A stretch of DNA of 64,000 nucleotides from an uncultured Bacteroidales bacterium (GTDB taxonomy: Bacteria; Bacteroidota; Bacteroidia; Bacteroidales; UBA932). The notes beneath the pieces were generated by a model. That model saw only the letters and a program-made list of their open reading frames with translations. It did not search any database and had not been told where the DNA came from. The DNA lies in assembly GCA_946406355.1 (NCBI GenBank), contig CAMJKI010000005.1:1-64000 (forward strand), in the 5' to 3' direction. Below are positions 1 to 64,000 of the stretch, piece after piece. Every line of letters starts with the position of its first letter. Positions within the stretch are counted from its first letter, which is position 1. The position numbers and the translations under genes were made by a program.

Positions 1-634
1 AAACGGCCACGGAGGCGGCCGATGTCTGGATACGGCCCTGGGTTTCGGTCTGGGGAACACGCTGCACGCGGTGCACGCCGGATTCGTATTTCATAACGCC
101 GTACACGCCGTCCTGGGCGCTGGAAAGCTTGAACACAATTTGCTTGTAGCCACCGGAGGTGCCGGGAGCCTGGTCCGTGATTTCCAGTTTCCAGCCCCTG
201 CGTTCGGCAAAGTGCTGGTACATGCGGAAGAGGTCGCCGGCAAAGATGGCGGCTTCGTCACCGCCGGTGCCGCCGCGGATTTCCACCATGGCGTTCTTGC
301 TGTCGTCGGGATCGGCCGGAATTAGCAGGAGCTTGATGTTCTGCTCCATGTCCGGGAGTTTGGGCTCAATTTCCGCAATCTCCTCGCGGGCCATTTCCTT
401 GAGGTCTTCGTCCTTTTCGTTCATGAGGATGTCCTTGGCCTGCGCCAATTCTTCCACCAGCCGTTTGTATTCCAGGCCGGCGGCAATGATGGGCTGCAAT
501 TCCTTGTAGTCCTTGTTCAGCTGAACGAACTTCTTCATGTCGGCAATCACCTCCGGATCGGCCAACTGCTGCTCCAGCTTATTGTATTTATCCTGAAGGC
601 TGAGCACCTTCTCCAACAGCGTATTCTCTGCCAT
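1..634 (-). CDS. prfA: Peptide chain release factor 1 (partial, N-terminal part; runs off the left edge)
   Basis: Minus-strand translation from 634: MAENTLLEKVLSLQDKYNKLEQQLADPEVIADMKKF...VEIRGGTGGDEAAIFAGDLFRMYQHFAERRGWKLEI...GVHRVQRVPQTETQGRIQTSAASVA, typical of RF1. Confidence 0.93.
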   Translation of the reverse strand, partial: MAENTLLEKVLSLQDKYNKLEQQLADPEVIADMKKFVQLNKDYKELQPIIAAGLEYKRLVEELAQAKDILMNEKDEDLKEMAREEIAEIEPKLPDMEQNIKLLLIPADPDDSKNAMVEIRGGTGGDEAAIFAGDLFRMYQHFAERRGWKLEITDQAPGTSGGYKQIVFKLSSAQDGVYGVMKYESGVHRVQRVPQTETQGRIQTSAASVAV

Positions 635-733
635 AGCAAATTATATTTCAGTCTGCAAAGATAATGATTTTCTGCCGCATGTGAAAATCTTGTAGTATTG
701 CCAGGTAACAATACGTATTATTATCTTATTGTG

Positions 734-741
734 TATCTTTG
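734..741 (+). promoter_or_regulatory. Bacteroidota -7 box (TATCTTTG) upstream of mazG
   Basis: TATCTTTG 21 nt before the mazG ATG; fits the TAnnTTTG consensus. Confidence 0.55.
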
Positions 742-761
742 TATCCAAATACGGGAAAGAT

Positions 762-1553
762 ATGCACTCGAAACAGGAGAAACTGGAAGCCTTCGGCCGT
801 CTGCTGGACATTATGGACCAGCTGCGGGAAAAGTGCCCCTGGAACGCCGAACAAACCTTCGACTCCATCCGGCGCCTCACCGAAGAGGAAGTCTATGAAC
901 TTAGCGACGCTATTATGGCAGGCGACAGGCAGGCCACGGCCAAGGAAATCGGCGACCTGCTGTACCACATGGTCTTCTATGCCCGTATCGGCCAGGAGGA
1001 GGGCGCCTTCGATATTGCCGACAGCATAGATAAGATCTGCGACAAAATGGTGTTCCGCCACCCGCATGTCTTTGGCCCGGAGGCCGGAAAAGCCACCACG
1101 GCCAAAGAGATAGCCGATACCTGGGAACTGGTGAAGGCCAAGGAAAAGGGCGGCAACAAGCGTGTAATGTCCGGCATTCCCCAGGCCATGCCGGCCCTGC
1201 TAAAGGCCCTGGCCATGCAGGAAAAGGCCCGTGGCTGTGGCTTTGACTGGGAAAAGAAGGAGGATGTTTGGGACAAGGTGCAGGAAGAGGTGAACGAAGT
1301 GAATGAAGCCTGCGCCAATGCCGATGCCACCCAGATAGAAGGCGAATTCGGCGACCTGCTGTTTACGGTAATCAATGCCGCGCGGCTGTATGGGGTGGAC
1401 CCGGAAGTGGCCCTGAACCGCACCAGCGAAAAATTCCGCCGCCGCTTCACCTATCTGGAAGAACAGACGCTCCGCAAAGGCCTCCAATTCAGCGATCTTA
1501 CCATGGCGCAGATGGATGCCCTGTGGGATGAGGCCAAGGCAAAAGGATTATAA
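762..1553 (+). CDS. mazG: Nucleoside triphosphate pyrophosphohydrolase MazG
   Basis: MHSKQEKLEAFGRLLDIMDQLREKCPWNAEQTFDSIRRLTEEEVYELSDAI and repeated EIGDLLYH/EFGDLLFT motifs; internal ATG at 762 preferred over 729. Confidence 0.93.
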   Translation: MHSKQEKLEAFGRLLDIMDQLREKCPWNAEQTFDSIRRLTEEEVYELSDAIMAGDRQATAKEIGDLLYHMVFYARIGQEEGAFDIADSIDKICDKMVFRHPHVFGPEAGKATTAKEIADTWELVKAKEKGGNKRVMSGIPQAMPALLKALAMQEKARGCGFDWEKKEDVWDKVQEEVNEVNEACANADATQIEGEFGDLLFTVINAARLYGVDPEVALNRTSEKFRRRFTYLEEQTLRKGLQFSDLTMAQMDALWDEAKAKGL

Positions 1554-1600
1554 TCTGCATATTATTCACCTTTATACGAATAATATACAAAGATTATAAC

Positions 1601-1608
1601 TATCTTTG
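1601..1608 (+). promoter_or_regulatory. Bacteroidota -7 box (TATCTTTG) upstream of the CoA-transferase gene
   Basis: TATCTTTG ends 9 nt before ATG 1618; fits the TAnnTTTG consensus. Confidence 0.55.
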
Positions 1609-1617
1609 CCACTCCTT

Positions 1618-2889
1618 ATGACAACGAAACCTTTTATATCGGCCCAGGAGGCCGTTCGCGTGATACGGAGCGGGGACCATATCCACCTCTCCAGCATAGC
1701 CAGCGTTCCGCATATCCTCATCGAAGCCCTTTGCCAACGCGCGGGGGAACTGAAGGACCTGCATTTCCACCATTTCCATACGGAAGGTCCGGCACCCTAT
1801 GCCGAAGGCGGCCCCTTCTTTGACCAGGGTTTCTTCGTTGGCCCCAACGTGCGCGAAAATGTGGGCCTGGGCCTGGCCGACTATATTCCCTCCAACCTCT
1901 TTGAGTCGCAGCTCATGTACCGCACCGGAGCGCTGCCCTGCGATGTGGCCATGGTGCAGGTGTCGGAGCCGGTGGATGGAATGGTGTCGCTGGGAACTTC
2001 GGTAGACTGCTCCCTGGCGGCCCTGGAAGTAGCCCGGGAACGCATTGCGGTGGTGAATCCCAACGTGCCCTTTGCCTATGGGGACCTGGTTCCCCTGGAG
2101 CGTTTCACGGCGCTGGTAAAAGCCGACAACCCGCTTATTACCAAAACCTATTCGGAACCTTCGGACACCGACCGGGAAATCGGCCGTCATTGTGCCGAGC
2201 TGGTCCCGGACGGCGCCTGTCTGCAAATGGGCATCGGCGCCATGCCCAACGCCATCTGCGCCTGCCTGGGCGGTCACCAGCATCTGGGACTGCACACGGA
2301 AATGTTCTCGGACGGTGCCCTGGCGCTCATCAAAAAAGGCGTCATTGACGGTTCATGCAAAGCCATAGACAAGGGCCGGATTGTGGCTTCCTTTCTGCTG
2401 GGTTCGCAGGCCGTTTACGACTTCATCCACCGGAATCCCTCCGTTCAGATGCGGGACATCGCCTATACCAACGACCCGCGCGTGATTTCCCAGAATCCGG
2501 GCATGGTGTCCATCAATTCGGCTATAGAAATTGACCTTACCGGCCAGGTGTGCGCCGATTCCATCGGCCAGCGCATTTATTCCGGAGCCGGCGGCCAGCT
2601 GGACTTCGTGCGCGGCGCCAAGCTTTCCAAAGGCGGCAAGGCCATCATCGCCCTGGCTGCCCGTACCGCCAAAGGCCTTCCCAAGATTGTCCCCACGCTG
2701 AAACCCGGTGCCGGTGTAGTTACCCCCCGGGCCGATATCCAGTGGGTGGTTACGGAATTCGGCGCCGTGAATCTGTACGGCAAGTCCTTACAAGAAAGGG
2801 CGAAGCTGTTAATCAGCATCGCCCATCCTCAAGATCGGGAAGCCCTGGAACGCGCCGCTTTCGAGCGTTTTGGCCCGCACTGGCGCTAG
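1618..2889 (+). CDS. Acetyl-CoA hydrolase / 4-hydroxybutyrate CoA-transferase family protein
   Basis: MTTKPFISAQEAVRVIRSGDHIHLSSIASVPHILIEALCQRA...HTEMFSDGALALIKKGVI...GAGGQLDFVRGAKLSKGGKAIIAL. Confidence 0.9.
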   Translation: MTTKPFISAQEAVRVIRSGDHIHLSSIASVPHILIEALCQRAGELKDLHFHHFHTEGPAPYAEGGPFFDQGFFVGPNVRENVGLGLADYIPSNLFESQLMYRTGALPCDVAMVQVSEPVDGMVSLGTSVDCSLAALEVARERIAVVNPNVPFAYGDLVPLERFTALVKADNPLITKTYSEPSDTDREIGRHCAELVPDGACLQMGIGAMPNAICACLGGHQHLGLHTEMFSDGALALIKKGVIDGSCKAIDKGRIVASFLLGSQAVYDFIHRNPSVQMRDIAYTNDPRVISQNPGMVSINSAIEIDLTGQVCADSIGQRIYSGAGGQLDFVRGAKLSKGGKAIIALAARTAKGLPKIVPTLKPGAGVVTPRADIQWVVTEFGAVNLYGKSLQERAKLLISIAHPQDREALERAAFERFGPHWR

Positions 2890-2895
2890 GCATTC

Positions 2896-4587
2896 CTATT
2901 TAATCAGATTCCCCAGAATGGAGCGGGTGAGCTCCTTGGTGAGGGTGTTGGTAGCACTCTTGGTGGCCTTGGTGATGGCTTTCTTGCCGGTAGAAGTCTT
3001 GGACGTCTTTTTGGTCCCGGTAATCTTGCCGGTAACGGCATCGGCTGCAGCGGCGGCGGCAACGCCCGTAACAGCGGTTATCACCGACTTCAGCACCTTG
3101 CTGGCAATACTGTTCTTGGCCTTCTTCTGGGCTTCTTTCTGGGCCCTTTCGGCCTCCTTCTGCGCCCGGGCGGCTTCCCTTTCGGCCTCTTTGGCCAGAC
3201 GGGCCTCTTCCTTAGCCTGGATGGCAGCCTGCTTGGCCTCCACTATCCGCTGACGCTCTGCCGCTTCCTCGGCCTCAATTTCTGCTTTCTGCCGCTCGGC
3301 CTCTGCGGTGGCGGTGGTAATGATTTCATAGGCGCTTTCGCGGTCGATGGCGTGGTCGTAACGGCCGAACAGGCGGCTGCGCTTGATAAGATCGGCCCGC
3401 TGTTCTTCTGTGATGGCGCCAATCTGGCTCAGGGGGAACAGAATCTTGGCACGCTCCACCGTGGCAGGGGTGCCCTTTTCGTCCAGGAAGGAAACCAGGG
3501 CTTCGCCGGTTCCCAGCTCCAGCAGCGTGTCGTAGGTGTTGAAGGCGGGGTTGGCGCGGAAGGTATCGGCCGCCACCTTCACGGCCTTCTGGTCCTTGGG
3601 ACTGTAGGCGCGCAGGGCATGCTGCACACGGTTACCCAGCTGACCCAGGATGTCGGACGGAATGTCCGTGGGACTCTGGGTAATGAAATAGATGCCCACG
3701 CCCTTGGAACGGATGAGGCGGATTACCTGCTCAATCTTGTCCGTGAGGGCCTTGGACGTGCCTTCGAACAGCATGTGGGCCTCGTCAAAGAAGAACACCA
3801 GCTTGGGCAGATCCATGTCGCCCACTTCCGGCAGGGTGGCATACAGCTCGCTCAGCAGCCACAGCAGGAAGGTGGAATACAGCTTGGGCTGCAGCATCAG
3901 GCGGTCGGCCGCCAGCACGTTCATGATGCCCTTGCCGCCCTCGCACTGCAGCAGGTCGTAGATGTCGAAGTCCGGCTCACCGAAGAACTTTTCGGCCCCC
4001 TGGTTCTCCAGGGCCAGCAGCGAACGCTGGATGGCGCCGATGGAGGCTGCCGTCACAAAGCCGTACTGCGTGGTATACTCCGAGGCATTCTGGCCCACGA
4101 AGTTGAGCATGGCCTTGAGGTCCTTGATGTCTATGAGCAGCAGGCCGTTGTCATCGGCAATCTTGAAGACCACGTTCAGCACACCGGTCTGGGTTTCATT
4201 CAGGTCCATCAGGCGGCCCAGCATCTCCGGTCCCATGCGGGAAATGGTGGAGCGCATGGGATGGCCCTGCTCGCCGTACACATCAAAGAAACGCACCGGG
4301 CAGCTCTGGAACTGCGGATTCTCTATGCCGAACTCCGGCAGGCGCTTCTCGATGAAACCGGAAAGCTTACCCACTTGGGAAATGCCGCTCAGGTCCCCCT
4401 TCATGTCGGCCATGAAGCAGGGCACGCCGGCCTGGCAGAAAGTCTCGGCCAGCACCTGCAGGGTGACGGTTTTACCGGTACCGGTAGCGCCGGCAATGAG
4501 TCCGTGCCGGTTGGCCATCTTCCCAATCAGCGAGATGGGTCCGTTGTTGGAGTGGGCGACATACAGCCCTCTTTCTTTATCTAACAT
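2896..4587 (-). CDS. HerA/DUF853-type (YjgR-like) P-loop ATPase
   Basis: Walker A GLIAGATGTGKTVTLQVLAE; FFFDEAHMLFEGTSKAL; Lys/Ala/Glu-rich C-terminal tail. Confidence 0.9.
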   Translation of the reverse strand: MLDKERGLYVAHSNNGPISLIGKMANRHGLIAGATGTGKTVTLQVLAETFCQAGVPCFMADMKGDLSGISQVGKLSGFIEKRLPEFGIENPQFQSCPVRFFDVYGEQGHPMRSTISRMGPEMLGRLMDLNETQTGVLNVVFKIADDNGLLLIDIKDLKAMLNFVGQNASEYTTQYGFVTAASIGAIQRSLLALENQGAEKFFGEPDFDIYDLLQCEGGKGIMNVLAADRLMLQPKLYSTFLLWLLSELYATLPEVGDMDLPKLVFFFDEAHMLFEGTSKALTDKIEQVIRLIRSKGVGIYFITQSPTDIPSDILGQLGNRVQHALRAYSPKDQKAVKVAADTFRANPAFNTYDTLLELGTGEALVSFLDEKGTPATVERAKILFPLSQIGAITEEQRADLIKRSRLFGRYDHAIDRESAYEIITTATAEAERQKAEIEAEEAAERQRIVEAKQAAIQAKEEARLAKEAEREAARAQKEAERAQKEAQKKAKNSIASKVLKSVITAVTGVAAAAAADAVTGKITGTKKTSKTSTGKKAITKATKSATNTLTKELTRSILGNLIK

Positions 4588-4590
4588 ATT

Positions 4591-4696
4591 GCGAAATGTA
4601 TGTGGTTAATATTCAGCAACTTGCGTGTTTCCCGGTGCAATCTGATTTGCACCGGGAAACACTTAACTTGTTAATTCCTAGCAGTTTGCATTTTGC
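4591..4696 (-). repeat. 106-bp palindromic element, copy A (core hairpin 4627-4660)
   Basis: Core GTTTCCCGGTGCAA-TCTGAT-TTGCACCGGGAAAC with 36 bp on each side; ends GCGAAATGTA (4591) and TGCATTTTGC (to 4696) are near-inverted. Confidence 0.88.
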
Positions 4697-6134
4697 GGTG
4701 CCAGAGGGCGAAGAGGATGTAGGAGAGCAGGAAGGTGCCCAGGCCGATCCAGGGGGCCGTGGCGGCGGGGAGGCGGAAGCCCACCTGGTCCACCAGAATG
4801 AAGGTGGTGCACACCGCAGTCATGAACATGGCCGGGAAAAGGGTAATGAGATACCATCGGCCGCCTTTCTTCAGGGCCAAATACACCGTAATGGTCCAGA
4901 GTGTGAACACCGCCAGCGTCTGGTTGCTCCAGCCGAAGTAGCGCCAGATGGTGTTGAAACCGTTGGCATCGGCAATGTTGTACCACAGAAGCAGCGCGGA
5001 AAACACAAACAGGGGTACGGCAATGTACAGGCGATGGCCCATGCTCTTCTGATCCAGTTTCAGGAAATCGGCAATGATCAGACGGGCGCTGCGGAAAGCC
5101 GTATCCCCGGAGGTAATGGGAGCCGCCACTACGCCCAGAAGGGCCAGCACGCCGCCAGCAATACCCAGCCAGTTCTTGGAAACGGCCGTAACAATGGCGG
5201 GAGCAGCCGATCCGGCCGATATGCCCACCTCTTCGGCACCGCCGTCAAAGAAGAACCAGGAAGCCACGGCAGCCCACACCAGGGCCACCATGCCTTCCGT
5301 AATCATGGAGCCGTAGAACACCGGGCGGCCCAGCTTTTCGTTCTGGATGCAGCGGGCCATAAGCGGGCTCTGCGTAGCATGGAAGCCGCTGATGGCTCCG
5401 CAGGCTATGGTGATGAACAGGCAGGGGAAAATGGGCTGGTTGGCTACGCCGGTTTGCTGCGACCAGCCGGAAAGGCCGTCCCAAATCTCCGGCATGGAAG
5501 GCCACTTGATAAGCAGGCACACCAGCAACCCGGTCGCCATGAACAGAAGCGCCACGGCAAAGGCGGGGTAAATGCGGCCGATAATCTTGTCGATGGGAAG
5601 CAGCGTAGCCACTACATAATAGAGGAAGATGACGCCTACCCAGATCATGATGGACGACCGGCCGCCGTCACCGGCGATGTCGCCCAGAATGAGGGCCGGG
5701 GAATAAACAAACACGGCACCCACCATGGTGAGCAGCAGCACGGAGAACACCAGCATCACCGTTTTGGTGCGCTTTCCCAGGTAGGTTCCCACCAGTTCCG
5801 GCAGGCCGACACCCCCATGACGGACGGAAAGCATGCCACTGAGATAGTCATGCACCGCTCCGGCAAAAATGCAGCCGAAAACAATCCACAGATAGCTGGC
5901 CGGGCCGAACTTGGCGCCCATGATGGCGCCAAAGATGGGACCGGTGCCGGCAATGTTCAGGAACTGGATCATGAACACTTTCCAGGTGGGCATGGCAATG
6001 AAATCCACGCCGTCGGCCTTCTCTACGGCCGGGGTCTTGCGGGCAGGATCCGGGCCGAAAACCCGTTCCACGAATCTTCCATACAGGAGGTAGCCCAACA
6101 CGAGGGCCACAATGCTTAATACAAAGGATATCAT
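4671..6134 (-). CDS. cstA: Carbon starvation protein CstA-family peptide/pyruvate transporter
   Basis: MISFVLSIVALVLGYLLYGRFVERVFGPDPARKTPAVEKADGVDF...GTGPIFGAIMGAKFGPASYLWIVFG; multiple TM helices. Confidence 0.92.
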   Translation of the reverse strand: MISFVLSIVALVLGYLLYGRFVERVFGPDPARKTPAVEKADGVDFIAMPTWKVFMIQFLNIAGTGPIFGAIMGAKFGPASYLWIVFGCIFAGAVHDYLSGMLSVRHGGVGLPELVGTYLGKRTKTVMLVFSVLLLTMVGAVFVYSPALILGDIAGDGGRSSIMIWVGVIFLYYVVATLLPIDKIIGRIYPAFAVALLFMATGLLVCLLIKWPSMPEIWDGLSGWSQQTGVANQPIFPCLFITIACGAISGFHATQSPLMARCIQNEKLGRPVFYGSMITEGMVALVWAAVASWFFFDGGAEEVGISAGSAAPAIVTAVSKNWLGIAGGVLALLGVVAAPITSGDTAFRSARLIIADFLKLDQKSMGHRLYIAVPLFVFSALLLWYNIADANGFNTIWRYFGWSNQTLAVFTLWTITVYLALKKGGRWYLITLFPAMFMTAVCTTFILVDQVGFRLPAATAPWIGLGTFLLSYILFALWHRKMQTARN

Positions 6135-6661
6135 TGGAAAAAGCTGAAATGTACGCGTCCGTAATGGCGCTCTTTCACAAAATGCGGATGTTCCGTAAAA
6201 CTGTACTCCCCGCCATGTTCCAGGATAAAATAGCATTCCGGATGCAGCAGGTCCAGAGAGAAAATCAGGTCCGGGAGGCCGTCAAGGCCTTCCAGGGCAT
6301 AGGGAGGATCGGCAAACACCAGGTCGAACTTCTCGTGACAGATGGGAAGGAAATCGAAGACGTTGTCCCGCACCATGGTAACATTGGCCAGGCCCAGCCG
6401 GGCGGCCTCCGTTTTGATAAAGCTGGCGTTCTCGCGGGCCATTTCCACACAATACACGCGCGCCGCGCCGCGGGAGGCAAACTCGAAAGCGATGGAGCCG
6501 GTGCCGCCAAAAAGATCCAGCACCTTGAGGTCTTCAAATTCGTATTCGTTGTCCAGGATGTTGAACAGGCCCTCCTTGGCAAAATCCGTGGTGGGCCTCG
6601 CCATGTACCCTGCCGGGGGCAGGATCACTTTTCCCTTTAACCTGCCGCCGATGATTCTCAT
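6131..6661 (-). CDS. rsmD: 16S rRNA (guanine966-N2)-methyltransferase RsmD family
   Basis: MRIIGGRLKGKVILPPAG...RPTTDFAKEGLFNIL...VLDLFGGTGSIAFEFASRGA...FDLVFADPPY. Confidence 0.9.
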   Translation of the reverse strand: MRIIGGRLKGKVILPPAGYMARPTTDFAKEGLFNILDNEYEFEDLKVLDLFGGTGSIAFEFASRGAARVYCVEMARENASFIKTEAARLGLANVTMVRDNVFDFLPICHEKFDLVFADPPYALEGLDGLPDLIFSLDLLHPECYFILEHGGEYSFTEHPHFVKERHYGRVHFSFFQ

Positions 6662-7347
6662 AGCTGAACAACAGATTTGAAGTAGCGGTACAGCGACATT
6701 TCCGCATCGGCATCCAGGGGAGTATGGAAGCAGACTGTGGAGACTTCCGGATTAAGTTGCAGCCGCTTGAGGGCCAGGAACAGGAAGTATTCGGCCGTGG
6801 TGAAGTCCGGCGCCTGGAACACATTGGCCAGCCGCAGAGTCTTGCCCTGGGCTATGACCAGATGCAGCCAGCCGTCCTTCCAGGAAGCGATAATTTTGTT
6901 GTACTCCTGGATGGCATCCAGCATGGACAGCTGATAATACAGCTCCGGCAATACCCGCACCGGATTTCCGGAAGCGGGCAGCACCGTCTGGGCCAGTACG
7001 CGCGAAAGGGATTCGCCGATGGAATTGGAAAACAGCAGTACCGAAGAGAAGGCCGGGACCTCCACCCATTCCACCTTGTCGGATTCCTCCAGGGCCACAA
7101 CCTCGGCCAGGGCCTTGCGGGCCGAATCCGGGTCGAAGAAAACGTCCGGGACCAGGGCTACCTTGGGGGTAAGGAGGGAGATTTCCACCCTGTCGTACCG
7201 GCGCTGGAACTCCGGCGTAGTGAACAGGCGTTCCGCTCCCATCCATTCCGATTCCCGGACTTCCTGAGAGGAAGCCACCTTAAAAGAATATCCACTCAAG
7301 GAAACTTGAATGGATATTCCCGTAAACGATGTATGGGTATGGTCCAT
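6658..7347 (-). CDS. DUF3822-like family protein
   Basis: MDHTHTSFTGISIQVSLSGYSFKVAS...; placed directly upstream of rsmD as in many Bacteroidota. Confidence 0.65.
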   Translation of the reverse strand: MDHTHTSFTGISIQVSLSGYSFKVASSQEVRESEWMGAERLFTTPEFQRRYDRVEISLLTPKVALVPDVFFDPDSARKALAEVVALEESDKVEWVEVPAFSSVLLFSNSIGESLSRVLAQTVLPASGNPVRVLPELYYQLSMLDAIQEYNKIIASWKDGWLHLVIAQGKTLRLANVFQAPDFTTAEYFLFLALKRLQLNPEVSTVCFHTPLDADAEMSLYRYFKSVVQL

Positions 7348-7352
7348 AGGGC

Positions 7353-8054
7353 CTATTCCCAGTTACCCGCGTTATTGTTAGGAGCAGTGACGGAACCCAC
7401 CTGCAGGCCCTTGTAGCGGCCCAGGTCTTCGCACTCTGCATCCTTGTTGATACGGAGCTGGTTGTCCATACCCTTGCACAGGGCCTTGTACGGCATGCGG
7501 GCCTCGAACAGCGGAACCTGTACGCCGGAAACCGTCTTGATGGTGGACTCCATTTCCGTGAGCTGCTTGCCCGAGAACGGGATGTAGTACAGGGAGTCGA
7601 TGCAGAAGTCCGGACGGTTGTTGAACAGGGTATCCTTCACCGGGATTTGGGTGGTTATGGAGAACACAACCTTCTGGCCCTGGGCATAGGCTTCCTGCAG
7701 TTTGGCAGTGAGCTGTTCCGGAGTGAGCTTCTTGTTGGCCTTCTTGATAGCTTCCGTATTTTCCACGGCCAGGGAGTCGTCGTTGGAGCCGATTTGCATG
7801 GTGATGTCCATCTTACCGCTTTCGTAGAACATCTTGAGGGAGTCTACGCAAGGGGAGAAACGGCCATTGGCGCTCTTGAAAGCCACCTGGAGGGTACGGA
7901 TGTCTTTAAGGCGCTGTACGGCAACCTGCGTGCGGGCATCCAGTTCCTTGTTGAACTTGACAGGCTTCTGCACGCTGGTGATGATGAGCCAGGCAAGGAA
8001 TACAATGAGGGCTGCCAGAACAATCTCGAGGATGATTTTAAGTGATTTGCTCAT
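7353..8054 (-). CDS. Conserved membrane-anchored hypothetical protein
   Basis: One N-terminal TM helix (IILEIVLAALIVFLAWLIITSV) followed by a soluble domain. Confidence 0.7.
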   Translation of the reverse strand: MSKSLKIILEIVLAALIVFLAWLIITSVQKPVKFNKELDARTQVAVQRLKDIRTLQVAFKSANGRFSPCVDSLKMFYESGKMDITMQIGSNDDSLAVENTEAIKKANKKLTPEQLTAKLQEAYAQGQKVVFSITTQIPVKDTLFNNRPDFCIDSLYYIPFSGKQLTEMESTIKTVSGVQVPLFEARMPYKALCKGMDNQLRINKDAECEDLGRYKGLQVGSVTAPNNNAGNWE

Positions 8055-8128
8055 TATTTTAGTGTTTTATAATTTTCAAAACTTCTCGCAAAGATAGAAA
8101 AATCATTTATCAAAAGCAATATATTTTG

Positions 8129-8136
8129 TAACTTTG
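8129..8136 (+). promoter_or_regulatory. Bacteroidota -7 box (TAACTTTG)
   Basis: TAACTTTG about 25 nt before the DHH phosphoesterase start. Confidence 0.5.
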
Positions 8137-8159
8137 CCCACGCAAAAAGTTTCGTAAAG

Positions 8160-9239
8160 ATGCTTAGTATTCGGCAAGACAGCCTTTTAAGGTTTCAAGC
8201 GCTTATAGACGGTGCCACGCGGATAACCGTCCTGGGACATACGCACCCGGACGGAGACGCCCTGGGCTGCACCGGAGCGCTGGCCGGATACCTTCGCGAA
8301 GTACGGGGAAAAGAGGCCGCCGTGGTTCTGCCGGACACCCCGGCCGACAACCTTCGCTTCATCGTTCCCCCGTCCTGTCCCCTGCTGTGCTATGACAAAG
8401 AGCCCCAGGCAGTTCTGGACTGGATTGCCGGCAGCAACCTGATTGTGTTGCTGGACTGCAACGGCTTCTCCCGCACAGAGGCCTTGGAGCCCTTCCTGAC
8501 AGCCTCCAAGGCCCCCAAGGTACTCATCGACCATCATCTGAATCCGCAGGTACAAAGCTTCAACGTGATTTTCTCCACCCCGGACATCTCCTCCGCCTCG
8601 GAGTTGCTTTTTTGGGTATTGAAAAGTCTGGAGGGCAACGTCCCTTCGGTCACTGAAAAGATAGCCGATGTTCCCTTCGGGACGTCGCCCTCCAGCCCAG
8701 CATACCTGACTATCGGCACCTGCCTGCTGGCGGGGATGACCACGGATACCAACAATTTTGCCAATTCGGTATTTCCCAGCACGCTGCAGATGGCTTCCGA
8801 ACTGTTGGCGCTGGGGGTAGACCGGGACGCCCTGCTGCTGCAACTGTACAGCAGTTACCGGGAAAACCGGGTGCGTCTGTTCGGCCACATGCAGGAGCAG
8901 GAGCTCCGCATCCTGGGCTGCGCCGCCTGCATGATCCTTACCCGGGAGCTGCAACAGCGCTTCGACGTACGGGAAGGCGAGACGGAAGGCCTGGTGAACG
9001 TGCCCCTATCCATTGCCGATGTGCGCCTTAGCATCTTCCTGAAAGAGGACGACAGACACTTCCGCGTATCCATCCGTTCCAAAAAAGGGACATCGGCCCA
9101 ACAGCTGGCCATGCAATACTTCCACGGGGGCGGACACGAGAACGCCGCCGGAGGAAAACTGTTTATCGGCCAGGATATTGCCCGGGCCGATGAAGCCGCC
9201 GCCTATGTAGAATCCGCTTTAAAATCTTTCCTGTCATGA
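8160..9239 (+). CDS. DHH/DHHA1 family phosphoesterase (NrnA-like bifunctional oligoribonuclease/PAP phosphatase)
   Basis: GHTHPDGDALGCTGAL...VLIDHHLNP...TDTNNFANS...FHGGGHENAAGG. Confidence 0.92.
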   Translation: MLSIRQDSLLRFQALIDGATRITVLGHTHPDGDALGCTGALAGYLREVRGKEAAVVLPDTPADNLRFIVPPSCPLLCYDKEPQAVLDWIAGSNLIVLLDCNGFSRTEALEPFLTASKAPKVLIDHHLNPQVQSFNVIFSTPDISSASELLFWVLKSLEGNVPSVTEKIADVPFGTSPSSPAYLTIGTCLLAGMTTDTNNFANSVFPSTLQMASELLALGVDRDALLLQLYSSYRENRVRLFGHMQEQELRILGCAACMILTRELQQRFDVREGETEGLVNVPLSIADVRLSIFLKEDDRHFRVSIRSKKGTSAQQLAMQYFHGGGHENAAGGKLFIGQDIARADEAAAYVESALKSFLS

Positions 9240-9793
9240 AACGTTCCACCTGGCTCACCCTCCTTGTGGCCGGATGCCTGACGCTTCCGGCAGCCTGCAA
9301 CAAAGAAGCCCTGCAGACCACCTACAACAAGCAGGAAACCTATATTGAAGGCTTCATATCGGCCGCCCTCAAGAAGGACACTACCGCTACCGTCACCATT
9401 ACGGACGGCGTGTACCGGCTTACCCAGCACGATACCCTTAACAAGCGGGATTCCCTCCTCTGGGGCGGACGGGTAACCTTGCGCTACGCCTGCTACCTGC
9501 TCACATCCAACTCCATCAGCAACAGCAACCTGGTGGCCACCAATGTGCGCTCCATCGCTTCCGCTGCGGGCTGGACCCTTTCGGACACAAGCCAGTTCCA
9601 TCCTACCACCCTCACCCTGGACAAAACCCTCCTGGAAGGTTTGCGGCTGGGGCTTTACGGCGTTCAGGAAGAGGACGAGGGCTATATCCTGTTCAACGGT
9701 AAATTTGGCTTCGGAAACCACGTCCAAGGCACGATTCCTGCATTATCGGCCCTGGCTTATCATATTTGGATAGACAGCATTGAGAACGAATAA
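9236..9793 (+). CDS. Lipoprotein, FKBP/PPIase-like (hypothetical)
   Basis: Lipobox LPAACNK; C-terminal GLYGVQEEDEGYILFNGKFGFGN resembles Bacteroidota FKBP-related lipoproteins; paired with the downstream FKBP gene. Confidence 0.55.
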   Translation: MKRSTWLTLLVAGCLTLPAACNKEALQTTYNKQETYIEGFISAALKKDTTATVTITDGVYRLTQHDTLNKRDSLLWGGRVTLRYACYLLTSNSISNSNLVATNVRSIASAAGWTLSDTSQFHPTTLTLDKTLLEGLRLGLYGVQEEDEGYILFNGKFGFGNHVQGTIPALSALAYHIWIDSIENE

Positions 9794-9794
9794 T

Positions 9795-10829
9795 ATGAAA
9801 AAATCCATCATACTCATCACCGCAGCCGCCTGCCTGCTGGCTATCGGCTGCGAGAAAAAAAACAATGACACCACCGGCGCCATCGCCAAGGAATACCTTG
9901 ATCTGTGGATGCAGGAGTACCATCCCGGTGTGAGCGCAAACGCCAACGGTGTTTACATTCTGGAAGATGAGCCCGGCAGCGGCGCCCTTTGGAATAAAGA
10001 CCTCAAATACAGCCGGCTCAACATCACCATCCGCGGCTTTAACGGCAAAATCACCTCCACCGGTCACGAAGAATACGCCAAGCAGCTGGGCACCTATGAA
10101 GTGGGCAATTACTACGGCCCCACCTTCTCCATTCCGTCCAGCGGCTATGCCGGCGTGGAAGCCCTGCTCACCGGTATGCGGATGGGTGGCACCCGCACGG
10201 CGGTAATCCCCGCATGGCTGCTTACAACTGACCGCTACTCTTCACAGCAGGAATACCTGAAAGCCTGCAGCACCGCTTCCAGCCTCATTTACACCATCAC
10301 GCTATGGGAGCAGACCGATGACCTGGAGAACTGGGAACAGCAGGAACTCAGACAATACGTCACAGGCAATTTCGGATCCAGCATCCAAAGCGCCTCTTTC
10401 AACGACGACACCAAGGAAAAAGATATCTATTATTTTGTTTCCGACGTTTCTTCGTTCCAGGAATCGGGGGCTATCGTCAGCGGTCAAAAATTCAAGCTCA
10501 ATTACACAGGCCGCCTGCTGAACGGACAGGTGTTTGACACCACGCTGGAAAAAGTGGCCAAAGATAACGGCATCTACGACAGCTCCCGCACGTATGCACC
10601 GGTTACCATCACCACGGCCGACAGCTACGAGAACTATGCCCTGGACGGCAGCACCAGTATGTTGGACGGCTTTAAAGGCGCCCTGTACATGATGCGTTTC
10701 GTGGGGCAGAAAGGCGTGGCCATGTTCACCTCGTCCCTGGGTTATTCCTCCAGCGGCAGCGGCTCCAAGATTCCGGCCTATGCACCCCTGCGCTTCGATT
10801 TGGAAATCGTTTCAGTAGTCCAGGAATAG
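9795..10829 (+). CDS. FKBP-type peptidyl-prolyl isomerase-like lipoprotein
   Basis: MKKSIILITAAACLLAIGCEKK lipobox; GQKFKLNYTGRLLNGQVFDTT. Confidence 0.8.
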   Translation: MKKSIILITAAACLLAIGCEKKNNDTTGAIAKEYLDLWMQEYHPGVSANANGVYILEDEPGSGALWNKDLKYSRLNITIRGFNGKITSTGHEEYAKQLGTYEVGNYYGPTFSIPSSGYAGVEALLTGMRMGGTRTAVIPAWLLTTDRYSSQQEYLKACSTASSLIYTITLWEQTDDLENWEQQELRQYVTGNFGSSIQSASFNDDTKEKDIYYFVSDVSSFQESGAIVSGQKFKLNYTGRLLNGQVFDTTLEKVAKDNGIYDSSRTYAPVTITTADSYENYALDGSTSMLDGFKGALYMMRFVGQKGVAMFTSSLGYSSSGSGSKIPAYAPLRFDLEIVSVVQE

Positions 10830-10832
10830 TTC

Positions 10833-12233
10833 ATGGCCGGTTCTGCAGTTCCTACCAATCTGGGCACCAAGCCCGTCAAATCCCTCCTGAGGCAATACGC
10901 CGTTCCCGGCATCATCGCCATGACGGCGTCTTCGCTGTACAACATGGTGGACAGCATCTACATCGGCCATATTCCCGATGTGGGGTCCCTGTCCATGTCG
11001 GGCCTGGCCGTCACCTTCCCGCTCATGAACATTTCCACGGCCTTCGGTACGCTGGTGGGCGTGGGCGCCTCCACCATGATTTCCGTTCTGCTGGGCCAGA
11101 AGAACTATCAGGTGGCCAAAAAGGTGCTGGCCAACGAGGTTTCCCTGAATATCCTCACCGGCGTTATCTTCACGCTGGTCACGCTGCTGTGGATGGACCC
11201 CATCCTGCGCTTTTTCGGCGCCAGTGACGCCACCCTCCCCTATGCCCGCAGCTACATGACCATCATCGCCCTGGGCAATGCGGTCACACACCTGTACTTC
11301 GGCCTCAACAACATTGTTCGGGCGTCGGGCAATCCCAAACTGGCCATGGGGCTAACCCTGTTTACAGTAACCTCCAACGCCATTCTGGACCCCATTTTCA
11401 TCTTTGCACTGGGCATGGGTATTCAGGGAGCGGCGCTGGCTACGGTGCTTTGCCAGTGCATGGCCCTGGCCATCACCTTCCGCTACTTCCTGAATCCGGA
11501 ACGATTCCTGAACCTCCCGCGGCAGATCAAAAGCTATAAGATAGACTGGAGAATTGCCAAAGATTCCCTGTCCATCGGCATGGGTCCGTTCCTCATGAAC
11601 CTGGCCAGTTGCATCGTGGTGCTGTTCATCAACCAGCAACTGGTAAAATGGGGCGGAGACCTGGCCCTGGGTGCCTATGGCATCGTAAACCGCATCAGCT
11701 TCCTGTTCGTGATGATTGTGTTCGGCTTCAACCAAGGCATGCAGCCCATCGCCGGCTACAATTATGGCGCCCGCCAATACGGACGCGTACGGGAGGTATA
11801 TTTGAGGACCGCCGGATGGGCCACCCTGGTAACCGTTTTCGGCTTCCTCATCTCGGAGTTCCTTCCCGGACCCACCGCCAGCATTTTTACCAACGACCCG
11901 GAGCTGCACAACCTGGCCGCCCAAGGTCTGCAGAAATTGAATATCGCCTTCCCCATCGTTGGCTTCCAGATGGTAACCACCAATCTGTTCCAGTGCCTGG
12001 GCATGGTGAAAAAATCCATCTTCCTGTCCCTGACGCGGCAGCTGCTGTTCCTGCTTCCGTGCATCTACATCCTTCCTGCCGTACTGGAATCCGAAGCGGG
12101 AGTCTGGTACAGCTTCCCTATTTCCGATACCCTTTCGGCTATCATTACCGCCATCTTCGGCCTGTCGCTGCTGCGCAAACTGGCCAAGCTTAAAGACGGC
12201 GACGATCCTTCTATTTTGGGCAGTCAAATCTAG
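10833..12233 (+). CDS. MATE family efflux transporter
   Basis: LRQYAVPGIIAMTASSLYNMVDSIYIGHIPDVG...GFNQGMQPIAGYNYGARQYGRVRE. Confidence 0.93.
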   Translation: MAGSAVPTNLGTKPVKSLLRQYAVPGIIAMTASSLYNMVDSIYIGHIPDVGSLSMSGLAVTFPLMNISTAFGTLVGVGASTMISVLLGQKNYQVAKKVLANEVSLNILTGVIFTLVTLLWMDPILRFFGASDATLPYARSYMTIIALGNAVTHLYFGLNNIVRASGNPKLAMGLTLFTVTSNAILDPIFIFALGMGIQGAALATVLCQCMALAITFRYFLNPERFLNLPRQIKSYKIDWRIAKDSLSIGMGPFLMNLASCIVVLFINQQLVKWGGDLALGAYGIVNRISFLFVMIVFGFNQGMQPIAGYNYGARQYGRVREVYLRTAGWATLVTVFGFLISEFLPGPTASIFTNDPELHNLAAQGLQKLNIAFPIVGFQMVTTNLFQCLGMVKKSIFLSLTRQLLFLLPCIYILPAVLESEAGVWYSFPISDTLSAIITAIFGLSLLRKLAKLKDGDDPSILGSQI

Positions 12234-12237
12234 CATT

Positions 12238-12846
12238 ATGCATACCATCATCAACATCGGCCGGAGTTTCGGCAGCGGCGGCGGATTTGTGGGCCAGGCT
12301 ATCGCCCGGAAACTGGGCATTCCGTTCTACGACAACGAACTCATCTCGCAGGTTGCCGAAGAAAGCGGCTACTCCAAAGACCTGTTCTCGGGAGGGGAAA
12401 AGAAGCGCAGCATCTTCTCGGCTTCCAGCTTCTTTACATCGGGCCGGATGAGTTATCTGGACAGCGCCTATGTGAACGACGACCTCCTTTTCAAGGCGCA
12501 GAGCGACGTTATTCTGAACATCGCCAAAAAGGGAGACGCTGTGATTATCGGCCGCTGCGCCGATTATATCCTGCGAGACCAGAACTGCCTGAACGTCTTT
12601 GTGTGCGCCCCGGAAGAGTACCGCATCAAGCGCCTGATGGAGAACGAGGGTTTGTCGGCCGATGACGCCGAAGCGCTCATGCGCCGCAAGGACCGTACGC
12701 GGCAAACCTACTACAACTACTACACCTTCGGCGCCTGGGGCGTGGCTTCCAACTACGATCTTTGCGTGGACAGCTCTATCCTGGGCATCGACGGAACCGC
12801 CGACTTTATCATTGAATTCGGCCGCCGCGCCGGAAGAATCCGGTGA
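12238..12846 (+). CDS. Cytidylate kinase-like family protein
   Basis: MHTIINIGRSFGSGGGFVGQAIARKLGIPFYDNELI...VIIGRCADYIL. Confidence 0.88.
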   Translation: MHTIINIGRSFGSGGGFVGQAIARKLGIPFYDNELISQVAEESGYSKDLFSGGEKKRSIFSASSFFTSGRMSYLDSAYVNDDLLFKAQSDVILNIAKKGDAVIIGRCADYILRDQNCLNVFVCAPEEYRIKRLMENEGLSADDAEALMRRKDRTRQTYYNYYTFGAWGVASNYDLCVDSSILGIDGTADFIIEFGRRAGRIR

Positions 12847-14081
12847 GCGGGAAAACCCTGATATCGGGCCTGCTGCTCCTCTTTGCGGGGGGCGGCTGTT
12901 CTTTTCTGCTGCGGGGCCAGGCCGATAACACGCCCATGCCCGTGTACAAGGAGTCGCTGAACGAGGCCATCACCAACGACTTGTCGGAGCTTCCGGAACT
13001 GCGACCCATGGACCAGGTGATTGACAGCTTCATGGACTTCTGGAGCCTGCACGGGGCCTCCCTGGCCGTGATGCGTAACGACTCGCTGGTGTATGCCAAG
13101 AGCTACGGCTGGGCCGATTCCACCACCCCCATGACCCCCGGCACCACGCTGCGCCTGGCCTCCGTTTCCAAGCTGCTCACCGCCGTGGGCGTGATGAAGC
13201 TGCAGGAAGAGGGAAAATTGTTCCTGGATTCCCCCGTTTTCGGCCCGCTGGGCATTCTGGGAAAGTACGATTCCTACATCCGGGACGACAATTATTACCT
13301 GATAACCATAGAGCACCTGCTGCGCCACCAGGCCGGCTTCACTTCCCGGGGCGGGGACCCGGTGTTTTCGCCCTACAGCTCACTGGATGCGCTGCTGCGT
13401 CAGCAATTAAGGCGCAACCTGGCTTATGAGCCGGGCACCTGGCAGGAATACTCCAACTTTGGTTTCCTGCTGCTTTCGCTGGTAATAGAAGAGGTGTCCG
13501 GACAATCTTACGAAAGCTTTATGCAGGAGCAGGTCTTTGAACCAGCCCGCTGCCATGGATTCCGCATCGCCGGCAATTACCTGGCCGACCGCCATCCCGG
13601 CGAAACCCGCTACTACATGCAGCCGGACGCCGAAAAGATGCCTTCCTTCGACGGTAAATACGCCCTGGTGGAAAAGTGCTACGGCGGCAACAACGTAAGC
13701 GGTTCCATGGGTGCCGGCGGCTGGACGGGATCGGCCGTGGAACTGGCCCGGATGGTGGCCGTAATTGACGGGAAAGGGCCCCTGCCGGACGTGCTGTCGG
13801 CCTTTACGGTAGAGCAGATGACGCACTACTTTGACCGGGACACCTATTCCCTGGGCTGGAACGACACCAAACCCAGCGGCGAATGGACGCGCTCCGGTTC
13901 TTTCTCGGGCACGCAAGCGCTTATCAAAACCTATCCCGACGGAGAGTGCTGGGTTTTCATTTCCAACACTTCCTCCTGGCGCGGCTCCCGTTTTTCCAAC
14001 AACATCGCCGACCTGTTTGCCAACCTCCGGAGCCGCTTTTCCAGCGCACTTCCCCAGCGGGATTTGTTCCAGGAAGAATAA
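12843..14081 (+). CDS. Serine hydrolase (class C beta-lactamase / penicillin-binding-like)
   Basis: GTG start overlapping the upstream stop; TLRLASVSKLLTAVGVMKLQEEGKL (SxxK), YSNFGFLLLSLVIEEVSG (YxN). Confidence 0.87.
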   Translation: MSGKTLISGLLLLFAGGGCSFLLRGQADNTPMPVYKESLNEAITNDLSELPELRPMDQVIDSFMDFWSLHGASLAVMRNDSLVYAKSYGWADSTTPMTPGTTLRLASVSKLLTAVGVMKLQEEGKLFLDSPVFGPLGILGKYDSYIRDDNYYLITIEHLLRHQAGFTSRGGDPVFSPYSSLDALLRQQLRRNLAYEPGTWQEYSNFGFLLLSLVIEEVSGQSYESFMQEQVFEPARCHGFRIAGNYLADRHPGETRYYMQPDAEKMPSFDGKYALVEKCYGGNNVSGSMGAGGWTGSAVELARMVAVIDGKGPLPDVLSAFTVEQMTHYFDRDTYSLGWNDTKPSGEWTRSGSFSGTQALIKTYPDGECWVFISNTSSWRGSRFSNNIADLFANLRSRFSSALPQRDLFQEE

Positions 14082-15962
14082 CTATTGGTAGCGGAAAGCC
14101 CGGTAGGAATGGGGCTTGAGGGTGAAGGCCGCCTTTACGGCCGGAGCCTGACGGGAACGGAAGAAAGCGCCGAAAGGATTCTGCTCCTGGGCTGCCGCTA
14201 TTTCTTCGCCGTTTTCCAGGTCTGTAAGCTTGGCAAAACCTTCTCCGCCCACCAGTTTCACCTCTACGGGCGTGTCGTTGAAATTCTCCACTATCACAGT
14301 TTTGTTGTCGTAGAGGAAAACGCTCACCTTGGAGGGGCCTTCCAGATACAGGTCCAGGTCCTTGCTCAGGGTGCGGCGGATTTCGTTGAGCACACCGGCG
14401 GGATAGTCGTACAGATTGCCGAAATCGTCCGGAATAGCCAGCACGTACAGGGTACCCTTGGAATAGAGGGCCCGGTGCAGAATGGGATAGCCGGAAACGC
14501 CGCCTGTGAGCGGCCTGCCGGCGCTGATTACCTCCCAGCTGTCGTTGGTAAGGTACTGGATTTGCGGAATCAGGATATCCTTTTCGCTCTGGCCATATCG
14601 GCCGAAGTCGTTCACCAGGGCCTTGTAGCCGTCGCAGCGGAGCTCGCAAATCTGGGCCAGCTTATCCGGAATGGCATTGAGAAGACCGGTGGTGATAGCC
14701 ACAAAGTTGCCGTCCATCAATTGTTTCTGGATTTTGTCCACAATATCCGGGTCCCCTGCCGCCTGGCGCGTAAGCAGCACCATCTTCCTTCCTTCCGGGA
14801 AGGTGGAATACATGTCCATCGGCAGGCCGATCATACCCAGGTAATTCTGCAGGAATTCCTCTCCCGTGGCGTGGAACACTTTGTACGACTGGATGCCCAC
14901 CGGATTGCCCAGCTGGCCCACCAGTTCGTCGGCCTGACGGAGAACCACATCGGCAATGCGGGCCATGGTGGTGGGAGTTACCGTTTCCTTGCCTTTGGCA
15001 AAGGGGGCCGTCATTTCGTCGTAATTCCAGCTGGTGGTACCGTCCTGCCAGGGGGCGCGGAAGCGGGGATTCAACGCTACGCTCAGGAGCTGGCTGTAGT
15101 CGAAGAGCATCACGTCCCGGCCCTTGGCGATGGCCGTGAGGAACAGCTGTTCGGCATAGCGGTCCATGCTGTTGTAGATACCGCCCGAATCTACCCAACC
15201 GCCGCCGTTGCGCCCTCCGGAAATGTTCTCGAAGTAGCGCATAATATTGTAGCTAAGGTAGTTCTGCAAGTGCTGGTTGCCGGCAGGGTCCCGGGTTTCC
15301 GTCCCCGTCCACACGCCGTCGAAGATTTGCGGCCCCCATTCCAGGTTAAAGCCCAGGCCCTGGAAATGGTCGTACCAGTTGGGGTACTTGATAATCACTT
15401 TCACCTTGGGGTTCACGGCTTTGGCCGGGCCCACCACCAGGTTGCGGCCGGCCTCATTCATGAGCTCCAGACGGTACTGGGTCCAGCTCTTTTCCCCCTT
15501 GGCGGCAATTTCCACATCCTTCTTGCTGCTGGTAAAGAAGAAATCGTCCAGCAGGAATTCGTCAAAGTGACGGGCGGTATGCTCGGCTATCTCCTTTACC
15601 TTGGCCCGGTCGGCCGGGTCTGAGTAGCTGAAAGTTTCAAAGTCGTTGGACTCGTTGATGGTGTAGGTGATGCCGCCGGCCACCTCTATGCCCTGCTTCT
15701 GGAAAAACTTTTTGGCCTTTTCCAGCGTGGCGTCGTCTACAATCAGAAGGTCCCGGTGGGTTTCCAGGTAGATTTTGTCCACGTCCAGCTGGCTGGAAAT
15801 GGTTTTCCAGGAGGATTCCAGCCACTGGGAATCCTTCATCTTTTCCACTTCATAGGCACGCACATACACGGAGACTTTGAAGTTCTTGTGGCCGGCACGG
15901 GCGGGGATGGCGGCGACTGCCACCAGCAGCGGAACCAACAGGGAGATAAGGAGTTTTTTCAT
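14082..15962 (-). CDS. Secreted glycosidase-like protein of uncertain family
   Basis: Signal peptide MKKLLISLLVPLLVAVAAIPARAGH; HFDEFLLDDFFFTSSKKD and VKVIIKYPNWYDHFQGLGFNLEWGPQIFDGVWTGTE suggest a TIM-barrel-like glycosidase fold. Start set at 15962, not the 1108-aa ORF start. Confidence 0.6.
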   Translation of the reverse strand: MKKLLISLLVPLLVAVAAIPARAGHKNFKVSVYVRAYEVEKMKDSQWLESSWKTISSQLDVDKIYLETHRDLLIVDDATLEKAKKFFQKQGIEVAGGITYTINESNDFETFSYSDPADRAKVKEIAEHTARHFDEFLLDDFFFTSSKKDVEIAAKGEKSWTQYRLELMNEAGRNLVVGPAKAVNPKVKVIIKYPNWYDHFQGLGFNLEWGPQIFDGVWTGTETRDPAGNQHLQNYLSYNIMRYFENISGGRNGGGWVDSGGIYNSMDRYAEQLFLTAIAKGRDVMLFDYSQLLSVALNPRFRAPWQDGTTSWNYDEMTAPFAKGKETVTPTTMARIADVVLRQADELVGQLGNPVGIQSYKVFHATGEEFLQNYLGMIGLPMDMYSTFPEGRKMVLLTRQAAGDPDIVDKIQKQLMDGNFVAITTGLLNAIPDKLAQICELRCDGYKALVNDFGRYGQSEKDILIPQIQYLTNDSWEVISAGRPLTGGVSGYPILHRALYSKGTLYVLAIPDDFGNLYDYPAGVLNEIRRTLSKDLDLYLEGPSKVSVFLYDNKTVIVENFNDTPVEVKLVGGEGFAKLTDLENGEEIAAAQEQNPFGAFFRSRQAPAVKAAFTLKPHSYRAFRYQ

Positions 15963-16006
15963 ATTGTGAGCTACTATATGGTCTTTACAAATATAGTGTT
16001 TTTTTC

Positions 16007-16014
16007 TATCTTTG
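16007..16014 (+). promoter_or_regulatory. Bacteroidota -7 box (TATCTTTG) upstream of the ABC-F gene
   Basis: TATCTTTG 18 nt before ATG 16032. Confidence 0.55.
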
Positions 16015-16031
16015 CGCAAAGGCAAAAAACC

Positions 16032-17711
16032 ATGGCAGACGAAAAGATTATTTTTTCCATGAACAGGGTGAGCAAGGTGCTTCCCCATAATAACAAGGTT
16101 ATCCTCAAGGACATCTGGCTGGGCTTCTACTATGGGGCCAAGATTGGCATCATCGGCCTTAACGGGTCCGGTAAAAGTACCCTTCTTAAGATTATCGCAG
16201 GAGTAGAGAAATCCTATCAGGGAGAGGTTGTCTGGGCGCCCGGCTACAGCGTGGGCTACCTGGAGCAGGAGCCGCAGATGGATCCGGAAAAAACGGTACT
16301 GGAAGTGGTTCAGGAGGGTGTTCAGCCTGTCATGGATATCCTGCAGGAATACAACGACATTTCCCTCAAGTTCATGGAGCCGATGGACGACGACGAAATG
16401 AACCGCCTCATCGAGCGCCAGGGAGAACTCACGGAACAGATAGAGCATGTGGGCGGATGGGAGATTGATTCCAAGCTGGAGAGGGCTATGGACGCCCTGC
16501 AGTGCCCGCCTTCGGACGCTTTGGTGAAAAACCTTTCCGGCGGTGAACGGCGCCGGGTGGCCCTGTGCCGCCTGCTGCTGCAGGAACCGGACGTGCTGTT
16601 GCTGGACGAACCCACCAACCACCTGGACACGGAGAGTATCCAGTGGCTGGAAGCCCATCTGCAGCAGTACAAGGGTACGGTAATCGCCGTTACGCACGAC
16701 CGCTACTTCCTGGACAACGTCGCCGGCTGGATCCTGGAGCTGGACCGCGGCGAAGGCATTCCCTGGAAGGGCAACTACTCCAGCTGGCTGGAGCAGAAGA
16801 CCAAGCGTCTGGCCCAGGAAGAAAAGGCCGAAAGCAAGCGCCGCAAAACCCTGGAACGGGAACTGGAGTGGGTGCGGATGGCCCCCAAGGCCCGCCAGGC
16901 CAAGCAGAAGGCCCGTCTGGGCGCCTACGAAAAACTGGCATCGGCCGATACCAAACAGAAGGAAGCCAACCTGGAAATCTATATTCCCAACGGACCGCAC
17001 CTGGGCAACAAGGTAATCAAGTTCACGGATGTGTCCAAGGCCTATGGGGACAAACTGCTGTTCGAGCACCTGTCCTTCGAACTGCCGCCGGCTGGCATCG
17101 TGGGCGTTATCGGCCCGAACGGTGCCGGCAAAACCACGCTTTTCCGCCTGATTATGGGCATTGAAAAACCGGACAGCGGCACCATTGAGATTGGCGACAC
17201 GGTAAAGATTTCCTACGTGGACCAGCAGCACCGTTCCATCGACCCCGACAAGACCGTTTACGAAACCATTGCGGGCAATTCCGAATGGGTGCGCATGGGC
17301 GGCCGGGACGTGAACGCCCGCGCATGGGTGTCCCGCTTCAACTTCTCCGGGGCCGATCAGGAAAAGCTCTGCGGCGTGCTCTCCGGCGGCGAACGCAACC
17401 GCCTGCACCTGGCTTTAACCTTGAAGGACGAGGGCAACGTGCTCCTGCTGGACGAACCCACCAACGATGTGGATGTGAACACCATCCGCGCCCTGGAAGA
17501 AGGCCTGGACGGCTTTGCGGGCTGCGCGGTGGTTGTTTCACACGACCGCTGGTTCCTGGACCGCATCGCCACCCACATCCTGGCCTACGAAGGCGAGGGC
17601 AAAGTGGTGTTCTTCGAGGGCAACTACCAGGAATACGAAGCCAACCGCAAGCTCCGCCTGGGCCCGGACGCCGAACCCAAGCGCTTCAAGTACAAGAAAC
17701 TGATGGAATAA
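16032..17711 (+). CDS. ettA: ABC-F ribosome-associated ATPase, EttA type
   Basis: MADEKIIFSMNRVSKVLPHNNKVILKDIWLGFYYGAKIGIIGLNGSGKSTLLKIIAG; two Walker A motifs and two LSGGE signatures. Confidence 0.92.
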   Translation: MADEKIIFSMNRVSKVLPHNNKVILKDIWLGFYYGAKIGIIGLNGSGKSTLLKIIAGVEKSYQGEVVWAPGYSVGYLEQEPQMDPEKTVLEVVQEGVQPVMDILQEYNDISLKFMEPMDDDEMNRLIERQGELTEQIEHVGGWEIDSKLERAMDALQCPPSDALVKNLSGGERRRVALCRLLLQEPDVLLLDEPTNHLDTESIQWLEAHLQQYKGTVIAVTHDRYFLDNVAGWILELDRGEGIPWKGNYSSWLEQKTKRLAQEEKAESKRRKTLERELEWVRMAPKARQAKQKARLGAYEKLASADTKQKEANLEIYIPNGPHLGNKVIKFTDVSKAYGDKLLFEHLSFELPPAGIVGVIGPNGAGKTTLFRLIMGIEKPDSGTIEIGDTVKISYVDQQHRSIDPDKTVYETIAGNSEWVRMGGRDVNARAWVSRFNFSGADQEKLCGVLSGGERNRLHLALTLKDEGNVLLLDEPTNDVDVNTIRALEEGLDGFAGCAVVVSHDRWFLDRIATHILAYEGEGKVVFFEGNYQEYEANRKLRLGPDAEPKRFKYKKLME

Positions 17712-17731
17712 TTCCCCTCCCCGCCGCCGTT

Positions 17732-17837
17732 GCAGAATGCAACTTGCTGATGCTTAGCTACTTAACTGTTTCCCGGTGCAATTTAATTTGCACCGGGAAA
17801 CCTTTTATCCGCTCTGTATCAAGTAGTTCCGTTCTGC
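17732..17837 (+). repeat. 106-bp palindromic element, copy B (core hairpin 17768-17801)
   Basis: GCAGAATGCAACTTGCTG...GTTTCCCGGTGCAA-TTTAAT-TTGCACCGGGAAAC...CTGTATCAAGTAGTTCCGTTCTGC; ungapped 94/106 identity to copy E by manual alignment. Confidence 0.93.
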
Positions 17838-17857
17838 GCTAATCTTTGGGTATGCGG

Positions 17858-18604
17858 CTAGTATCTAAAAGAAATACCCACTTTGAAGCTGTCGTATCTG
17901 TTACAGAAGCCATGAGGACCTATACCTGCTGGAGAGTAACTGGCAGTAAGGCCGATGTTTTTATACCAGATGCCGGCTTTGAGTTCCAGACGGAATCCCA
18001 GATTCCCTGAAGCATTGTCCTGGATCAGGGTATTCCTGCCCCGCGTATCATGCCTGAATTGAAGGACATCCTCATACTCATTATAATAGGCGGCTCCGCC
18101 CACATAACTATTCCGTTGTGTGGTCCATCCAATCCCGGGGAGCAGCGAAATGCCGGTTTTCCAGTTACCGAATTCACGGACGTAACCCAACTGGAGAGAA
18201 ACAGCGTTTTCGATAAAGTTACTCCAAGTTGCTGTTAACGCTAATGCTGGCAAAGGAACAATACTGCCATCCAAGCCAAAGGCATACTTATTCACCTGAA
18301 GGAAATGGCGATCTGAGGAAACCGTTATTCCGCAAGTGAAATAATTCTCGTTACGCCAGGGCCGGGCTTGCAACTCAACGAGGGTTAATTCTGCATAACA
18401 CCCTACGGGGCGCATCGCATCCGGAGTCTGGCATGCGAAACTGGCACCCGCCTCCACATTGCCGAAGGCAACGACAGACCATGCCGGCTTCACGTTCTTT
18501 GCCGTAACGCCAAAAAGGGGCGCCTCAAAATTGAGTTTTGGATTCTGCGCATTTGCAGTTACAATTGTTAATGCAAATACGATAAGGGTAAGCATTCTTT
18601 TCAT
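17858..18604 (-). CDS. Secreted / outer-membrane-type hypothetical protein
   Basis: Signal peptide MKRMLTLIVFALTIVTANAQ; beta-rich sequence ending in an aromatic (SFRY). Confidence 0.6.
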   Translation of the reverse strand: MKRMLTLIVFALTIVTANAQNPKLNFEAPLFGVTAKNVKPAWSVVAFGNVEAGASFACQTPDAMRPVGCYAELTLVELQARPWRNENYFTCGITVSSDRHFLQVNKYAFGLDGSIVPLPALALTATWSNFIENAVSLQLGYVREFGNWKTGISLLPGIGWTTQRNSYVGGAAYYNEYEDVLQFRHDTRGRNTLIQDNASGNLGFRLELKAGIWYKNIGLTASYSPAGIGPHGFCNRYDSFKVGISFRY

Positions 18605-18615
18605 TATCGGGGTAT

Positions 18616-19062
18616 TTATTGTTTTTCAAACATGGATCTCAAATCCTCCAGCGAGGCCGGTCCTTCAAGATAAAGAAGGGTGATTTTCCACTGTCCTTCT
18701 TCCAGGGCGCGGGCCTGAAAGCACAAATAACGCTTGGTCTTCCCTTTCGATTTGGGTTGAATCAGGGCATAGGTAAGCCGTCCGCCCACCTTCTCTGTTT
18801 CCTTCACGGCAGCGGCATCGGCATCCTGTTCCACCAACCCCGCCACTTGATTGGCAAGCCTTTCATCAACTTGGAAGTTAACGCCACGGTAGTAATCAAG
18901 TTTATATGCGGCCATGCTGTTTCCACGGACCTCTGTGATTACCATTTGCTTTCCAGGAACCACTTTGCCTTCAAATACGGAATGGCATTTAAGGTCACGC
19001 TGGGCCGATGCCGCGCCGCTCATAAGCAGCAATAAAAACAAGGTAACGACTATCCTTTTCAT
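18616..19062 (-). CDS. Secreted hypothetical protein
   Basis: Signal peptide MKRIVVTLFLLLLMSGAASAQ; operon-like spacing with the sigma/anti-sigma genes. Confidence 0.65.
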   Translation of the reverse strand: MKRIVVTLFLLLLMSGAASAQRDLKCHSVFEGKVVPGKQMVITEVRGNSMAAYKLDYYRGVNFQVDERLANQVAGLVEQDADAAAVKETEKVGGRLTYALIQPKSKGKTKRYLCFQARALEEGQWKITLLYLEGPASLEDLRSMFEKQ

Positions 19063-19475
19063 CGCTTGAATATCTCTATAAGGTTAGCTTCCGCCGGGTT
19101 TGCCACGCTGAAGAAATCGGCCAGGGAGGCATCCACCTCGGCCATAACCGTTTTCTTATCAGAAGAAACCTCCCCATAAGCATTGATAGTTAACTGGTCA
19201 TCGGCTTTGTCCCTTTTTTGAATACCAAAACCAATAGCAATCATAACCGCCATACTGGCGGCAACAGCCGAGTATGACAGAATGTATACTGCCCGATCTT
19301 TGCGCCTTTTCTTTTCCCTGCCGATGGACAGATATCCCAATACTCCCCGGAGTTCCTCAAACAGGGGGTCGTCCGTTCCGGCAGCATAGATGGCCAGTTC
19401 CTTCTCCTCTTCCGGCGTGGTATCGGCCTCAAAGTATCGCTGCATCAGATTTGCTAATTTTTCTTTATTTGTCAT
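19059..19475 (-). CDS. Putative anti-sigma factor (single-TM membrane protein)
   Basis: Short cytosolic N-terminus, TM SYSAVAASMAVMIAIGFGI; overlaps the upstream ECF sigma gene. Confidence 0.65.
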   Translation of the reverse strand: MTNKEKLANLMQRYFEADTTPEEEKELAIYAAGTDDPLFEELRGVLGYLSIGREKKRRKDRAVYILSYSAVAASMAVMIAIGFGIQKRDKADDQLTINAYGEVSSDKKTVMAEVDASLADFFSVANPAEANLIEIFKR

Positions 19476-19944
19476 GTTTTAAGGCCATTCTAAGAGTCTT
19501 ACGTGCTCGCGAAAGCTGCATCCTGACAGCCGCGGCTTCCATTCCAAGTTCTTTTGCAATATTCTCCAACGGGCGTCCTCCATATTCTTTCTCTTCCAGG
19601 ATGTATCGTTGTGTTTTTGTGAGTTCCGATTCTATCTTTTGGCGCATCCGAACGAACGCTCTCTCTTTTTCCTCCCTGTTTTGGGGATCCTCCGCGATAT
19701 CGGTTTCCAGGGGAATCGGCCTTTTTCGCCGGCGCTCATTGAGGCTGGCATTCCTGACAGCCCTGGATAGCAATGCATTGGCTTCGGCTTCCGATTGCAA
19801 AGGATAATTCCGCTGCCACAGCCGGACAAAACAGTCTTGAAGGACGTCCTCGGCATCATCGGCATCGGGCAATATCCTTAAGGGTATCGCCTTCAGCTTT
19901 TGTCGAAGCCTCACAAATGCTTCTGTCAAGTAGTCCTTTGCCAT
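19465..19944 (-). CDS. ECF RNA polymerase sigma factor
   Basis: DADDAEDVLQDCFVRLWQR; TKTQRYILEEKEYGGRPLENIAKELGMEAAAVRMQLSRARKTLR. Confidence 0.87.
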   Translation of the reverse strand: MAKDYLTEAFVRLRQKLKAIPLRILPDADDAEDVLQDCFVRLWQRNYPLQSEAEANALLSRAVRNASLNERRRKRPIPLETDIAEDPQNREEKERAFVRMRQKIESELTKTQRYILEEKEYGGRPLENIAKELGMEAAAVRMQLSRARKTLRMALKHDK

Positions 19945-20084
19945 AGCTGCGGCTATAGAGCAGTAATTGTGCCACCTACTTTAATAACACCGTAATACCA
20001 AAAACGCAACACGAATGTGCCAAATTGTTTTTCCGATATACATTCCGTGATTCAGTAGATAGCCGAAGGCCGCCATTGCGGTCT

Positions 20085-20190
20085 GCGAAATGCAAGCTGC
20101 TGTTTTTCAGCGATTTAACTGTTTCCCGGTGCAATTAGATTTGCACCGGGAAACCCTTTATTCGCTCTGTATCAGGCAGTTCCGTTCTGC
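20085..20190 (+). repeat. 106-bp palindromic element, copy C (core hairpin 20121-20154); contains the RAYT stop codon
   Basis: GCGAAATGCAAGCTGCTG...GTTTCCCGGTGCAA-TTAGAT-TTGCACCGGGAAAC...CTGTATCAGGCAGTTCCGTTCTGC; ungapped 94/106 to copy E. Confidence 0.93.
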
Positions 20191-21113
20191 GACTCTTTTG
20201 CCAAGTGAAGGAACTTCCGGACTTGATAGGGTTTTGCTCCGGTTTCCCGAACCAGAATATCGGCAATAGCAAGCTTCTGGCCGATTGGCAGAGCCAGAAG
20301 GGCCGGGATGTTCGCGGCATAACTGGAGCGCCTGCATACTTCCAGCATGCTCTCATAAATCTGGTCGGAATTACTGTCGTGCTGTTCCTTGATGTCATAC
20401 TCTGACCCAGTATTGGAGTTTATGGCAATCAGCATAGTTTCATAATCTCCATAGCAGGCAATCAGTGCTTCTTTATCCAAAGGCAGGTACTTGCCGATGA
20501 TATAATCCGTAAGCTGTTCACTCTCACTTTCAGTCAGTTTTTCATACATGCTTCTCAATACGGGATAATCCAACCATATTTGACGCTTATATAATGCATC
20601 CACCCTGGTTAGAGCTATCATGAGCCGATGAGAACACCTTCGCCTGTCAATCTTTTCGGAAAACGGATGATCCGAGTTAAGGTAGGCCAGAAAGTTCCAT
20701 CGACAGTCTTCGGCCCGATTCCCCAATTTCTTTTCTACGTGATTGTTGAATAAATAGGCAATGGCAGTCCGTATCTTCTTTAAGCCGATTTTGGGAGCAT
20801 TGCCATATGCCTTGCGAAAAATGGGCCCCTTCCTGCCGGAGTTCCTATTGAAAGCCAGCACATATTTGGAAGTATATTCTCCCACGAACAGAGACATTAT
20901 CTCTGTGGCAAACACCTGAACCAGCGAGTGAATATGGTCAAACATCAGACACAACCCCCAAACAGGAACGCCGTATTTCTTGGCAGCGATTGAGTAGATA
21001 GTCAGGAACACAAGCCTGTCCAAAACGGAATAAAAGAGCAGCTTTCCGTCATAAGTGTTCTGGTAAATGTGTTGCAGACCTTCTTCCTGCACTTTCCTTT
21101 TTACGCCCCGCAT
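20172..21113 (-). CDS. REP-associated tyrosine transposase (RAYT)-like, Y1/IS200-type HUH transposase
   Basis: MRGVKRKVQEEGLQHIYQNTYDGKLLFYSVLDR...GLCLMFDHIHSLVQ (HUH motif HIH) and AIAYLFNNHVEKKL (candidate catalytic Tyr, cf. YIHNNPVKA in RAYTs); SD-like AAGGAG 8 nt upstream of ATG 21113. Confidence 0.82.
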   Translation of the reverse strand: MRGVKRKVQEEGLQHIYQNTYDGKLLFYSVLDRLVFLTIYSIAAKKYGVPVWGLCLMFDHIHSLVQVFATEIMSLFVGEYTSKYVLAFNRNSGRKGPIFRKAYGNAPKIGLKKIRTAIAYLFNNHVEKKLGNRAEDCRWNFLAYLNSDHPFSEKIDRRRCSHRLMIALTRVDALYKRQIWLDYPVLRSMYEKLTESESEQLTDYIIGKYLPLDKEALIACYGDYETMLIAINSNTGSEYDIKEQHDSNSDQIYESMLEVCRRSSYAANIPALLALPIGQKLAIADILVRETGAKPYQVRKFLHLAKESQNGTA

Positions 21114-21215
21114 AATATAACTCCTTGATTCTTTGTGTTTTGAATACTTCCCGGTGCAATTAGATTTGCACCGGGAAACAGTTATTATCAACAGTATGAG
21201 GAAGTTACATTTTGC
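21110..21215 (-). repeat. 106-bp palindromic element, copy D (core hairpin 21146-21179); overlaps the RAYT start codon
   Basis: Minus strand GCAAAATGTAACTTCCTC...GTTTCCCGGTGCAA-ATCTAA-TTGCACCGGGAAGT...AGGAGTTATATTATGC; the same 36-34-36 spacing. Confidence 0.87.
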
Positions 21216-21344
21216 ATCCCCATCCTGCTGGCTATTTGCAAGGATAGGGAATTAGAAGAGGACTTTCAATAGTTCGGTTGAAAGAAATCTGAAAGTTTTT
21301 CTGTTTTTTACGATTAGGGACAAAGGGGGGAAATATGGGACGAA

Positions 21345-21998
21345 TTACCGCCTGATGTGGATGACCAGTTTGCCGTCGTAGTAGGGGTCGTGGAGCCAGG
21401 AGGAGACGGGCCAGGTGGAAACGCTGCCGCGGGGCAGCTTGTGGCGGGCCATGACGGCGGCAATTTCTTCATTCACATCGCCACCCTTCAGGTACAGGAT
21501 GCCCTGGGTGTATTTCCCCTTCACCCAGGGATAGAAATCCGGCAGGGAGGCCACGGCGCGGGACACCACAAAGTCGAAGGTGCCCGGCAGGGATTCGGCC
21601 CGAGCATTCACCACCTCTACGTTCTTAAGGTTTAGGGCCGATGCAACCGCCTGTGCCACAATCGTTTTCTTTCCAACAGAGTCGCATAGGACAAAGCGGG
21701 CCGATGGAAACAGGATGGCCAGCGGAATGCCGGGGAAGCCGCCGCCGGTACCCAGATCCAGAACCCGGGAAGCAGCAAAGGCCTCCGGCAGACCGGGCAC
21801 GGTAAGAAGGTAGCGGGCGATGGCCAGCGAATGCAGCACATGATGATCGTACAGGCCGTCGATATCCTTCCGTGAAATCACATTAATCTGGGCGTTCCAC
21901 TCCCGGTACAGGCTGTCCAGGGCGCAGAACTGCTGCTCCTGGGCGGGCGAAAGGGAAAAATCGGCCCGGATAAACTCCAAAAACTCCAAAGCCGTCAT
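21345..21998 (-). CDS. rsmG: 16S rRNA (guanine527-N7)-methyltransferase RsmG
   Basis: LYREWNAQINVISRKDIDGLYDHHVLHSLAIARYL...VLDLGTGGGFPGIPLAILFPSARFVLCDSVGKK. Confidence 0.94.
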   Translation of the reverse strand: MTALEFLEFIRADFSLSPAQEQQFCALDSLYREWNAQINVISRKDIDGLYDHHVLHSLAIARYLLTVPGLPEAFAASRVLDLGTGGGFPGIPLAILFPSARFVLCDSVGKKTIVAQAVASALNLKNVEVVNARAESLPGTFDFVVSRAVASLPDFYPWVKGKYTQGILYLKGGDVNEEIAAVMARHKLPRGSVSTWPVSSWLHDPYYDGKLVIHIRR

Positions 21999-22543
21999 TC
22001 CACTTCCCCCCTTAGCATCATTTCGGCCAGGTGCTGTTTGCCCCGACGGATGCGCGTGCGCACCGTATTAAGCTCCAGGTCCAGTTCCCGGGCAATGGCC
22101 TCGTATTCCATCTCTTCTATCATGTACTTGATCATCACGTCTTTATACAGCGAAGGCAGCTCTTCTATAAACTGCATCAGGCGCTGGTGCACCTCGTCGT
22201 TGATAATCTCTTCTTCCGGCGTGGTGTCGGTGAGCTGGGGCGCGTCACTCTGCCCTTCCTTCTTTTCGTCTTCCCGCTGGATGCTGCTCAGGTGGTCCAG
22301 TGCCGTTCGGGTGGCAATGGTGAGCAGCCAGGGACGGAATTCCCGCGTAGTGTCAAAGGATTTCAGGGCCGAAAAAGCCTTCTGGAAGCTCTCCGACACC
22401 ACATCGTCCACATCGGCCTTCCATTTGAAATAGCCGCTCACCCGGCCCCGGACGGCCCGTTCGTGAATCTGGTACAGCATCCGGAAAGCGGTCTGGTTGC
22501 CGGACATGGCCTGTTCTATAAGTTCTTTTTCGTTGTATTCCAT
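21995..22543 (-). CDS. ECF RNA polymerase sigma factor
   Basis: MEYNEKELIEQAMSGNQTAFRMLYQIHERAV...DDVVSESFQKAFSALKSFD...YEAIARELDLELNTVRTRIRRGKQHL. Confidence 0.9.
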   Translation of the reverse strand: MEYNEKELIEQAMSGNQTAFRMLYQIHERAVRGRVSGYFKWKADVDDVVSESFQKAFSALKSFDTTREFRPWLLTIATRTALDHLSSIQREDEKKEGQSDAPQLTDTTPEEEIINDEVHQRLMQFIEELPSLYKDVMIKYMIEEMEYEAIARELDLELNTVRTRIRRGKQHLAEMMLRGEVE

Positions 22544-22544
22544 A

Positions 22545-22570
22545 GATTCTTCGCTTCGCTCAGAATGACA
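22545..22570. repeat. Short dispersed repeat of the CHSERSEE type
   Basis: GATTCTTCGCTTCGCTCAGAATGACA; the antisense frame reads CHSERSEES; lies in the polA/sigma intergenic gap. Confidence 0.65.
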
Positions 22571-22572
22571 GG

Positions 22573-25200
22573 TTAATGGGCTTCCAGCCAGTTCTTTCCG
22601 GCGGAACATTCTACAATCAGGGGAACGGACAGCTCCATCACGTGCTCCATCACGTCCACCACTATTTCCTTAAGCCTATCCACCTCTTGCGGCAGGGCAT
22701 CGAACAGCAGTTCGTCATGGATTTGCAGCACCATGCGGCTCTTCAGGCCTTCTTCCTTAAGCCGCCGGGCCACGCCTATCATGGCCAGCTTGATGATATC
22801 GGCCGATGTCCCCTGGATGGGGGCGTTAACGGCGTTGCGTTCGGCCAGGGCACGGACGGTGGCGTTGCGGGCAGTGATGTCCGGCAGGTAACGCCGGCGC
22901 CCGAAGAGCGTTTCCACATAACCGTTCTCCCGGGCGAAGGCAATGCTGCTGTCAATGAAGGAACGGATGGCCGGGAAGGATGCAAAGTAACCGTCTATCA
23001 GCTCTTTGGCAGCACTGCGCGAAAGGTGCAGGCGCTGCGCCAGGCCAAAGGAAGAGATGCCATACATGATGCCGAAATTGGCCGTCTTGGCCATACCCCG
23101 CTGCTCACGCGTAACCTCCTGAACCGGAATGCCGAAGATTTTGGCGGCCGTGGCGGCGTGCACGTCCACCCCCTCGCGGAAAGCCTGCACCAGATGGGTG
23201 TCCTGGCTCAGGTGCGCCATGATGCGCAGCTCTATCTGCGAGTAGTCGGCACTTACAATTACGCCGTCCGGTGCACCGGGGATGAAGGCCTTGCGGATTT
23301 CCTTGCCGCGCTCGGTACGCACGGGGATATTCTGCAGGTTGGGGTTAGAGCTGGAAAGCCTTCCCGTTGCCGTAAGTGCCTGGTTGAACGTGGTATGCAC
23401 CCGTCCGTCCTTGGGCGAAATGTAGGAAGGGAACGGCTCTATATAGGTGGAAAGCAGCTTTTTCACCGCCCGGAATTCCAGGATTTCCTCTACCACGGGA
23501 TGGCGGTCGGCTATGGCCAGGAGGGTGGCTTCGTCGGTAGGATACTGGCCGGCCTTGCCGCTCTTTTTGGCCTTGGGATCCAACTTCAGCTTCTCAAAAA
23601 GCACATCGCCCACCTGCTTGGGGGAGGAGATATTCAGCGCCGGCTCCTGCACCATCTCACGGATACGGATTTCCCGTTCCGCCAGTTCTTTCCGGAGTCC
23701 GTCGGCATATACGCGAATCTGTTCCAAATCTACCTTTACGCCGTCCCGTTCCATCTGCGCCAGCACCTTGGCCAGCGGTTCCTCCATAGATCCGTAAAAT
23801 GGAGGCAGGCTTTCCCGGAGCCTTTCGCCCAGGGGGATCAGCACCGCCGCTTCCTTCAGTCGGGAAGGTTCGGCCTCATCGGGCACGTCGTCAAACAGAG
23901 AGCCGGTAACGGCCGATTCCGGGGCCTCTTCCAGGCTCACACCCAAATAGGTCTGCGCCAGGGCAGCCAGCTCGTGGCTGCGCTCCGGATTCAGGACATA
24001 GTGCATGAGCGGGATATCGTACCAGGTCCCTTCCAGGCCGATTCCTTCGGCCGCCAGGGCATTGGCCATCCGCTTAAGGTCCACTCCATACTTGGCCACC
24101 GCAGCGTCTTCCAGCACGTTTCGGCCTTCCAGCAAGGGCATGGTTGCCACCTTCCCCTCAGCTGCCAGCAACAGCTGGTTTCCATTAAGAACCAACCCGG
24201 CTTTACCAGATTTCTTAGCGGCTATAAGGACATCTTTAACAGGGGAAATAACCAGATTTTCCGGAACGGGGGATGTCCCCTTTTCCGTAGCATCGGCTAT
24301 ATTTTTCGCGGAGGAAAAGGGGGTATCCCCCATCCCTGCCTTGAGATACTTTTTCAGCGAAGCAAACTCGTACTTCTGGAACAGATCGGCCAGTACGGGT
24401 TGGAACTGGCCCGTGTAGCGCATGTCTTCCAGCGTTACGGGCAGTTCCATGTCGGTTTTGATGGTTACCAGCGTTTTGGACAGGGCCATGTGGGGTTCGG
24501 CCTCCCGGAACTGGTCCTGCTGGCGAGCGCTCAGTTCATCCAGATGGGCGTAAATGTTCTCCATGCTGCCATACTTGGCAATGAGTTTGGCGGCGCCTAC
24601 CTCTCCAACGCCCTTTACGCCCGGCACATTGTCGGCCGAATCGCCGCAAAGAGCCAGCATATCAATCACTTGCAACGGGCTAGAGATACCCCATTTCTCG
24701 CACAGGGCAGCGCTGTCCACCAGTTCCGCCTCGGCCCCGGATTTGCCGGGCTTCAGCTGGAAGGCATGCGGGCCGATGAGCTGACCGTAGTCCTTGTCCG
24801 GCGTTACCATGTACACGTCCAACTGTTCCGATGCAAATTGCGTGGCGATGGACCCCAGCACATCATCGGCCTCAAAGCCGGGGATGGTGAGCACGGGAAT
24901 ATTCATGGCCTGCACCAATTCCGTGAGCGGCTGCAGGGCGTCTATAACCAGCTGCGGGGTTGGCGGACGAGTACCTTTGTACTCCGGATACAACTGATTG
25001 CGAAAGGTGCCGCCCGGCGGGTCGAAGGCCACAAGCAGATGCGTAGGCTTCTCCCGCTCAATCATTTCCAGCAGGTACTTGGTAAACCCGTACAGAATGG
25101 ACATATCGGCTCCCTGGGAGTTGATCATGGGCCTGCGCAGGAAGGCGTAATACATTTTGAACACCAGCGCGTGCCCGTCTATGAGGAAGAGTTTTGCCAT
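22573..25200 (-). CDS. polA: DNA polymerase I
   Basis: N-terminal FEN domain MAKLFLIDGHALVFKMYYAF; polymerase motifs SADYSQIELRIMAHLS, GMAKTANFGIMYGIS, LQIHDELLFD. Confidence 0.96.
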   Translation of the reverse strand: MAKLFLIDGHALVFKMYYAFLRRPMINSQGADMSILYGFTKYLLEMIEREKPTHLLVAFDPPGGTFRNQLYPEYKGTRPPTPQLVIDALQPLTELVQAMNIPVLTIPGFEADDVLGSIATQFASEQLDVYMVTPDKDYGQLIGPHAFQLKPGKSGAEAELVDSAALCEKWGISSPLQVIDMLALCGDSADNVPGVKGVGEVGAAKLIAKYGSMENIYAHLDELSARQQDQFREAEPHMALSKTLVTIKTDMELPVTLEDMRYTGQFQPVLADLFQKYEFASLKKYLKAGMGDTPFSSAKNIADATEKGTSPVPENLVISPVKDVLIAAKKSGKAGLVLNGNQLLLAAEGKVATMPLLEGRNVLEDAAVAKYGVDLKRMANALAAEGIGLEGTWYDIPLMHYVLNPERSHELAALAQTYLGVSLEEAPESAVTGSLFDDVPDEAEPSRLKEAAVLIPLGERLRESLPPFYGSMEEPLAKVLAQMERDGVKVDLEQIRVYADGLRKELAEREIRIREMVQEPALNISSPKQVGDVLFEKLKLDPKAKKSGKAGQYPTDEATLLAIADRHPVVEEILEFRAVKKLLSTYIEPFPSYISPKDGRVHTTFNQALTATGRLSSSNPNLQNIPVRTERGKEIRKAFIPGAPDGVIVSADYSQIELRIMAHLSQDTHLVQAFREGVDVHAATAAKIFGIPVQEVTREQRGMAKTANFGIMYGISSFGLAQRLHLSRSAAKELIDGYFASFPAIRSFIDSSIAFARENGYVETLFGRRRYLPDITARNATVRALAERNAVNAPIQGTSADIIKLAMIGVARRLKEEGLKSRMVLQIHDELLFDALPQEVDRLKEIVVDVMEHVMELSVPLIVECSAGKNWLEAH

Positions 25201-25264
25201 AAGTTTTCAAAGATACAAAAAAGGATTCAAAGAAAAAATATTTGGCGGTTTCGTCAAGAATTGC

Positions 25265-25272
25265 TATCTTTG
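25265..25272 (+). promoter_or_regulatory. Bacteroidota -7 box (TATCTTTG) upstream of rpmH
   Basis: TATCTTTG 36 nt before ATG 25308. Confidence 0.55.
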
Positions 25273-25307
25273 CAGCCCTTACGCGAAAAATATAAAAACG
25301 AGATATC

Positions 25308-25460
25308 ATGAAGAGAACATTTCAACCTTCCCGCCGCAAGCGTGTGAACAAGCACGGCTTCCGCGCCCGCATGGCTTCTGCCAACGGCCGCCGCGTCCTT
25401 AGCGCCCGCCGTCGTCATGCCCGCAAGAAACTCAGCGTATCCGACGAAGACCGCTGGTAG
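25308..25460 (+). CDS. rpmH: 50S ribosomal protein L34
   Basis: [50 protein letters not shown]; 50 aa, below the ORF-track cutoff. Confidence 0.97.
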
Positions 25461-25482
25461 TCTTTAGCAGGTTAGAGAAACA

Positions 25483-25516
25483 AAACCGCAAGCCTTTCTG
25501 GCCTGCGGTTTTTTGT
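25483..25516 (+). terminator. Rho-independent terminator after rpmH
   Basis: AACCGCAAGCC-TTTCT-GGCCTGCGGTT followed by TTTTT. Confidence 0.8.
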
Positions 25517-25526
25517 TGCAGGGACT

Positions 25527-25632
25527 GCAGAATGGAACTGCCTGATACAGAGCGAATAAAGGGTTTCCCGGTGCAAATCTAATTGCACCGGGAAACAATT
25601 AAGTGGCTAAGCAGCAGCGAGTTGCATTCCGC
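25527..25632 (-). repeat. 106-bp palindromic element, copy E (core hairpin 25563-25596)
   Basis: Minus strand GCGGAATGCAACTCGCTG...GTTTCCCGGTGCAA-TTAGAT-TTGCACCGGGAAAC...CTGTATCAGGCAGTTCCATTCTGC. Confidence 0.93.
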
Positions 25633-25637
25633 AACGG

Positions 25638-26981
25638 CTACTTCTTAATAGGGTACAGACGCAGCAGGAGCATGATCAGCAGGGCAAAGGCGGCCGGGAA
25701 GAGGGAGAACAGCGACCATACCATCTGCTGCACCGAGGCCTCGTTGGTAATGGTGACAACGGTTTGCCCCGTGACAGGGTCGGTGCCGGAAATGAAGCCG
25801 GCCAGGCCCAGGAAAGCGGCCACCAGGGCGCCGGAAACGGCCGAACCGAACTTCTGTGCCATGGTGCCGGAAGAGAAGATGAGGCCGGTGGAGGAGGTGC
25901 CGTTCTGCTCGGTGGCGTAATCGGCCACATCGGCGTACATGGACCACAGCAGCGGAGAATACAGGCCGATGCCGATGGAGGTGACAATCACCATCCCCAC
26001 CATTACCCAGATGAATGCCGGATCCATGGGAATGAAGAAGAAGGCCACAGAAGTTACGGCGCAGATGGCAGCAGCCCAGCTGAAGGCTTTCTTCTTGGAA
26101 CCCACCCACTTGGTGAACTTGGGAGAAAGGCCGCCGAAGATCATGCAGGTTACCTCGCCGAAGGTCATGAACACCGTGTAATTGATGATGAGGCCGTTCA
26201 CCGTAACATCGCCGTGCAGGCAATATTCCAGCAGATAGCCTGCCACCGCATAGCGGAATCCGTTGAAGAAATTGGTGCAGATGCCGATGAGCGTAAGGTA
26301 AATCCAGGGCTTGTTGCGGAACAGGTCGGCAAAGGGCTTGAAGGAGAACTTTTCGGCCCGGATAGGCTTCAGGCGCTCCTTGGTGAGCAGGCCGCAAGCC
26401 AGGGTGCCCAGAGCGGCCAGGGCGCCCAGCACCACGCCCAAAACGGCATACTGATGCGCCTCGCTCCCCCCTACCAGCTTCTGCAGATAAGGGAAGGAAA
26501 GCAGGGTTATGAAACCCATGGCATAGGCGCCCACCATCCGGTACGAGGAAAACTCGTTCTTCTCGTTGTCATCGGCCGTCATCACGCCCAGGAGCGAGCC
26601 GTAAGGCACATTCACCGCCGTGTACACAGCCATCATCAGCAGGTACATGGAATAGGCCCAGATGCGCTTTCCCACTATGCCGAAGTCCGGCGTAAAGAGC
26701 AGCAGGGCAAACACAACGCCCAGCGGAATGGCGCCGAAGATGAGCCAGGGCCGATAAGTGCCCCAGCGGGACTGGGTGCGGTCGGCCAGGGCGCCCATCA
26801 TGGGGTCGGTGACCACATCGAAGAGGCGGGCCACCAGCATGAGGGTTGCCGCATCGGCCACGGTAAGGCCGAAGATGTTGGTGAAAAACAGCGGGAACGC
26901 GATGGACATCACCTTCCAGGTGATTCCTCCGGCGGCGGCATCACCCAGGGCGTAGCCAATTTTCTCGGAAAACTTTGCCAT
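25638..26981 (-). CDS. MFS / GPH-family sugar:cation symporter
   Basis: MAKFSEKIGYALGDAAAGGITWKVMSIAFPLFFTNIFGL...DVVTDPMMGALADRTQSRWGTYRPWL. Confidence 0.92.
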   Translation of the reverse strand: MAKFSEKIGYALGDAAAGGITWKVMSIAFPLFFTNIFGLTVADAATLMLVARLFDVVTDPMMGALADRTQSRWGTYRPWLIFGAIPLGVVFALLLFTPDFGIVGKRIWAYSMYLLMMAVYTAVNVPYGSLLGVMTADDNEKNEFSSYRMVGAYAMGFITLLSFPYLQKLVGGSEAHQYAVLGVVLGALAALGTLACGLLTKERLKPIRAEKFSFKPFADLFRNKPWIYLTLIGICTNFFNGFRYAVAGYLLEYCLHGDVTVNGLIINYTVFMTFGEVTCMIFGGLSPKFTKWVGSKKKAFSWAAAICAVTSVAFFFIPMDPAFIWVMVGMVIVTSIGIGLYSPLLWSMYADVADYATEQNGTSSTGLIFSSGTMAQKFGSAVSGALVAAFLGLAGFISGTDPVTGQTVVTITNEASVQQMVWSLFSLFPAAFALLIMLLLRLYPIKK

Positions 26982-26995
26982 ATAATATATTATAA

Positions 26996-27022
26996 GATTT
27001 CTCGACTTCGCTCGAAATGACA
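26996..27022. repeat. Short dispersed repeat related to the CHSERSEE type
   Basis: GATTTCTCGACTTCGCTCGAAATGACA, similar to GATTCTTCGCTTCGCTCAGAATGACA at 22545. Confidence 0.6.
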
Positions 27023-27043
27023 GTTACACTCCGAAGAACAAAA

Positions 27044-28225
27044 TTATTCAAATATTTTCAATGTTTCAAGACACATGCGGGTATTGTGGTACGGACACTT
27101 CCAGAAGCCGGCCTTGGGCTGCTTCTTGTCCACGGAACCGTTGGGGAGTATGGCCCAGTGCCAGTCGCCTCCCTTCCGGTCCACCAGGTGGTCACGGATG
27201 TAGGCCCAGATGGCCATGGCCCGGCGGGCGCCGGCCACGTCGCCATGGTATTTCCACAGCCAGAGGTTGCCCACTACGGCTTCGGCCTGAACCCACCACT
27301 GGCGGGACTCGTCAAAGCTGCCATCGGCCTTCCGTTCGTAAATCATGGAACCGTCGGGCAGCAGGCCGTCGATACCCGCCCTGCCCATGGACACGCAGTA
27401 CGGACGAATGTCGGTAACCACGTCCACGTCCTTCACCGCAAAAGCGCACTCCAGCGCCAGCCAGGAAGTCTCTATGTCGTGGCCGTAGGAAACCGCGCCG
27501 GGCAGTACCGTCCAGTTCCGGTGAAAATACAGCCGCAAATGACCGTCCAGGCCGATAATCCGGGTACGGAAAATCTCCAGCAAAGCCTCCACCGCCGCCT
27601 TCAGGTCTTCGTTCGGCCACACCTTATACAGGTTGGCATAAGCTTCCAGCAGGTGCAGGTGGGAATTCATGGTCTTGTCGGCGTTGATGTCATGCTCGCT
27701 CAGGGACATGTCGGCCAGAGGGGAAAAGTCCCGGTTCAGGGCTTCGGTGTATCCGCCGTACTCCTTGTCGGCAAAATAGGTTTCCACCACCTTGAAGATG
27801 TTCACGGCGTTCTTCAGGGCTTCGTCGTCGCGGGTTGCCTTGTACAGTTCGCTTAAGCCATAAATGGCAAAAGCCTGTGCGTACAACTGCTTTTTCCCGT
27901 CCAGGCGCATTCCTTCCGGAGTGACCGTCCAGTTGACCCCGCCATAGCGGTGGTCGCAGAAATGGTTCAGGAACCAGTCCCGTGCATGCATGGCAGCCAC
28001 CAAGTATTCCGTTTTGTGGAATGCCTTGTAGGCTGCGGAAAAAGTCCACAGGATACGGGCATTCAGGATGGCGCCCCGGGGCGCATCATAGTCTATCTTG
28101 CCATTGGCGCGCACGTTGCCATAGAAGCCGCCCCGCGGATCCTTTAACGTGAGCCAGAACGGCAGTATATTTTCCAACAGCTCCTCCCGTACTTCCCGGA
28201 GAAAAATCTCTGTTTTCGTTTCCAT
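27044..28225 (-). CDS. AGE family epimerase (cellobiose/mannobiose 2-epimerase)
   Basis: PFWLTLKDPRGGFYGNVRANGKIDYDAPRGAILNARILWTFSAAYKAF...HLHLLEAYANLYKVWP; next to GH130/GH26 genes. Confidence 0.88.
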   Translation of the reverse strand: METKTEIFLREVREELLENILPFWLTLKDPRGGFYGNVRANGKIDYDAPRGAILNARILWTFSAAYKAFHKTEYLVAAMHARDWFLNHFCDHRYGGVNWTVTPEGMRLDGKKQLYAQAFAIYGLSELYKATRDDEALKNAVNIFKVVETYFADKEYGGYTEALNRDFSPLADMSLSEHDINADKTMNSHLHLLEAYANLYKVWPNEDLKAAVEALLEIFRTRIIGLDGHLRLYFHRNWTVLPGAVSYGHDIETSWLALECAFAVKDVDVVTDIRPYCVSMGRAGIDGLLPDGSMIYERKADGSFDESRQWWVQAEAVVGNLWLWKYHGDVAGARRAMAIWAYIRDHLVDRKGGDWHWAILPNGSVDKKQPKAGFWKCPYHNTRMCLETLKIFE

Positions 28226-28242
28226 AGAAAATTAAGGTCAAG

Positions 28243-28268
28243 GCCATCCCCAGCGTGCCGGGGATGGC
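28243..28268. repeat. Intergenic palindrome
   Basis: GCCATCCCC-AGCGTGCC-GGGGATGGC between the AGE and GH3 genes. Confidence 0.6.
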
Positions 28269-28270
28269 AA

Positions 28271-30607
28271 TTAATCGATATTGGGGGTCTCCCAAACCTT
28301 CGTTTCGGTGCAATTCACAAGAGCGCCCAGTCCTCCGCAGGAAAGGCGGAAATCGCCCTTCTCCAGACGCCACTTGCCGTCGGCTCCTACAAAGGCCAGT
28401 TCGCTGGCCGGCACTTCAAAGGTGACGGTTTTGGTTTCGCCGGGCTGCAACGCAATCTTTTCAAAGCCCCGCAGGCGCTTCACATCCGGAATCAGGGAGG
28501 CCACCAGGTCGGAACTGTATAGCAGAACGGCCTCCTTGCCGGCCCGCTCGCCGGTATTGGTCACGTCCACGGATACCTTCAGAACATCGCCAGACTTGAA
28601 GACAGGAGATTCCCGATCGGAGCCGGGAATGACGACATTCAAATTGGAATAAGCGAACGTGGTATAGCTGAGGCCGAAGCCGAAAGGCCACTGGACATCC
28701 ATCACGGCGTCGTAATTGTAGGATCCTTCCATCACCTCGCGATGCTCGGACACCTTGTAATCGTAGGTATGCAGGGCGTTGATATGCTTGCTGTAGGTGA
28801 ACGGCAGCTTGCCGGAGAAGTTCTCGTCGCCGGCGAGGAGGGCAGCCAGGGCGTCGCCGCCGTAGTTGGAAGGCAGCATCACATCCACCACCGCCTTTGC
28901 CAGGGGCTCAATATCGCCGATAATGCGGGGACGGCCCTCGTTCAGTACCAGGATCACGGGTTTTCCCGTTGCCGCCAGGGCACGGACCAGATCTTTCTGG
29001 CCGGCCGACAGGTTCAGGTCGTCCATGTTACCGGGGGTTTCGCAGTAGGAATTCTCTCCCACGCAGCAGATAATGACATCGGCCTTGTAGGCGGCCATGG
29101 CGGCGCGGGTTATTCCGGAAGCATCTTCCTGCTGCCAGTCATCGCCTTCGTACACCACGCCGGGCTCATAGCTAACCTTGGGAAAACGCTGCTGCAGGGC
29201 CTCCAGAATGGTATTGTACTGCGGGACAAACAAGTCGGCATTCCCCTGCCAGGTATAGCTCCAGCCACCGTTGAGGGTACGGAGAGAATTGGCGTTGGGG
29301 CCGCAGACCAGAATACGCTCGCTGCCGGTGAGGGGCAGGATGCCGTCTTCGTTCTTCAGGAGCACTTCGCCCTCTACGGCTGCATCGTAAGACTCCCTGG
29401 CATAACGCTCGCAGGCAAAGTCCGGATACTCATGCTCCCAGGTGGGGTTGTCGAACAGGCCCAGACGCACTTTCAGGCGAAGGATGCGGCGAACGGCGTC
29501 ATCGATACGGGCCATAGGGATTTCACCGGATTCTACCAGCGCCACAATGTCGTTCACGCATTCCGGGTTGTAGGGGTCCATAATCATGTCGATGCCGGCG
29601 TTGATGCCCTGGGCAAGGGCTTCCCGCTTGTCGGCCGCCACATGGTCCCGCTGAAACAGGTTGTCGATATCGGCCCAGTCCGTGACCAGCATGCCGTCCC
29701 AGCCCAGCTGCTCCTTGGCCCAGCCGGTGAGGAGGGTTCTGTTGGCGTGGGTAGGGACGCCGTTGATGGAGGCCGAATTCACCATGGCGGTGAGGGCACC
29801 GGCCTGGAAGCACTCCTTGAACGGACGGAAGTACTTCTCCCGCAGGTCGTTCTCGGCAATGTAGGCCGGGGTGCGGTCCTTTCCGCTGTGGGGTACGCCA
29901 TAACCCATATAGTGCTTGATGCTAACGGCCGCATGCTCCAGGTCGATATGGTTAGGGTCCGTGCCCTGGATGGCCACCGTTTCCGTACGGGCCATTTCGG
30001 CCTGCAGATAGGGATCCTCACCCCAGCTTTCCCAATGGCGCGGCCAGCGCGGGTCACGGCCCAGGTCCATAACCGGAGAGAACACCCACGGCACCTGGGC
30101 GGCGCGGGTTTCATAGGCCATGGCCTCGCCCATCATGCGGGCATAGTCCCGGTTGAAGGTGGCGGCCAGGTTGATTTCCTGCGGAAACAGGGAACCTTCC
30201 AGGAGGTAGGACGCTCCGTGAATCATGTCCAGGCCATAGATGCAGGGAATGCCCAGCACCTCCATGGATTTGTCTTGAATCTGCTTCACCATGTTGGCCG
30301 TATGCTCCCGGGTATGGGCGTAATCGTGCATTACATTCAGGATGGAGCCCACCTTGTACTCGCCGATAATCTTGTCCAGCTTGGCCGGGTCGATGGCCTC
30401 ATGGGTATCGTCTTCCAGCACCATGATGGACAGCTGCACCATCTGGCCGGCCTTCTCCTTCAGGGTCATGTCTTTAAGCACGCTTTCCACTTTGGCCTCC
30501 ACCCCGGCGTCGGTGGCGATGGCCTGGGGCTGATTCCCGTTGTTGCAGGCCGCCACTATCCCTGCAAACAGGGTAACGGAAGCCATTTTCAATAAAAGAG
30601 TATTCAT
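28271..30607 (-). CDS. GH3 beta-glucosidase (BglX-like, secreted lipoprotein)
   Basis: MNTLLLKMASVTLFAGIVAACNNG; MLVTDWADIDNL nucleophile region; FGFGLSYTTFAYSNL; C-terminal FnIII-like SVDVTNTGERAGKEAVLLY. Confidence 0.93.
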   Translation of the reverse strand: MNTLLLKMASVTLFAGIVAACNNGNQPQAIATDAGVEAKVESVLKDMTLKEKAGQMVQLSIMVLEDDTHEAIDPAKLDKIIGEYKVGSILNVMHDYAHTREHTANMVKQIQDKSMEVLGIPCIYGLDMIHGASYLLEGSLFPQEINLAATFNRDYARMMGEAMAYETRAAQVPWVFSPVMDLGRDPRWPRHWESWGEDPYLQAEMARTETVAIQGTDPNHIDLEHAAVSIKHYMGYGVPHSGKDRTPAYIAENDLREKYFRPFKECFQAGALTAMVNSASINGVPTHANRTLLTGWAKEQLGWDGMLVTDWADIDNLFQRDHVAADKREALAQGINAGIDMIMDPYNPECVNDIVALVESGEIPMARIDDAVRRILRLKVRLGLFDNPTWEHEYPDFACERYARESYDAAVEGEVLLKNEDGILPLTGSERILVCGPNANSLRTLNGGWSYTWQGNADLFVPQYNTILEALQQRFPKVSYEPGVVYEGDDWQQEDASGITRAAMAAYKADVIICCVGENSYCETPGNMDDLNLSAGQKDLVRALAATGKPVILVLNEGRPRIIGDIEPLAKAVVDVMLPSNYGGDALAALLAGDENFSGKLPFTYSKHINALHTYDYKVSEHREVMEGSYNYDAVMDVQWPFGFGLSYTTFAYSNLNVVIPGSDRESPVFKSGDVLKVSVDVTNTGERAGKEAVLLYSSDLVASLIPDVKRLRGFEKIALQPGETKTVTFEVPASELAFVGADGKWRLEKGDFRLSCGGLGALVNCTETKVWETPNID
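28604..28636 (-). repeat. Short palindromic repeat in frame within GH3 (VIPGSDRESP type)
   Basis: Minus strand TCGTCATTCCCGGCTCCGATCGGGAATCTCCT; arms ATTCCCG/CGGGAAT; encodes VIPGSDRESP. Confidence 0.65.
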
Positions 30608-30611
30608 ATCA

Positions 30612-33392
30612 TCAATCAATTCTAGCTGTTTCCATTTCACCGGTATAACGGACAGTAACGCTGCCTGCAGCATCCGGATCATAGCCGAAAGGATGCATGG
30701 GGTCGGCCACCACAACGCGGAAGCTGCGTTCCTGCAGCATGCCCGGGAAGGAGCCTTCCCGCTTGCCGATGGTGAGGGTGCGCTCGGCATCGTTCCAATC
30801 CAGGCCGATGGTGGCGAAGGCGCCTTTTTCGTAGCCGTAGGTGAGGCCGTCGTCCTCGTACAGAGTAAAGTGGGCGTCGGCACCGGCGTACACAATCAGG
30901 AGAAGGTTATCGGCCGGTTTCTCGTCGCTCCATTCCATGTCCGGGCCCACGGGGAGGATGCTGCCGGCCCGCACGTACAGCGGCATACGCTCGTAGGGAG
31001 CGTCCACCGTAAGTGTGAGGCCGCCAGGGATATAAGCACCGGAATAGAAGTCGTACCAGCCGCCCTCGGGGAAGTACACCTGGCGGCTGCGGGCCTGGTA
31101 CTCATACACCGGGCAGGGCATCAGGGCCGGGCCGAACATCCACTGGTCGGAGAGGTCACGCACCTGCATATCCTGCGGGAAATCCATCGGCAGGCCGCGC
31201 ATGAGGGTGTAATCCTCGCGGTTCACGGCGCCGGCCAGGGAATACAGGTACGGCATCAGGCGATAACGCAGGCGCATGTACCACAGGATGCTCTCGTAGG
31301 CGGGAGTACCAGCATCGGCAATGTACATGAGCTCCCGACGGGGGAACTGTCCGTGGGTGCGGAACAGCGGAACAAAAGTGCCGAACTGGTGCCAGCGGGT
31401 CTGGAGTTCCTGCCATTCAGGCAGGTTGGCCGGGCTGTAGAATTTGTTCATCACCGAGAATCCGCCGATGTCCATGCCCCAGAACGGGATGCCGCTCATG
31501 GAGAAATCCAGGCCGGCGGCCATCTGCATGCGCATATCGGTCCAGGAAGTGCCGATATCGCCGCTCCAGGTGGCGGTGCTGTAACGCTGCTCGCCGATAA
31601 AACCGCTGCGGGTGAGGAGGAATACGCGCTTGTCGGGTTCCACGCTCCGCTGGCCGTTGTAGATGGCATCGGCGTTCACGATGGAATAGGCGTTGAGGTA
31701 TTCGGTGGAAGGGCCCAGGGCCGTGGGGGTTAGCAGCCACTTGAGGTAGTCCATGGGCAGACAGTCGCGCAGGTTGGGTTCGCTGGCGTCCATCCACCAG
31801 GCGTCAATTTTGCGGTTGTACTTGGTGTACAGGCTTTCGTCTATCTGCCGCCAGAACATCTTGCGACCGCCTTCGGCATAGGCGTCATAGAAGGTCTGTT
31901 CGTGTCCCAGCCAGTCCTGCAGGCCCACATCCTCGGCATGGGTATAGGCATAACCGGCTGCCTTCAGTTCCTTGTAATGGTCGGTATTGGTGTAGAATTT
32001 GGGCCAGACGGAAATCATGAAACGGGCGTTCATGGCGTGAACGGCATCCAGCATTCCTTCCGGGTCCGGGAAACGGGTTTCATCAAACTCGTGGCTTCCC
32101 CACTGGTCCTCTTTCCAATAGTGCCAGTCCTGGACGATGTTATCTACCGGAATGTGGCGACGGCGCATTTCGGCCAGCGTTTCCACCAGCTCCTCCTGGG
32201 TGCTGTAGCGCTCGCGGCTCTGCCAGAATCCCAGTACCCACTTGGGCATAACGGGGGCCTTGCCGGTGAGAGTGCGGTATCCGTGAATTACCTCATCGTA
32301 GCTCTTGCCGGCAATGAAGTAATAGTCGGCCTGGGGCTCGAATTCGCTCCAGAAACTGATGCCGGCCTCTTCCTCCGGGGAAAGCAGTTCCGCTACCCGC
32401 AAGCCAATGTAAGAGACATCGCCGTCCGGTTCCCATTCCACCTTGATGGGGGTTTTAACGCCCTTTTCCAGATGGACGGTGAACTTGTAGCTGTTGGGGT
32501 TCCAGGCCGGACGCCAGCGGCGGCTCATTACCTCCTTCCCGTCCACCAGGGTATGCTGGAAGCCAGCGTAATACTGGATAAAGTGGTAATCGGCCGATTC
32601 CGGGGCCTCCAGATAGCCTTCGTAAACGACGCTTGCGCCAGCCAGGGGGACGGCCGGGAGATTCTTCACGTGGAATTCGGTCTCGTAATACAGGCTGTCT
32701 TCGCGCTGCACCAGGAGTTCTCCCTTGGCCGGCCGGTAGGTGCCGGTGAGGGCACCTTCCACGCCGTCTTTGTCGTATAGCTTGAAGGAAGCACCCAGTT
32801 GCTTATAAGGATACGGATTGCCCCAGCGGCTCAGGGAATAGGCATCGAACATCAGACCGTAGCCCTTGGTGGAGACTACCATCGGCACGCTCACCTTGGT
32901 GTTGTACTGGTACAGTTCCTCGCTGCGGTTCTTGTGGTCGAACTCCCCTGCCTGCTGTTGTCCCAGGCCGTAGAAAGACTCGTCGGGCGTGCTGGAGAAC
33001 TGCGTACGCACGCTGTAGGCCTTCTTTCCTTCCACCTCAATGGGCTCAAAGCTGGAACGGCCTTCGCCGGTGAGCAAGTTCCCTTCGGCATCAAAGAAGT
33101 CCACCGTAGCCGTGGCCTTATTCACCACTACGGTAAGGGCCGATGTTTTTACGGTCACCTTGTTTTCGGCCTTCTGCACCGTAAGAGGCTCTGTATAGGC
33201 CTGCTGCGGCACAACGGCCAGGCTCTTGCGGTCCCGGAACTTTCCGTCCGGAGTCTCCGTCACCCGGATCACCTCCGGCGTAATCACCTCCAGGCGAATG
33301 GTCTTGTCCCCGCAGGGAACGCTTACGGTGCTGTTCTGGCTGCAGGCAAATAGCAGCAGCAAACTCGCCAGAGCGAAAAATCCAACTTTCAT
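30612..33392 (-). CDS. GH31 alpha-glucosidase/alpha-xylosidase with a PA14-like insertion
   Basis: GFWQSRERYSTQEELVETLAEMRRRHIPVDNIVQDWHYW; DAWWMDASEPNL; SGDIGTSWTDMRMQ; GGWYDFYSGAYIPGG. Confidence 0.92.
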   Translation of the reverse strand: MKVGFFALASLLLLFACSQNSTVSVPCGDKTIRLEVITPEVIRVTETPDGKFRDRKSLAVVPQQAYTEPLTVQKAENKVTVKTSALTVVVNKATATVDFFDAEGNLLTGEGRSSFEPIEVEGKKAYSVRTQFSSTPDESFYGLGQQQAGEFDHKNRSEELYQYNTKVSVPMVVSTKGYGLMFDAYSLSRWGNPYPYKQLGASFKLYDKDGVEGALTGTYRPAKGELLVQREDSLYYETEFHVKNLPAVPLAGASVVYEGYLEAPESADYHFIQYYAGFQHTLVDGKEVMSRRWRPAWNPNSYKFTVHLEKGVKTPIKVEWEPDGDVSYIGLRVAELLSPEEEAGISFWSEFEPQADYYFIAGKSYDEVIHGYRTLTGKAPVMPKWVLGFWQSRERYSTQEELVETLAEMRRRHIPVDNIVQDWHYWKEDQWGSHEFDETRFPDPEGMLDAVHAMNARFMISVWPKFYTNTDHYKELKAAGYAYTHAEDVGLQDWLGHEQTFYDAYAEGGRKMFWRQIDESLYTKYNRKIDAWWMDASEPNLRDCLPMDYLKWLLTPTALGPSTEYLNAYSIVNADAIYNGQRSVEPDKRVFLLTRSGFIGEQRYSTATWSGDIGTSWTDMRMQMAAGLDFSMSGIPFWGMDIGGFSVMNKFYSPANLPEWQELQTRWHQFGTFVPLFRTHGQFPRRELMYIADAGTPAYESILWYMRLRYRLMPYLYSLAGAVNREDYTLMRGLPMDFPQDMQVRDLSDQWMFGPALMPCPVYEYQARSRQVYFPEGGWYDFYSGAYIPGGLTLTVDAPYERMPLYVRAGSILPVGPDMEWSDEKPADNLLLIVYAGADAHFTLYEDDGLTYGYEKGAFATIGLDWNDAERTLTIGKREGSFPGMLQERSFRVVVADPMHPFGYDPDAAGSVTVRYTGEMETARID

Positions 33393-33480
33393 AGTGTCAA
33401 TTAATTACGGGTTTCCCGGTGCAATTTTATTTGCACCGGGAAACATTTAAATTACTGTCTATCAGGTTATTGAGTATCTC
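33375..33480 (+). repeat. 106-bp palindromic element, copy F (core hairpin 33411-33444), degenerate arms
   Basis: Perfect core GTTTCCCGGTGCAA-TTTTAT-TTGCACCGGGAAAC; the left end GAAAAATCCAACTT matches copy B GCAGAATGCAACTT at 11/14 in register; TATCAGG at the same offset as copies C and E. Confidence 0.72.
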
Positions 33481-34596
33481 AACGGAGAGGCCGGTGCGGA
33501 GACCGTCCGGGGCGGTGTTCAGGCAGTAATCTACCAGGCGGTCCAGCGTAGAGGTGGCTACGTGCATACGGGTATCGGAGGAGGCATAATAGATAAACAC
33601 CTTGCCGTCCTCATCGGCTATCCAGCCGTTTGCAAAGAGGACGTTCATTACGTCGCCGATGTATTCGGGGCCTTCCGGGGCCATGAAGAAGCCGGCCGGA
33701 TTGGCAATCACGCGGGTAGGGTCGTCCAGGGCCGTCATGTACAGGTACAGCACATAGCGGAGGCCGCTGGCGCAGGCACGTACGCCGTGGGCCAGATGCA
33801 GCCAGCCCTGTGGAGTCTTGATGGGGTGCGGGCCCTCGCCGTTCTTCACTTCCATAATGGTATGGTAGTGCCGGCGGTTGATAATCTTTTCCTCGCCGAC
33901 AACGGCATGCTCCATGCTATCCACCAGCGCCCAGCCGATACCGCCGCCGCTGCCGGTGTCGATAAAACCGTCCTGCGGACGCGTGTACAGGGCATATTTA
34001 CCATCCACGAACTCCGGATGCAACACCACGTTGCGCTGCTGGCTCTTGCTCTGCAGGTCCGGCAGGCGCTCCCAGTTCACCAGGTCTTTGGTGCGGGCTA
34101 TTCCGGCAGCCGCCGTAGCGGCCGACAAATCGCCTTCGGCCGAATGATCCTTGCGCTCTACGCAGAAGATGCCGTAAATCCAGCCGTCTTCGTGCGCGGT
34201 AAGGCGCATGTCATATACATTTGTGGCGGGTTCCCCCCACTCCGGCATGGTAATGGGCCGGGGCCAGAAGGTGAAATGGTCCACGCCGTTGGGGCTTTCG
34301 GCCACGGCAAAGAAGCTCTTCCGGTCGGCGCCTTCCACGCGGGCAACCAGCACATACTTTCCTTTCCATTTGATGGCGCCGGAGTTCAGCACGGCATGGA
34401 TGCCGAAGCGTTCCATCAGATAGGGATTACGTTCTTTGTTAAAATCGTAGCGCCACTCCAGGGGGGCATGTTCGGCCGTAAGCACCGGATTTTCGTACCG
34501 TTCATACACGCCGTTGCCCTCGATGGGAGCGTTGGGCCTTTCAATCAGCCGCTGATGCGCCGTCTGCAGCCAGGCTAATCTTTCACTGTAGTTCAT
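33427..34596 (-). CDS. GH130 4-O-beta-mannosyl-glucose phosphorylase
   Basis: MNYSERLAWLQTAHQRLIERPNAPIEGNGVYERYENPVLTAEHAPLEWRYDFNKERNPYLMERFGIHAVLNSGAIKWKGKYVLVARVEGADRKSFFAVAES. Confidence 0.93.
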   Translation of the reverse strand: MNYSERLAWLQTAHQRLIERPNAPIEGNGVYERYENPVLTAEHAPLEWRYDFNKERNPYLMERFGIHAVLNSGAIKWKGKYVLVARVEGADRKSFFAVAESPNGVDHFTFWPRPITMPEWGEPATNVYDMRLTAHEDGWIYGIFCVERKDHSAEGDLSAATAAAGIARTKDLVNWERLPDLQSKSQQRNVVLHPEFVDGKYALYTRPQDGFIDTGSGGGIGWALVDSMEHAVVGEEKIINRRHYHTIMEVKNGEGPHPIKTPQGWLHLAHGVRACASGLRYVLYLYMTALDDPTRVIANPAGFFMAPEGPEYIGDVMNVLFANGWIADEDGKVFIYYASSDTRMHVATSTLDRLVDYCLNTAPDGLRTGLSVEILNNLIDSNLNVSRCK

Positions 34597-35684
34597 AACA
34601 ACACTATATCTTCCTTTTCACTGAAATTCTTGAAATCTCCAGCGCCCTCGAAGCCCTTCCAGGGGGCATAGAAGTGGCCCGGCTTGTCGTGGGCGTTCCG
34701 CCAGGTGAGCACATAGGAGATGGGGTAATCCTTGATGGCGGGATACAGCACATCGGTCCACCAATTGTGGTCCGGAAGGCCCTCCAGGCCGGTCTCGCTA
34801 AGGCACATCAGCTTATGATGGTCCGTAGCCAGGACGTTGAGGGCCGTGAGCATGCTCTTGACCTGGGTGCCAAAACGCACACCAGCCTCCTCCAGGCCAT
34901 CGGGGCCCACATATTCATAGATATCCGTTCCCAGGATGTCCACAAACTCGTCCCCGGGATAACGGGACATGTATTCTTCCGGCTCGATGGGGCCGTTGGG
35001 CGAATAGCACCAGAGAATGTTGGAAAGTCCGCGTTCCCGGGTGAAATACAGCCAGGTGTGACGGTACAGTTCCTTGTACTGCAGCGCGGAACAGAGCCGG
35101 ACGCCCCACCAGAACCAGCTGCCCAGATTCTCGTGCCAGGGACGGAAAATCACCGGTGTGTCCGGGCCCAGGCTCTCTATGAAATCGGCAGCCCGCTCAA
35201 GCCAGAGCATGAATTCCCCATATTTTTCGCCACCTTTCAAGATGGACGACACCACCTGGTCCGAACTTACGTCCCAGGCATCGCCGCCCGTATAGGGATT
35301 TCGCGGATGCCAGGAAAAAGTGACAATGCCGCCCCTTTCGATATGCTTAAGGGCCGCCTTTCTCATAAGGCCGAAGGGGACGCCGTCCAGATTGCAGGAG
35401 TCGGCCAGCTCTATTCCGCCCAGGTCAAAGCCCAGCACCATGGGATAATGGCCTGTGACATCCTTGACGTCCGAACGCTCCAGAGGGTCGTTTTCCCAGT
35501 CCGTCACCACCCAGGCGTGGCCATACGAAAGGTCGTCCTGGTGGCCATAGGCAATGGCGCCGGTCTCGGCAAAGGAGAACAGGCGGTGGACCAACTGGTC
35601 CTTGGGTGTTTCCATGGGTTTCTGCTTACCAGTGCCGCATGCCGCAAGCATCAGAACGGCAAACAGACAATACAAGTTTTTCAT
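34593..35684 (-). CDS. GH26 beta-mannanase (lipoprotein)
   Basis: Lipobox MLAACGTG; IAYGHQDDLSYGHAW; VIFRPWHENLGSWFWWG; CLSETGLEGLPDHNWW. Confidence 0.93.
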   Translation of the reverse strand: MKNLYCLFAVLMLAACGTGKQKPMETPKDQLVHRLFSFAETGAIAYGHQDDLSYGHAWVVTDWENDPLERSDVKDVTGHYPMVLGFDLGGIELADSCNLDGVPFGLMRKAALKHIERGGIVTFSWHPRNPYTGGDAWDVSSDQVVSSILKGGEKYGEFMLWLERAADFIESLGPDTPVIFRPWHENLGSWFWWGVRLCSALQYKELYRHTWLYFTRERGLSNILWCYSPNGPIEPEEYMSRYPGDEFVDILGTDIYEYVGPDGLEEAGVRFGTQVKSMLTALNVLATDHHKLMCLSETGLEGLPDHNWWTDVLYPAIKDYPISYVLTWRNAHDKPGHFYAPWKGFEGAGDFKNFSEKEDIVLL

Positions 35685-35685
35685 A

Positions 35686-37239
35686 TCAGTTTTTACTGTC
35701 CTTATAAGCCTTTAAGATGGCATCCTTCAGCGTAGGTTTGGTCCACTTGGGGACGGAACGGTCTTCCCCGTCGCTCAGTGCCATCCAGTAGAAGCACGGA
35801 ATATTGTATTTGGCGGCGGTAGAGACATAGCAGGCGGCCTGCTTGGCAAGTTCCGCCTCCACCCGTTTGGAGGTATCGGCCCCGTATTCTCCCAAGACGC
35901 AGGGGATGCCCTTGCTCACCAGATAATTGTTCATGTCTTCTATAATGGACTTCACCTCCTTTTCACAGGAAGCGTCGAATTCGTTCTTGGGCGTTTCCGT
36001 ATCGAAAGCGAAATGGTAGGGAGCATAGCTGTGCACCTCGGCCATAAGATGGTCTTCCACCGTATCTGAAGGAAGGCGGAAAGCATCCAGCGTCTGGGGT
36101 GTGGGGCTTGCGGCATAGGTGTTCAGGATCAGGTTTCTCCTTGCATTGTTCCCACCCGTGGCCCTTACGGTTTCCACAAAAGCGGCATTGTACAGGTTGA
36201 TGGCCTCGTGGGCATCGGCCGATGAATAATTCCACGTCCCCTTGGAGTCCAACATCTCGTTGAAGGACTCGAACACCAGTTTCTGGTCATAGGAGGCAAA
36301 CTCGGTGGCTATCTGCCGCCAAAGCTCCGTGTACCTTTCCCGGACCGAATTATAAACCTTCGTATCGGCCCGAAGCCAGGCGGTTGTGGCAGTCCCCGTG
36401 TCGTGGTGAACGTTAAGAATGCAGTACATCCCCTCATCCAGCACATATCCCACAATCTCCTTCACCCTGGCCATCCAGGTGGGATCCACCGCGTAGCCCG
36501 TCCAAGTAGACATGTCCCAATGGCCCTTGTTGTCGCTTACGGTAACATCAACAGTGCCGATATGCGGATACCAGGTAACCGGAACGCGGATGGCGCCGAA
36601 TCCAGCCTGTTTGAACATGTGGATGAGCTCACGGGTGGTGACAGGCTGGCCCCAGGCGGTTTCATAATCTTCCGTAGTCCGCTTGGAGAAGGCTTCAATC
36701 CACATATTGTTCACATCTCCGCTATTGGCGTCCAGCGTATTGCCCAGGTTCCAACCCACGCCCATATTCTGGGCGCACGCAGCAGCATTCTCCCAACCTT
36801 CCGAATCTACACCCGGCACCATGGGGGAAGGCTGGACTTCCGGCTCGGCCATGGAGAAAGACAAGGTAACGGCAGCCGATCCCTTCTGATTCTCCTTATA
36901 CCCCTGCACCGTTCCTGCCGGAAGGGAAACCGTATAGCTGTTTCCGCGCACCAGGCCCGAAACGGACACCGTAAGGTTTGTTCCATAGGCATTGACTTTG
37001 TCTATGGATGCTCCTCCGGTTATGGTTATGCCACCTTGCGCCTCCTTGGTGCACTTGATATTCTGATCGAAGGTGAAAACAACAGACAGGGTCGCATCCA
37101 CGAATCCATCTGCTCCGTTTTCCGGAGACGTGGAGACAAGGACCGGCGCCGCCGCCTCCTCCGGCTGCGGGTTTTCCTTATTCTCGCAGGAAAAAAAAGC
37201 CAGCGCCAGCATCATAAAAAGACCGAAATATCTTTTCAT
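35686..37239 (-). CDS. GH5 endoglucanase/mannanase with an N-terminal Ig-like domain (lipoprotein)
   Basis: Lipobox ALAFFSCENK; MGVGWNLGNTLDAN; FGAIRVPVTWYPHIG; LVFESFNEMLD; VLGEYGAD. Confidence 0.92.
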   Translation of the reverse strand: MKRYFGLFMMLALAFFSCENKENPQPEEAAAPVLVSTSPENGADGFVDATLSVVFTFDQNIKCTKEAQGGITITGGASIDKVNAYGTNLTVSVSGLVRGNSYTVSLPAGTVQGYKENQKGSAAVTLSFSMAEPEVQPSPMVPGVDSEGWENAAACAQNMGVGWNLGNTLDANSGDVNNMWIEAFSKRTTEDYETAWGQPVTTRELIHMFKQAGFGAIRVPVTWYPHIGTVDVTVSDNKGHWDMSTWTGYAVDPTWMARVKEIVGYVLDEGMYCILNVHHDTGTATTAWLRADTKVYNSVRERYTELWRQIATEFASYDQKLVFESFNEMLDSKGTWNYSSADAHEAINLYNAAFVETVRATGGNNARRNLILNTYAASPTPQTLDAFRLPSDTVEDHLMAEVHSYAPYHFAFDTETPKNEFDASCEKEVKSIIEDMNNYLVSKGIPCVLGEYGADTSKRVEAELAKQAACYVSTAAKYNIPCFYWMALSDGEDRSVPKWTKPTLKDAILKAYKDSKN

Positions 37240-37245
37240 AGTCAG

Positions 37246-38733
37246 TTATTTAAGGGAAGGAACATCCTTCCGGTTAATAGTATGGGTATTCGAGAGGGCG
37301 GCCTTCCAGTCCTCTGCGGTGTTGTTCCAGGAATAGCTTCCGTCGGAATTCTTGCACCACAGGACCGGCTGATTGTTCTCGAAATTGCACCAGTTCATGA
37401 AATAGCCCCAGGGGGCGTTTTCGGAGAAGAATCCGTCAATATCCAGCAAATTACCGAACTCGCTCAGGACCACCATCTTCCCACCTTTTACGGAATCGTT
37501 CACCAGCTGGAAGGCCGCCGACTGGGTGGTGTTCTTAGTAACATAAAGGTCGGCCCCCACCAGGTCCACGTATTCGTCTCCCGGATACCAGGCCTGCAGG
37601 TTGGACACGGAGGAGAGCTTTCCTGCATCCGAGGTCTGGGCCGTCCAAACCCAGATGAGGTTGTTGAGTCCGTAGGTCTCCGTAAATTCTTTATACATAT
37701 ACTGCCACAGCCGCTTGCAGGCATCGGCTCCGTCGTAGCCCCACCAGAACCAGGCGCCCCAGGTATAGTCTCCGGCCGCCTCGTGGAGCGGTCGCCAGAG
37801 AACGGGAATGCCCTCCTGCTGCAAAAGCGCCAGGAAACCGGCCACCTGTTTTAACTGCTTTTTCATCTCGGCATTCTGCCAGGTGCCTTCCCTCAGGGCA
37901 TTCTCTACGCCAAAGGCTTTGGTATTATAGGAATAGGTGTCTATGTACCGTTTGCCGCCGGAGGTATCAAAAGCCTCCTCGGTGGTTGTGGGGACGCACC
38001 AGTGCCACCCGATCTGGATGATGTTATGGGCCTCCCAAGCCTGTTTTACCGGTGTAATGTCTGTGTAATCCGGCCGGCCGGACCATTCGCTCTTCCTGTC
38101 GGCCCAATTGTTAAAAATGTAGTCGAAACCCACTATCGCAGGATAGATTCCGGTAAGGGAGCCGATATGGTCGGTATACGAAGTCTCCCAGGCGGTACCA
38201 CCCATGGCGCCGGACAGGGTTCTGGTCCCGTAATTGCCCAGCAGGTACGAATACAGTTTCCGGGCCTGCGCCGTGGATTTGGCATTGCTTAAGGATGCTG
38301 AAGGCTCCAGTCCATAGTGTTTCTCGGGCTCTACATATTCCATCGAAAAACTTACGCTCATGGCCGCAGCGCTTTCCTGGTTCTCCTTGAAGCCCTGAAC
38401 CACACCGGCAGGGATGGAGACTGTATAGCTTCCCCCGTTCTCCAACCCTTCCACATTCACGGTCACATCCTTGTTATAGGCATTGACGGATGCAATAGTG
38501 GCGTTCCCGCTCACAGAAACCTGCTGGATTCCAGAAGCGGTCACCTTTACATTCTGATCCATCGTGAATACTACGGAAAGGGTATTCCCTTTCAGGTGTG
38601 CAGTGCCATCGGCCGGCGAAGTGGACACCAGCCTGGGCGCCTCGGCCTTCTCTATCACAGGGTCCTGTTGGCAGCCATTAAAGAGCAATGCTCCTCCCAG
38701 GGCTATCGGGAGTAAAAACTTTATTCTTTTCAT
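37246..38733 (-). CDS. GH26 beta-mannanase with an N-terminal Ig-like domain (lipoprotein)
   Basis: Lipobox GALLFNGCQQ; VLWRPLHEAAGDYTWGAWFWWG; MVVLSEFGNLLDID. Confidence 0.92.
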   Translation of the reverse strand: MKRIKFLLPIALGGALLFNGCQQDPVIEKAEAPRLVSTSPADGTAHLKGNTLSVVFTMDQNVKVTASGIQQVSVSGNATIASVNAYNKDVTVNVEGLENGGSYTVSIPAGVVQGFKENQESAAAMSVSFSMEYVEPEKHYGLEPSASLSNAKSTAQARKLYSYLLGNYGTRTLSGAMGGTAWETSYTDHIGSLTGIYPAIVGFDYIFNNWADRKSEWSGRPDYTDITPVKQAWEAHNIIQIGWHWCVPTTTEEAFDTSGGKRYIDTYSYNTKAFGVENALREGTWQNAEMKKQLKQVAGFLALLQQEGIPVLWRPLHEAAGDYTWGAWFWWGYDGADACKRLWQYMYKEFTETYGLNNLIWVWTAQTSDAGKLSSVSNLQAWYPGDEYVDLVGADLYVTKNTTQSAAFQLVNDSVKGGKMVVLSEFGNLLDIDGFFSENAPWGYFMNWCNFENNQPVLWCKNSDGSYSWNNTAEDWKAALSNTHTINRKDVPSLK

Positions 38734-38779
38734 ACTGGTACCCGGAGGGAGGGTCAGCCCCCTCCGGGTAAAGAAATCA

Positions 38780-41140
38780 TCAGAAGACGGCTATCCTTGT
38801 GATGATGGCACTCTCGCCCTGACAGAGGAGAGCACCGCCCCAACCCTGGATGTCGTTGAAGTGGGCCAGGAGGTCATCGGTAAGCACGAATTCAATGCAG
38901 GAAGTGGAAGAGCAGTTGTCCGGATTGACGGTATTGCCACCGAACTCGTCGATGGAAATGCCATCCCAGTGACCGCCCCAGATCTGGATCTGCCACCAGT
39001 CGGCGGTAGGAGTGAAGTAGATGCGCATCAGGTCACCTGCCTTCACGCCCATCTCGGCCAGTATTCCTTCTGTACCGAAAGAAGGCTGGTTGCTCCAGGA
39101 GCCCAGATCCTCATAACCTTCCCAGACATCCCTTTCCTGAGGAATCTCATGGATCATGGTGACCATGGTCACGGCTGCAGCCTCACCCTGGGTGAGGATG
39201 GCACCGCCCCAACCACCGACAGTATTCAGAATAGCGATATTATCTGCCGTGACGCTGAATTCGAAGAAGCCGGTATAGGTGGGCATGGTTTCAGGAGAAA
39301 TGGTGTTGGAGCCAGCGAGCTCAGGGAATGTCATTCCCTCCCAGTGGCCGCCGAATACCTGAATCTGATACCAGTCTGCATTAGGCGTGTAGTAGATACG
39401 GACTTTGTCGCCCACGGAAAGACCTGCCGCAAGGAAAGCACCGTCTGCGCCAAGATAGGGCTGGTTGCTCCAGGAGCCCAGGTCCTCGTAGCCTTCCCAG
39501 ATAACGGTGATGTTCTGCTCCAGCTGCACCTCGATGGTGCTGGGGCAGGTTTCCACGTCACCGGAGAAGAGTTCGAACTTCACCTCGTACACGCCAACCT
39601 TGTTGTACGGCATGGTGAACTGGATTTCGTTGTCCGTACGAACCAGGTAGCCCGTCACTTTCTTTTCGCCGATATAGATGTTCTCGATCATCATGAAGTT
39701 TTCGCCCTTCATGGTAACCACGGCGCCAATGTGTTCGGCTGCAGGCATCTCATTCACGATGATGAACGAGTCGTAGCTGAGGGTGATATTCTCCTCGGGA
39801 GCGACGGTTTCGCCGTTGGCGAGGGTAAGGACAATCTTACCGGAAACGGAAGTGTTGTAGGTCTGGAGGGTGAGCTTGTCATCGGCAAACTCTACGCCCA
39901 ATTCCTTACCGCCGAGGGTGGCCCCGGTGATAAGGTCCAGGTCGGTACCCGTAACCGTAATGGTCTCGCCGGCCTTGAGTTCCACGGGGCTGACCCCGGT
40001 TACCTCCGGATGTACCAGCGTATAGGCCACCGTAACGGCATCCCCGTTTTCCATGGAAAGGGTGATGTCACCCTCGGTTGCCTTGGCGGGAACGGTTACA
40101 AGGATTCCCTTGTCGCTGTCGTAGTAGAAGGAGGTTTCACCTGCGCCAGGGAAGGAGACGGAAGTAACCACGTTAAGGTCCTCACCGCTGATCGTGAGTT
40201 CGTTACCGGCCTTTACGGGCATGGGATCGGCCTTGAGACCGCCGGGCTGTACCATCTCGATGGCACCGGCCACGAATTCTTTCCCTGCATAGTCTACGGC
40301 GACGACGTCACCGGACTTGGCGGTGGAAGGAATGGCCACGGTGAGGGTCTTTCCGTCTTCGGAAACGATGAAATCCGTCACCTCCACACCGCCGGGGAAC
40401 ACAATCTTGCTGATCATGTCCATGTAGGCGCCCGAGATAACGACATTTTCACCGGGCTTGGCAAGCGCGACTGCCAGTTTGCTCACAGTAGGATCGCCGA
40501 TGGTGAGTTCCTCGTCAGAGTACACCTTGTTGGCCACGGTGTCCGGATCCAGGACCTCGTCGGAGTCACCGATGACAAGACGGCCAGAAATGGCATTTGA
40601 CGGAACGATGAGCCTGAGCTCATAGCGGGACTGGGCCACGAACTGGGTCACATAGGCTGCACCTTCAAAGATGACTTCCTTGACAAGGTTCATGTAATCA
40701 CCCTTGATAGTAAGCTCGTCACCAGGCATGGCCGATGCGGGGCTGAAGGAAGTGAAAACGATGGGTTCGGTGTAGGTAAGCTTGGCAACCGATTCAATCT
40801 TGGTGCCGTCTTTCCCCACAAGGGTAATCACGCCTTCCTCCGGACCGTCCACCGGGACAATGAATGTAAGCTTGCATTCACGACCGGAGCCGGAAACGTT
40901 GAAGCTGGTAATGGGATTCACCCCGGGAACCAGAATCTCGGAGACCTGATCCAGGTTGCTGCCGATAACGGTGATTTCCCCGCCACGGTAAACCGGATTG
41001 GGCGAGAACGCGCTGAGGGCAAGGCGGTCACTACTGTACTGGTCGGTACTGAGTTCCTCTCTCTGACAGCCGATAACAGCCATCAAAGCGGCCACGGCCA
41101 TAACGGAGAACTTGAATATTCTGTTCATAACGTTCTTCAT
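38780..41140 (-). CDS. IPT/TIG-repeat surface glycan-binding protein with two C-terminal tandem modules
   Basis: Repeated ITVIGSNLDQVSEI / LTIKGDYMNLVKEV / VVISGAYMDMISKI / LTISGEDLNVVTSV / ITVTGTDLDLITGA units; the EGYEDLGSWSNQP module occurs twice. Confidence 0.85.
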   Translation of the reverse strand: MKNVMNRIFKFSVMAVAALMAVIGCQREELSTDQYSSDRLALSAFSPNPVYRGGEITVIGSNLDQVSEILVPGVNPITSFNVSGSGRECKLTFIVPVDGPEEGVITLVGKDGTKIESVAKLTYTEPIVFTSFSPASAMPGDELTIKGDYMNLVKEVIFEGAAYVTQFVAQSRYELRLIVPSNAISGRLVIGDSDEVLDPDTVANKVYSDEELTIGDPTVSKLAVALAKPGENVVISGAYMDMISKIVFPGGVEVTDFIVSEDGKTLTVAIPSTAKSGDVVAVDYAGKEFVAGAIEMVQPGGLKADPMPVKAGNELTISGEDLNVVTSVSFPGAGETSFYYDSDKGILVTVPAKATEGDITLSMENGDAVTVAYTLVHPEVTGVSPVELKAGETITVTGTDLDLITGATLGGKELGVEFADDKLTLQTYNTSVSGKIVLTLANGETVAPEENITLSYDSFIIVNEMPAAEHIGAVVTMKGENFMMIENIYIGEKKVTGYLVRTDNEIQFTMPYNKVGVYEVKFELFSGDVETCPSTIEVQLEQNITVIWEGYEDLGSWSNQPYLGADGAFLAAGLSVGDKVRIYYTPNADWYQIQVFGGHWEGMTFPELAGSNTISPETMPTYTGFFEFSVTADNIAILNTVGGWGGAILTQGEAAAVTMVTMIHEIPQERDVWEGYEDLGSWSNQPSFGTEGILAEMGVKAGDLMRIYFTPTADWWQIQIWGGHWDGISIDEFGGNTVNPDNCSSTSCIEFVLTDDLLAHFNDIQGWGGALLCQGESAIITRIAVF

Positions 41141-41147
41141 TTAAAGA

Positions 41148-42431
41148 TTACATAGGTACAACGCGGATGTGGTCAATGGCAACGATCGGCTCGCAGGCAG
41201 TACCCGTGAAGCCACTCCATATGAAGAGTGCAAAACCATCCAGCCAACTGCTGTCGAACTTGGTCGCGCAGACGGCACCGGTGGGAGTGAGAGTGAATTC
41301 GGAGAGCGGGACGCTCACGGTCACCCACTTGTCGCCGGTATCGTAGGAACCGGTGGCCTGCCAGGGCGTCCAGAGGGCGCGAGGCACGCTGTCTTCCGAG
41401 AAATAGGTATTGTTCATGTTGTCGTTGGACACCACGGAACTGCTGGAGAACATGAGCTGCATGGAAGCACCCGTCCAGGGGTTGGACGAAGGAATCAGGC
41501 ACTCGAACTTGAGGGTAAGGCCGCCAACGCCAAACTTCTGGAGGTATGCGTCGAAGGCGGGAAGGGTCCTGAGCGGAGGAATGGACGAGGCGGGATCCTC
41601 ACTGTTCCAGTAGTCGAAGGAATATTCATCCTCGGCCCAGTTGGAGGTGGGATCCTTGACGCCAAGCCACAGATACGAGCCGTCCAGCGCGGGGAACGGG
41701 TCGTCGCCGGGGTTGTGCAGGTGACCGGTTGCCGGGGCACGCCAGCCGTTACCGGTAGCAAAACCGCCGCGCAGTCCGTCAAAGTCGAAGAGCATGTTGC
41801 GCTGGTCCATGTACTGGAAGGAACTGTTGGTCGATCCGGAGGCCGTGGTCACGGAAACGGGACCGGGAGTGGCACCGGCGGGCACCTTGAAGGTAATGTG
41901 CTCGCTGTCCACAACGTTGAAGCCGGTCACCTCGGCGCCAGGCATGGAAACGGTCTGGACATCCATGAAGTATTTGCCTTCGAGGGTAACCTCCTCGCCT
42001 TCCTTGGCCCATTCATTGGACATGGAAAGAACCTTCGGAACAGGAGGAAGCACCTTGAAGTCGTAGTCCACGGAAACACCGTCCTTGTTCAGGAGATACA
42101 GCTTGTTGGTCACTTCCACAGCCTGATTGTTGGGGACGGCCACCACAAGCGTATTATCGGTGATGTAGCTCGTATTGAGCACAGCCTTCTGGTCGTTGAA
42201 ATAAACGTCGTGCACGCTGGTAAGGTTGGTACCCACGATGCAGAGGATCTCGTCCATGAAAGCCTGCTCAATGAAAACATCCTTGTCGGCATACCGGACA
42301 TAGCTGATGGTCGGCACACCGGTGGTAGCACGGAAACGGTCGGGATAGTCATACCGCTCACAGGAGAAGAGACCTCCGGCGAGGATGGCTGTTCCGGCAA
42401 TACCGATGATATATCTGATTACTGATTTCAT
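41148..42431 (-). CDS. IPT/TIG-domain surface glycan-binding protein (SGBP)
   Basis: Lipobox AGGLFSCERYDYPDRF; IPT-like repeats; C-terminal glycan-binding-like domain; immediately after susD. Confidence 0.85.
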   Translation of the reverse strand: MKSVIRYIIGIAGTAILAGGLFSCERYDYPDRFRATTGVPTISYVRYADKDVFIEQAFMDEILCIVGTNLTSVHDVYFNDQKAVLNTSYITDNTLVVAVPNNQAVEVTNKLYLLNKDGVSVDYDFKVLPPVPKVLSMSNEWAKEGEEVTLEGKYFMDVQTVSMPGAEVTGFNVVDSEHITFKVPAGATPGPVSVTTASGSTNSSFQYMDQRNMLFDFDGLRGGFATGNGWRAPATGHLHNPGDDPFPALDGSYLWLGVKDPTSNWAEDEYSFDYWNSEDPASSIPPLRTLPAFDAYLQKFGVGGLTLKFECLIPSSNPWTGASMQLMFSSSSVVSNDNMNNTYFSEDSVPRALWTPWQATGSYDTGDKWVTVSVPLSEFTLTPTGAVCATKFDSSWLDGFALFIWSGFTGTACEPIVAIDHIRVVPM

Positions 42432-42443
42432 TGCTGGTTTGGA

Positions 42444-44222
42444 TTAAAAGTCATAGGAGTAGGTCTCGCGAATATCCACATGGATGGCGGGAGCAGTGGA
42501 AGCCATGTTGGGATTGGCAACCACATCTTCCGTCGGCATGGGAACAATGAACATGGAGGCTTTCACGTCCACAAGGTCGTTGTCACCGTTGTAGGTGATG
42601 GCGCTGGCATCCCAGGTGTTGGCACCGGGACCGGCATAATTGCCTTCACTGTCCAGGACAAAGTTCTTGTAGACACCGTCCAATCCACCCTCATAGTAGC
42701 CTCTGCGCTGAGACAGAAGGTCTGCGATGCAGGCGTCCACATCATAGTAGGAACGGCGGACATAGTCGTACCAGCGGTCGCCTTCCAGAGCAAGCTCCAG
42801 GCGGCGCTCCTTCCAGATGGTCTCGTAATCCACCGTGGTCACAGGGGCGGCGTTGGCACGCGTACGGATGGCATTGACATATTTGAGGGCCTTGCCGGTG
42901 TCTCCGGTCAGGAAGGCCGATTCGGCCGCGACAAGATAGATGTCGCCCAGACGGAGGATGTGGGTGGGCAACTGGTTGTACTGCTGGTGAGGCACCACGC
43001 CGGTTCCGTCAATATGGTCCTGATAGTCGCCATAGATGTGCTTTCCGTAGAAGGCACCGGTAGAGCAACCCCAGTTCTGGCTGGAGATGTTGGGATTGTC
43101 GGTGCCAAGTCCGTAGCTCTTGTCGTAGAAGAAACGGTACAGGTCAAAACCGCCCTTGTCCTTCCAGAAATAGTCGTACTGGTCGCCAAACATCATGATG
43201 GTGACCTTGCGGCGGTCGTCTTTGTCCTCGCGGGTCTGCGGGTTCTGGATGGCCGATACGCCAAAAGCATCCTGCAGGTCGATGGAGGGGCCTTTCCAGT
43301 CGCCCCAGTTGTTCTCTTCCGAGAAGCCCACCAGGCCTACGTCGTTCTGCATGTAGCTCTGGGTGCACCACATTTCCACCTTGGCCTGCCACAGCCAGGA
43401 GAACAGGCATTCACCCGTCTGCTGGAACACCTTGGGGTCAATGCGGAATACATCCGAATACTTGGGAGTAAGGGTACGGCCGGAATTGTTGATAACATCC
43501 TCGGCATAGCTGAGAGCCTTGGAGAGATCCTCCTGGGACAGGGAACCGGTAACACCGGCCTTGGTCAGGTAAACCTTTGCCAGCAGGGCTTCGGCTGCAT
43601 AGTGGTCGATTCTGTTGTACTCGCCGATATGGGCATTTTTGGGAAGCATCTCCATGGCTTTTTCCAGCGTGAGGATGATGTACTCGTAGACATCGGCCTT
43701 CTCCACCTTCTGGAGCTCGTTGTAGGTGCCTTCCGTGATGATGGCGGTGTTGTCGTGCACGATGGGGACATCGCCGAAGTTACGTACCAGGAAGAAGTAG
43801 GCCATGGCCTTCCAGGCAAGGCATTCGCCGATGCACTGGTTGATGACTTCCTGGGAAGCGCCGCTGGAGCCCAGCAGGTTGTTGATAACCGTGTTGCAAT
43901 GTGCGTTGATGGACCACAGGGAATAGGACATGTCCTTAAGTTCCTGATCGGTACCATTGACGGTGAGCGTGGTGTAAGGACTGTTGCTGGTCCAGACATT
44001 GCCGCTCATATATTCCGAGTCATATACATAGAAACGAGTCACATCACTCCAGGGACCGGAATACAGGTAGTTGACACCCATGATGCACTGTTCGTCGTTC
44101 TTATAAAAGCCGGCCACAACATAGCTGTCCTCGGAAGGACGGTTCAGGAAGTCACTGCAGGAAACTGCGCTGAGAGCCATTGTGACGGCAGCAAATATTC
44201 CAAATAATTTCTTCATAATCAT
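42444..44222 (-). CDS. susD-like: SusD/RagB family nutrient-binding outer membrane lipoprotein
   Basis: SAVSCSDFLNRPSEDSYV; RLGDIYLVAAESAFLTGDTGKALKYVNAIRTRANA; ERRLELALEGDRWYDYVR. Confidence 0.96.
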   Translation of the reverse strand: MIMKKLFGIFAAVTMALSAVSCSDFLNRPSEDSYVVAGFYKNDEQCIMGVNYLYSGPWSDVTRFYVYDSEYMSGNVWTSNSPYTTLTVNGTDQELKDMSYSLWSINAHCNTVINNLLGSSGASQEVINQCIGECLAWKAMAYFFLVRNFGDVPIVHDNTAIITEGTYNELQKVEKADVYEYIILTLEKAMEMLPKNAHIGEYNRIDHYAAEALLAKVYLTKAGVTGSLSQEDLSKALSYAEDVINNSGRTLTPKYSDVFRIDPKVFQQTGECLFSWLWQAKVEMWCTQSYMQNDVGLVGFSEENNWGDWKGPSIDLQDAFGVSAIQNPQTREDKDDRRKVTIMMFGDQYDYFWKDKGGFDLYRFFYDKSYGLGTDNPNISSQNWGCSTGAFYGKHIYGDYQDHIDGTGVVPHQQYNQLPTHILRLGDIYLVAAESAFLTGDTGKALKYVNAIRTRANAAPVTTVDYETIWKERRLELALEGDRWYDYVRRSYYDVDACIADLLSQRRGYYEGGLDGVYKNFVLDSEGNYAGPGANTWDASAITYNGDNDLVDVKASMFIVPMPTEDVVANPNMASTAPAIHVDIRETYSYDF

Positions 44223-44231
44223 GTCCTCCCG

Positions 44232-47200
44232 TTAGAAAGTGATGTTCAAACCGAAAGAATAGGTGGTAGGGGAAGGATAACGTCCATTATCCACACCGAA
44301 GGTCATGCCCTGGGCATCCTGGGTGCTGGCACCCACTTCCGGATCGTAACCGGTATACCGGGTAAAGGTGTAGAGGTTCTGGATGTTCACATAGACGCGG
44401 ACGTTCTCCATCTTCATCCGGGAAAGCAGGCTCTTGGGAAGGGTGTATCCCAGAGTAATGTTCTTGATACGGAGATAGGAGCCGTCCTCGATGTAACGGT
44501 CGCTCATGCGGTCGTTGTCGTTCGGGTCGGCCGTAGTGATACGGGGCATCCGGGTGCCGGAGTTGGCCACTTTGACATTGGTGATATCATCGTACCAGTT
44601 GTCGGAATAGACACCGTCTGCAGGTACCAGCTGGGCGCGCTGGGTAACGATCTTCTGCTGGTTGGTCCAGTAGCTGGTCATGTGGGACAGACCATTGTGA
44701 CCCTGACCCATCAGGTTGTAGTTGAGAACCTTGTTACCGTAAGTACCGTTGAAGAAGATGCTCAGGTCCAGGTTCTTGTAGCGGAAGGTGTTGGTCCAGC
44801 CGTAGGTGAACAGCGGGAGCGGGGAACCCAGGTTGGTGCGGTCCAGTTCGTTGATCACGCCATCCGGAACACCGTCGGGGCCGCTGATATCGGCGAACTT
44901 GAGGTCGCCGGGCCATACGGTGGTGTTGCGGTTGAACACGCCGTCAACGGGATATTTCTCGGCCTTGGGGCTGTTGAGGATATCTTCGAAATCCTTGTAG
45001 ACACCCACGACCTTATAACCATAGAAACCATACAGGGGCTGGCCGATCTCCGTGACGCTCACGATATCGTTCCACTGTCCGTACCCGAAGAGCTGGGCAT
45101 TGGCGGAGCCGTCAAGGGCGACGAGCTTGTTCTGGTTGAAGGAAATCTGGAAGTTGCTGTCCCACTCGAAATCACGGGTCTGGACAGGATAGCCGCTGAT
45201 GGTAATCTCGAGGCCCCGGTTGTCGATGGTACCGAAGTTACCCTTGGGGGCTGCCAGGGCGGCGGAGGAGTTACCCTTGGTACCCATGTAGGACGGGAGG
45301 TCCAGCGACATGAGCATGTCGGAAGACCGCTTGTCATAGGCGTCGACGGTGAGGGACAGCCTGTTGTCGAAGAAAGCGAGATCCAAACCTACGTTGATCT
45401 GTTCCTGCTTCTCCCAGTGGATACCCGTGTTGGGGATGTTGGTAGGACGCTGGGCGTCTCCCAGGGCGGAATAGGAATCGTAGATGTTGGCTTCCCATGC
45501 ACCGCCGCCGATATTGGCGTTACCGGTCTGGCCCCAGCCCACACGGATCTTACCGGTGCTGATGACGGGCTTGATGCTCTCGAAGAACTTCTCGTTGGAG
45601 AACTTCCAGCTGGCCGCGAAGGAATGGAACCCGGCCCAGCGGTTATCCGGACCGAAGTTGGACGAACCGTCATAGCGGAAAGTATAGGTGACCAGGTAAC
45701 GGTCTCCGTAGTTGTAATTCCAGCGGGTGAAGAAGGAAGCCATGGCAGTGCTGCCGAATCCGTGACCCACGGTAGGGTCACCGGTTGCCTTGGAAAGGGT
45801 ACGGACGACATTGTCCGGGAGGTTGGAGTTGGAAGCGCTCAGATATTTCCAGCGGGACTCCCAGCACTCCTGACCCAGCATGCCGGTGATATTGTGGTTG
45901 CCGAAGGACTGGTTCCAGGTAAGGTAGTTCTTGAGCTGCCAGTACACGCTGGAGTTCTCCTGCACGGACATGGAGTTGGTCTTGTTTTCCTTGCCGCCCA
46001 GGATATAGGTGGGCTTGAAAGTGTTACTCTCCGAATGGCTGGCGTCAAAACCAATCTCCGAACGCCAGGTGATATGCTTGAAGGGCTGGATGTCTGCATA
46101 GACGTTACCGGTAAGCTTCTCACGCTTGAGGGTGTAGGAATTGATCATGGCAAGACCCACAGGGTTGGCGGAGGTGTAGCCTTCACGGACCACCGTGGCG
46201 TAGTTGCCGTCCAGGTCGTAGACCGGGATGTCGGGCAAAGTGCCGAGGGACTGGAAGATGAGACCTTCACCGCCGTCGGCCAGCTTGAGGTCGTCGTTGG
46301 TTACGGCGTAGGTGGCGTTGACGCCCAACTTGAGCCAGGATTTCACCTGGGAGTCGATATTGGTACGGACGCTGAAGCGGTCGAAGTTGGTTCCGATCAC
46401 CGTACCCTCCTGGTTCATGTAGGAACCGGACACATAGTACTGGATCCTGTCGTTACCGCCCTGGGCGCTCAGCTGATGCTGATGCTGGAAAGCGGTGCGG
46501 AACACTTCGTCCTGCCAGTTGGTACCTACGCCCAGCAGGGAAGGATCGGCATAATAGGAATTGGCGGAAGCCTCGCCGATCTTCACGAAATCGTTGTAGA
46601 ATTCGGCCCACTCGCGCAGGTTGAGCATGTCGATGCGGACATTCTGCTGGCTCACGGCAGCCATGCCTTCGTAAGAGATCTTGGATTCTCCGGACTTACC
46701 GTGCTTGGTGGTGATGAGCACTACACCGTTGGCACCCTGGGCACCGTAGATGGCGGTGGCAGAGGCGTCCTTGAGGATTTCCATGCTCACGATATCCGAA
46801 GGGTTGAGGGTGGCCAGCGGAGAGATTGTGGAAATCTTACCGTTGCCCAGGCCGCCGAGACCGTAGTCCCATGCGGAATTGCCGCCGCCCTGGACAATGA
46901 CGCCGTCAATGACGTACAGAGGTTCGGCGCCGGCATTCACGGTTGCCTGGCCGCGGACACGGATGGAAGAGGAGGAACCCGGAGCACCGGAGGTCTGCAC
47001 GGCGGTAACACCGGCGGCACGGCCCTGCAAGGACTGATCCAGATTGGTGATGATGGAGCCCTTGAGGTCTTCTTCCTTCATGGAAACGGAAGCGCCGGAG
47101 AGGTCACTCCTTTTCATGGTACCGTAACCCACGACGACAACTTCGTCCAGGAATTCGGCATCTTCTTTCAGGAGTACGTTGATGACAGTCTGGCTGCCCA

Positions 47201-47441
47201 CTGCAATCTCCTGCGTTGCATAGCCGATGGAAGAGAACACGAGCGTAGCGCCGGGCTTCACCGTGATCTCGTAGTTTCCATCCAGGTCTGTGATGACACC
47301 GTTGTTGGTGCCCTTCTCCATTACCGATACTCCAATGGCCGGTCCCATATTGTCGGACACGGTACCGCGAACCTTGGTCTGTGCGAACAAGGCCGTGGTG
47401 GTGAGGAGTGCCAGCATGAAGGTCACAAATTTTTGTTTCAT
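44232..47441 (-). CDS. susC-like: SusC/RagA family TonB-linked outer membrane protein
   Basis: VRGTVSDNMGPAIGVSVMEKGTNNGVITDLDGNYEI; DEVVVVGYGTMKRSDLSGA; C-terminal SPTTYSFGLNITF. Confidence 0.97.
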   Translation of the reverse strand: MKQKFVTFMLALLTTTALFAQTKVRGTVSDNMGPAIGVSVMEKGTNNGVITDLDGNYEITVKPGATLVFSSIGYATQEIAVGSQTVINVLLKEDAEFLDEVVVVGYGTMKRSDLSGASVSMKEEDLKGSIITNLDQSLQGRAAGVTAVQTSGAPGSSSSIRVRGQATVNAGAEPLYVIDGVIVQGGGNSAWDYGLGGLGNGKISTISPLATLNPSDIVSMEILKDASATAIYGAQGANGVVLITTKHGKSGESKISYEGMAAVSQQNVRIDMLNLREWAEFYNDFVKIGEASANSYYADPSLLGVGTNWQDEVFRTAFQHQHQLSAQGGNDRIQYYVSGSYMNQEGTVIGTNFDRFSVRTNIDSQVKSWLKLGVNATYAVTNDDLKLADGGEGLIFQSLGTLPDIPVYDLDGNYATVVREGYTSANPVGLAMINSYTLKREKLTGNVYADIQPFKHITWRSEIGFDASHSESNTFKPTYILGGKENKTNSMSVQENSSVYWQLKNYLTWNQSFGNHNITGMLGQECWESRWKYLSASNSNLPDNVVRTLSKATGDPTVGHGFGSTAMASFFTRWNYNYGDRYLVTYTFRYDGSSNFGPDNRWAGFHSFAASWKFSNEKFFESIKPVISTGKIRVGWGQTGNANIGGGAWEANIYDSYSALGDAQRPTNIPNTGIHWEKQEQINVGLDLAFFDNRLSLTVDAYDKRSSDMLMSLDLPSYMGTKGNSSAALAAPKGNFGTIDNRGLEITISGYPVQTRDFEWDSNFQISFNQNKLVALDGSANAQLFGYGQWNDIVSVTEIGQPLYGFYGYKVVGVYKDFEDILNSPKAEKYPVDGVFNRNTTVWPGDLKFADISGPDGVPDGVINELDRTNLGSPLPLFTYGWTNTFRYKNLDLSIFFNGTYGNKVLNYNLMGQGHNGLSHMTSYWTNQQKIVTQRAQLVPADGVYSDNWYDDITNVKVANSGTRMPRITTADPNDNDRMSDRYIEDGSYLRIKNITLGYTLPKSLLSRMKMENVRVYVNIQNLYTFTRYTGYDPEVGASTQDAQGMTFGVDNGRYPSPTTYSFGLNITF

Positions 47442-47471
47442 GCTACTAGATTTGTTGGTTAATTATTACTA

Positions 47472-48737
47472 TTAATGGTTTAGATTTGATATCGCTTCTT
47501 GAATAGCGTCTACCGTGTAGTCCGTAATGTAAACGCCGTTAAGTCCCTGGGCTTCCTGGGCGGGGTCGCCGGTATAAGGGTCGCCGGTTTCCCACTGCTG
47601 GTGGAGGGGTATGGCAAAGCCGCTCCAGCCCCAGAAGTTCACCCCCTGAAAGGCGTCGCCCACCTGGGAGAAGACATAGGCATAGTAGGTATCGCGGGCC
47701 GAAGTGCCGGCCTCCATTTCCGGAGAAAAGCCGTCGCGGGGGAAGCCGAATTCCTCGCACACGAGGGGAAGGCCCAGTTCCCGGGCCAGATCGGCATGGG
47801 CCGAAATGTACGCTTCCGTGTTTTGGATGGCGGCCGGAAGGTCTTCCTGCAGGCTGTCCTCCCCTGCCCAGCTCCAGTTATAGGGCCAGATGTGGATGGT
47901 CATGTAGTCCACCCCGGGAATGCTGTTCACCTGCCGCACCAGTTCCCAGTCGTTCTCACAGCCCATGAGACCCTCGTTGCCGGTAGATACCAGGTGATTG
48001 GGGTCCAGTTCCTTGATGAGGCGGGCCGATTCCGTGAGCCAGCCGATGAAGCCGGCACGGATTTCCGGATCGTCGGAGAAGCAGCGCGGCTCGTTGCCAA
48101 TTTGCCAGGAGAAGATGGCCGGATCCTCTTTGTAAGGCTTTCCGGTAATGCTGTTGGTTCGACCCACAATGGCGCGGATGTGATTAAAGAACAGTTCCTG
48201 CGACTCCTTGGAGGTCTGGAACTTGCGCATCTGCTGCATGAAGGGCCAGTAGCCGTCGATTAGTGGAATGAGCGTCTTTTCACCGGTAGCCCACTCCAGA
48301 TACTGGCCGTAGCCGCCGCTCCATTCCCAGGAGTTGTTCAGATACAGCACTGCCTGCATATCCCGCTTGCCCAGTTCCACCAGAAAACGGTCCAGCCCCA
48401 CCAGAAGTGTATCGTTATACACTCCCGGCGCAATTTGCAAGGTGGGCTCCACACGGGAGAAAACGCCATCCGGACCGTCTCCGCCCACCAGCACGCGGAG
48501 ATTCTCCATCCCCAGCGCCTTAAGCGTATCCAGTTCCAGACAAAGGCGGGTAAAGTCACCGCCCCGCCCCTCCGAAGCCAGGATGGGGCCGTACCAGAAA
48601 TTGGTGCCAATGTAGGTGTAAGGTTTCCCGTTACGGATAAACTGTCCGTCCTTTACCCGGACGAACTGCGTTTGGGCCGTACATCCAGCCGCCACTATTA
48701 GGATAAAAAAAAGGGCAAGTTTTAGTGTTTGCTTCAT
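47472..48737 (-). CDS. GH5 beta-mannanase
   Basis: FVRVKDGQFIRNGKPYTYIGTNFWYGPILAS; LNNSWEWSGGYGQYLEWA; FSWQIGNEPRCF; LVCEEFGFPRDG. Confidence 0.93.
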   Translation of the reverse strand: MKQTLKLALFFILIVAAGCTAQTQFVRVKDGQFIRNGKPYTYIGTNFWYGPILASEGRGGDFTRLCLELDTLKALGMENLRVLVGGDGPDGVFSRVEPTLQIAPGVYNDTLLVGLDRFLVELGKRDMQAVLYLNNSWEWSGGYGQYLEWATGEKTLIPLIDGYWPFMQQMRKFQTSKESQELFFNHIRAIVGRTNSITGKPYKEDPAIFSWQIGNEPRCFSDDPEIRAGFIGWLTESARLIKELDPNHLVSTGNEGLMGCENDWELVRQVNSIPGVDYMTIHIWPYNWSWAGEDSLQEDLPAAIQNTEAYISAHADLARELGLPLVCEEFGFPRDGFSPEMEAGTSARDTYYAYVFSQVGDAFQGVNFWGWSGFAIPLHQQWETGDPYTGDPAQEAQGLNGVYITDYTVDAIQEAISNLNH

Positions 48738-48837
48738 TATGTTGGCCGACATAGATAAATAACGTCGCAAAATTACAGCATAGGCCCGGGACAAACAAAT
48801 GAAAAACTACCTAAATATGATACTTTTTTAACATGTC

Positions 48838-49716
48838 CTAAACGAAGACGCGGTTTTTGGCAAAAAGGGCCCGGAAATCCCGGGGCGTATGGCCGCGGTG
48901 CTTCTTGAAGGAGCGGTTGAAATTGGAGAGGTTGTTGAACCCGCAGGCATAGCAGATTTCCGACACGGAAGTGGTGGTGTCCACCAGCATCCGCGCGGCC
49001 TTTCCCAGACGGACGTCGATGATGAAATCCATCACGCTCCGGTTGGTATGCTGCTTGAAAAAACGGCTGAAGGCCGATGGGGTCATTCCCACTAGACTAG
49101 CCAGGGTTTCCAGACGGAGTTCATCCGTGTAATTATTTACTATATAATCCTTTACCTTGTTAACGCGCCGGCTCTCCCTATCCTGGTCCGACTGGGCGAA
49201 AGCACTGGAAGCCAGGGTTCTGGCTTCCTTGTCCTGGGACAACTCATACAGGATCTTGAGCATGTTGAGGAACTGGTCGAAACGTTCTTCCAGCGAGGGC
49301 AGCGTATCCAGCAGGTTATAGACTTTGGCAATGGTGGTCATGGAAAAAGTGACCCCCAGGCGGGCATCGGCGAACATCTTCCGGATATCGGAGAACTGGT
49401 TGCGGCCCAGCAGCCTTTCGTCCAGCAGCGTGTCCGAGAACTGTATGGTGATTTCACGCATATCCTTGTTGGTATTGGAACCCTGCTCCCAGGCATGCTC
49501 CAGGCCGTCCCCTGTTATGAGGGTGAGTTCGAAATCCCCTATTTCCTCAATGCTGTCCCCCACTACGCGGCACACCCCTTTCCCATGTTCTATGAAATTA
49601 AGTTCAAATTCTTTATGCGAGTGGATGGGATACACAAACTCACTCTTGTAGCGCTCCACAATGTAAAAACAGTCGCGGTCCGAAATGGGGGTTATTTCCC
49701 TAAGTACCTTGCTCAT
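48838..49716 (-). CDS. AraC family transcriptional regulator (cupin + HTH)
   Basis: YPIHSHKEFELNFIEHGKGVCRVVGDSI; LASLVGMTPSAFSRFFKQHTNRSVMDFIIDVRLGKAARML; SEICYACGFNNLSNFNRSFKKHRGHTPRDFR. Confidence 0.93.
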   Translation of the reverse strand: MSKVLREITPISDRDCFYIVERYKSEFVYPIHSHKEFELNFIEHGKGVCRVVGDSIEEIGDFELTLITGDGLEHAWEQGSNTNKDMREITIQFSDTLLDERLLGRNQFSDIRKMFADARLGVTFSMTTIAKVYNLLDTLPSLEERFDQFLNMLKILYELSQDKEARTLASSAFAQSDQDRESRRVNKVKDYIVNNYTDELRLETLASLVGMTPSAFSRFFKQHTNRSVMDFIIDVRLGKAARMLVDTTTSVSEICYACGFNNLSNFNRSFKKHRGHTPRDFRALFAKNRVFV

Positions 49717-49866
49717 GGCTTCCGAATAAAACTGATACAAAAATACAGAAATTAATCAAATCTCATACTATTGATGCAAATTTTAATACTTTTTTTGCTC
49801 AATCCAAGGCTGTGAACACCACCTCTCCATCAGTGATTATTGCAAGAGTGAGAAAAATGCCGTAAA

Positions 49867-50970
49867 TTGGCTTCCCAAATGAAAACCCAAGTAACCACAT
49901 CCGTATTTGCATCTGGAAAAGGTGCCACGGCAGAATACCATGTCATGGTTTCCGTGACAGACCCTTCATTAAGCTATGAAGACCAGCTGGACGCCGTCCT
50001 GGAAGCTTGCAAGGATGCCTCCCAAGGCCGCACGGTCCATTTCCGCCGCTTCTTCCTGAGTGACGCGGCCAACCAGTTTTCCCGGCTGCGGGAAGCCTTG
50101 GCGGAGCTGCCCACAGTGCCCACTTCCATAGTCCAGCAGGCTCCGCTGGATGGAACGCGGATAGCCCTCTGGATGTACTGCACGGATCCTTTTGAATCCC
50201 CGGACGGCGTTCCCACGCATAACGGATATGCCCATTATTGGACCGGTTCCCTAGTATGTCCCGGCAAGGATTCCCGGGAACAAATGTCCGGCCTTTTCCA
50301 AAAACTGGAACAGGCGCTGCAAGGCCTCTCCATAGCTTCAGACACGGTTCGTACCTGGATTTTCGTACGGGACGTGGATGTGAATTACGCCGGTGTGGTG
50401 GAAGGCCGGAAGGATTATTTCAACCGGATCGGCCTCACGGCAGATACGCATTACATTGCCAGTACCGGCATTGAAGGACGCGCTCCGGACTGCCGGAACC
50501 TGGTAGAGATGGACGCCTACAGCGTCAAGGGCCTGCAAAAGGGACAGACAGATTATCTATACGCCCCGGAAAACCTTAGCCCCACGGCCCTTTACGGCGT
50601 CACCTTCGAGCGGGGGACGGCCATCACCTACGGAGACCGCAAACACGTTTTCATCAGCGGAACGGCCAGCATAGACAAAAAGGGAAAGGTCCTGCATCCG
50701 GGCGATGCAGCCGCCCAGGCCGGCCGGATGCTGGATAACATAGAGGCGCTGCTCAAAGAGGCGGGCGCCGGACTCGGGGATATCGGCATGGCCATCGTAT
50801 ATTTGAGGGATCCGGCCGATGAGCACGTGGCCAGGCGCGTGGTTCAAACGCGCTGCCCCTCCCTTAACGCCCTGTACGTGCTGGGTCCCGTCTGCCGCCC
50901 TTCCTGGCTGGTGGAGATGGAATGCATAGCCCTTACCCCAAAAGGAAACCCGTCCTTCCCCAAATTCTAA
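49867..50970 (+). CDS. Rid/YjgF-superfamily protein (chorismatase-like architecture)
   Basis: TVRTWIFVRDVDVNYAGVVEGRKDYFNRIGL; HVFISGTASIDKKGKVLHPGDAAAQAGRMLDNIEALLKEAGAGLGDIGMAIVYLRDP. Confidence 0.75.
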   Translation: MASQMKTQVTTSVFASGKGATAEYHVMVSVTDPSLSYEDQLDAVLEACKDASQGRTVHFRRFFLSDAANQFSRLREALAELPTVPTSIVQQAPLDGTRIALWMYCTDPFESPDGVPTHNGYAHYWTGSLVCPGKDSREQMSGLFQKLEQALQGLSIASDTVRTWIFVRDVDVNYAGVVEGRKDYFNRIGLTADTHYIASTGIEGRAPDCRNLVEMDAYSVKGLQKGQTDYLYAPENLSPTALYGVTFERGTAITYGDRKHVFISGTASIDKKGKVLHPGDAAAQAGRMLDNIEALLKEAGAGLGDIGMAIVYLRDPADEHVARRVVQTRCPSLNALYVLGPVCRPSWLVEMECIALTPKGNPSFPKF

Positions 50971-50974
50971 TACC

Positions 50975-53170
50975 ATGAAACGCTTTTGCCTCCTTGCAGC
51001 CCTGCTGCTGACAGCCCTGGCCCCATCGCTAGCCCGGGAAGTGAAAAAGACCGTGATAGCCGTAGAGACGGAAAATAGCGCCCTGGTGCTCCTGGTGCAG
51101 GAAAACGGCCAGGTATTCAACCTGCATTACGGTACCCGCGTGGGAGATGCGCAGCAGTTCCTGCCGATGGCCGTGGACTCGGACGACTATAACACGGCTT
51201 CCGGCCTGGCCTATCCCGCCACAGGCGGACGCTTCATCGGCGAGCCGGCCCTCCACGTTAAATATGCCGACGGAACCCACAATACGGAACTGTATTACTC
51301 GGGCCATTCCATTGAACCCCGTCTGGGCTGCATCACTACCTCCATCCGTCTGGACGACCCTGTGACCGGATTGCAGGTGAATCTGGTATACGACGCCTAC
51401 CAGAAGGAAAACGTGATAGTTACCCACAGCGAAATAGTAAATGGCGGAGGACGCCCCGTACAGCTGCTCAACTACGCCTCCGGCGCTTTATACCTGGATG
51501 CCGACGAATACCTGCTCACCCACTTCCACGGAGCCTGGGCGGCCGATATGCAGCTGGAGCACGAATGGCTGGGGCACGATATGAAAGTGATTGAAAGCCG
51601 CCGCGGCACGCAGGCCACCCAGGGAAACAACCCGTCTTTCCTCCTGAGCTTGGGCACCCGGGAATTCCGGGAAAACGAGGGCGAAGTCATCGCCGGGGCC
51701 CTGGCCTGGAGCGGCAATTTCCGCCTGTGTTTCGAGCAGGACGCCGGCCACAGGCTTAGCGTCCTGGCTGGTATCAGTCCCTTTGCATCGGCCTACCCCC
51801 TGGCCGCGGGAGACACTTTTGTAACGCCGGATTTCATTTATACCTGGTCGGACCAGGGAGCCGGCGGCGCTTCCCGGAACCTGCACCGCTGGGCGCGGAA
51901 ATACAGCGTGTACGGCGGCGGGGAGATAAATCCCACCCTCCTGAACAGCTGGGAAGGCGCCTACTTCAACTTTACCACGGAAACGCTGCTGCGCATGATG
52001 GACGACGCAGCCGGCATGGGCTTGGAGATGTTTGTGCTGGACGACGGCTGGTTCGGCAACGACTACCCGCGCAACGGGGACAACGCCGGCCTGGGAGACT
52101 GGGAGCCCAATGCGCAAAAGCTTCCGGAAGGGATTGATTATCTGGCCCGATACGCACACCGAAAAGGCCTGAAGTTTGGTATCTGGATAGAGCCGGAAAT
52201 GGCCAATCCGCAGTCCAACCTGGCGCAGGCGCACCCGGATTGGGTGGTGCAGAGCCCCGGTCGGGATATTTACCAGGGCCGGAACCAGTGGGTGCTGGAC
52301 CTCTCCAACCCGGAGGTGGAAGACTTCGTTTTCGGCATTTTCGACCGCACCATGCAGCTGGCGCCCCATATCGACTACATCAAATGGGACTGCAACCGCG
52401 TAATCCAGAGCTTCGGCAGCCCGTACCTGGGCGCGGAGCAGGACCGCTTTTACGTGGAATACACCCAGGGGCTTTACAATGTAATGCGCCGCATCCGGGA
52501 TAAATATCCGAAAGTAATTGTACAGTGCTGCTCCTCCGGCGGCGGCCGGGTGGACTACGGCGCCCTCCGCTACTGCAACGAGGTTTGGACCAGCGACAAC
52601 ACGGACGCCCTTTCCCGCGTGTTCATCCAGTACGCCACCAACCTCATTTATCCCGCGTGCGTAATGGGTTCACACGTTTCCACCGTTCCCAACCACCAGA
52701 CGGGCAACGTGACGCCCCTCAAGTTCCGCTTCGACCTGGCCTGTTCCGGCCGGTTGGGCATGGAACTGCAGCCCAAGACCCTTTCGGCCGAAGAACGCAC
52801 CCTGGCCGACCGCTGCATAAGCTCCTACAAGCAGTATCGCGACCTGGTGTTCTCCGGTAACGTGTACCGCCTGGCCTCGCCCTATGACGGCAGTTATTAC
52901 GGGTTGATGTATGTATCGGAGGACAAGAGCCGCGCCGTGGTGTTTACCTACTGCATCCACTACGAACCCCGCAACGTGGGCGGCAAATCCTTCAAACTCC
53001 GAGGTCTGGACCCTTCCCGCACCTACCGCGTTACAGAGCAGAATGTGAACCGCAGCTGCTGGTGGGGAAACGGCCAGTCCTTCTCCGGACAGTTCCTCTC
53101 CAGCGGAGCCTTCAACCCTGTCCTGCCCCAGCTTTATAGCTCCGCCGTCTTCCTACTGGAGGCCGAATAA
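50975..53170 (+). CDS. GH36 alpha-galactosidase
   Basis: MFVLDDGWFGNDYPRNGDNAGLGDWEPNAQKLPEGIDYLARYAHRKGLKFGIWIEPEMANPQSNL; DYIKWDCNR; VQCCSSGGGRVDYG. Confidence 0.95.
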   Translation: MKRFCLLAALLLTALAPSLAREVKKTVIAVETENSALVLLVQENGQVFNLHYGTRVGDAQQFLPMAVDSDDYNTASGLAYPATGGRFIGEPALHVKYADGTHNTELYYSGHSIEPRLGCITTSIRLDDPVTGLQVNLVYDAYQKENVIVTHSEIVNGGGRPVQLLNYASGALYLDADEYLLTHFHGAWAADMQLEHEWLGHDMKVIESRRGTQATQGNNPSFLLSLGTREFRENEGEVIAGALAWSGNFRLCFEQDAGHRLSVLAGISPFASAYPLAAGDTFVTPDFIYTWSDQGAGGASRNLHRWARKYSVYGGGEINPTLLNSWEGAYFNFTTETLLRMMDDAAGMGLEMFVLDDGWFGNDYPRNGDNAGLGDWEPNAQKLPEGIDYLARYAHRKGLKFGIWIEPEMANPQSNLAQAHPDWVVQSPGRDIYQGRNQWVLDLSNPEVEDFVFGIFDRTMQLAPHIDYIKWDCNRVIQSFGSPYLGAEQDRFYVEYTQGLYNVMRRIRDKYPKVIVQCCSSGGGRVDYGALRYCNEVWTSDNTDALSRVFIQYATNLIYPACVMGSHVSTVPNHQTGNVTPLKFRFDLACSGRLGMELQPKTLSAEERTLADRCISSYKQYRDLVFSGNVYRLASPYDGSYYGLMYVSEDKSRAVVFTYCIHYEPRNVGGKSFKLRGLDPSRTYRVTEQNVNRSCWWGNGQSFSGQFLSSGAFNPVLPQLYSSAVFLLEAE

Positions 53171-53182
53171 ACTTCTATACCC

Positions 53183-53236
53183 GCATTTTGGCCCCAAAAT
53201 GCAGGTTCCGGCGTCTGGACGGACGTCGGAACCTGC
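53183..53236. repeat. Two adjoining hairpins between convergent genes
   Basis: GCATTTTGG-CC-CCAAAATGC (53183-53202) and GCAGGTTCCG...CGGAACCTGC (53201-53236), sharing one GC dinucleotide. Confidence 0.8.
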
Positions 53237-53268
53237 AAAAATCTCAAAAAATGACGGCTTGGCCGCAA

Positions 53269-53838
53269 TTACTTCACGCGCTGGCCGTAGGAACGGTCTG
53301 TGGTGTTCACGGTAATGATTTCACCGGTTTCGATGAAGAGCGGGACCATGATCTTGGCGCCGGTCTCCAGGGTAACTTCCTTAAGGGCGCTGGTGGAAGC
53401 GGTGTTGCCCTTTACAGCGGGTTCGCTGTAGGTAACCTCCAGGGTAACATAGGTGGGAAGCTCGCAGGTGAGGCAGCGCTCTTCCGGCTCCGTGAGGAAC
53501 ATCATTTCCACACGCTGGCCTTCCTTCATGAGGTCGGCATTCTCCACTACGTCGTGGGGAAGGGTAATCTGTTCGTAGGTTTCCTCGTGCATGAAGTTGA
53601 AGGCCTCTCCATCGTCATAGAGGTACTGATAGGGACGGCGCTCCACGGAAATGGTGTCCAGCTTAACGCCGGCGGTAAAGGTATTTTCCAGGATGCGGCC
53701 ATTCTCCAGGTTGCGGAGCTTGGTCTTTACAAAGGCAGGGCCCTTGCCGGGTTTTACGTGCTGGAAGTACACCACAACGCAGGGTTTGCCATTGAACATG
53801 ATGTACATTCCGTTCTTCAGATCAGCAGTTGTTGCCAT
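53269..53838 (-). CDS. efp: Elongation factor P
   Basis: MATTADLKNGMYIMFNGKPCVVVYFQHVKPGKGPAFVKTKLRNLENGRILENTFTAGVKLD. Confidence 0.96.
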   Translation of the reverse strand: MATTADLKNGMYIMFNGKPCVVVYFQHVKPGKGPAFVKTKLRNLENGRILENTFTAGVKLDTISVERRPYQYLYDDGEAFNFMHEETYEQITLPHDVVENADLMKEGQRVEMMFLTEPEERCLTCELPTYVTLEVTYSEPAVKGNTASTSALKEVTLETGAKIMVPLFIETGEIITVNTTDRSYGQRVK

Positions 53839-53916
53839 AAAATGTATGTTTAGTTAATCGTTAATTCGTTTGAACCCACAAAATTAACGATTTGTCACTT
53901 TTTCTGCAAATTTTCT

Positions 53917-54348
53917 TTAATACACTGCCGTTTGTCGGGAGATGTTCAGCTCCTGGATCTTGTACGTTTCGCCGCCGGGAGCTGTGGCGTAGATGGTTAC
54001 CTGGAACAGTTCCCCACCGGCATTCAGCTGGCCGATAAGGTATTTTTTGTTGGCTTCCGACGCCCGGTGAGTGACCTCGAAGGAACGGGGTGTGTTGGCG
54101 CTGAAGAAGGAACGGAGAATTTCCCGGGCCTGTTTTTTGGAGCAGCTGCGGGTAGATGAGATTACCGTCACGTCCATATTTTCGGCAAACCAGCTGGACA
54201 GGGAATTTACATCACCCTGGGAAAGATAGCGGGTGATGGAAGAAAAGACGGCGAACTCCCCGTCGGCGTTTTGCGCCTTGGCGGCGGTTCCCGCCAGGAG
54301 CCCCGCCAATACCAGCAATATGCTTAGCAACTTTTTCATCCGAGCCAT
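53917..54348 (-). CDS. DUF4783-like secreted protein
   Basis: Signal peptide MKKLLSILLVLAGLLAGTAAKAQ; SSITRYLSQGDVNSLSSWFAENMDVTV; NTF2-like appearance. Confidence 0.75.
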   Translation of the reverse strand: MARMKKLLSILLVLAGLLAGTAAKAQNADGEFAVFSSITRYLSQGDVNSLSSWFAENMDVTVISSTRSCSKKQAREILRSFFSANTPRSFEVTHRASEANKKYLIGQLNAGGELFQVTIYATAPGGETYKIQELNISRQTAVY

Positions 54349-54444
54349 TTATCCTGCAAAATTCGCGCCGAACGCAAGTATTCCGGGTCGTTTTCAATTT
54401 AAGTGCAAAATGCTTACATTTGTGGATATTAATTGCCGCATAAG

Positions 54445-54918
54445 ATGAATCTTTCGCTCCTTACCGTAGGCAAAACCGACATAGGATGGGTCAGGGAAGG
54501 TCTGGACGTGTATGTGTCCCGGCTGCGGCATTATGTTCCCTTCGCGGTAACGGAAATCCCGGAGCTCAAAAAAGTATCGGCCCTCACAGAGGCCCAGATC
54601 AAGGAAAAGGAGGGTGAACTCATCTTAAAGCAGGTGGGGCCGGCCGATATCCTGGTTCTGCTGGACGAACACGGCGCCCAGTACCGCTCCGTGGAGTTTG
54701 CCCGCTGGTTGGAAAAACAGCTTAGCCAGGGCGGCAGAAACCTGATTTTTGTGATTGGAGGCGCCTATGGCTTCTCCCCCGCCGTGTACGAAAGGGCCAA
54801 CGGAAAGATAGCCCTTTCCCAAATGACTTTCTCGCATCAGATGGTGCGCACTATTTTTGCAGAGCAGCTCTACCGGGCCTTTACCATCCTGAAAGGAGAG
54901 CCCTATCACCATGAATAA
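54445..54918 (+). CDS. rlmH: 23S rRNA (pseudouridine1915-N3)-methyltransferase RlmH
   Basis: MNLSLLTVGKTDIGWVREGLDVYVSRLRHYVPF; FVIGGAYGFSPAVYERANGKIALSQMTFSHQMVRTIFAEQLYRAF. Confidence 0.95.
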   Translation: MNLSLLTVGKTDIGWVREGLDVYVSRLRHYVPFAVTEIPELKKVSALTEAQIKEKEGELILKQVGPADILVLLDEHGAQYRSVEFARWLEKQLSQGGRNLIFVIGGAYGFSPAVYERANGKIALSQMTFSHQMVRTIFAEQLYRAFTILKGEPYHHE

Positions 54919-57900
54919 ACACAGGAGAATATGGGAAACACTGTCCGTGGTACTTGTACTGGCGGCAGTGGTGCTGTTTGCCGCGTCGCTGTTCATGGGC
55001 ATCGGCCGGGCCAACGCCACATCGGCATCGGCCGACCTGGGCCGGCGGATTGAGCGGCGCATCCGGGTGCTGGACGGCTATGTGCGGAAGGCCCTGGACG
55101 AGGATCCGGCCGAATGGATGCAGCTGGACGGGCTGCCGGAAGACATGGTGGTGTACCGCTATGTAGAAGATTCGCTGCAAAGCTGGGCCAACCAGTTCCC
55201 CATCCGCAGTGACGATATCCGCGAGCGCACCCTGGTGCAGCGCCTGGGAGACTCCCGGGGAGACTCCACCTCGCCCCTGGAAGAGGTGACCGAAGAGCTC
55301 ACTTACATGAACCTGGGCCCCAAATGGTTCCTTGTCAAGAGCGTTTACGAAGGCAAAAAACATATCATTGCCGGCCTGGAAATCATCAACGAACTGCAGG
55401 CGGGCTCCATGAACGGCGTCAACCGGCACCTGCTTTCCGGCGACCAGTACAGTATCCAGCCCCTCACGGCCAGTGTGGGCGTGCCTGTAATAGTGGACGG
55501 GAAACCGCTGCTTAAACTGACGGAAGAGAACATTGCCGTATTCGCCCCCCGCCATTCGGCCGTGCTGTGGCTGGCCATCGCCCTGCTCATAGCCGGAGCC
55601 CTGCTGTTCCTTTCCCTGCACCCCACCCCCTTCTGGCTGGGCATTACGCTGCTTATCCAGGGAGGCCTGCTGGGCTGGATGTACTTCTACGGGCGCCACA
55701 TCTCGCAGGAAACGCAACTGTTTTCGCCCCTGCTTTATGCCGACGGCCAGTTCCTGTATTCGCTGGGTGCGGTAGTGCTGGTGAACCTGGCCATCATCCT
55801 GCTGGTGCTGGACCTGTATCTGGCGCGCTGGCCGCTCCTGAGGGCCGTCCGCAGGCAAAGCCGATGGGTGCAGGCCCTGCTGGCCGCCCTTTCCCTTGTG
55901 CTGGCCGCCGCCATCGTCCTGTATATCCACTTTACTTTCCGGAGCATCGCCATCAATTCCGACATCTGCCTGGAACTGTATAAGGTGGCCATCCTCACCT
56001 GGTACACCGGCGTAGTCTATCTGTCCTTCCTGTTCCTGGCGCTGGCGGTGCCGCTGCTGCTGCAGATGGCCTCGCCGCTGTTCCGTTCGCTCTTCGGCCT
56101 GCGATATAATTTCTTCTCCGGGAAGGCCAGGCTGGTTTTTGCCCTTGTCACGGGTCTTTACTTTGTGATTGCCTCCTCCACGCTGGGCTTCCAAAAAGAA
56201 CAGCGACGGGTAGATGTATGGGCCAACCGTCTGGCCATGGACCGCGACGTAGCCCTGGAAATCCAGCTCCGCTCGGTGGAAGGCGCCATTGCCGAAGACC
56301 AGATGGTGGGCATGCTGTCGGTATTGAACAACAGCGCCGACCTTATCCGGGGCCGCCTGGTAAGCGCCTACATGAGCCGCATTTCCCAGGACTACGACAT
56401 TTCCGTGGTGCCTGCCTCCAACCGCCGGGTGGCCGACCAGCTGTTTGCCGAAAGGATCCGCGGCGGCGTACGGCTGTCGGACAACTCACACTTCTTCTAC
56501 AGCAGCCTGGGCAACGGGCGGGTCGCCTACACAGGCCTCTTCACCTATTATGTACCCAATTACGGGTCCTCCTCCCTGCTGGTGAAGGTGGAATCCAAGC
56601 ACAACCGGGAAGACCGGGGTTACCTGAGCCTGCTGGGTATCTCCGACCCGGGCCGCGTTTCCCTTCCTCCCGTTTACTCCTGGGCCAAATATGTAGAAGG
56701 GCATCTGGTGCAGTACAAGGGCGCTTATGCCTACCCTACCCTCTTCTCGGGAGCGCTCAAGGACAAGGCCGGCGACCGGCCCGACGGTCATGTGGATATG
56801 GACGGCTGGTGCCACTTCGTACACAGTGTGTCGGAAGACGAAGTAGTGATTCTCTCGCGCCCCAGCACCCGCGTAACCGACTATATCGTAGAAGGCTTCC
56901 TGTTTGCCATCATCGCCTTCTTCATGGTGAGTGCCCTCATCTGGCGCCGCCGCACGGTGGGCAGCAGGCGTTATTACCAGACCCGCATCAGCCTGATGAT
57001 GTATATCTCGCTCACGCTCACGCTGGTGGCCATGGCGGTGTTCAGCGTATGGTTCGTGTACAACCGGAACAACGCCGATATGGAAAGCATCATGACTTCC
57101 CGCATCAATACGCTCCAGGCCATGCTGCAGGAGCAGATGCGGCAGGTGGAATCGGCCGAAGACATCCGCACCCCGGGCGTGATGGAGGCGGTGGAAAACG
57201 TGGGAAACAACCTGCGCTGCGACATCACCCTGTTCGAGGCCAATGGCCTGATGGCCATCAGCACCACCCCGGAAGTGTACGACCGCATGATTCTGGGCCA
57301 TCGGCTGGACGACAATGCCTACTACAGTATTGTCTACGACCACAAACGCTTCTACATGCACCGGGAGCGGGCCAACCGGCGCAGCTATTATGCCCTGTAC
57401 GCCCCCGTCTTCAACAGCGCCGGGCAAATGGTGGCCATAGTTTCGTCACCATTCACCGACATGTCTTCCAACCTGGAGTCGGAGTCCATTGCGCACATAG
57501 CTACCATCCTTACGCTGTTCCTGCTGCTGCTCATGATTTCCCGCCTTATCACCTACGAGGTTGTGAGCCGCATGTTCCGGCCGCTTACGGAAATGAGCCG
57601 GAAGATGACGGTAAGCGATATCGACCACCTGGAGCCCATCGAATACGATCAGGACGATGAACTTACAGGCCTGGTGAAGGCCTACAACCGCATGGTGCAG
57701 GATTTGGGCGAATCTACCCGCCGGCTCACGCAAGTGGAGCGCGACAAGGCCTGGACGGACATGGCCCGCCGCGTGGCGCACGACCTCAAGAACCCGCTCA
57801 CGCCCATCAAGCTGCAGCTCCAGATGCTCATCCGCATGAAGTCTTCCGGCAATCCCGCCTGGCAGGAGCGCTTTGACGAGGTGGCCTCCACCGTGCTGTT

Positions 57901-58417
57901 CCACGTAGATTTGCTGGCCGATTCGGCCGATCAGTTCTCTACCTTCGCCAAGATGTACGACCAGAAGGTGGAAACCCTGGACCTGGACGCCCTCATCCGC
58001 CAGGAAGTGGACCTGTTTGACTCCCGCGACGACGTTACCCTGGACTATTACGGGCTGGAAGGCGCCATGGTGGACGCCCCGCGTCCGCAGCTCACCCGCG
58101 TGGTGGTGAACCTGATTACCAACGCCATCCAGGCCGTGGACGAGAACAAGGACGAAAAACGCCTGCTGGTGAGCCTGCGCAACGCCGCCGAAGACGGCTT
58201 CTACGAAATTGTGGTGGAAGACAACGGCCCGGGCGTAGACCAGGAAAATCAGGACAAGATCTTTACGCCGGACTTCACAACAAAAACCAGCGGCAGCGGC
58301 CTGGGTCTGGCCATCTGCCGCCGGATTGTAGATCACTGCGGGGGAAGCATTTCCTACAGCCGCTCCTTTGCCCTGGGCGGTGCCTGCTTCACGGTAAAAT
58401 ATCCTAAGAAAGCCTAG
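54911..58417 (+). CDS. Large membrane sensor histidine kinase (NtrY-like, HAMP + HisKA + HATPase)
   Basis: Multiple TM segments; DMARRVAHDLKNPLTPIKLQLQML; NLITNAIQAVDENKDEK; DNGPGVDQENQDKIFTPDFTTKTSGSGLGLAICRRIV. Confidence 0.93.
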   Translation: MNKHRRIWETLSVVLVLAAVVLFAASLFMGIGRANATSASADLGRRIERRIRVLDGYVRKALDEDPAEWMQLDGLPEDMVVYRYVEDSLQSWANQFPIRSDDIRERTLVQRLGDSRGDSTSPLEEVTEELTYMNLGPKWFLVKSVYEGKKHIIAGLEIINELQAGSMNGVNRHLLSGDQYSIQPLTASVGVPVIVDGKPLLKLTEENIAVFAPRHSAVLWLAIALLIAGALLFLSLHPTPFWLGITLLIQGGLLGWMYFYGRHISQETQLFSPLLYADGQFLYSLGAVVLVNLAIILLVLDLYLARWPLLRAVRRQSRWVQALLAALSLVLAAAIVLYIHFTFRSIAINSDICLELYKVAILTWYTGVVYLSFLFLALAVPLLLQMASPLFRSLFGLRYNFFSGKARLVFALVTGLYFVIASSTLGFQKEQRRVDVWANRLAMDRDVALEIQLRSVEGAIAEDQMVGMLSVLNNSADLIRGRLVSAYMSRISQDYDISVVPASNRRVADQLFAERIRGGVRLSDNSHFFYSSLGNGRVAYTGLFTYYVPNYGSSSLLVKVESKHNREDRGYLSLLGISDPGRVSLPPVYSWAKYVEGHLVQYKGAYAYPTLFSGALKDKAGDRPDGHVDMDGWCHFVHSVSEDEVVILSRPSTRVTDYIVEGFLFAIIAFFMVSALIWRRRTVGSRRYYQTRISLMMYISLTLTLVAMAVFSVWFVYNRNNADMESIMTSRINTLQAMLQEQMRQVESAEDIRTPGVMEAVENVGNNLRCDITLFEANGLMAISTTPEVYDRMILGHRLDDNAYYSIVYDHKRFYMHRERANRRSYYALYAPVFNSAGQMVAIVSSPFTDMSSNLESESIAHIATILTLFLLLLMISRLITYEVVSRMFRPLTEMSRKMTVSDIDHLEPIEYDQDDELTGLVKAYNRMVQDLGESTRRLTQVERDKAWTDMARRVAHDLKNPLTPIKLQLQMLIRMKSSGNPAWQERFDEVASTVLFHVDLLADSADQFSTFAKMYDQKVETLDLDALIRQEVDLFDSRDDVTLDYYGLEGAMVDAPRPQLTRVVVNLITNAIQAVDENKDEKRLLVSLRNAAEDGFYEIVVEDNGPGVDQENQDKIFTPDFTTKTSGSGLGLAICRRIVDHCGGSISYSRSFALGGACFTVKYPKKA

Positions 58418-59562
58418 AAGACAAAGGCCTGGACATCGTCGGCGCTGACGGGATTGCCGCCCAAAATGAGCAGGCGCTCCACTACGTTGCGCAGTTCCCG
58501 GATGTTGCCGGGCCAGGAACGCTGCTGCAGCAGGGCGATGGCCTCCGGCGTAAAAGGACGTACGGGCTTGCCGCCTTCGGTGCTGATCCGTTCGCTGAAG
58601 TAATTTACCAACAGGGGAATATCTTCCTTACGCTCGTCCAGGGCCGGCACCTTGAGCACAATTACGCTAAGCCGGTGATAGAGATCTTCGCGGAAGTTGC
58701 CTTTCCGGATCTCTTCCTGCAGGTTTTTGTTGGTGGCGGCAATAACACGCACATCCACCGTTATTTCCTTGTCACCGCCCACCGGGGTAAGCTTGCGCTC
58801 CTGCAGCACGCGGAGCACCTTGGCCTGGGCCGCCAGCGACATGTCGCCAATCTCGTCCAGGAAAATGGTGCCGCCATCGGCCTGCTCGAATTTACCCTTA
58901 TGGTCGCGGATGGCCGATGTGAAGGAGCCCTTCTTGTGGCCGAACAGTTCGCTGTCGATAAGTTCCGACGGAATGGCGGCGCAGTTCACCTCCACGAAAG
59001 GCATCATGGACCGGGCCGACTGCTGGTAAATGCCCTGGGCCACCAGCTCCTTACCCGCCCCGTTGGGGCCGGTAATAAGGACGCTGGCCTGCGTGGGAGC
59101 CACTTTTTCTATCATCTCCTTCAGATGGCCAACCGGTGAACTTTCGCCCACCATTTCCTGGCCGTAAACCTTTTTCTTGAGGATTTTGGTCTGGGTTACC
59201 AGGTTGGCCTTGTCCGTGGCGTTCTTGAGGGTAATGAGGATGCGGTTAAGGTCCAGCGGCTTCTCAATAAAGTCGAAGGCGCCCCGCTTGATGCAGTCCA
59301 CGGCCGTGGAAATATCGGCATGGCCGGAGACCATGATCACAGGCGTTTCAATCCCTTCCTCCACCAGCTTGGACAGCACTTCCGTACCGTCCATAACGGG
59401 CATCTTGATGTCGCAGAAAATGGCGTCGTATTTTTCCTTTTCGGCCTTCTGGAGGCCTTCCTCTCCGTTTTCGGCCGTCTCCACCTGATAATTCTCCATT
59501 TCCAGGATTTCTTTCAGGGAGTAGCGGATGGCACGTTCGTCGTCGATAATAAGAACTTTCAT
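58414..59562 (-). CDS. Sigma-54-dependent response regulator (NtrC-like, receiver + AAA+)
   Basis: MKVLIIDDERAIRYSLKEIL; FCDIKMPVMDG; VLITGPNGAGKELVAQGIYQQSAR; ELFGHKKGSFTSAIRDHKGKFEQADGGTIFLDEIG. Confidence 0.94.
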   Translation of the reverse strand: MKVLIIDDERAIRYSLKEILEMENYQVETAENGEEGLQKAEKEKYDAIFCDIKMPVMDGTEVLSKLVEEGIETPVIMVSGHADISTAVDCIKRGAFDFIEKPLDLNRILITLKNATDKANLVTQTKILKKKVYGQEMVGESSPVGHLKEMIEKVAPTQASVLITGPNGAGKELVAQGIYQQSARSMMPFVEVNCAAIPSELIDSELFGHKKGSFTSAIRDHKGKFEQADGGTIFLDEIGDMSLAAQAKVLRVLQERKLTPVGGDKEITVDVRVIAATNKNLQEEIRKGNFREDLYHRLSVIVLKVPALDERKEDIPLLVNYFSERISTEGGKPVRPFTPEAIALLQQRSWPGNIRELRNVVERLLILGGNPVSADDVQAFVF

Positions 59563-59641
59563 AAGATGTGCACCGCAAGTGCTTAAATTCAACCTTTCCT
59601 GTTTTTACGCACAAGCCAACCCTGCGACTTGTCCACGTTAC

Positions 59642-59660
59642 CCCTTCCCTCGGGGAAGGG
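59642..59660. repeat. Intergenic palindrome CCCTTCCC-TCG-GGGAAGGG
   Basis: Perfect 8-bp arms; one frame reads PLPSGKGLAIA, resembling widely dispersed short repeats. Confidence 0.55.
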
Positions 59661-59711
59661 ACTTGCTATCGCCTTCGGCTCAAATGCTGTGCAAATATCG
59701 GAAAATTTTTC

Positions 59712-59719
59712 TATTTTTG
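59712..59719 (+). promoter_or_regulatory. Bacteroidota -7-like box (TATTTTTG) upstream of cmk
   Basis: TATTTTTG 6 nt before ATG 59726. Confidence 0.45.
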
Positions 59720-59725
59720 TATGTC

Positions 59726-60454
59726 ATGACCTTGAATACCATGAATGTTCCAGACATCATCATTGCCGTAGACGGCTATTCCTCTACCGGAAAAAGCACT
59801 TTTGCCAAGCTGGTGGCGGCCGAATTCGCTTTTCTGTACCTGGACAGCGGCGCCATGTACCGCGGCGTTACGCTGGCGGGGCTGGAGGCAGGTGTCATTG
59901 CCAACGGCAAAATTGACGAAGCAGCCCTGCTGCCGGTAATGGCCCCGCTGGACCTTCACTTCCAACAGGAAGACGGCACCACCAAACTGTACCTGGGAGA
60001 CCGTTGCATAGAAAAGGAAATCCGCGGCTGGGAGGTATCCCAGTACGTGAGCCCTGTGAGCGCCATCCCGCAGGTACGCAACTGGGTAGACGACAAGCTG
60101 CACGCCTTCGCCGCCGGCGGGCGCGTAATCATGGACGGCCGTGACATCGGCACCACCGTCTTCCCCAACGCCGAACTGAAAATTTTCATGACGGCCGATC
60201 CGCTGGTGCGAGCCCAACGCCGCCATGAAGAATTGCTGGCCAAGGGCGAAAATACCACCCTGGAGGAGGTGCTGGCCAATCTGCAGGACCGGGATTACCG
60301 GGATTCGCATCGGCCCACTTCCCCGCTCCGTCAGGCAGCGGACGCCTATGTGATGGACAATACCCATATGACCCTGCACGAGGAAGTGGTATGGGTTCTG
60401 GGGGTCATCCAAGGCAAATTCAATATTCTGGAAGCGCCTGCCCTGTCATGCTAA
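59726..60454 (+). CDS. cmk: Cytidylate kinase
   Basis: IIIAVDGYSSTGKSTFAKLVAAEFAFLYLDSGAMYRGVTLAG; VIMDGRDIGTTVFPNAELKIFMTA; start may instead be ATG 59741. Confidence 0.93.
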   Translation: MTLNTMNVPDIIIAVDGYSSTGKSTFAKLVAAEFAFLYLDSGAMYRGVTLAGLEAGVIANGKIDEAALLPVMAPLDLHFQQEDGTTKLYLGDRCIEKEIRGWEVSQYVSPVSAIPQVRNWVDDKLHAFAAGGRVIMDGRDIGTTVFPNAELKIFMTADPLVRAQRRHEELLAKGENTTLEEVLANLQDRDYRDSHRPTSPLRQAADAYVMDNTHMTLHEEVVWVLGVIQGKFNILEAPALSC

Positions 60455-61323
60455 AGGTAGAGATAGACTCGGGGTCCGGCTTCTGCGGCGGGGTTATCCG
60501 GGCCATTACCCGGGCCGAGGAATTCCTTTCCGGAGGAGACACCTTGTATTCGCTGGGCGCCATCGTGCACAACGAAGCCGAGCTGGAACGCCTGCAGTCC
60601 CAGGGACTCCGCACCATTGAAACCCTGGAGGATGTGCCCGACGGCGGCACGGTCCTTATCCGGGCCCACGGGGAGCCTCCTTCCACTTACAAATCCGCCA
60701 CAGAACGTTCCCTTTCCGTTATCGACTGCACCTGCCCGGTGGTACTGCAACTGCAAAAACGCATCCGGGAGGCCTACCAGCGCCTGCACGCCGAAGGCCG
60801 GAAGGGCCAAGTGCTCATTTTCGGCCGGGTGGGCCATGCCGAAGTGCTGGGCCTGCTGGGCCAGGTGGGCGGAGATGCCCTGGTGGTAGAAAACGCCAAT
60901 ATGCTTCTGGAAGCCATCCGGGACGGCCGGCTGGACTTTTCCCAGCCCATGGAAATCTTCTCCCAAACCACCAAAAGTCCCCTGGAATACAAGCAGATTT
61001 GCGAGATGCTCCGCAACTACGGGGCCGACGTAAGGGTGCACGACACCATCTGTGCCCAGGTGGCTTCCCGGCACGAGAAGCTGTCGGCCTTTGCCCATTC
61101 CCACGACGTAATTCTGTTTGTTTCCGGACGAACCTCCTCCAACGGGAAGGTGCTCAGCAACCTGTGCAAGAGCGTCAATCCCAGAACCTACCTGATTAGT
61201 GCAGGCTCTAAAATTGACCCCCAATGGTTCCAGGGGGCCCAAACGGTGGGTATCTGCGGCGCCACCTCCACCCCCAAATGGCTGCTGGAAAAAGTAGCCG
61301 TTGTCGTTAGTGAAATGGCATGA
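60448..61323 (+). CDS. ispH: 4-hydroxy-3-methylbut-2-enyl diphosphate reductase
   Basis: MLKVEIDSGSGFCGGVIRAITRAEEFL; VLIRAHGEPPSTY; DCTCPVVLQLQKR; VHDTICAQVASRHEKL; ICGATSTPKWLLE. Confidence 0.95.
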   Translation: MLKVEIDSGSGFCGGVIRAITRAEEFLSGGDTLYSLGAIVHNEAELERLQSQGLRTIETLEDVPDGGTVLIRAHGEPPSTYKSATERSLSVIDCTCPVVLQLQKRIREAYQRLHAEGRKGQVLIFGRVGHAEVLGLLGQVGGDALVVENANMLLEAIRDGRLDFSQPMEIFSQTTKSPLEYKQICEMLRNYGADVRVHDTICAQVASRHEKLSAFAHSHDVILFVSGRTSSNGKVLSNLCKSVNPRTYLISAGSKIDPQWFQGAQTVGICGATSTPKWLLEKVAVVVSEMA

Positions 61324-62819
61324 AACCCATGATGAAACATATTTTCCGCATTCTTTCCGCGGCTTTTCTGTTTGCCGCATTCCTATCCTGCAACAAACAA
61401 GCGGAACAGCCCCAGCTTACAGAGGGGGTTGTTGCAGTCAGCAGGGTAACCATCGATGGCAAGTACGCGTCCCTGAACAGGGAAAGCAGCTCCTTCCTGG
61501 CCACCCTTCCCACCACTACCGATTTTTCGGCCCTGGAAGTGAGCATTGACACCGATGCACAGGAAATCCTTATAGACAACCAGGCGGTTAACGGGGAAAA
61601 AATAGTGCTGGACCTGTCTTCCCCCAAGACCGTCCGGCTCATTCAGGACGGCCGCATTTATCAGGACTACACCCTTGAGGTAAGGAATACCGGGCTTCCG
61701 GTAGTAAGGATAGAAACGCCTAACCGTAAGTCCATTACCAGCAAGGAGGTATGGATGGAAGGCGCCACCCTGCGCATTGAGAAGGCCGACGGAACCGTGG
61801 ATTACGAAGGGCCGATGTCGGTACGCGGCCGTGGCAATTCCACCTGGAATTACCCCAAGAAACCTTACGCCATAAAGCTGGACAGCAAGGCCGAAATCCT
61901 TTCCATGCCATCCCACAAGCGGTGGGTTCTGCTGGCCAACTGGAAAGACCGCACCATCCTGCGCAACGATGCAGCCTTCTGGCTTTCCAGCCACACCGGC
62001 CTGCCCTACACGGTTCGGGGACAGTACGTAGAACTGGTGCTCAACGGGTTGCATATGGGCAATTATTACCTGTGCGAGCAAATCAAAATCAACAAGAACC
62101 GCGTGAACGTGAAGGACGGCGGCCTGCTGCTGGAGCTGGACACCTACTTTGACGAAGTAAACCGCTTCCATTCCAAGTTATTTAATCTTCCCTGGATGGT
62201 GAAGGAACCCGATGAGGAAGAACTCACCCGGGAACAGTTCCAGGAGTTCCAACAATGGATTGCCGACCTGGAAACCCTGCTGAAGGACCAGTCTCGGGTG
62301 AAAGCCCACGAATACGAGCAGTACTTGGATGTGGACACGGCCATCGACTACCTGATTGCCGAGGAACTCACCGGCAACCATGACTTCTACAACACCTGGC
62401 CATCCAACGGCCCCCACAGCGCCTATTTATACAAACAACCCGGCGGCAAACTTTACACCGGACCGATGTGGGACTTTGACTACCACACTTTCGTGCCCGA
62501 CCGCACCAAACAATGGGCCGGCGCAAAACAGACCATGTACTACCCGGCTTTGCTGAAGGATGAAAAGTTCCGCGCAAGACTTCTGGAAAGATGGGACGCG
62601 CAGAAGGACGTTTTAAAGGGGTTGCCGGAATACATCGACCAGATGGCCGACCATATCCGCTTGTCCGAGTATTACAACCATTCCTTATGGCCCATCAATC
62701 CGCCCCAAACCGAAAACGGAGATGAACAGCTGAGCTTCCAGCAGGCCGTAGAGCGCATGAAAAAGGCCTTCCTGGACAAGTGGGAGTGGATGGATAAGAA
62801 TATCGGGAATCTGCGTTAG
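61320..62819 (+). CDS. CotH-kinase-family lipoprotein
   Basis: Lipobox AAFLSCNK; MSVRGRGNSTWNYPKKPYAIKLDSKAEILSMPSHKRWVLLANWKDRTILRND; GPMWDFDYH. Confidence 0.9.
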   Translation: MKPMMKHIFRILSAAFLFAAFLSCNKQAEQPQLTEGVVAVSRVTIDGKYASLNRESSSFLATLPTTTDFSALEVSIDTDAQEILIDNQAVNGEKIVLDLSSPKTVRLIQDGRIYQDYTLEVRNTGLPVVRIETPNRKSITSKEVWMEGATLRIEKADGTVDYEGPMSVRGRGNSTWNYPKKPYAIKLDSKAEILSMPSHKRWVLLANWKDRTILRNDAAFWLSSHTGLPYTVRGQYVELVLNGLHMGNYYLCEQIKINKNRVNVKDGGLLLELDTYFDEVNRFHSKLFNLPWMVKEPDEEELTREQFQEFQQWIADLETLLKDQSRVKAHEYEQYLDVDTAIDYLIAEELTGNHDFYNTWPSNGPHSAYLYKQPGGKLYTGPMWDFDYHTFVPDRTKQWAGAKQTMYYPALLKDEKFRARLLERWDAQKDVLKGLPEYIDQMADHIRLSEYYNHSLWPINPPQTENGDEQLSFQQAVERMKKAFLDKWEWMDKNIGNLR

Positions 62820-63859
62820 TCCAGATTCTGGAAGGTAAAGCGGTCCCAGGGAAGGTCTTCCACGGGTTTGCCGTCCAGCACGTCGGTAACAAAGTGCAGC
62901 AGCGGGAAATCCTCCGGCTTCACCAGACCGTTTTTAGCCTGGATGGAAAGGGCTTTCTGCAGCCGGCGCACGATTACCAGCGACTCCAGCGTCATTACGC
63001 CCAGGATTTGTTGCGCCTCTTCCACCGTTTTTCCTTCGCCCAAAAGCAGGCCCAGTTTGCGTGTTCTGGCTCCCGTAGAAGTCACATACAGGTCTCCCAG
63101 GCCGATGAGGGCGCTGTCCATATCGGCCTTCTGGAGGTTCAGGATACGGAGCATTTCCTTGGCGGCCTGGTAAAAAACCGCCGCCTGGGAATTGAAGTGA
63201 TTGGCTTCGGCATTCTTTCTGTTGGCAAAGCCCAGCGCCATGGAAACGCCCAGGGCGTATGCGTTCTTGATGGCCACGGCACTCTCCAGCCCGTTGGCGT
63301 CGCGGGTAAGCGAAATCTGGAACCAAGGAGTTTGCAGGGCCTTTTTCATCATTTCCAAAAGGGCCGAATCCTTGCCGCAAAGCACCACCTGGGTAGGATC
63401 GCGATGGATAATGCCGTCGGCCGTTCCCGGGCCGCCCAGCGCATAAATATCCCGCTCGATGCCTTTCTTGCGCAGTTCCTGCACCCAGTAGGTGGGATAA
63501 GAAATGAGGGAACCGTCCGGCTGGTCCATCAAACCCTTGGCGGCCGACAGGACCGGGATGGAAGGATCCATCTTCTTCAAGATGTCTTTCAGGAACCAGG
63601 CAACGCCGTAGGAAGATATGGCACCTATCACAAAATCGGCCCCTTGCACAGCCTCCTGCCACTGCTCGCAATAATAGAACTGCAGCCCGGCGGGATAGGG
63701 CGTATCCAGTTTGGGATGACGACCGTCTTTGCGACAGGCTTCCACCACCTTTTTATCCACCGGCGTTCCCACCATCCGCACCAGGTTGCCGTTTTCGGCA
63801 GCCACAAAAGCCAGGGCCGAGCCCATCTGGCCGATTCCTATGATAGTAACAATAGCCAT
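62816..63859 (-). CDS. gpsA-like: NAD(P)H-dependent glycerol-3-phosphate dehydrogenase family protein
   Basis: MAIVTIIGIGQMGSALAFVAAENGNLVRMVGTP; VLSAAKGLM; AVAIKNAYALGVSMALGF; GLGDLYVTSTGARTRKLGLLLGEGK. Confidence 0.85.
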   Translation of the reverse strand: MAIVTIIGIGQMGSALAFVAAENGNLVRMVGTPVDKKVVEACRKDGRHPKLDTPYPAGLQFYYCEQWQEAVQGADFVIGAISSYGVAWFLKDILKKMDPSIPVLSAAKGLMDQPDGSLISYPTYWVQELRKKGIERDIYALGGPGTADGIIHRDPTQVVLCGKDSALLEMMKKALQTPWFQISLTRDANGLESAVAIKNAYALGVSMALGFANRKNAEANHFNSQAAVFYQAAKEMLRILNLQKADMDSALIGLGDLYVTSTGARTRKLGLLLGEGKTVEEAQQILGVMTLESLVIVRRLQKALSIQAKNGLVKPEDFPLLHFVTDVLDGKPVEDLPWDRFTFQNLD

Positions 63860-63940
63860 TAACTCTTCTGTTTGCGACCGCAAAGTTAATAATAATATTT
63901 AAAAACAAGTTCCTCTCTTTTTTCTTGAAAATATAAGCAG

Positions 63941-63948
63941 TATCTTTG
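63941..63948 (+). promoter_or_regulatory. Bacteroidota -7 box (TATCTTTG) upstream of tRNA-Leu
   Basis: TATCTTTG 10 nt before the tRNA 5' end. Confidence 0.55.
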
Positions 63949-63958
63949 CAGGACCAAT

Positions 63959-64000
63959 GCGGGTGTGTTGGAATTGGTAGACAACCCAGACTTAGGATCT
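63959..64000 (+). tRNA. tRNA-Leu (partial; anticodon appears to be TAG), runs off the right edge
   Basis: GCGGGTGTGTTGGAATTGGTAGACAACCCAGACTTAGGATCT: acceptor, D-arm and anticodon loop CTTAGGA. Confidence 0.8.

Follow-up and report, generated by a model that had tools for sequence, protein, structure and literature searches.

The closest described relatives of the locus reported here are the RAYT/TnpA_REP proteins and their REPtrons (E. coli TnpA_REP, PDB 4ER8; class 2, PMC6006769), in which a single-copy gene for a protein of the Y1 HUH fold is flanked by cognate palindromes, with many further copies dispersed between genes near gene 3' ends. Experiments on RAYTs have mainly used the E. coli enzyme and a few members of group 3 (PMC8266576); how a RAYT chooses its palindrome, and whether and how RAYTs spread palindromes, is an open question. 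We analysed a stretch of 64,000 nucleotides (the window) from a rumen-type Bacteroidales bacterium and found a unit with the same general organization. It differs from RAYT/TnpA_REP in that no GTAG (or GTGG) guide is present at the 5' foot of the hairpin, the element is longer and sets a constant frame around a private hairpin, the protein carries a C-terminal extension of ~165 aa, and the copies are counted in tens, not hundreds.

Other systems share part of this organization. REPINs and BIMEs, too, are short non-autonomous palindromes that go with a RAYT; they are built of two inverted REP hairpins with a spacer, whereas the window element has one central hairpin and symmetric arms. In TIRYTs and their TIRtrons (PMC3733652), inverted repeats lie on both sides of a Y1 gene and can extend into its ends (5'ov, 3'ov), and many TIRYTs also have a long C-terminal part. 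In contrast to these, the window repeat possesses a central hairpin and its consensus, by inspection, lacks the GGGGWSAS motif, while the C-terminal part shows no DnaA_C or HTH match. Members of IS200/IS605 (IS608, ISDra2) have the same catalytic-domain fold as the window protein, whereas the window unit has two alike ends and one gene copy for 25 elements. From the same phylum, TnpA_Y1 subclass 2.6 (Bertels group 5, Bacteroidetes; PMC6006769) agrees with the window unit in its atypical flanking hairpins with copies elsewhere in the genome. It does not agree in motifs and length: subclass 2.6 proteins have NH[LIV]H, WQ and YIH[QN]NP in ~179 aa, and the window protein has DHIH, Phe99 and YLFNNH in 313 aa. 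The same holds for the window protein's relatives within its genus (DHxH for NHxH, Phe for the conserved Trp, Y-x-x-N-N for YIH[QN]NP, ~310 aa). This genus branch is thus a RAYT variant without canonical REPs that falls outside the definitions of subclass 2.6 and TIRYT. No description of the branch or of its frame was found in the open-access papers searched, and it adds to the RAYTs a Bacteroidales branch with an unexplained C-terminal domain and a frame of its own.

The RAYT gene and its flanking elements

The unit comprises the following features.

20172..21113, - strand: RAYT-like Y1/HUH gene, 313 aa (from sequence, profiles and fold); ATG at 21113-21111, stop TGA at 20174-20172; catalytic domain at about residues 1-145, helical C-terminal extension at about 150-313
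20085..20190, + strand: element C, downstream copy; contains the last codons and stop codon of the RAYT gene
20121..20154: core hairpin of C, GTTTCCCGGTGCAA-TTAGAT-TTGCACCGGGAAAC
21110..21215, - strand: element D, upstream copy, inverted relative to C; contains the AAGGAG and ATG of the RAYT gene
21148..21177: core hairpin of D, TTCCCGGTGCAA-TTAGAT-TTGCACCGGGAA
21237..21275, - strand: possible Bacteroidota-type promoter of the RAYT gene, TTG...TATCCTTG, upstream of D, read by eye from the sequence

C and D are inverted 106-bp copies of one repeat and bracket the gene, which is single-copy in the host genome. The AAGGAG (21121-21126) and ATG (21111-21113), both on the - strand, lie within D, and the TGA (20172-20174) lies within C. 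These features, together with an HUH motif and a candidate Tyr, had been pointed out in an initial annotation of the sequence and are all present. The same annotation had the reading frame exactly between C and D; it is bracketed by them, and the gene overlaps both rather than lying strictly between.

The annotation had also called the product a RAYT-like Y1 transposase and proposed a profile search, which bears this out at the level of the family. The window protein alone scores below the cut-offs of Pfam Y1_Tnp (3e-4, 21.4 bits; gathering score 23) and NCBIfam REP_Tyr_transpos (7e-4), but 36 of 43 family members match Y1_Tnp, the best at 3.6e-10, and it is these family-wide matches that make the assignment firm. 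An AlphaFold model built with seven sequences (mean pLDDT 80) has the strand and helix order of Y1 proteins, and its only PDB matches at E < 0.001 are IS200 (2F4F), TnpA_REP (4ER8) and IS608 (2VJV). The HUH residues H60 and H62, the candidate catalytic tyrosine Y120 and, four residues on, N124 form the Y1 core. All four are invariant in the 43-sequence alignment, as are His15, Phe27, Met57, Asn89, Asn123 and Trp139; H60, H62, Y120, N123 and N124 are kept in 67 of 67 sequences. Beyond the catalytic domain, ~165 residues are helical in the model and match no Pfam family in a search with the 43 members, DnaA_C, HTH_23 and HTH_28 included (E 0.01). As its single-copy gene is flanked by a dispersed palindrome whose copies are extragenic and often near gene 3' ends, the window protein is a RAYT by fold, motifs, copy number and cognate repeats.

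Copies and structure of the 106-bp element

Six core copies occur within the window: C, D and four dispersed copies.

17732..17837, + strand: copy A, adjoining the 3' end of an ABC-F gene
25527..25632, - strand: copy E, adjoining the stop codon of an MFS transporter gene
4591..4696, + strand: weaker match
33375..33480, - strand: weaker match, more diverged

Pattern and similarity searches, on which the genome-wide copy counts rest, detected 25 exact CCGGTGCAA-N6-TTGCACCGG cores in 2.34 Mb and none of the same pattern read backwards, so that the repeat is not due to chance. It is the cognate repeat of the window RAYT. The consensus of the 25 copies is symmetric: tGCaRAATGYAA, cTGA-N3-TCAG and TTAA are followed by the stem GTTTCCCGGTGCAA-N6-TTGCACCGGGAAAC and then by the mirror image. 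The central hairpin, of 30-34 nt with a stem of 12-18 bp, pairs reliably and is the only supported stem of the element. It shows compensatory changes (GTTTCCC, GATTCCC and GGTTCCC, each with its matching partner), and of 2000 permutations 1 does as well as its true pairing. In the outer arms, 15-24 of 37 positions pair, and covariation is absent from the window element family. The initial description of C and D as palindromic elements is right as to two inverted copies, whereas a single hairpin with 53-bp arms spanning the whole 106 bp is ruled out by the lack of covariation in the arms. Side hairpins inside the frame were rejected likewise, no covariation being seen in the window family or across the genus.

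All 25 copies are outside called ORFs. For ~17, a stop codon is found no more than 30 nt from an element end, often between convergent genes; as the surrounding ORFs were called by length only, these counts are rough. The copies differ by up to 25%, which suggests that the spread may be old. No convincing target-site duplication was found at the 25 copies. The tags GTAG, GTGG and CGTC are not enriched in the arms flanking RAYTs; GTAG is found in 7 of 144 arms, against 16.1 expected from shuffles, and is absent from the window consensus. The proposal of a Bacteroidota REP/RAYT system is supported, except that the canonical GTAG foot is lacking.

A genus-wide family with private hairpins in a shared frame

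In a set of 101 genomes, ~61 of them from the genus, the protein is present in 39 genomes, every one from this genus; the 40 other genera lack it. Profile searches retrieve full-length members only from the genus, and catalytic-domain relatives from elsewhere in the order carry NHxH and YIHNNP-like motifs; a catalytic-domain tree sets the genus family apart with a support of 100/98. RAYTs of the genus sit at different loci. No tRNA neighbours were found. Matching of the upstream flank to the inverted downstream flank exceeds the 99th percentile of mismatched pairs at 38 of 71 loci, and at 36 of 71 a stem 7-mer is common to the hairpins on both sides. These counts are lower bounds, about half of the loci having given no matched palindrome pair. 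The stems mostly differ from one RAYT to another and are private to single lineages: pairs of RAYTs above ~60% protein identity often share flanks, and pairs below rarely do. The annotation had held that homologues without the 106-bp element would speak against the system; relatives do lack this sequence, but in at least half of them another palindrome pair takes its place.

A second such pair is found in the same genome. Its RAYT (L033, 2002-2919 of contig C50) is 41% identical to the window RAYT, and its palindrome CTCCCTGT..ACAGGGAG, with the stem CTCCCTGTGA, is present in 32 copies, of which two lie at the ends of that RAYT gene. The weak profile scores of the window protein would fit an accidental association of gene and repeat. 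This is hardly conceivable given the second independent RAYT-palindrome pair, the recurrence of cognate flanks in the genus, and the open frames with invariant catalytic residues.

The varying stems are surrounded by a frame, TAA-N5-TGA-N3-TCA-N5-TTA, common to both palindrome families of the host genome. The frame was read from these two families and then tested on the other 34 units, comprising 136 arms. TAA-N5-TGA occurs in 31 of these arms and TGA-N3-TCA and TCA-N5-TTA in 27 each, against mostly 0-9 arms for the half-sites at other spacings. A frame score of at least 13/20 is reached by 72 arms, where shuffles give 1.45, and 26 of the 34 units have one or more such arms. A short nCACG-like end motif lies about five bases outside the frame. 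No covariation of frame positions was seen across the genus, so the frame would seem to be a site in double-stranded DNA, not a stem. The exact pattern is found 214 times in 81 genus genomes (backward control, 6). The frame does not mark RAYTs beyond the genus, being present at 0 of 30 RAYT loci from other Bacteroidales. A few other genera do have the pattern in high numbers, with no link to RAYTs seen: G208, from another Bacteroidales genus, has 75 exact copies against 3 in the control and none near its RAYT, and these are perhaps the site of a regulator.

Some features of hairpins and loci in the genus are also worth recording. GATTT or AAATC is present in 18 of 72 hairpin loops, against 1.5 expected from shuffled loops, despite the differing stems. 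At one locus (L137-L140; RAYTs L057, L062, L078 and L084), the flanking genes are ~94-97% identical and the RAYTs ~51-63% at the protein level, so that by sequence comparison the RAYT appears to evolve much faster than its neighbours or to be replaced. L141 and L143 have the same upstream neighbour and upstream flank as L142, with RAYTs only 34% identical.

The interlock of gene and repeats, with repeats forming both gene ends, had been presented in the annotation as unusual; it divides into two parts when scored across the genus with element ends placed from the frame. Of 26 units that could be scored, 18 have their stop codon within the downstream element; the start codon is within the upstream element in 1 of 27, the window's own, and additionally in its ortholog from Bacteroidales isolate Tb.RUG.329. 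The 3' interlock is therefore the rule of the family and the 5' interlock, the unusual part, a lineage trait. Overlap of REPs or TIRs with Y1 genes at either end has been reported previously ('5'ov', '3'ov'; PMC3733652).

Possible movement of the elements and inversion of the unit

We consider the locus, with a probability of roughly 80%, to be a REPtron-like unit, composed of a chromosomal single-copy Y1 HUH endonuclease/ligase (the RAYT) and ~25 non-autonomous elements of ~106 bp. The chemistry established for Y1 HUH enzymes (PMC8266576) leads us to infer that the window protein cleaves and rejoins its cognate repeat in single-stranded form. The HUH domain would bind the private hairpin when the element is single-stranded, and Tyr120 would cut beside it and rejoin the element elsewhere, mostly just 3' of stop codons; the element would multiply while the RAYT gene stays single. 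The C-terminal extension may read the shared frame, a guess prompted by the confinement of both to the genus family.

Comparison with the sister species Tb.RUG.329 is consistent with mobilisation of the repeats by the RAYT, which we likewise infer. Its RAYT, 86% identical to that of the window, is found on the same side of the rsmG gene. The window stem is present there in four copies, one with a mismatch, and in none of 150 other genomes of the genus, so the element copy number differs about six-fold between the sister species (25 against 4). The intergene of Tb.RUG.329 that matches 4591-4696 is without the element; its flanks are too diverged for an exact junction, and no clean empty site was found at this place. 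Separately, a 2.2-kb segment with sigma and anti-sigma-like genes (17838-20084), located between the direct copies A and C, is missing at the corresponding place in Tb.RUG.329.

If the 1131-bp unit were instead an IS200-like insertion sequence, gene and ends would move together and the dispersed 106-bp copies would be deletion derivatives. Two inverted ends enclosing a Y1 gene, non-autonomous copies and the different loci of the genus RAYTs would all fit. This is nevertheless a very unlikely account: the host genome has one gene copy per palindrome type, each end is near-symmetric, unlike the left and right ends of IS200/IS605, the ortholog adjoins the same rsmG gene in the sister species, and the RAYT unit has no match in plasmids and phages.

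The preference for positions just 3' of genes and the dyad frame without covariation could also be those of host features (bidirectional terminators, mRNA-end stabilisers or protein-binding sites), and the RAYT a domesticated protein that binds them and has ceased to move them; a passage of PMC8266576, citing earlier work, has RAYTs behaving like housekeeping genes. The six-fold difference in copy number, the restriction of stems to single lineages and the invariant catalytic residues make this explanation rather unlikely.

The REPtron-like unit may be capable of more than dispersal, since its two inverted copies could let it flip in place. Of four genomes with a RAYT beside rsmG, two (L133, L136) have it in one orientation relative to conserved flanks and two (L134, L135) in the other, and hairpins bound the inverted stretch; the same is seen at a second RAYT locus (L150 against L151 and L152). 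In Tb.RUG.329, the ABC-F gene between two elements has the reverse of its orientation in the window. All these genomes are draft assemblies and a single inversion could be an assembly error, which is unlikely for all of them because they recur. We also entertain, tentatively and with considerable doubt, a broader proposal for the genus, namely a radiation of two-part RAYTs in which the HUH domain would recognise the private hairpin, single-stranded and placed between two frames, while the C-terminal extension would recognise the dyad frame in double-stranded form, hairpin specificity being repeatedly reassigned in one scaffold and the paired elements serving in addition as sites of in-place inversion. 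Dozens of RAYTs on one scaffold are available in a single genus, and at least 36 come with a matched pair of natural hairpins in a constant frame, so the recognition code could be read by comparing them.

Next to the RAYT unit, the polA-sigma-rsmG block (21345-25200) is inverted with respect to a conserved noncoding stretch (25232-25470) in the window, unlike in most genomes of the genus; G111 perhaps shares this inversion. A search of 17500-26000 against Rfam returned only two microRNA matches at chance level, none in the noncoding stretch. The latter, ~200 nt in length, is conserved in 75 of 81 genus genomes, usually just 3' of rsmG, and is possibly an undescribed small RNA.
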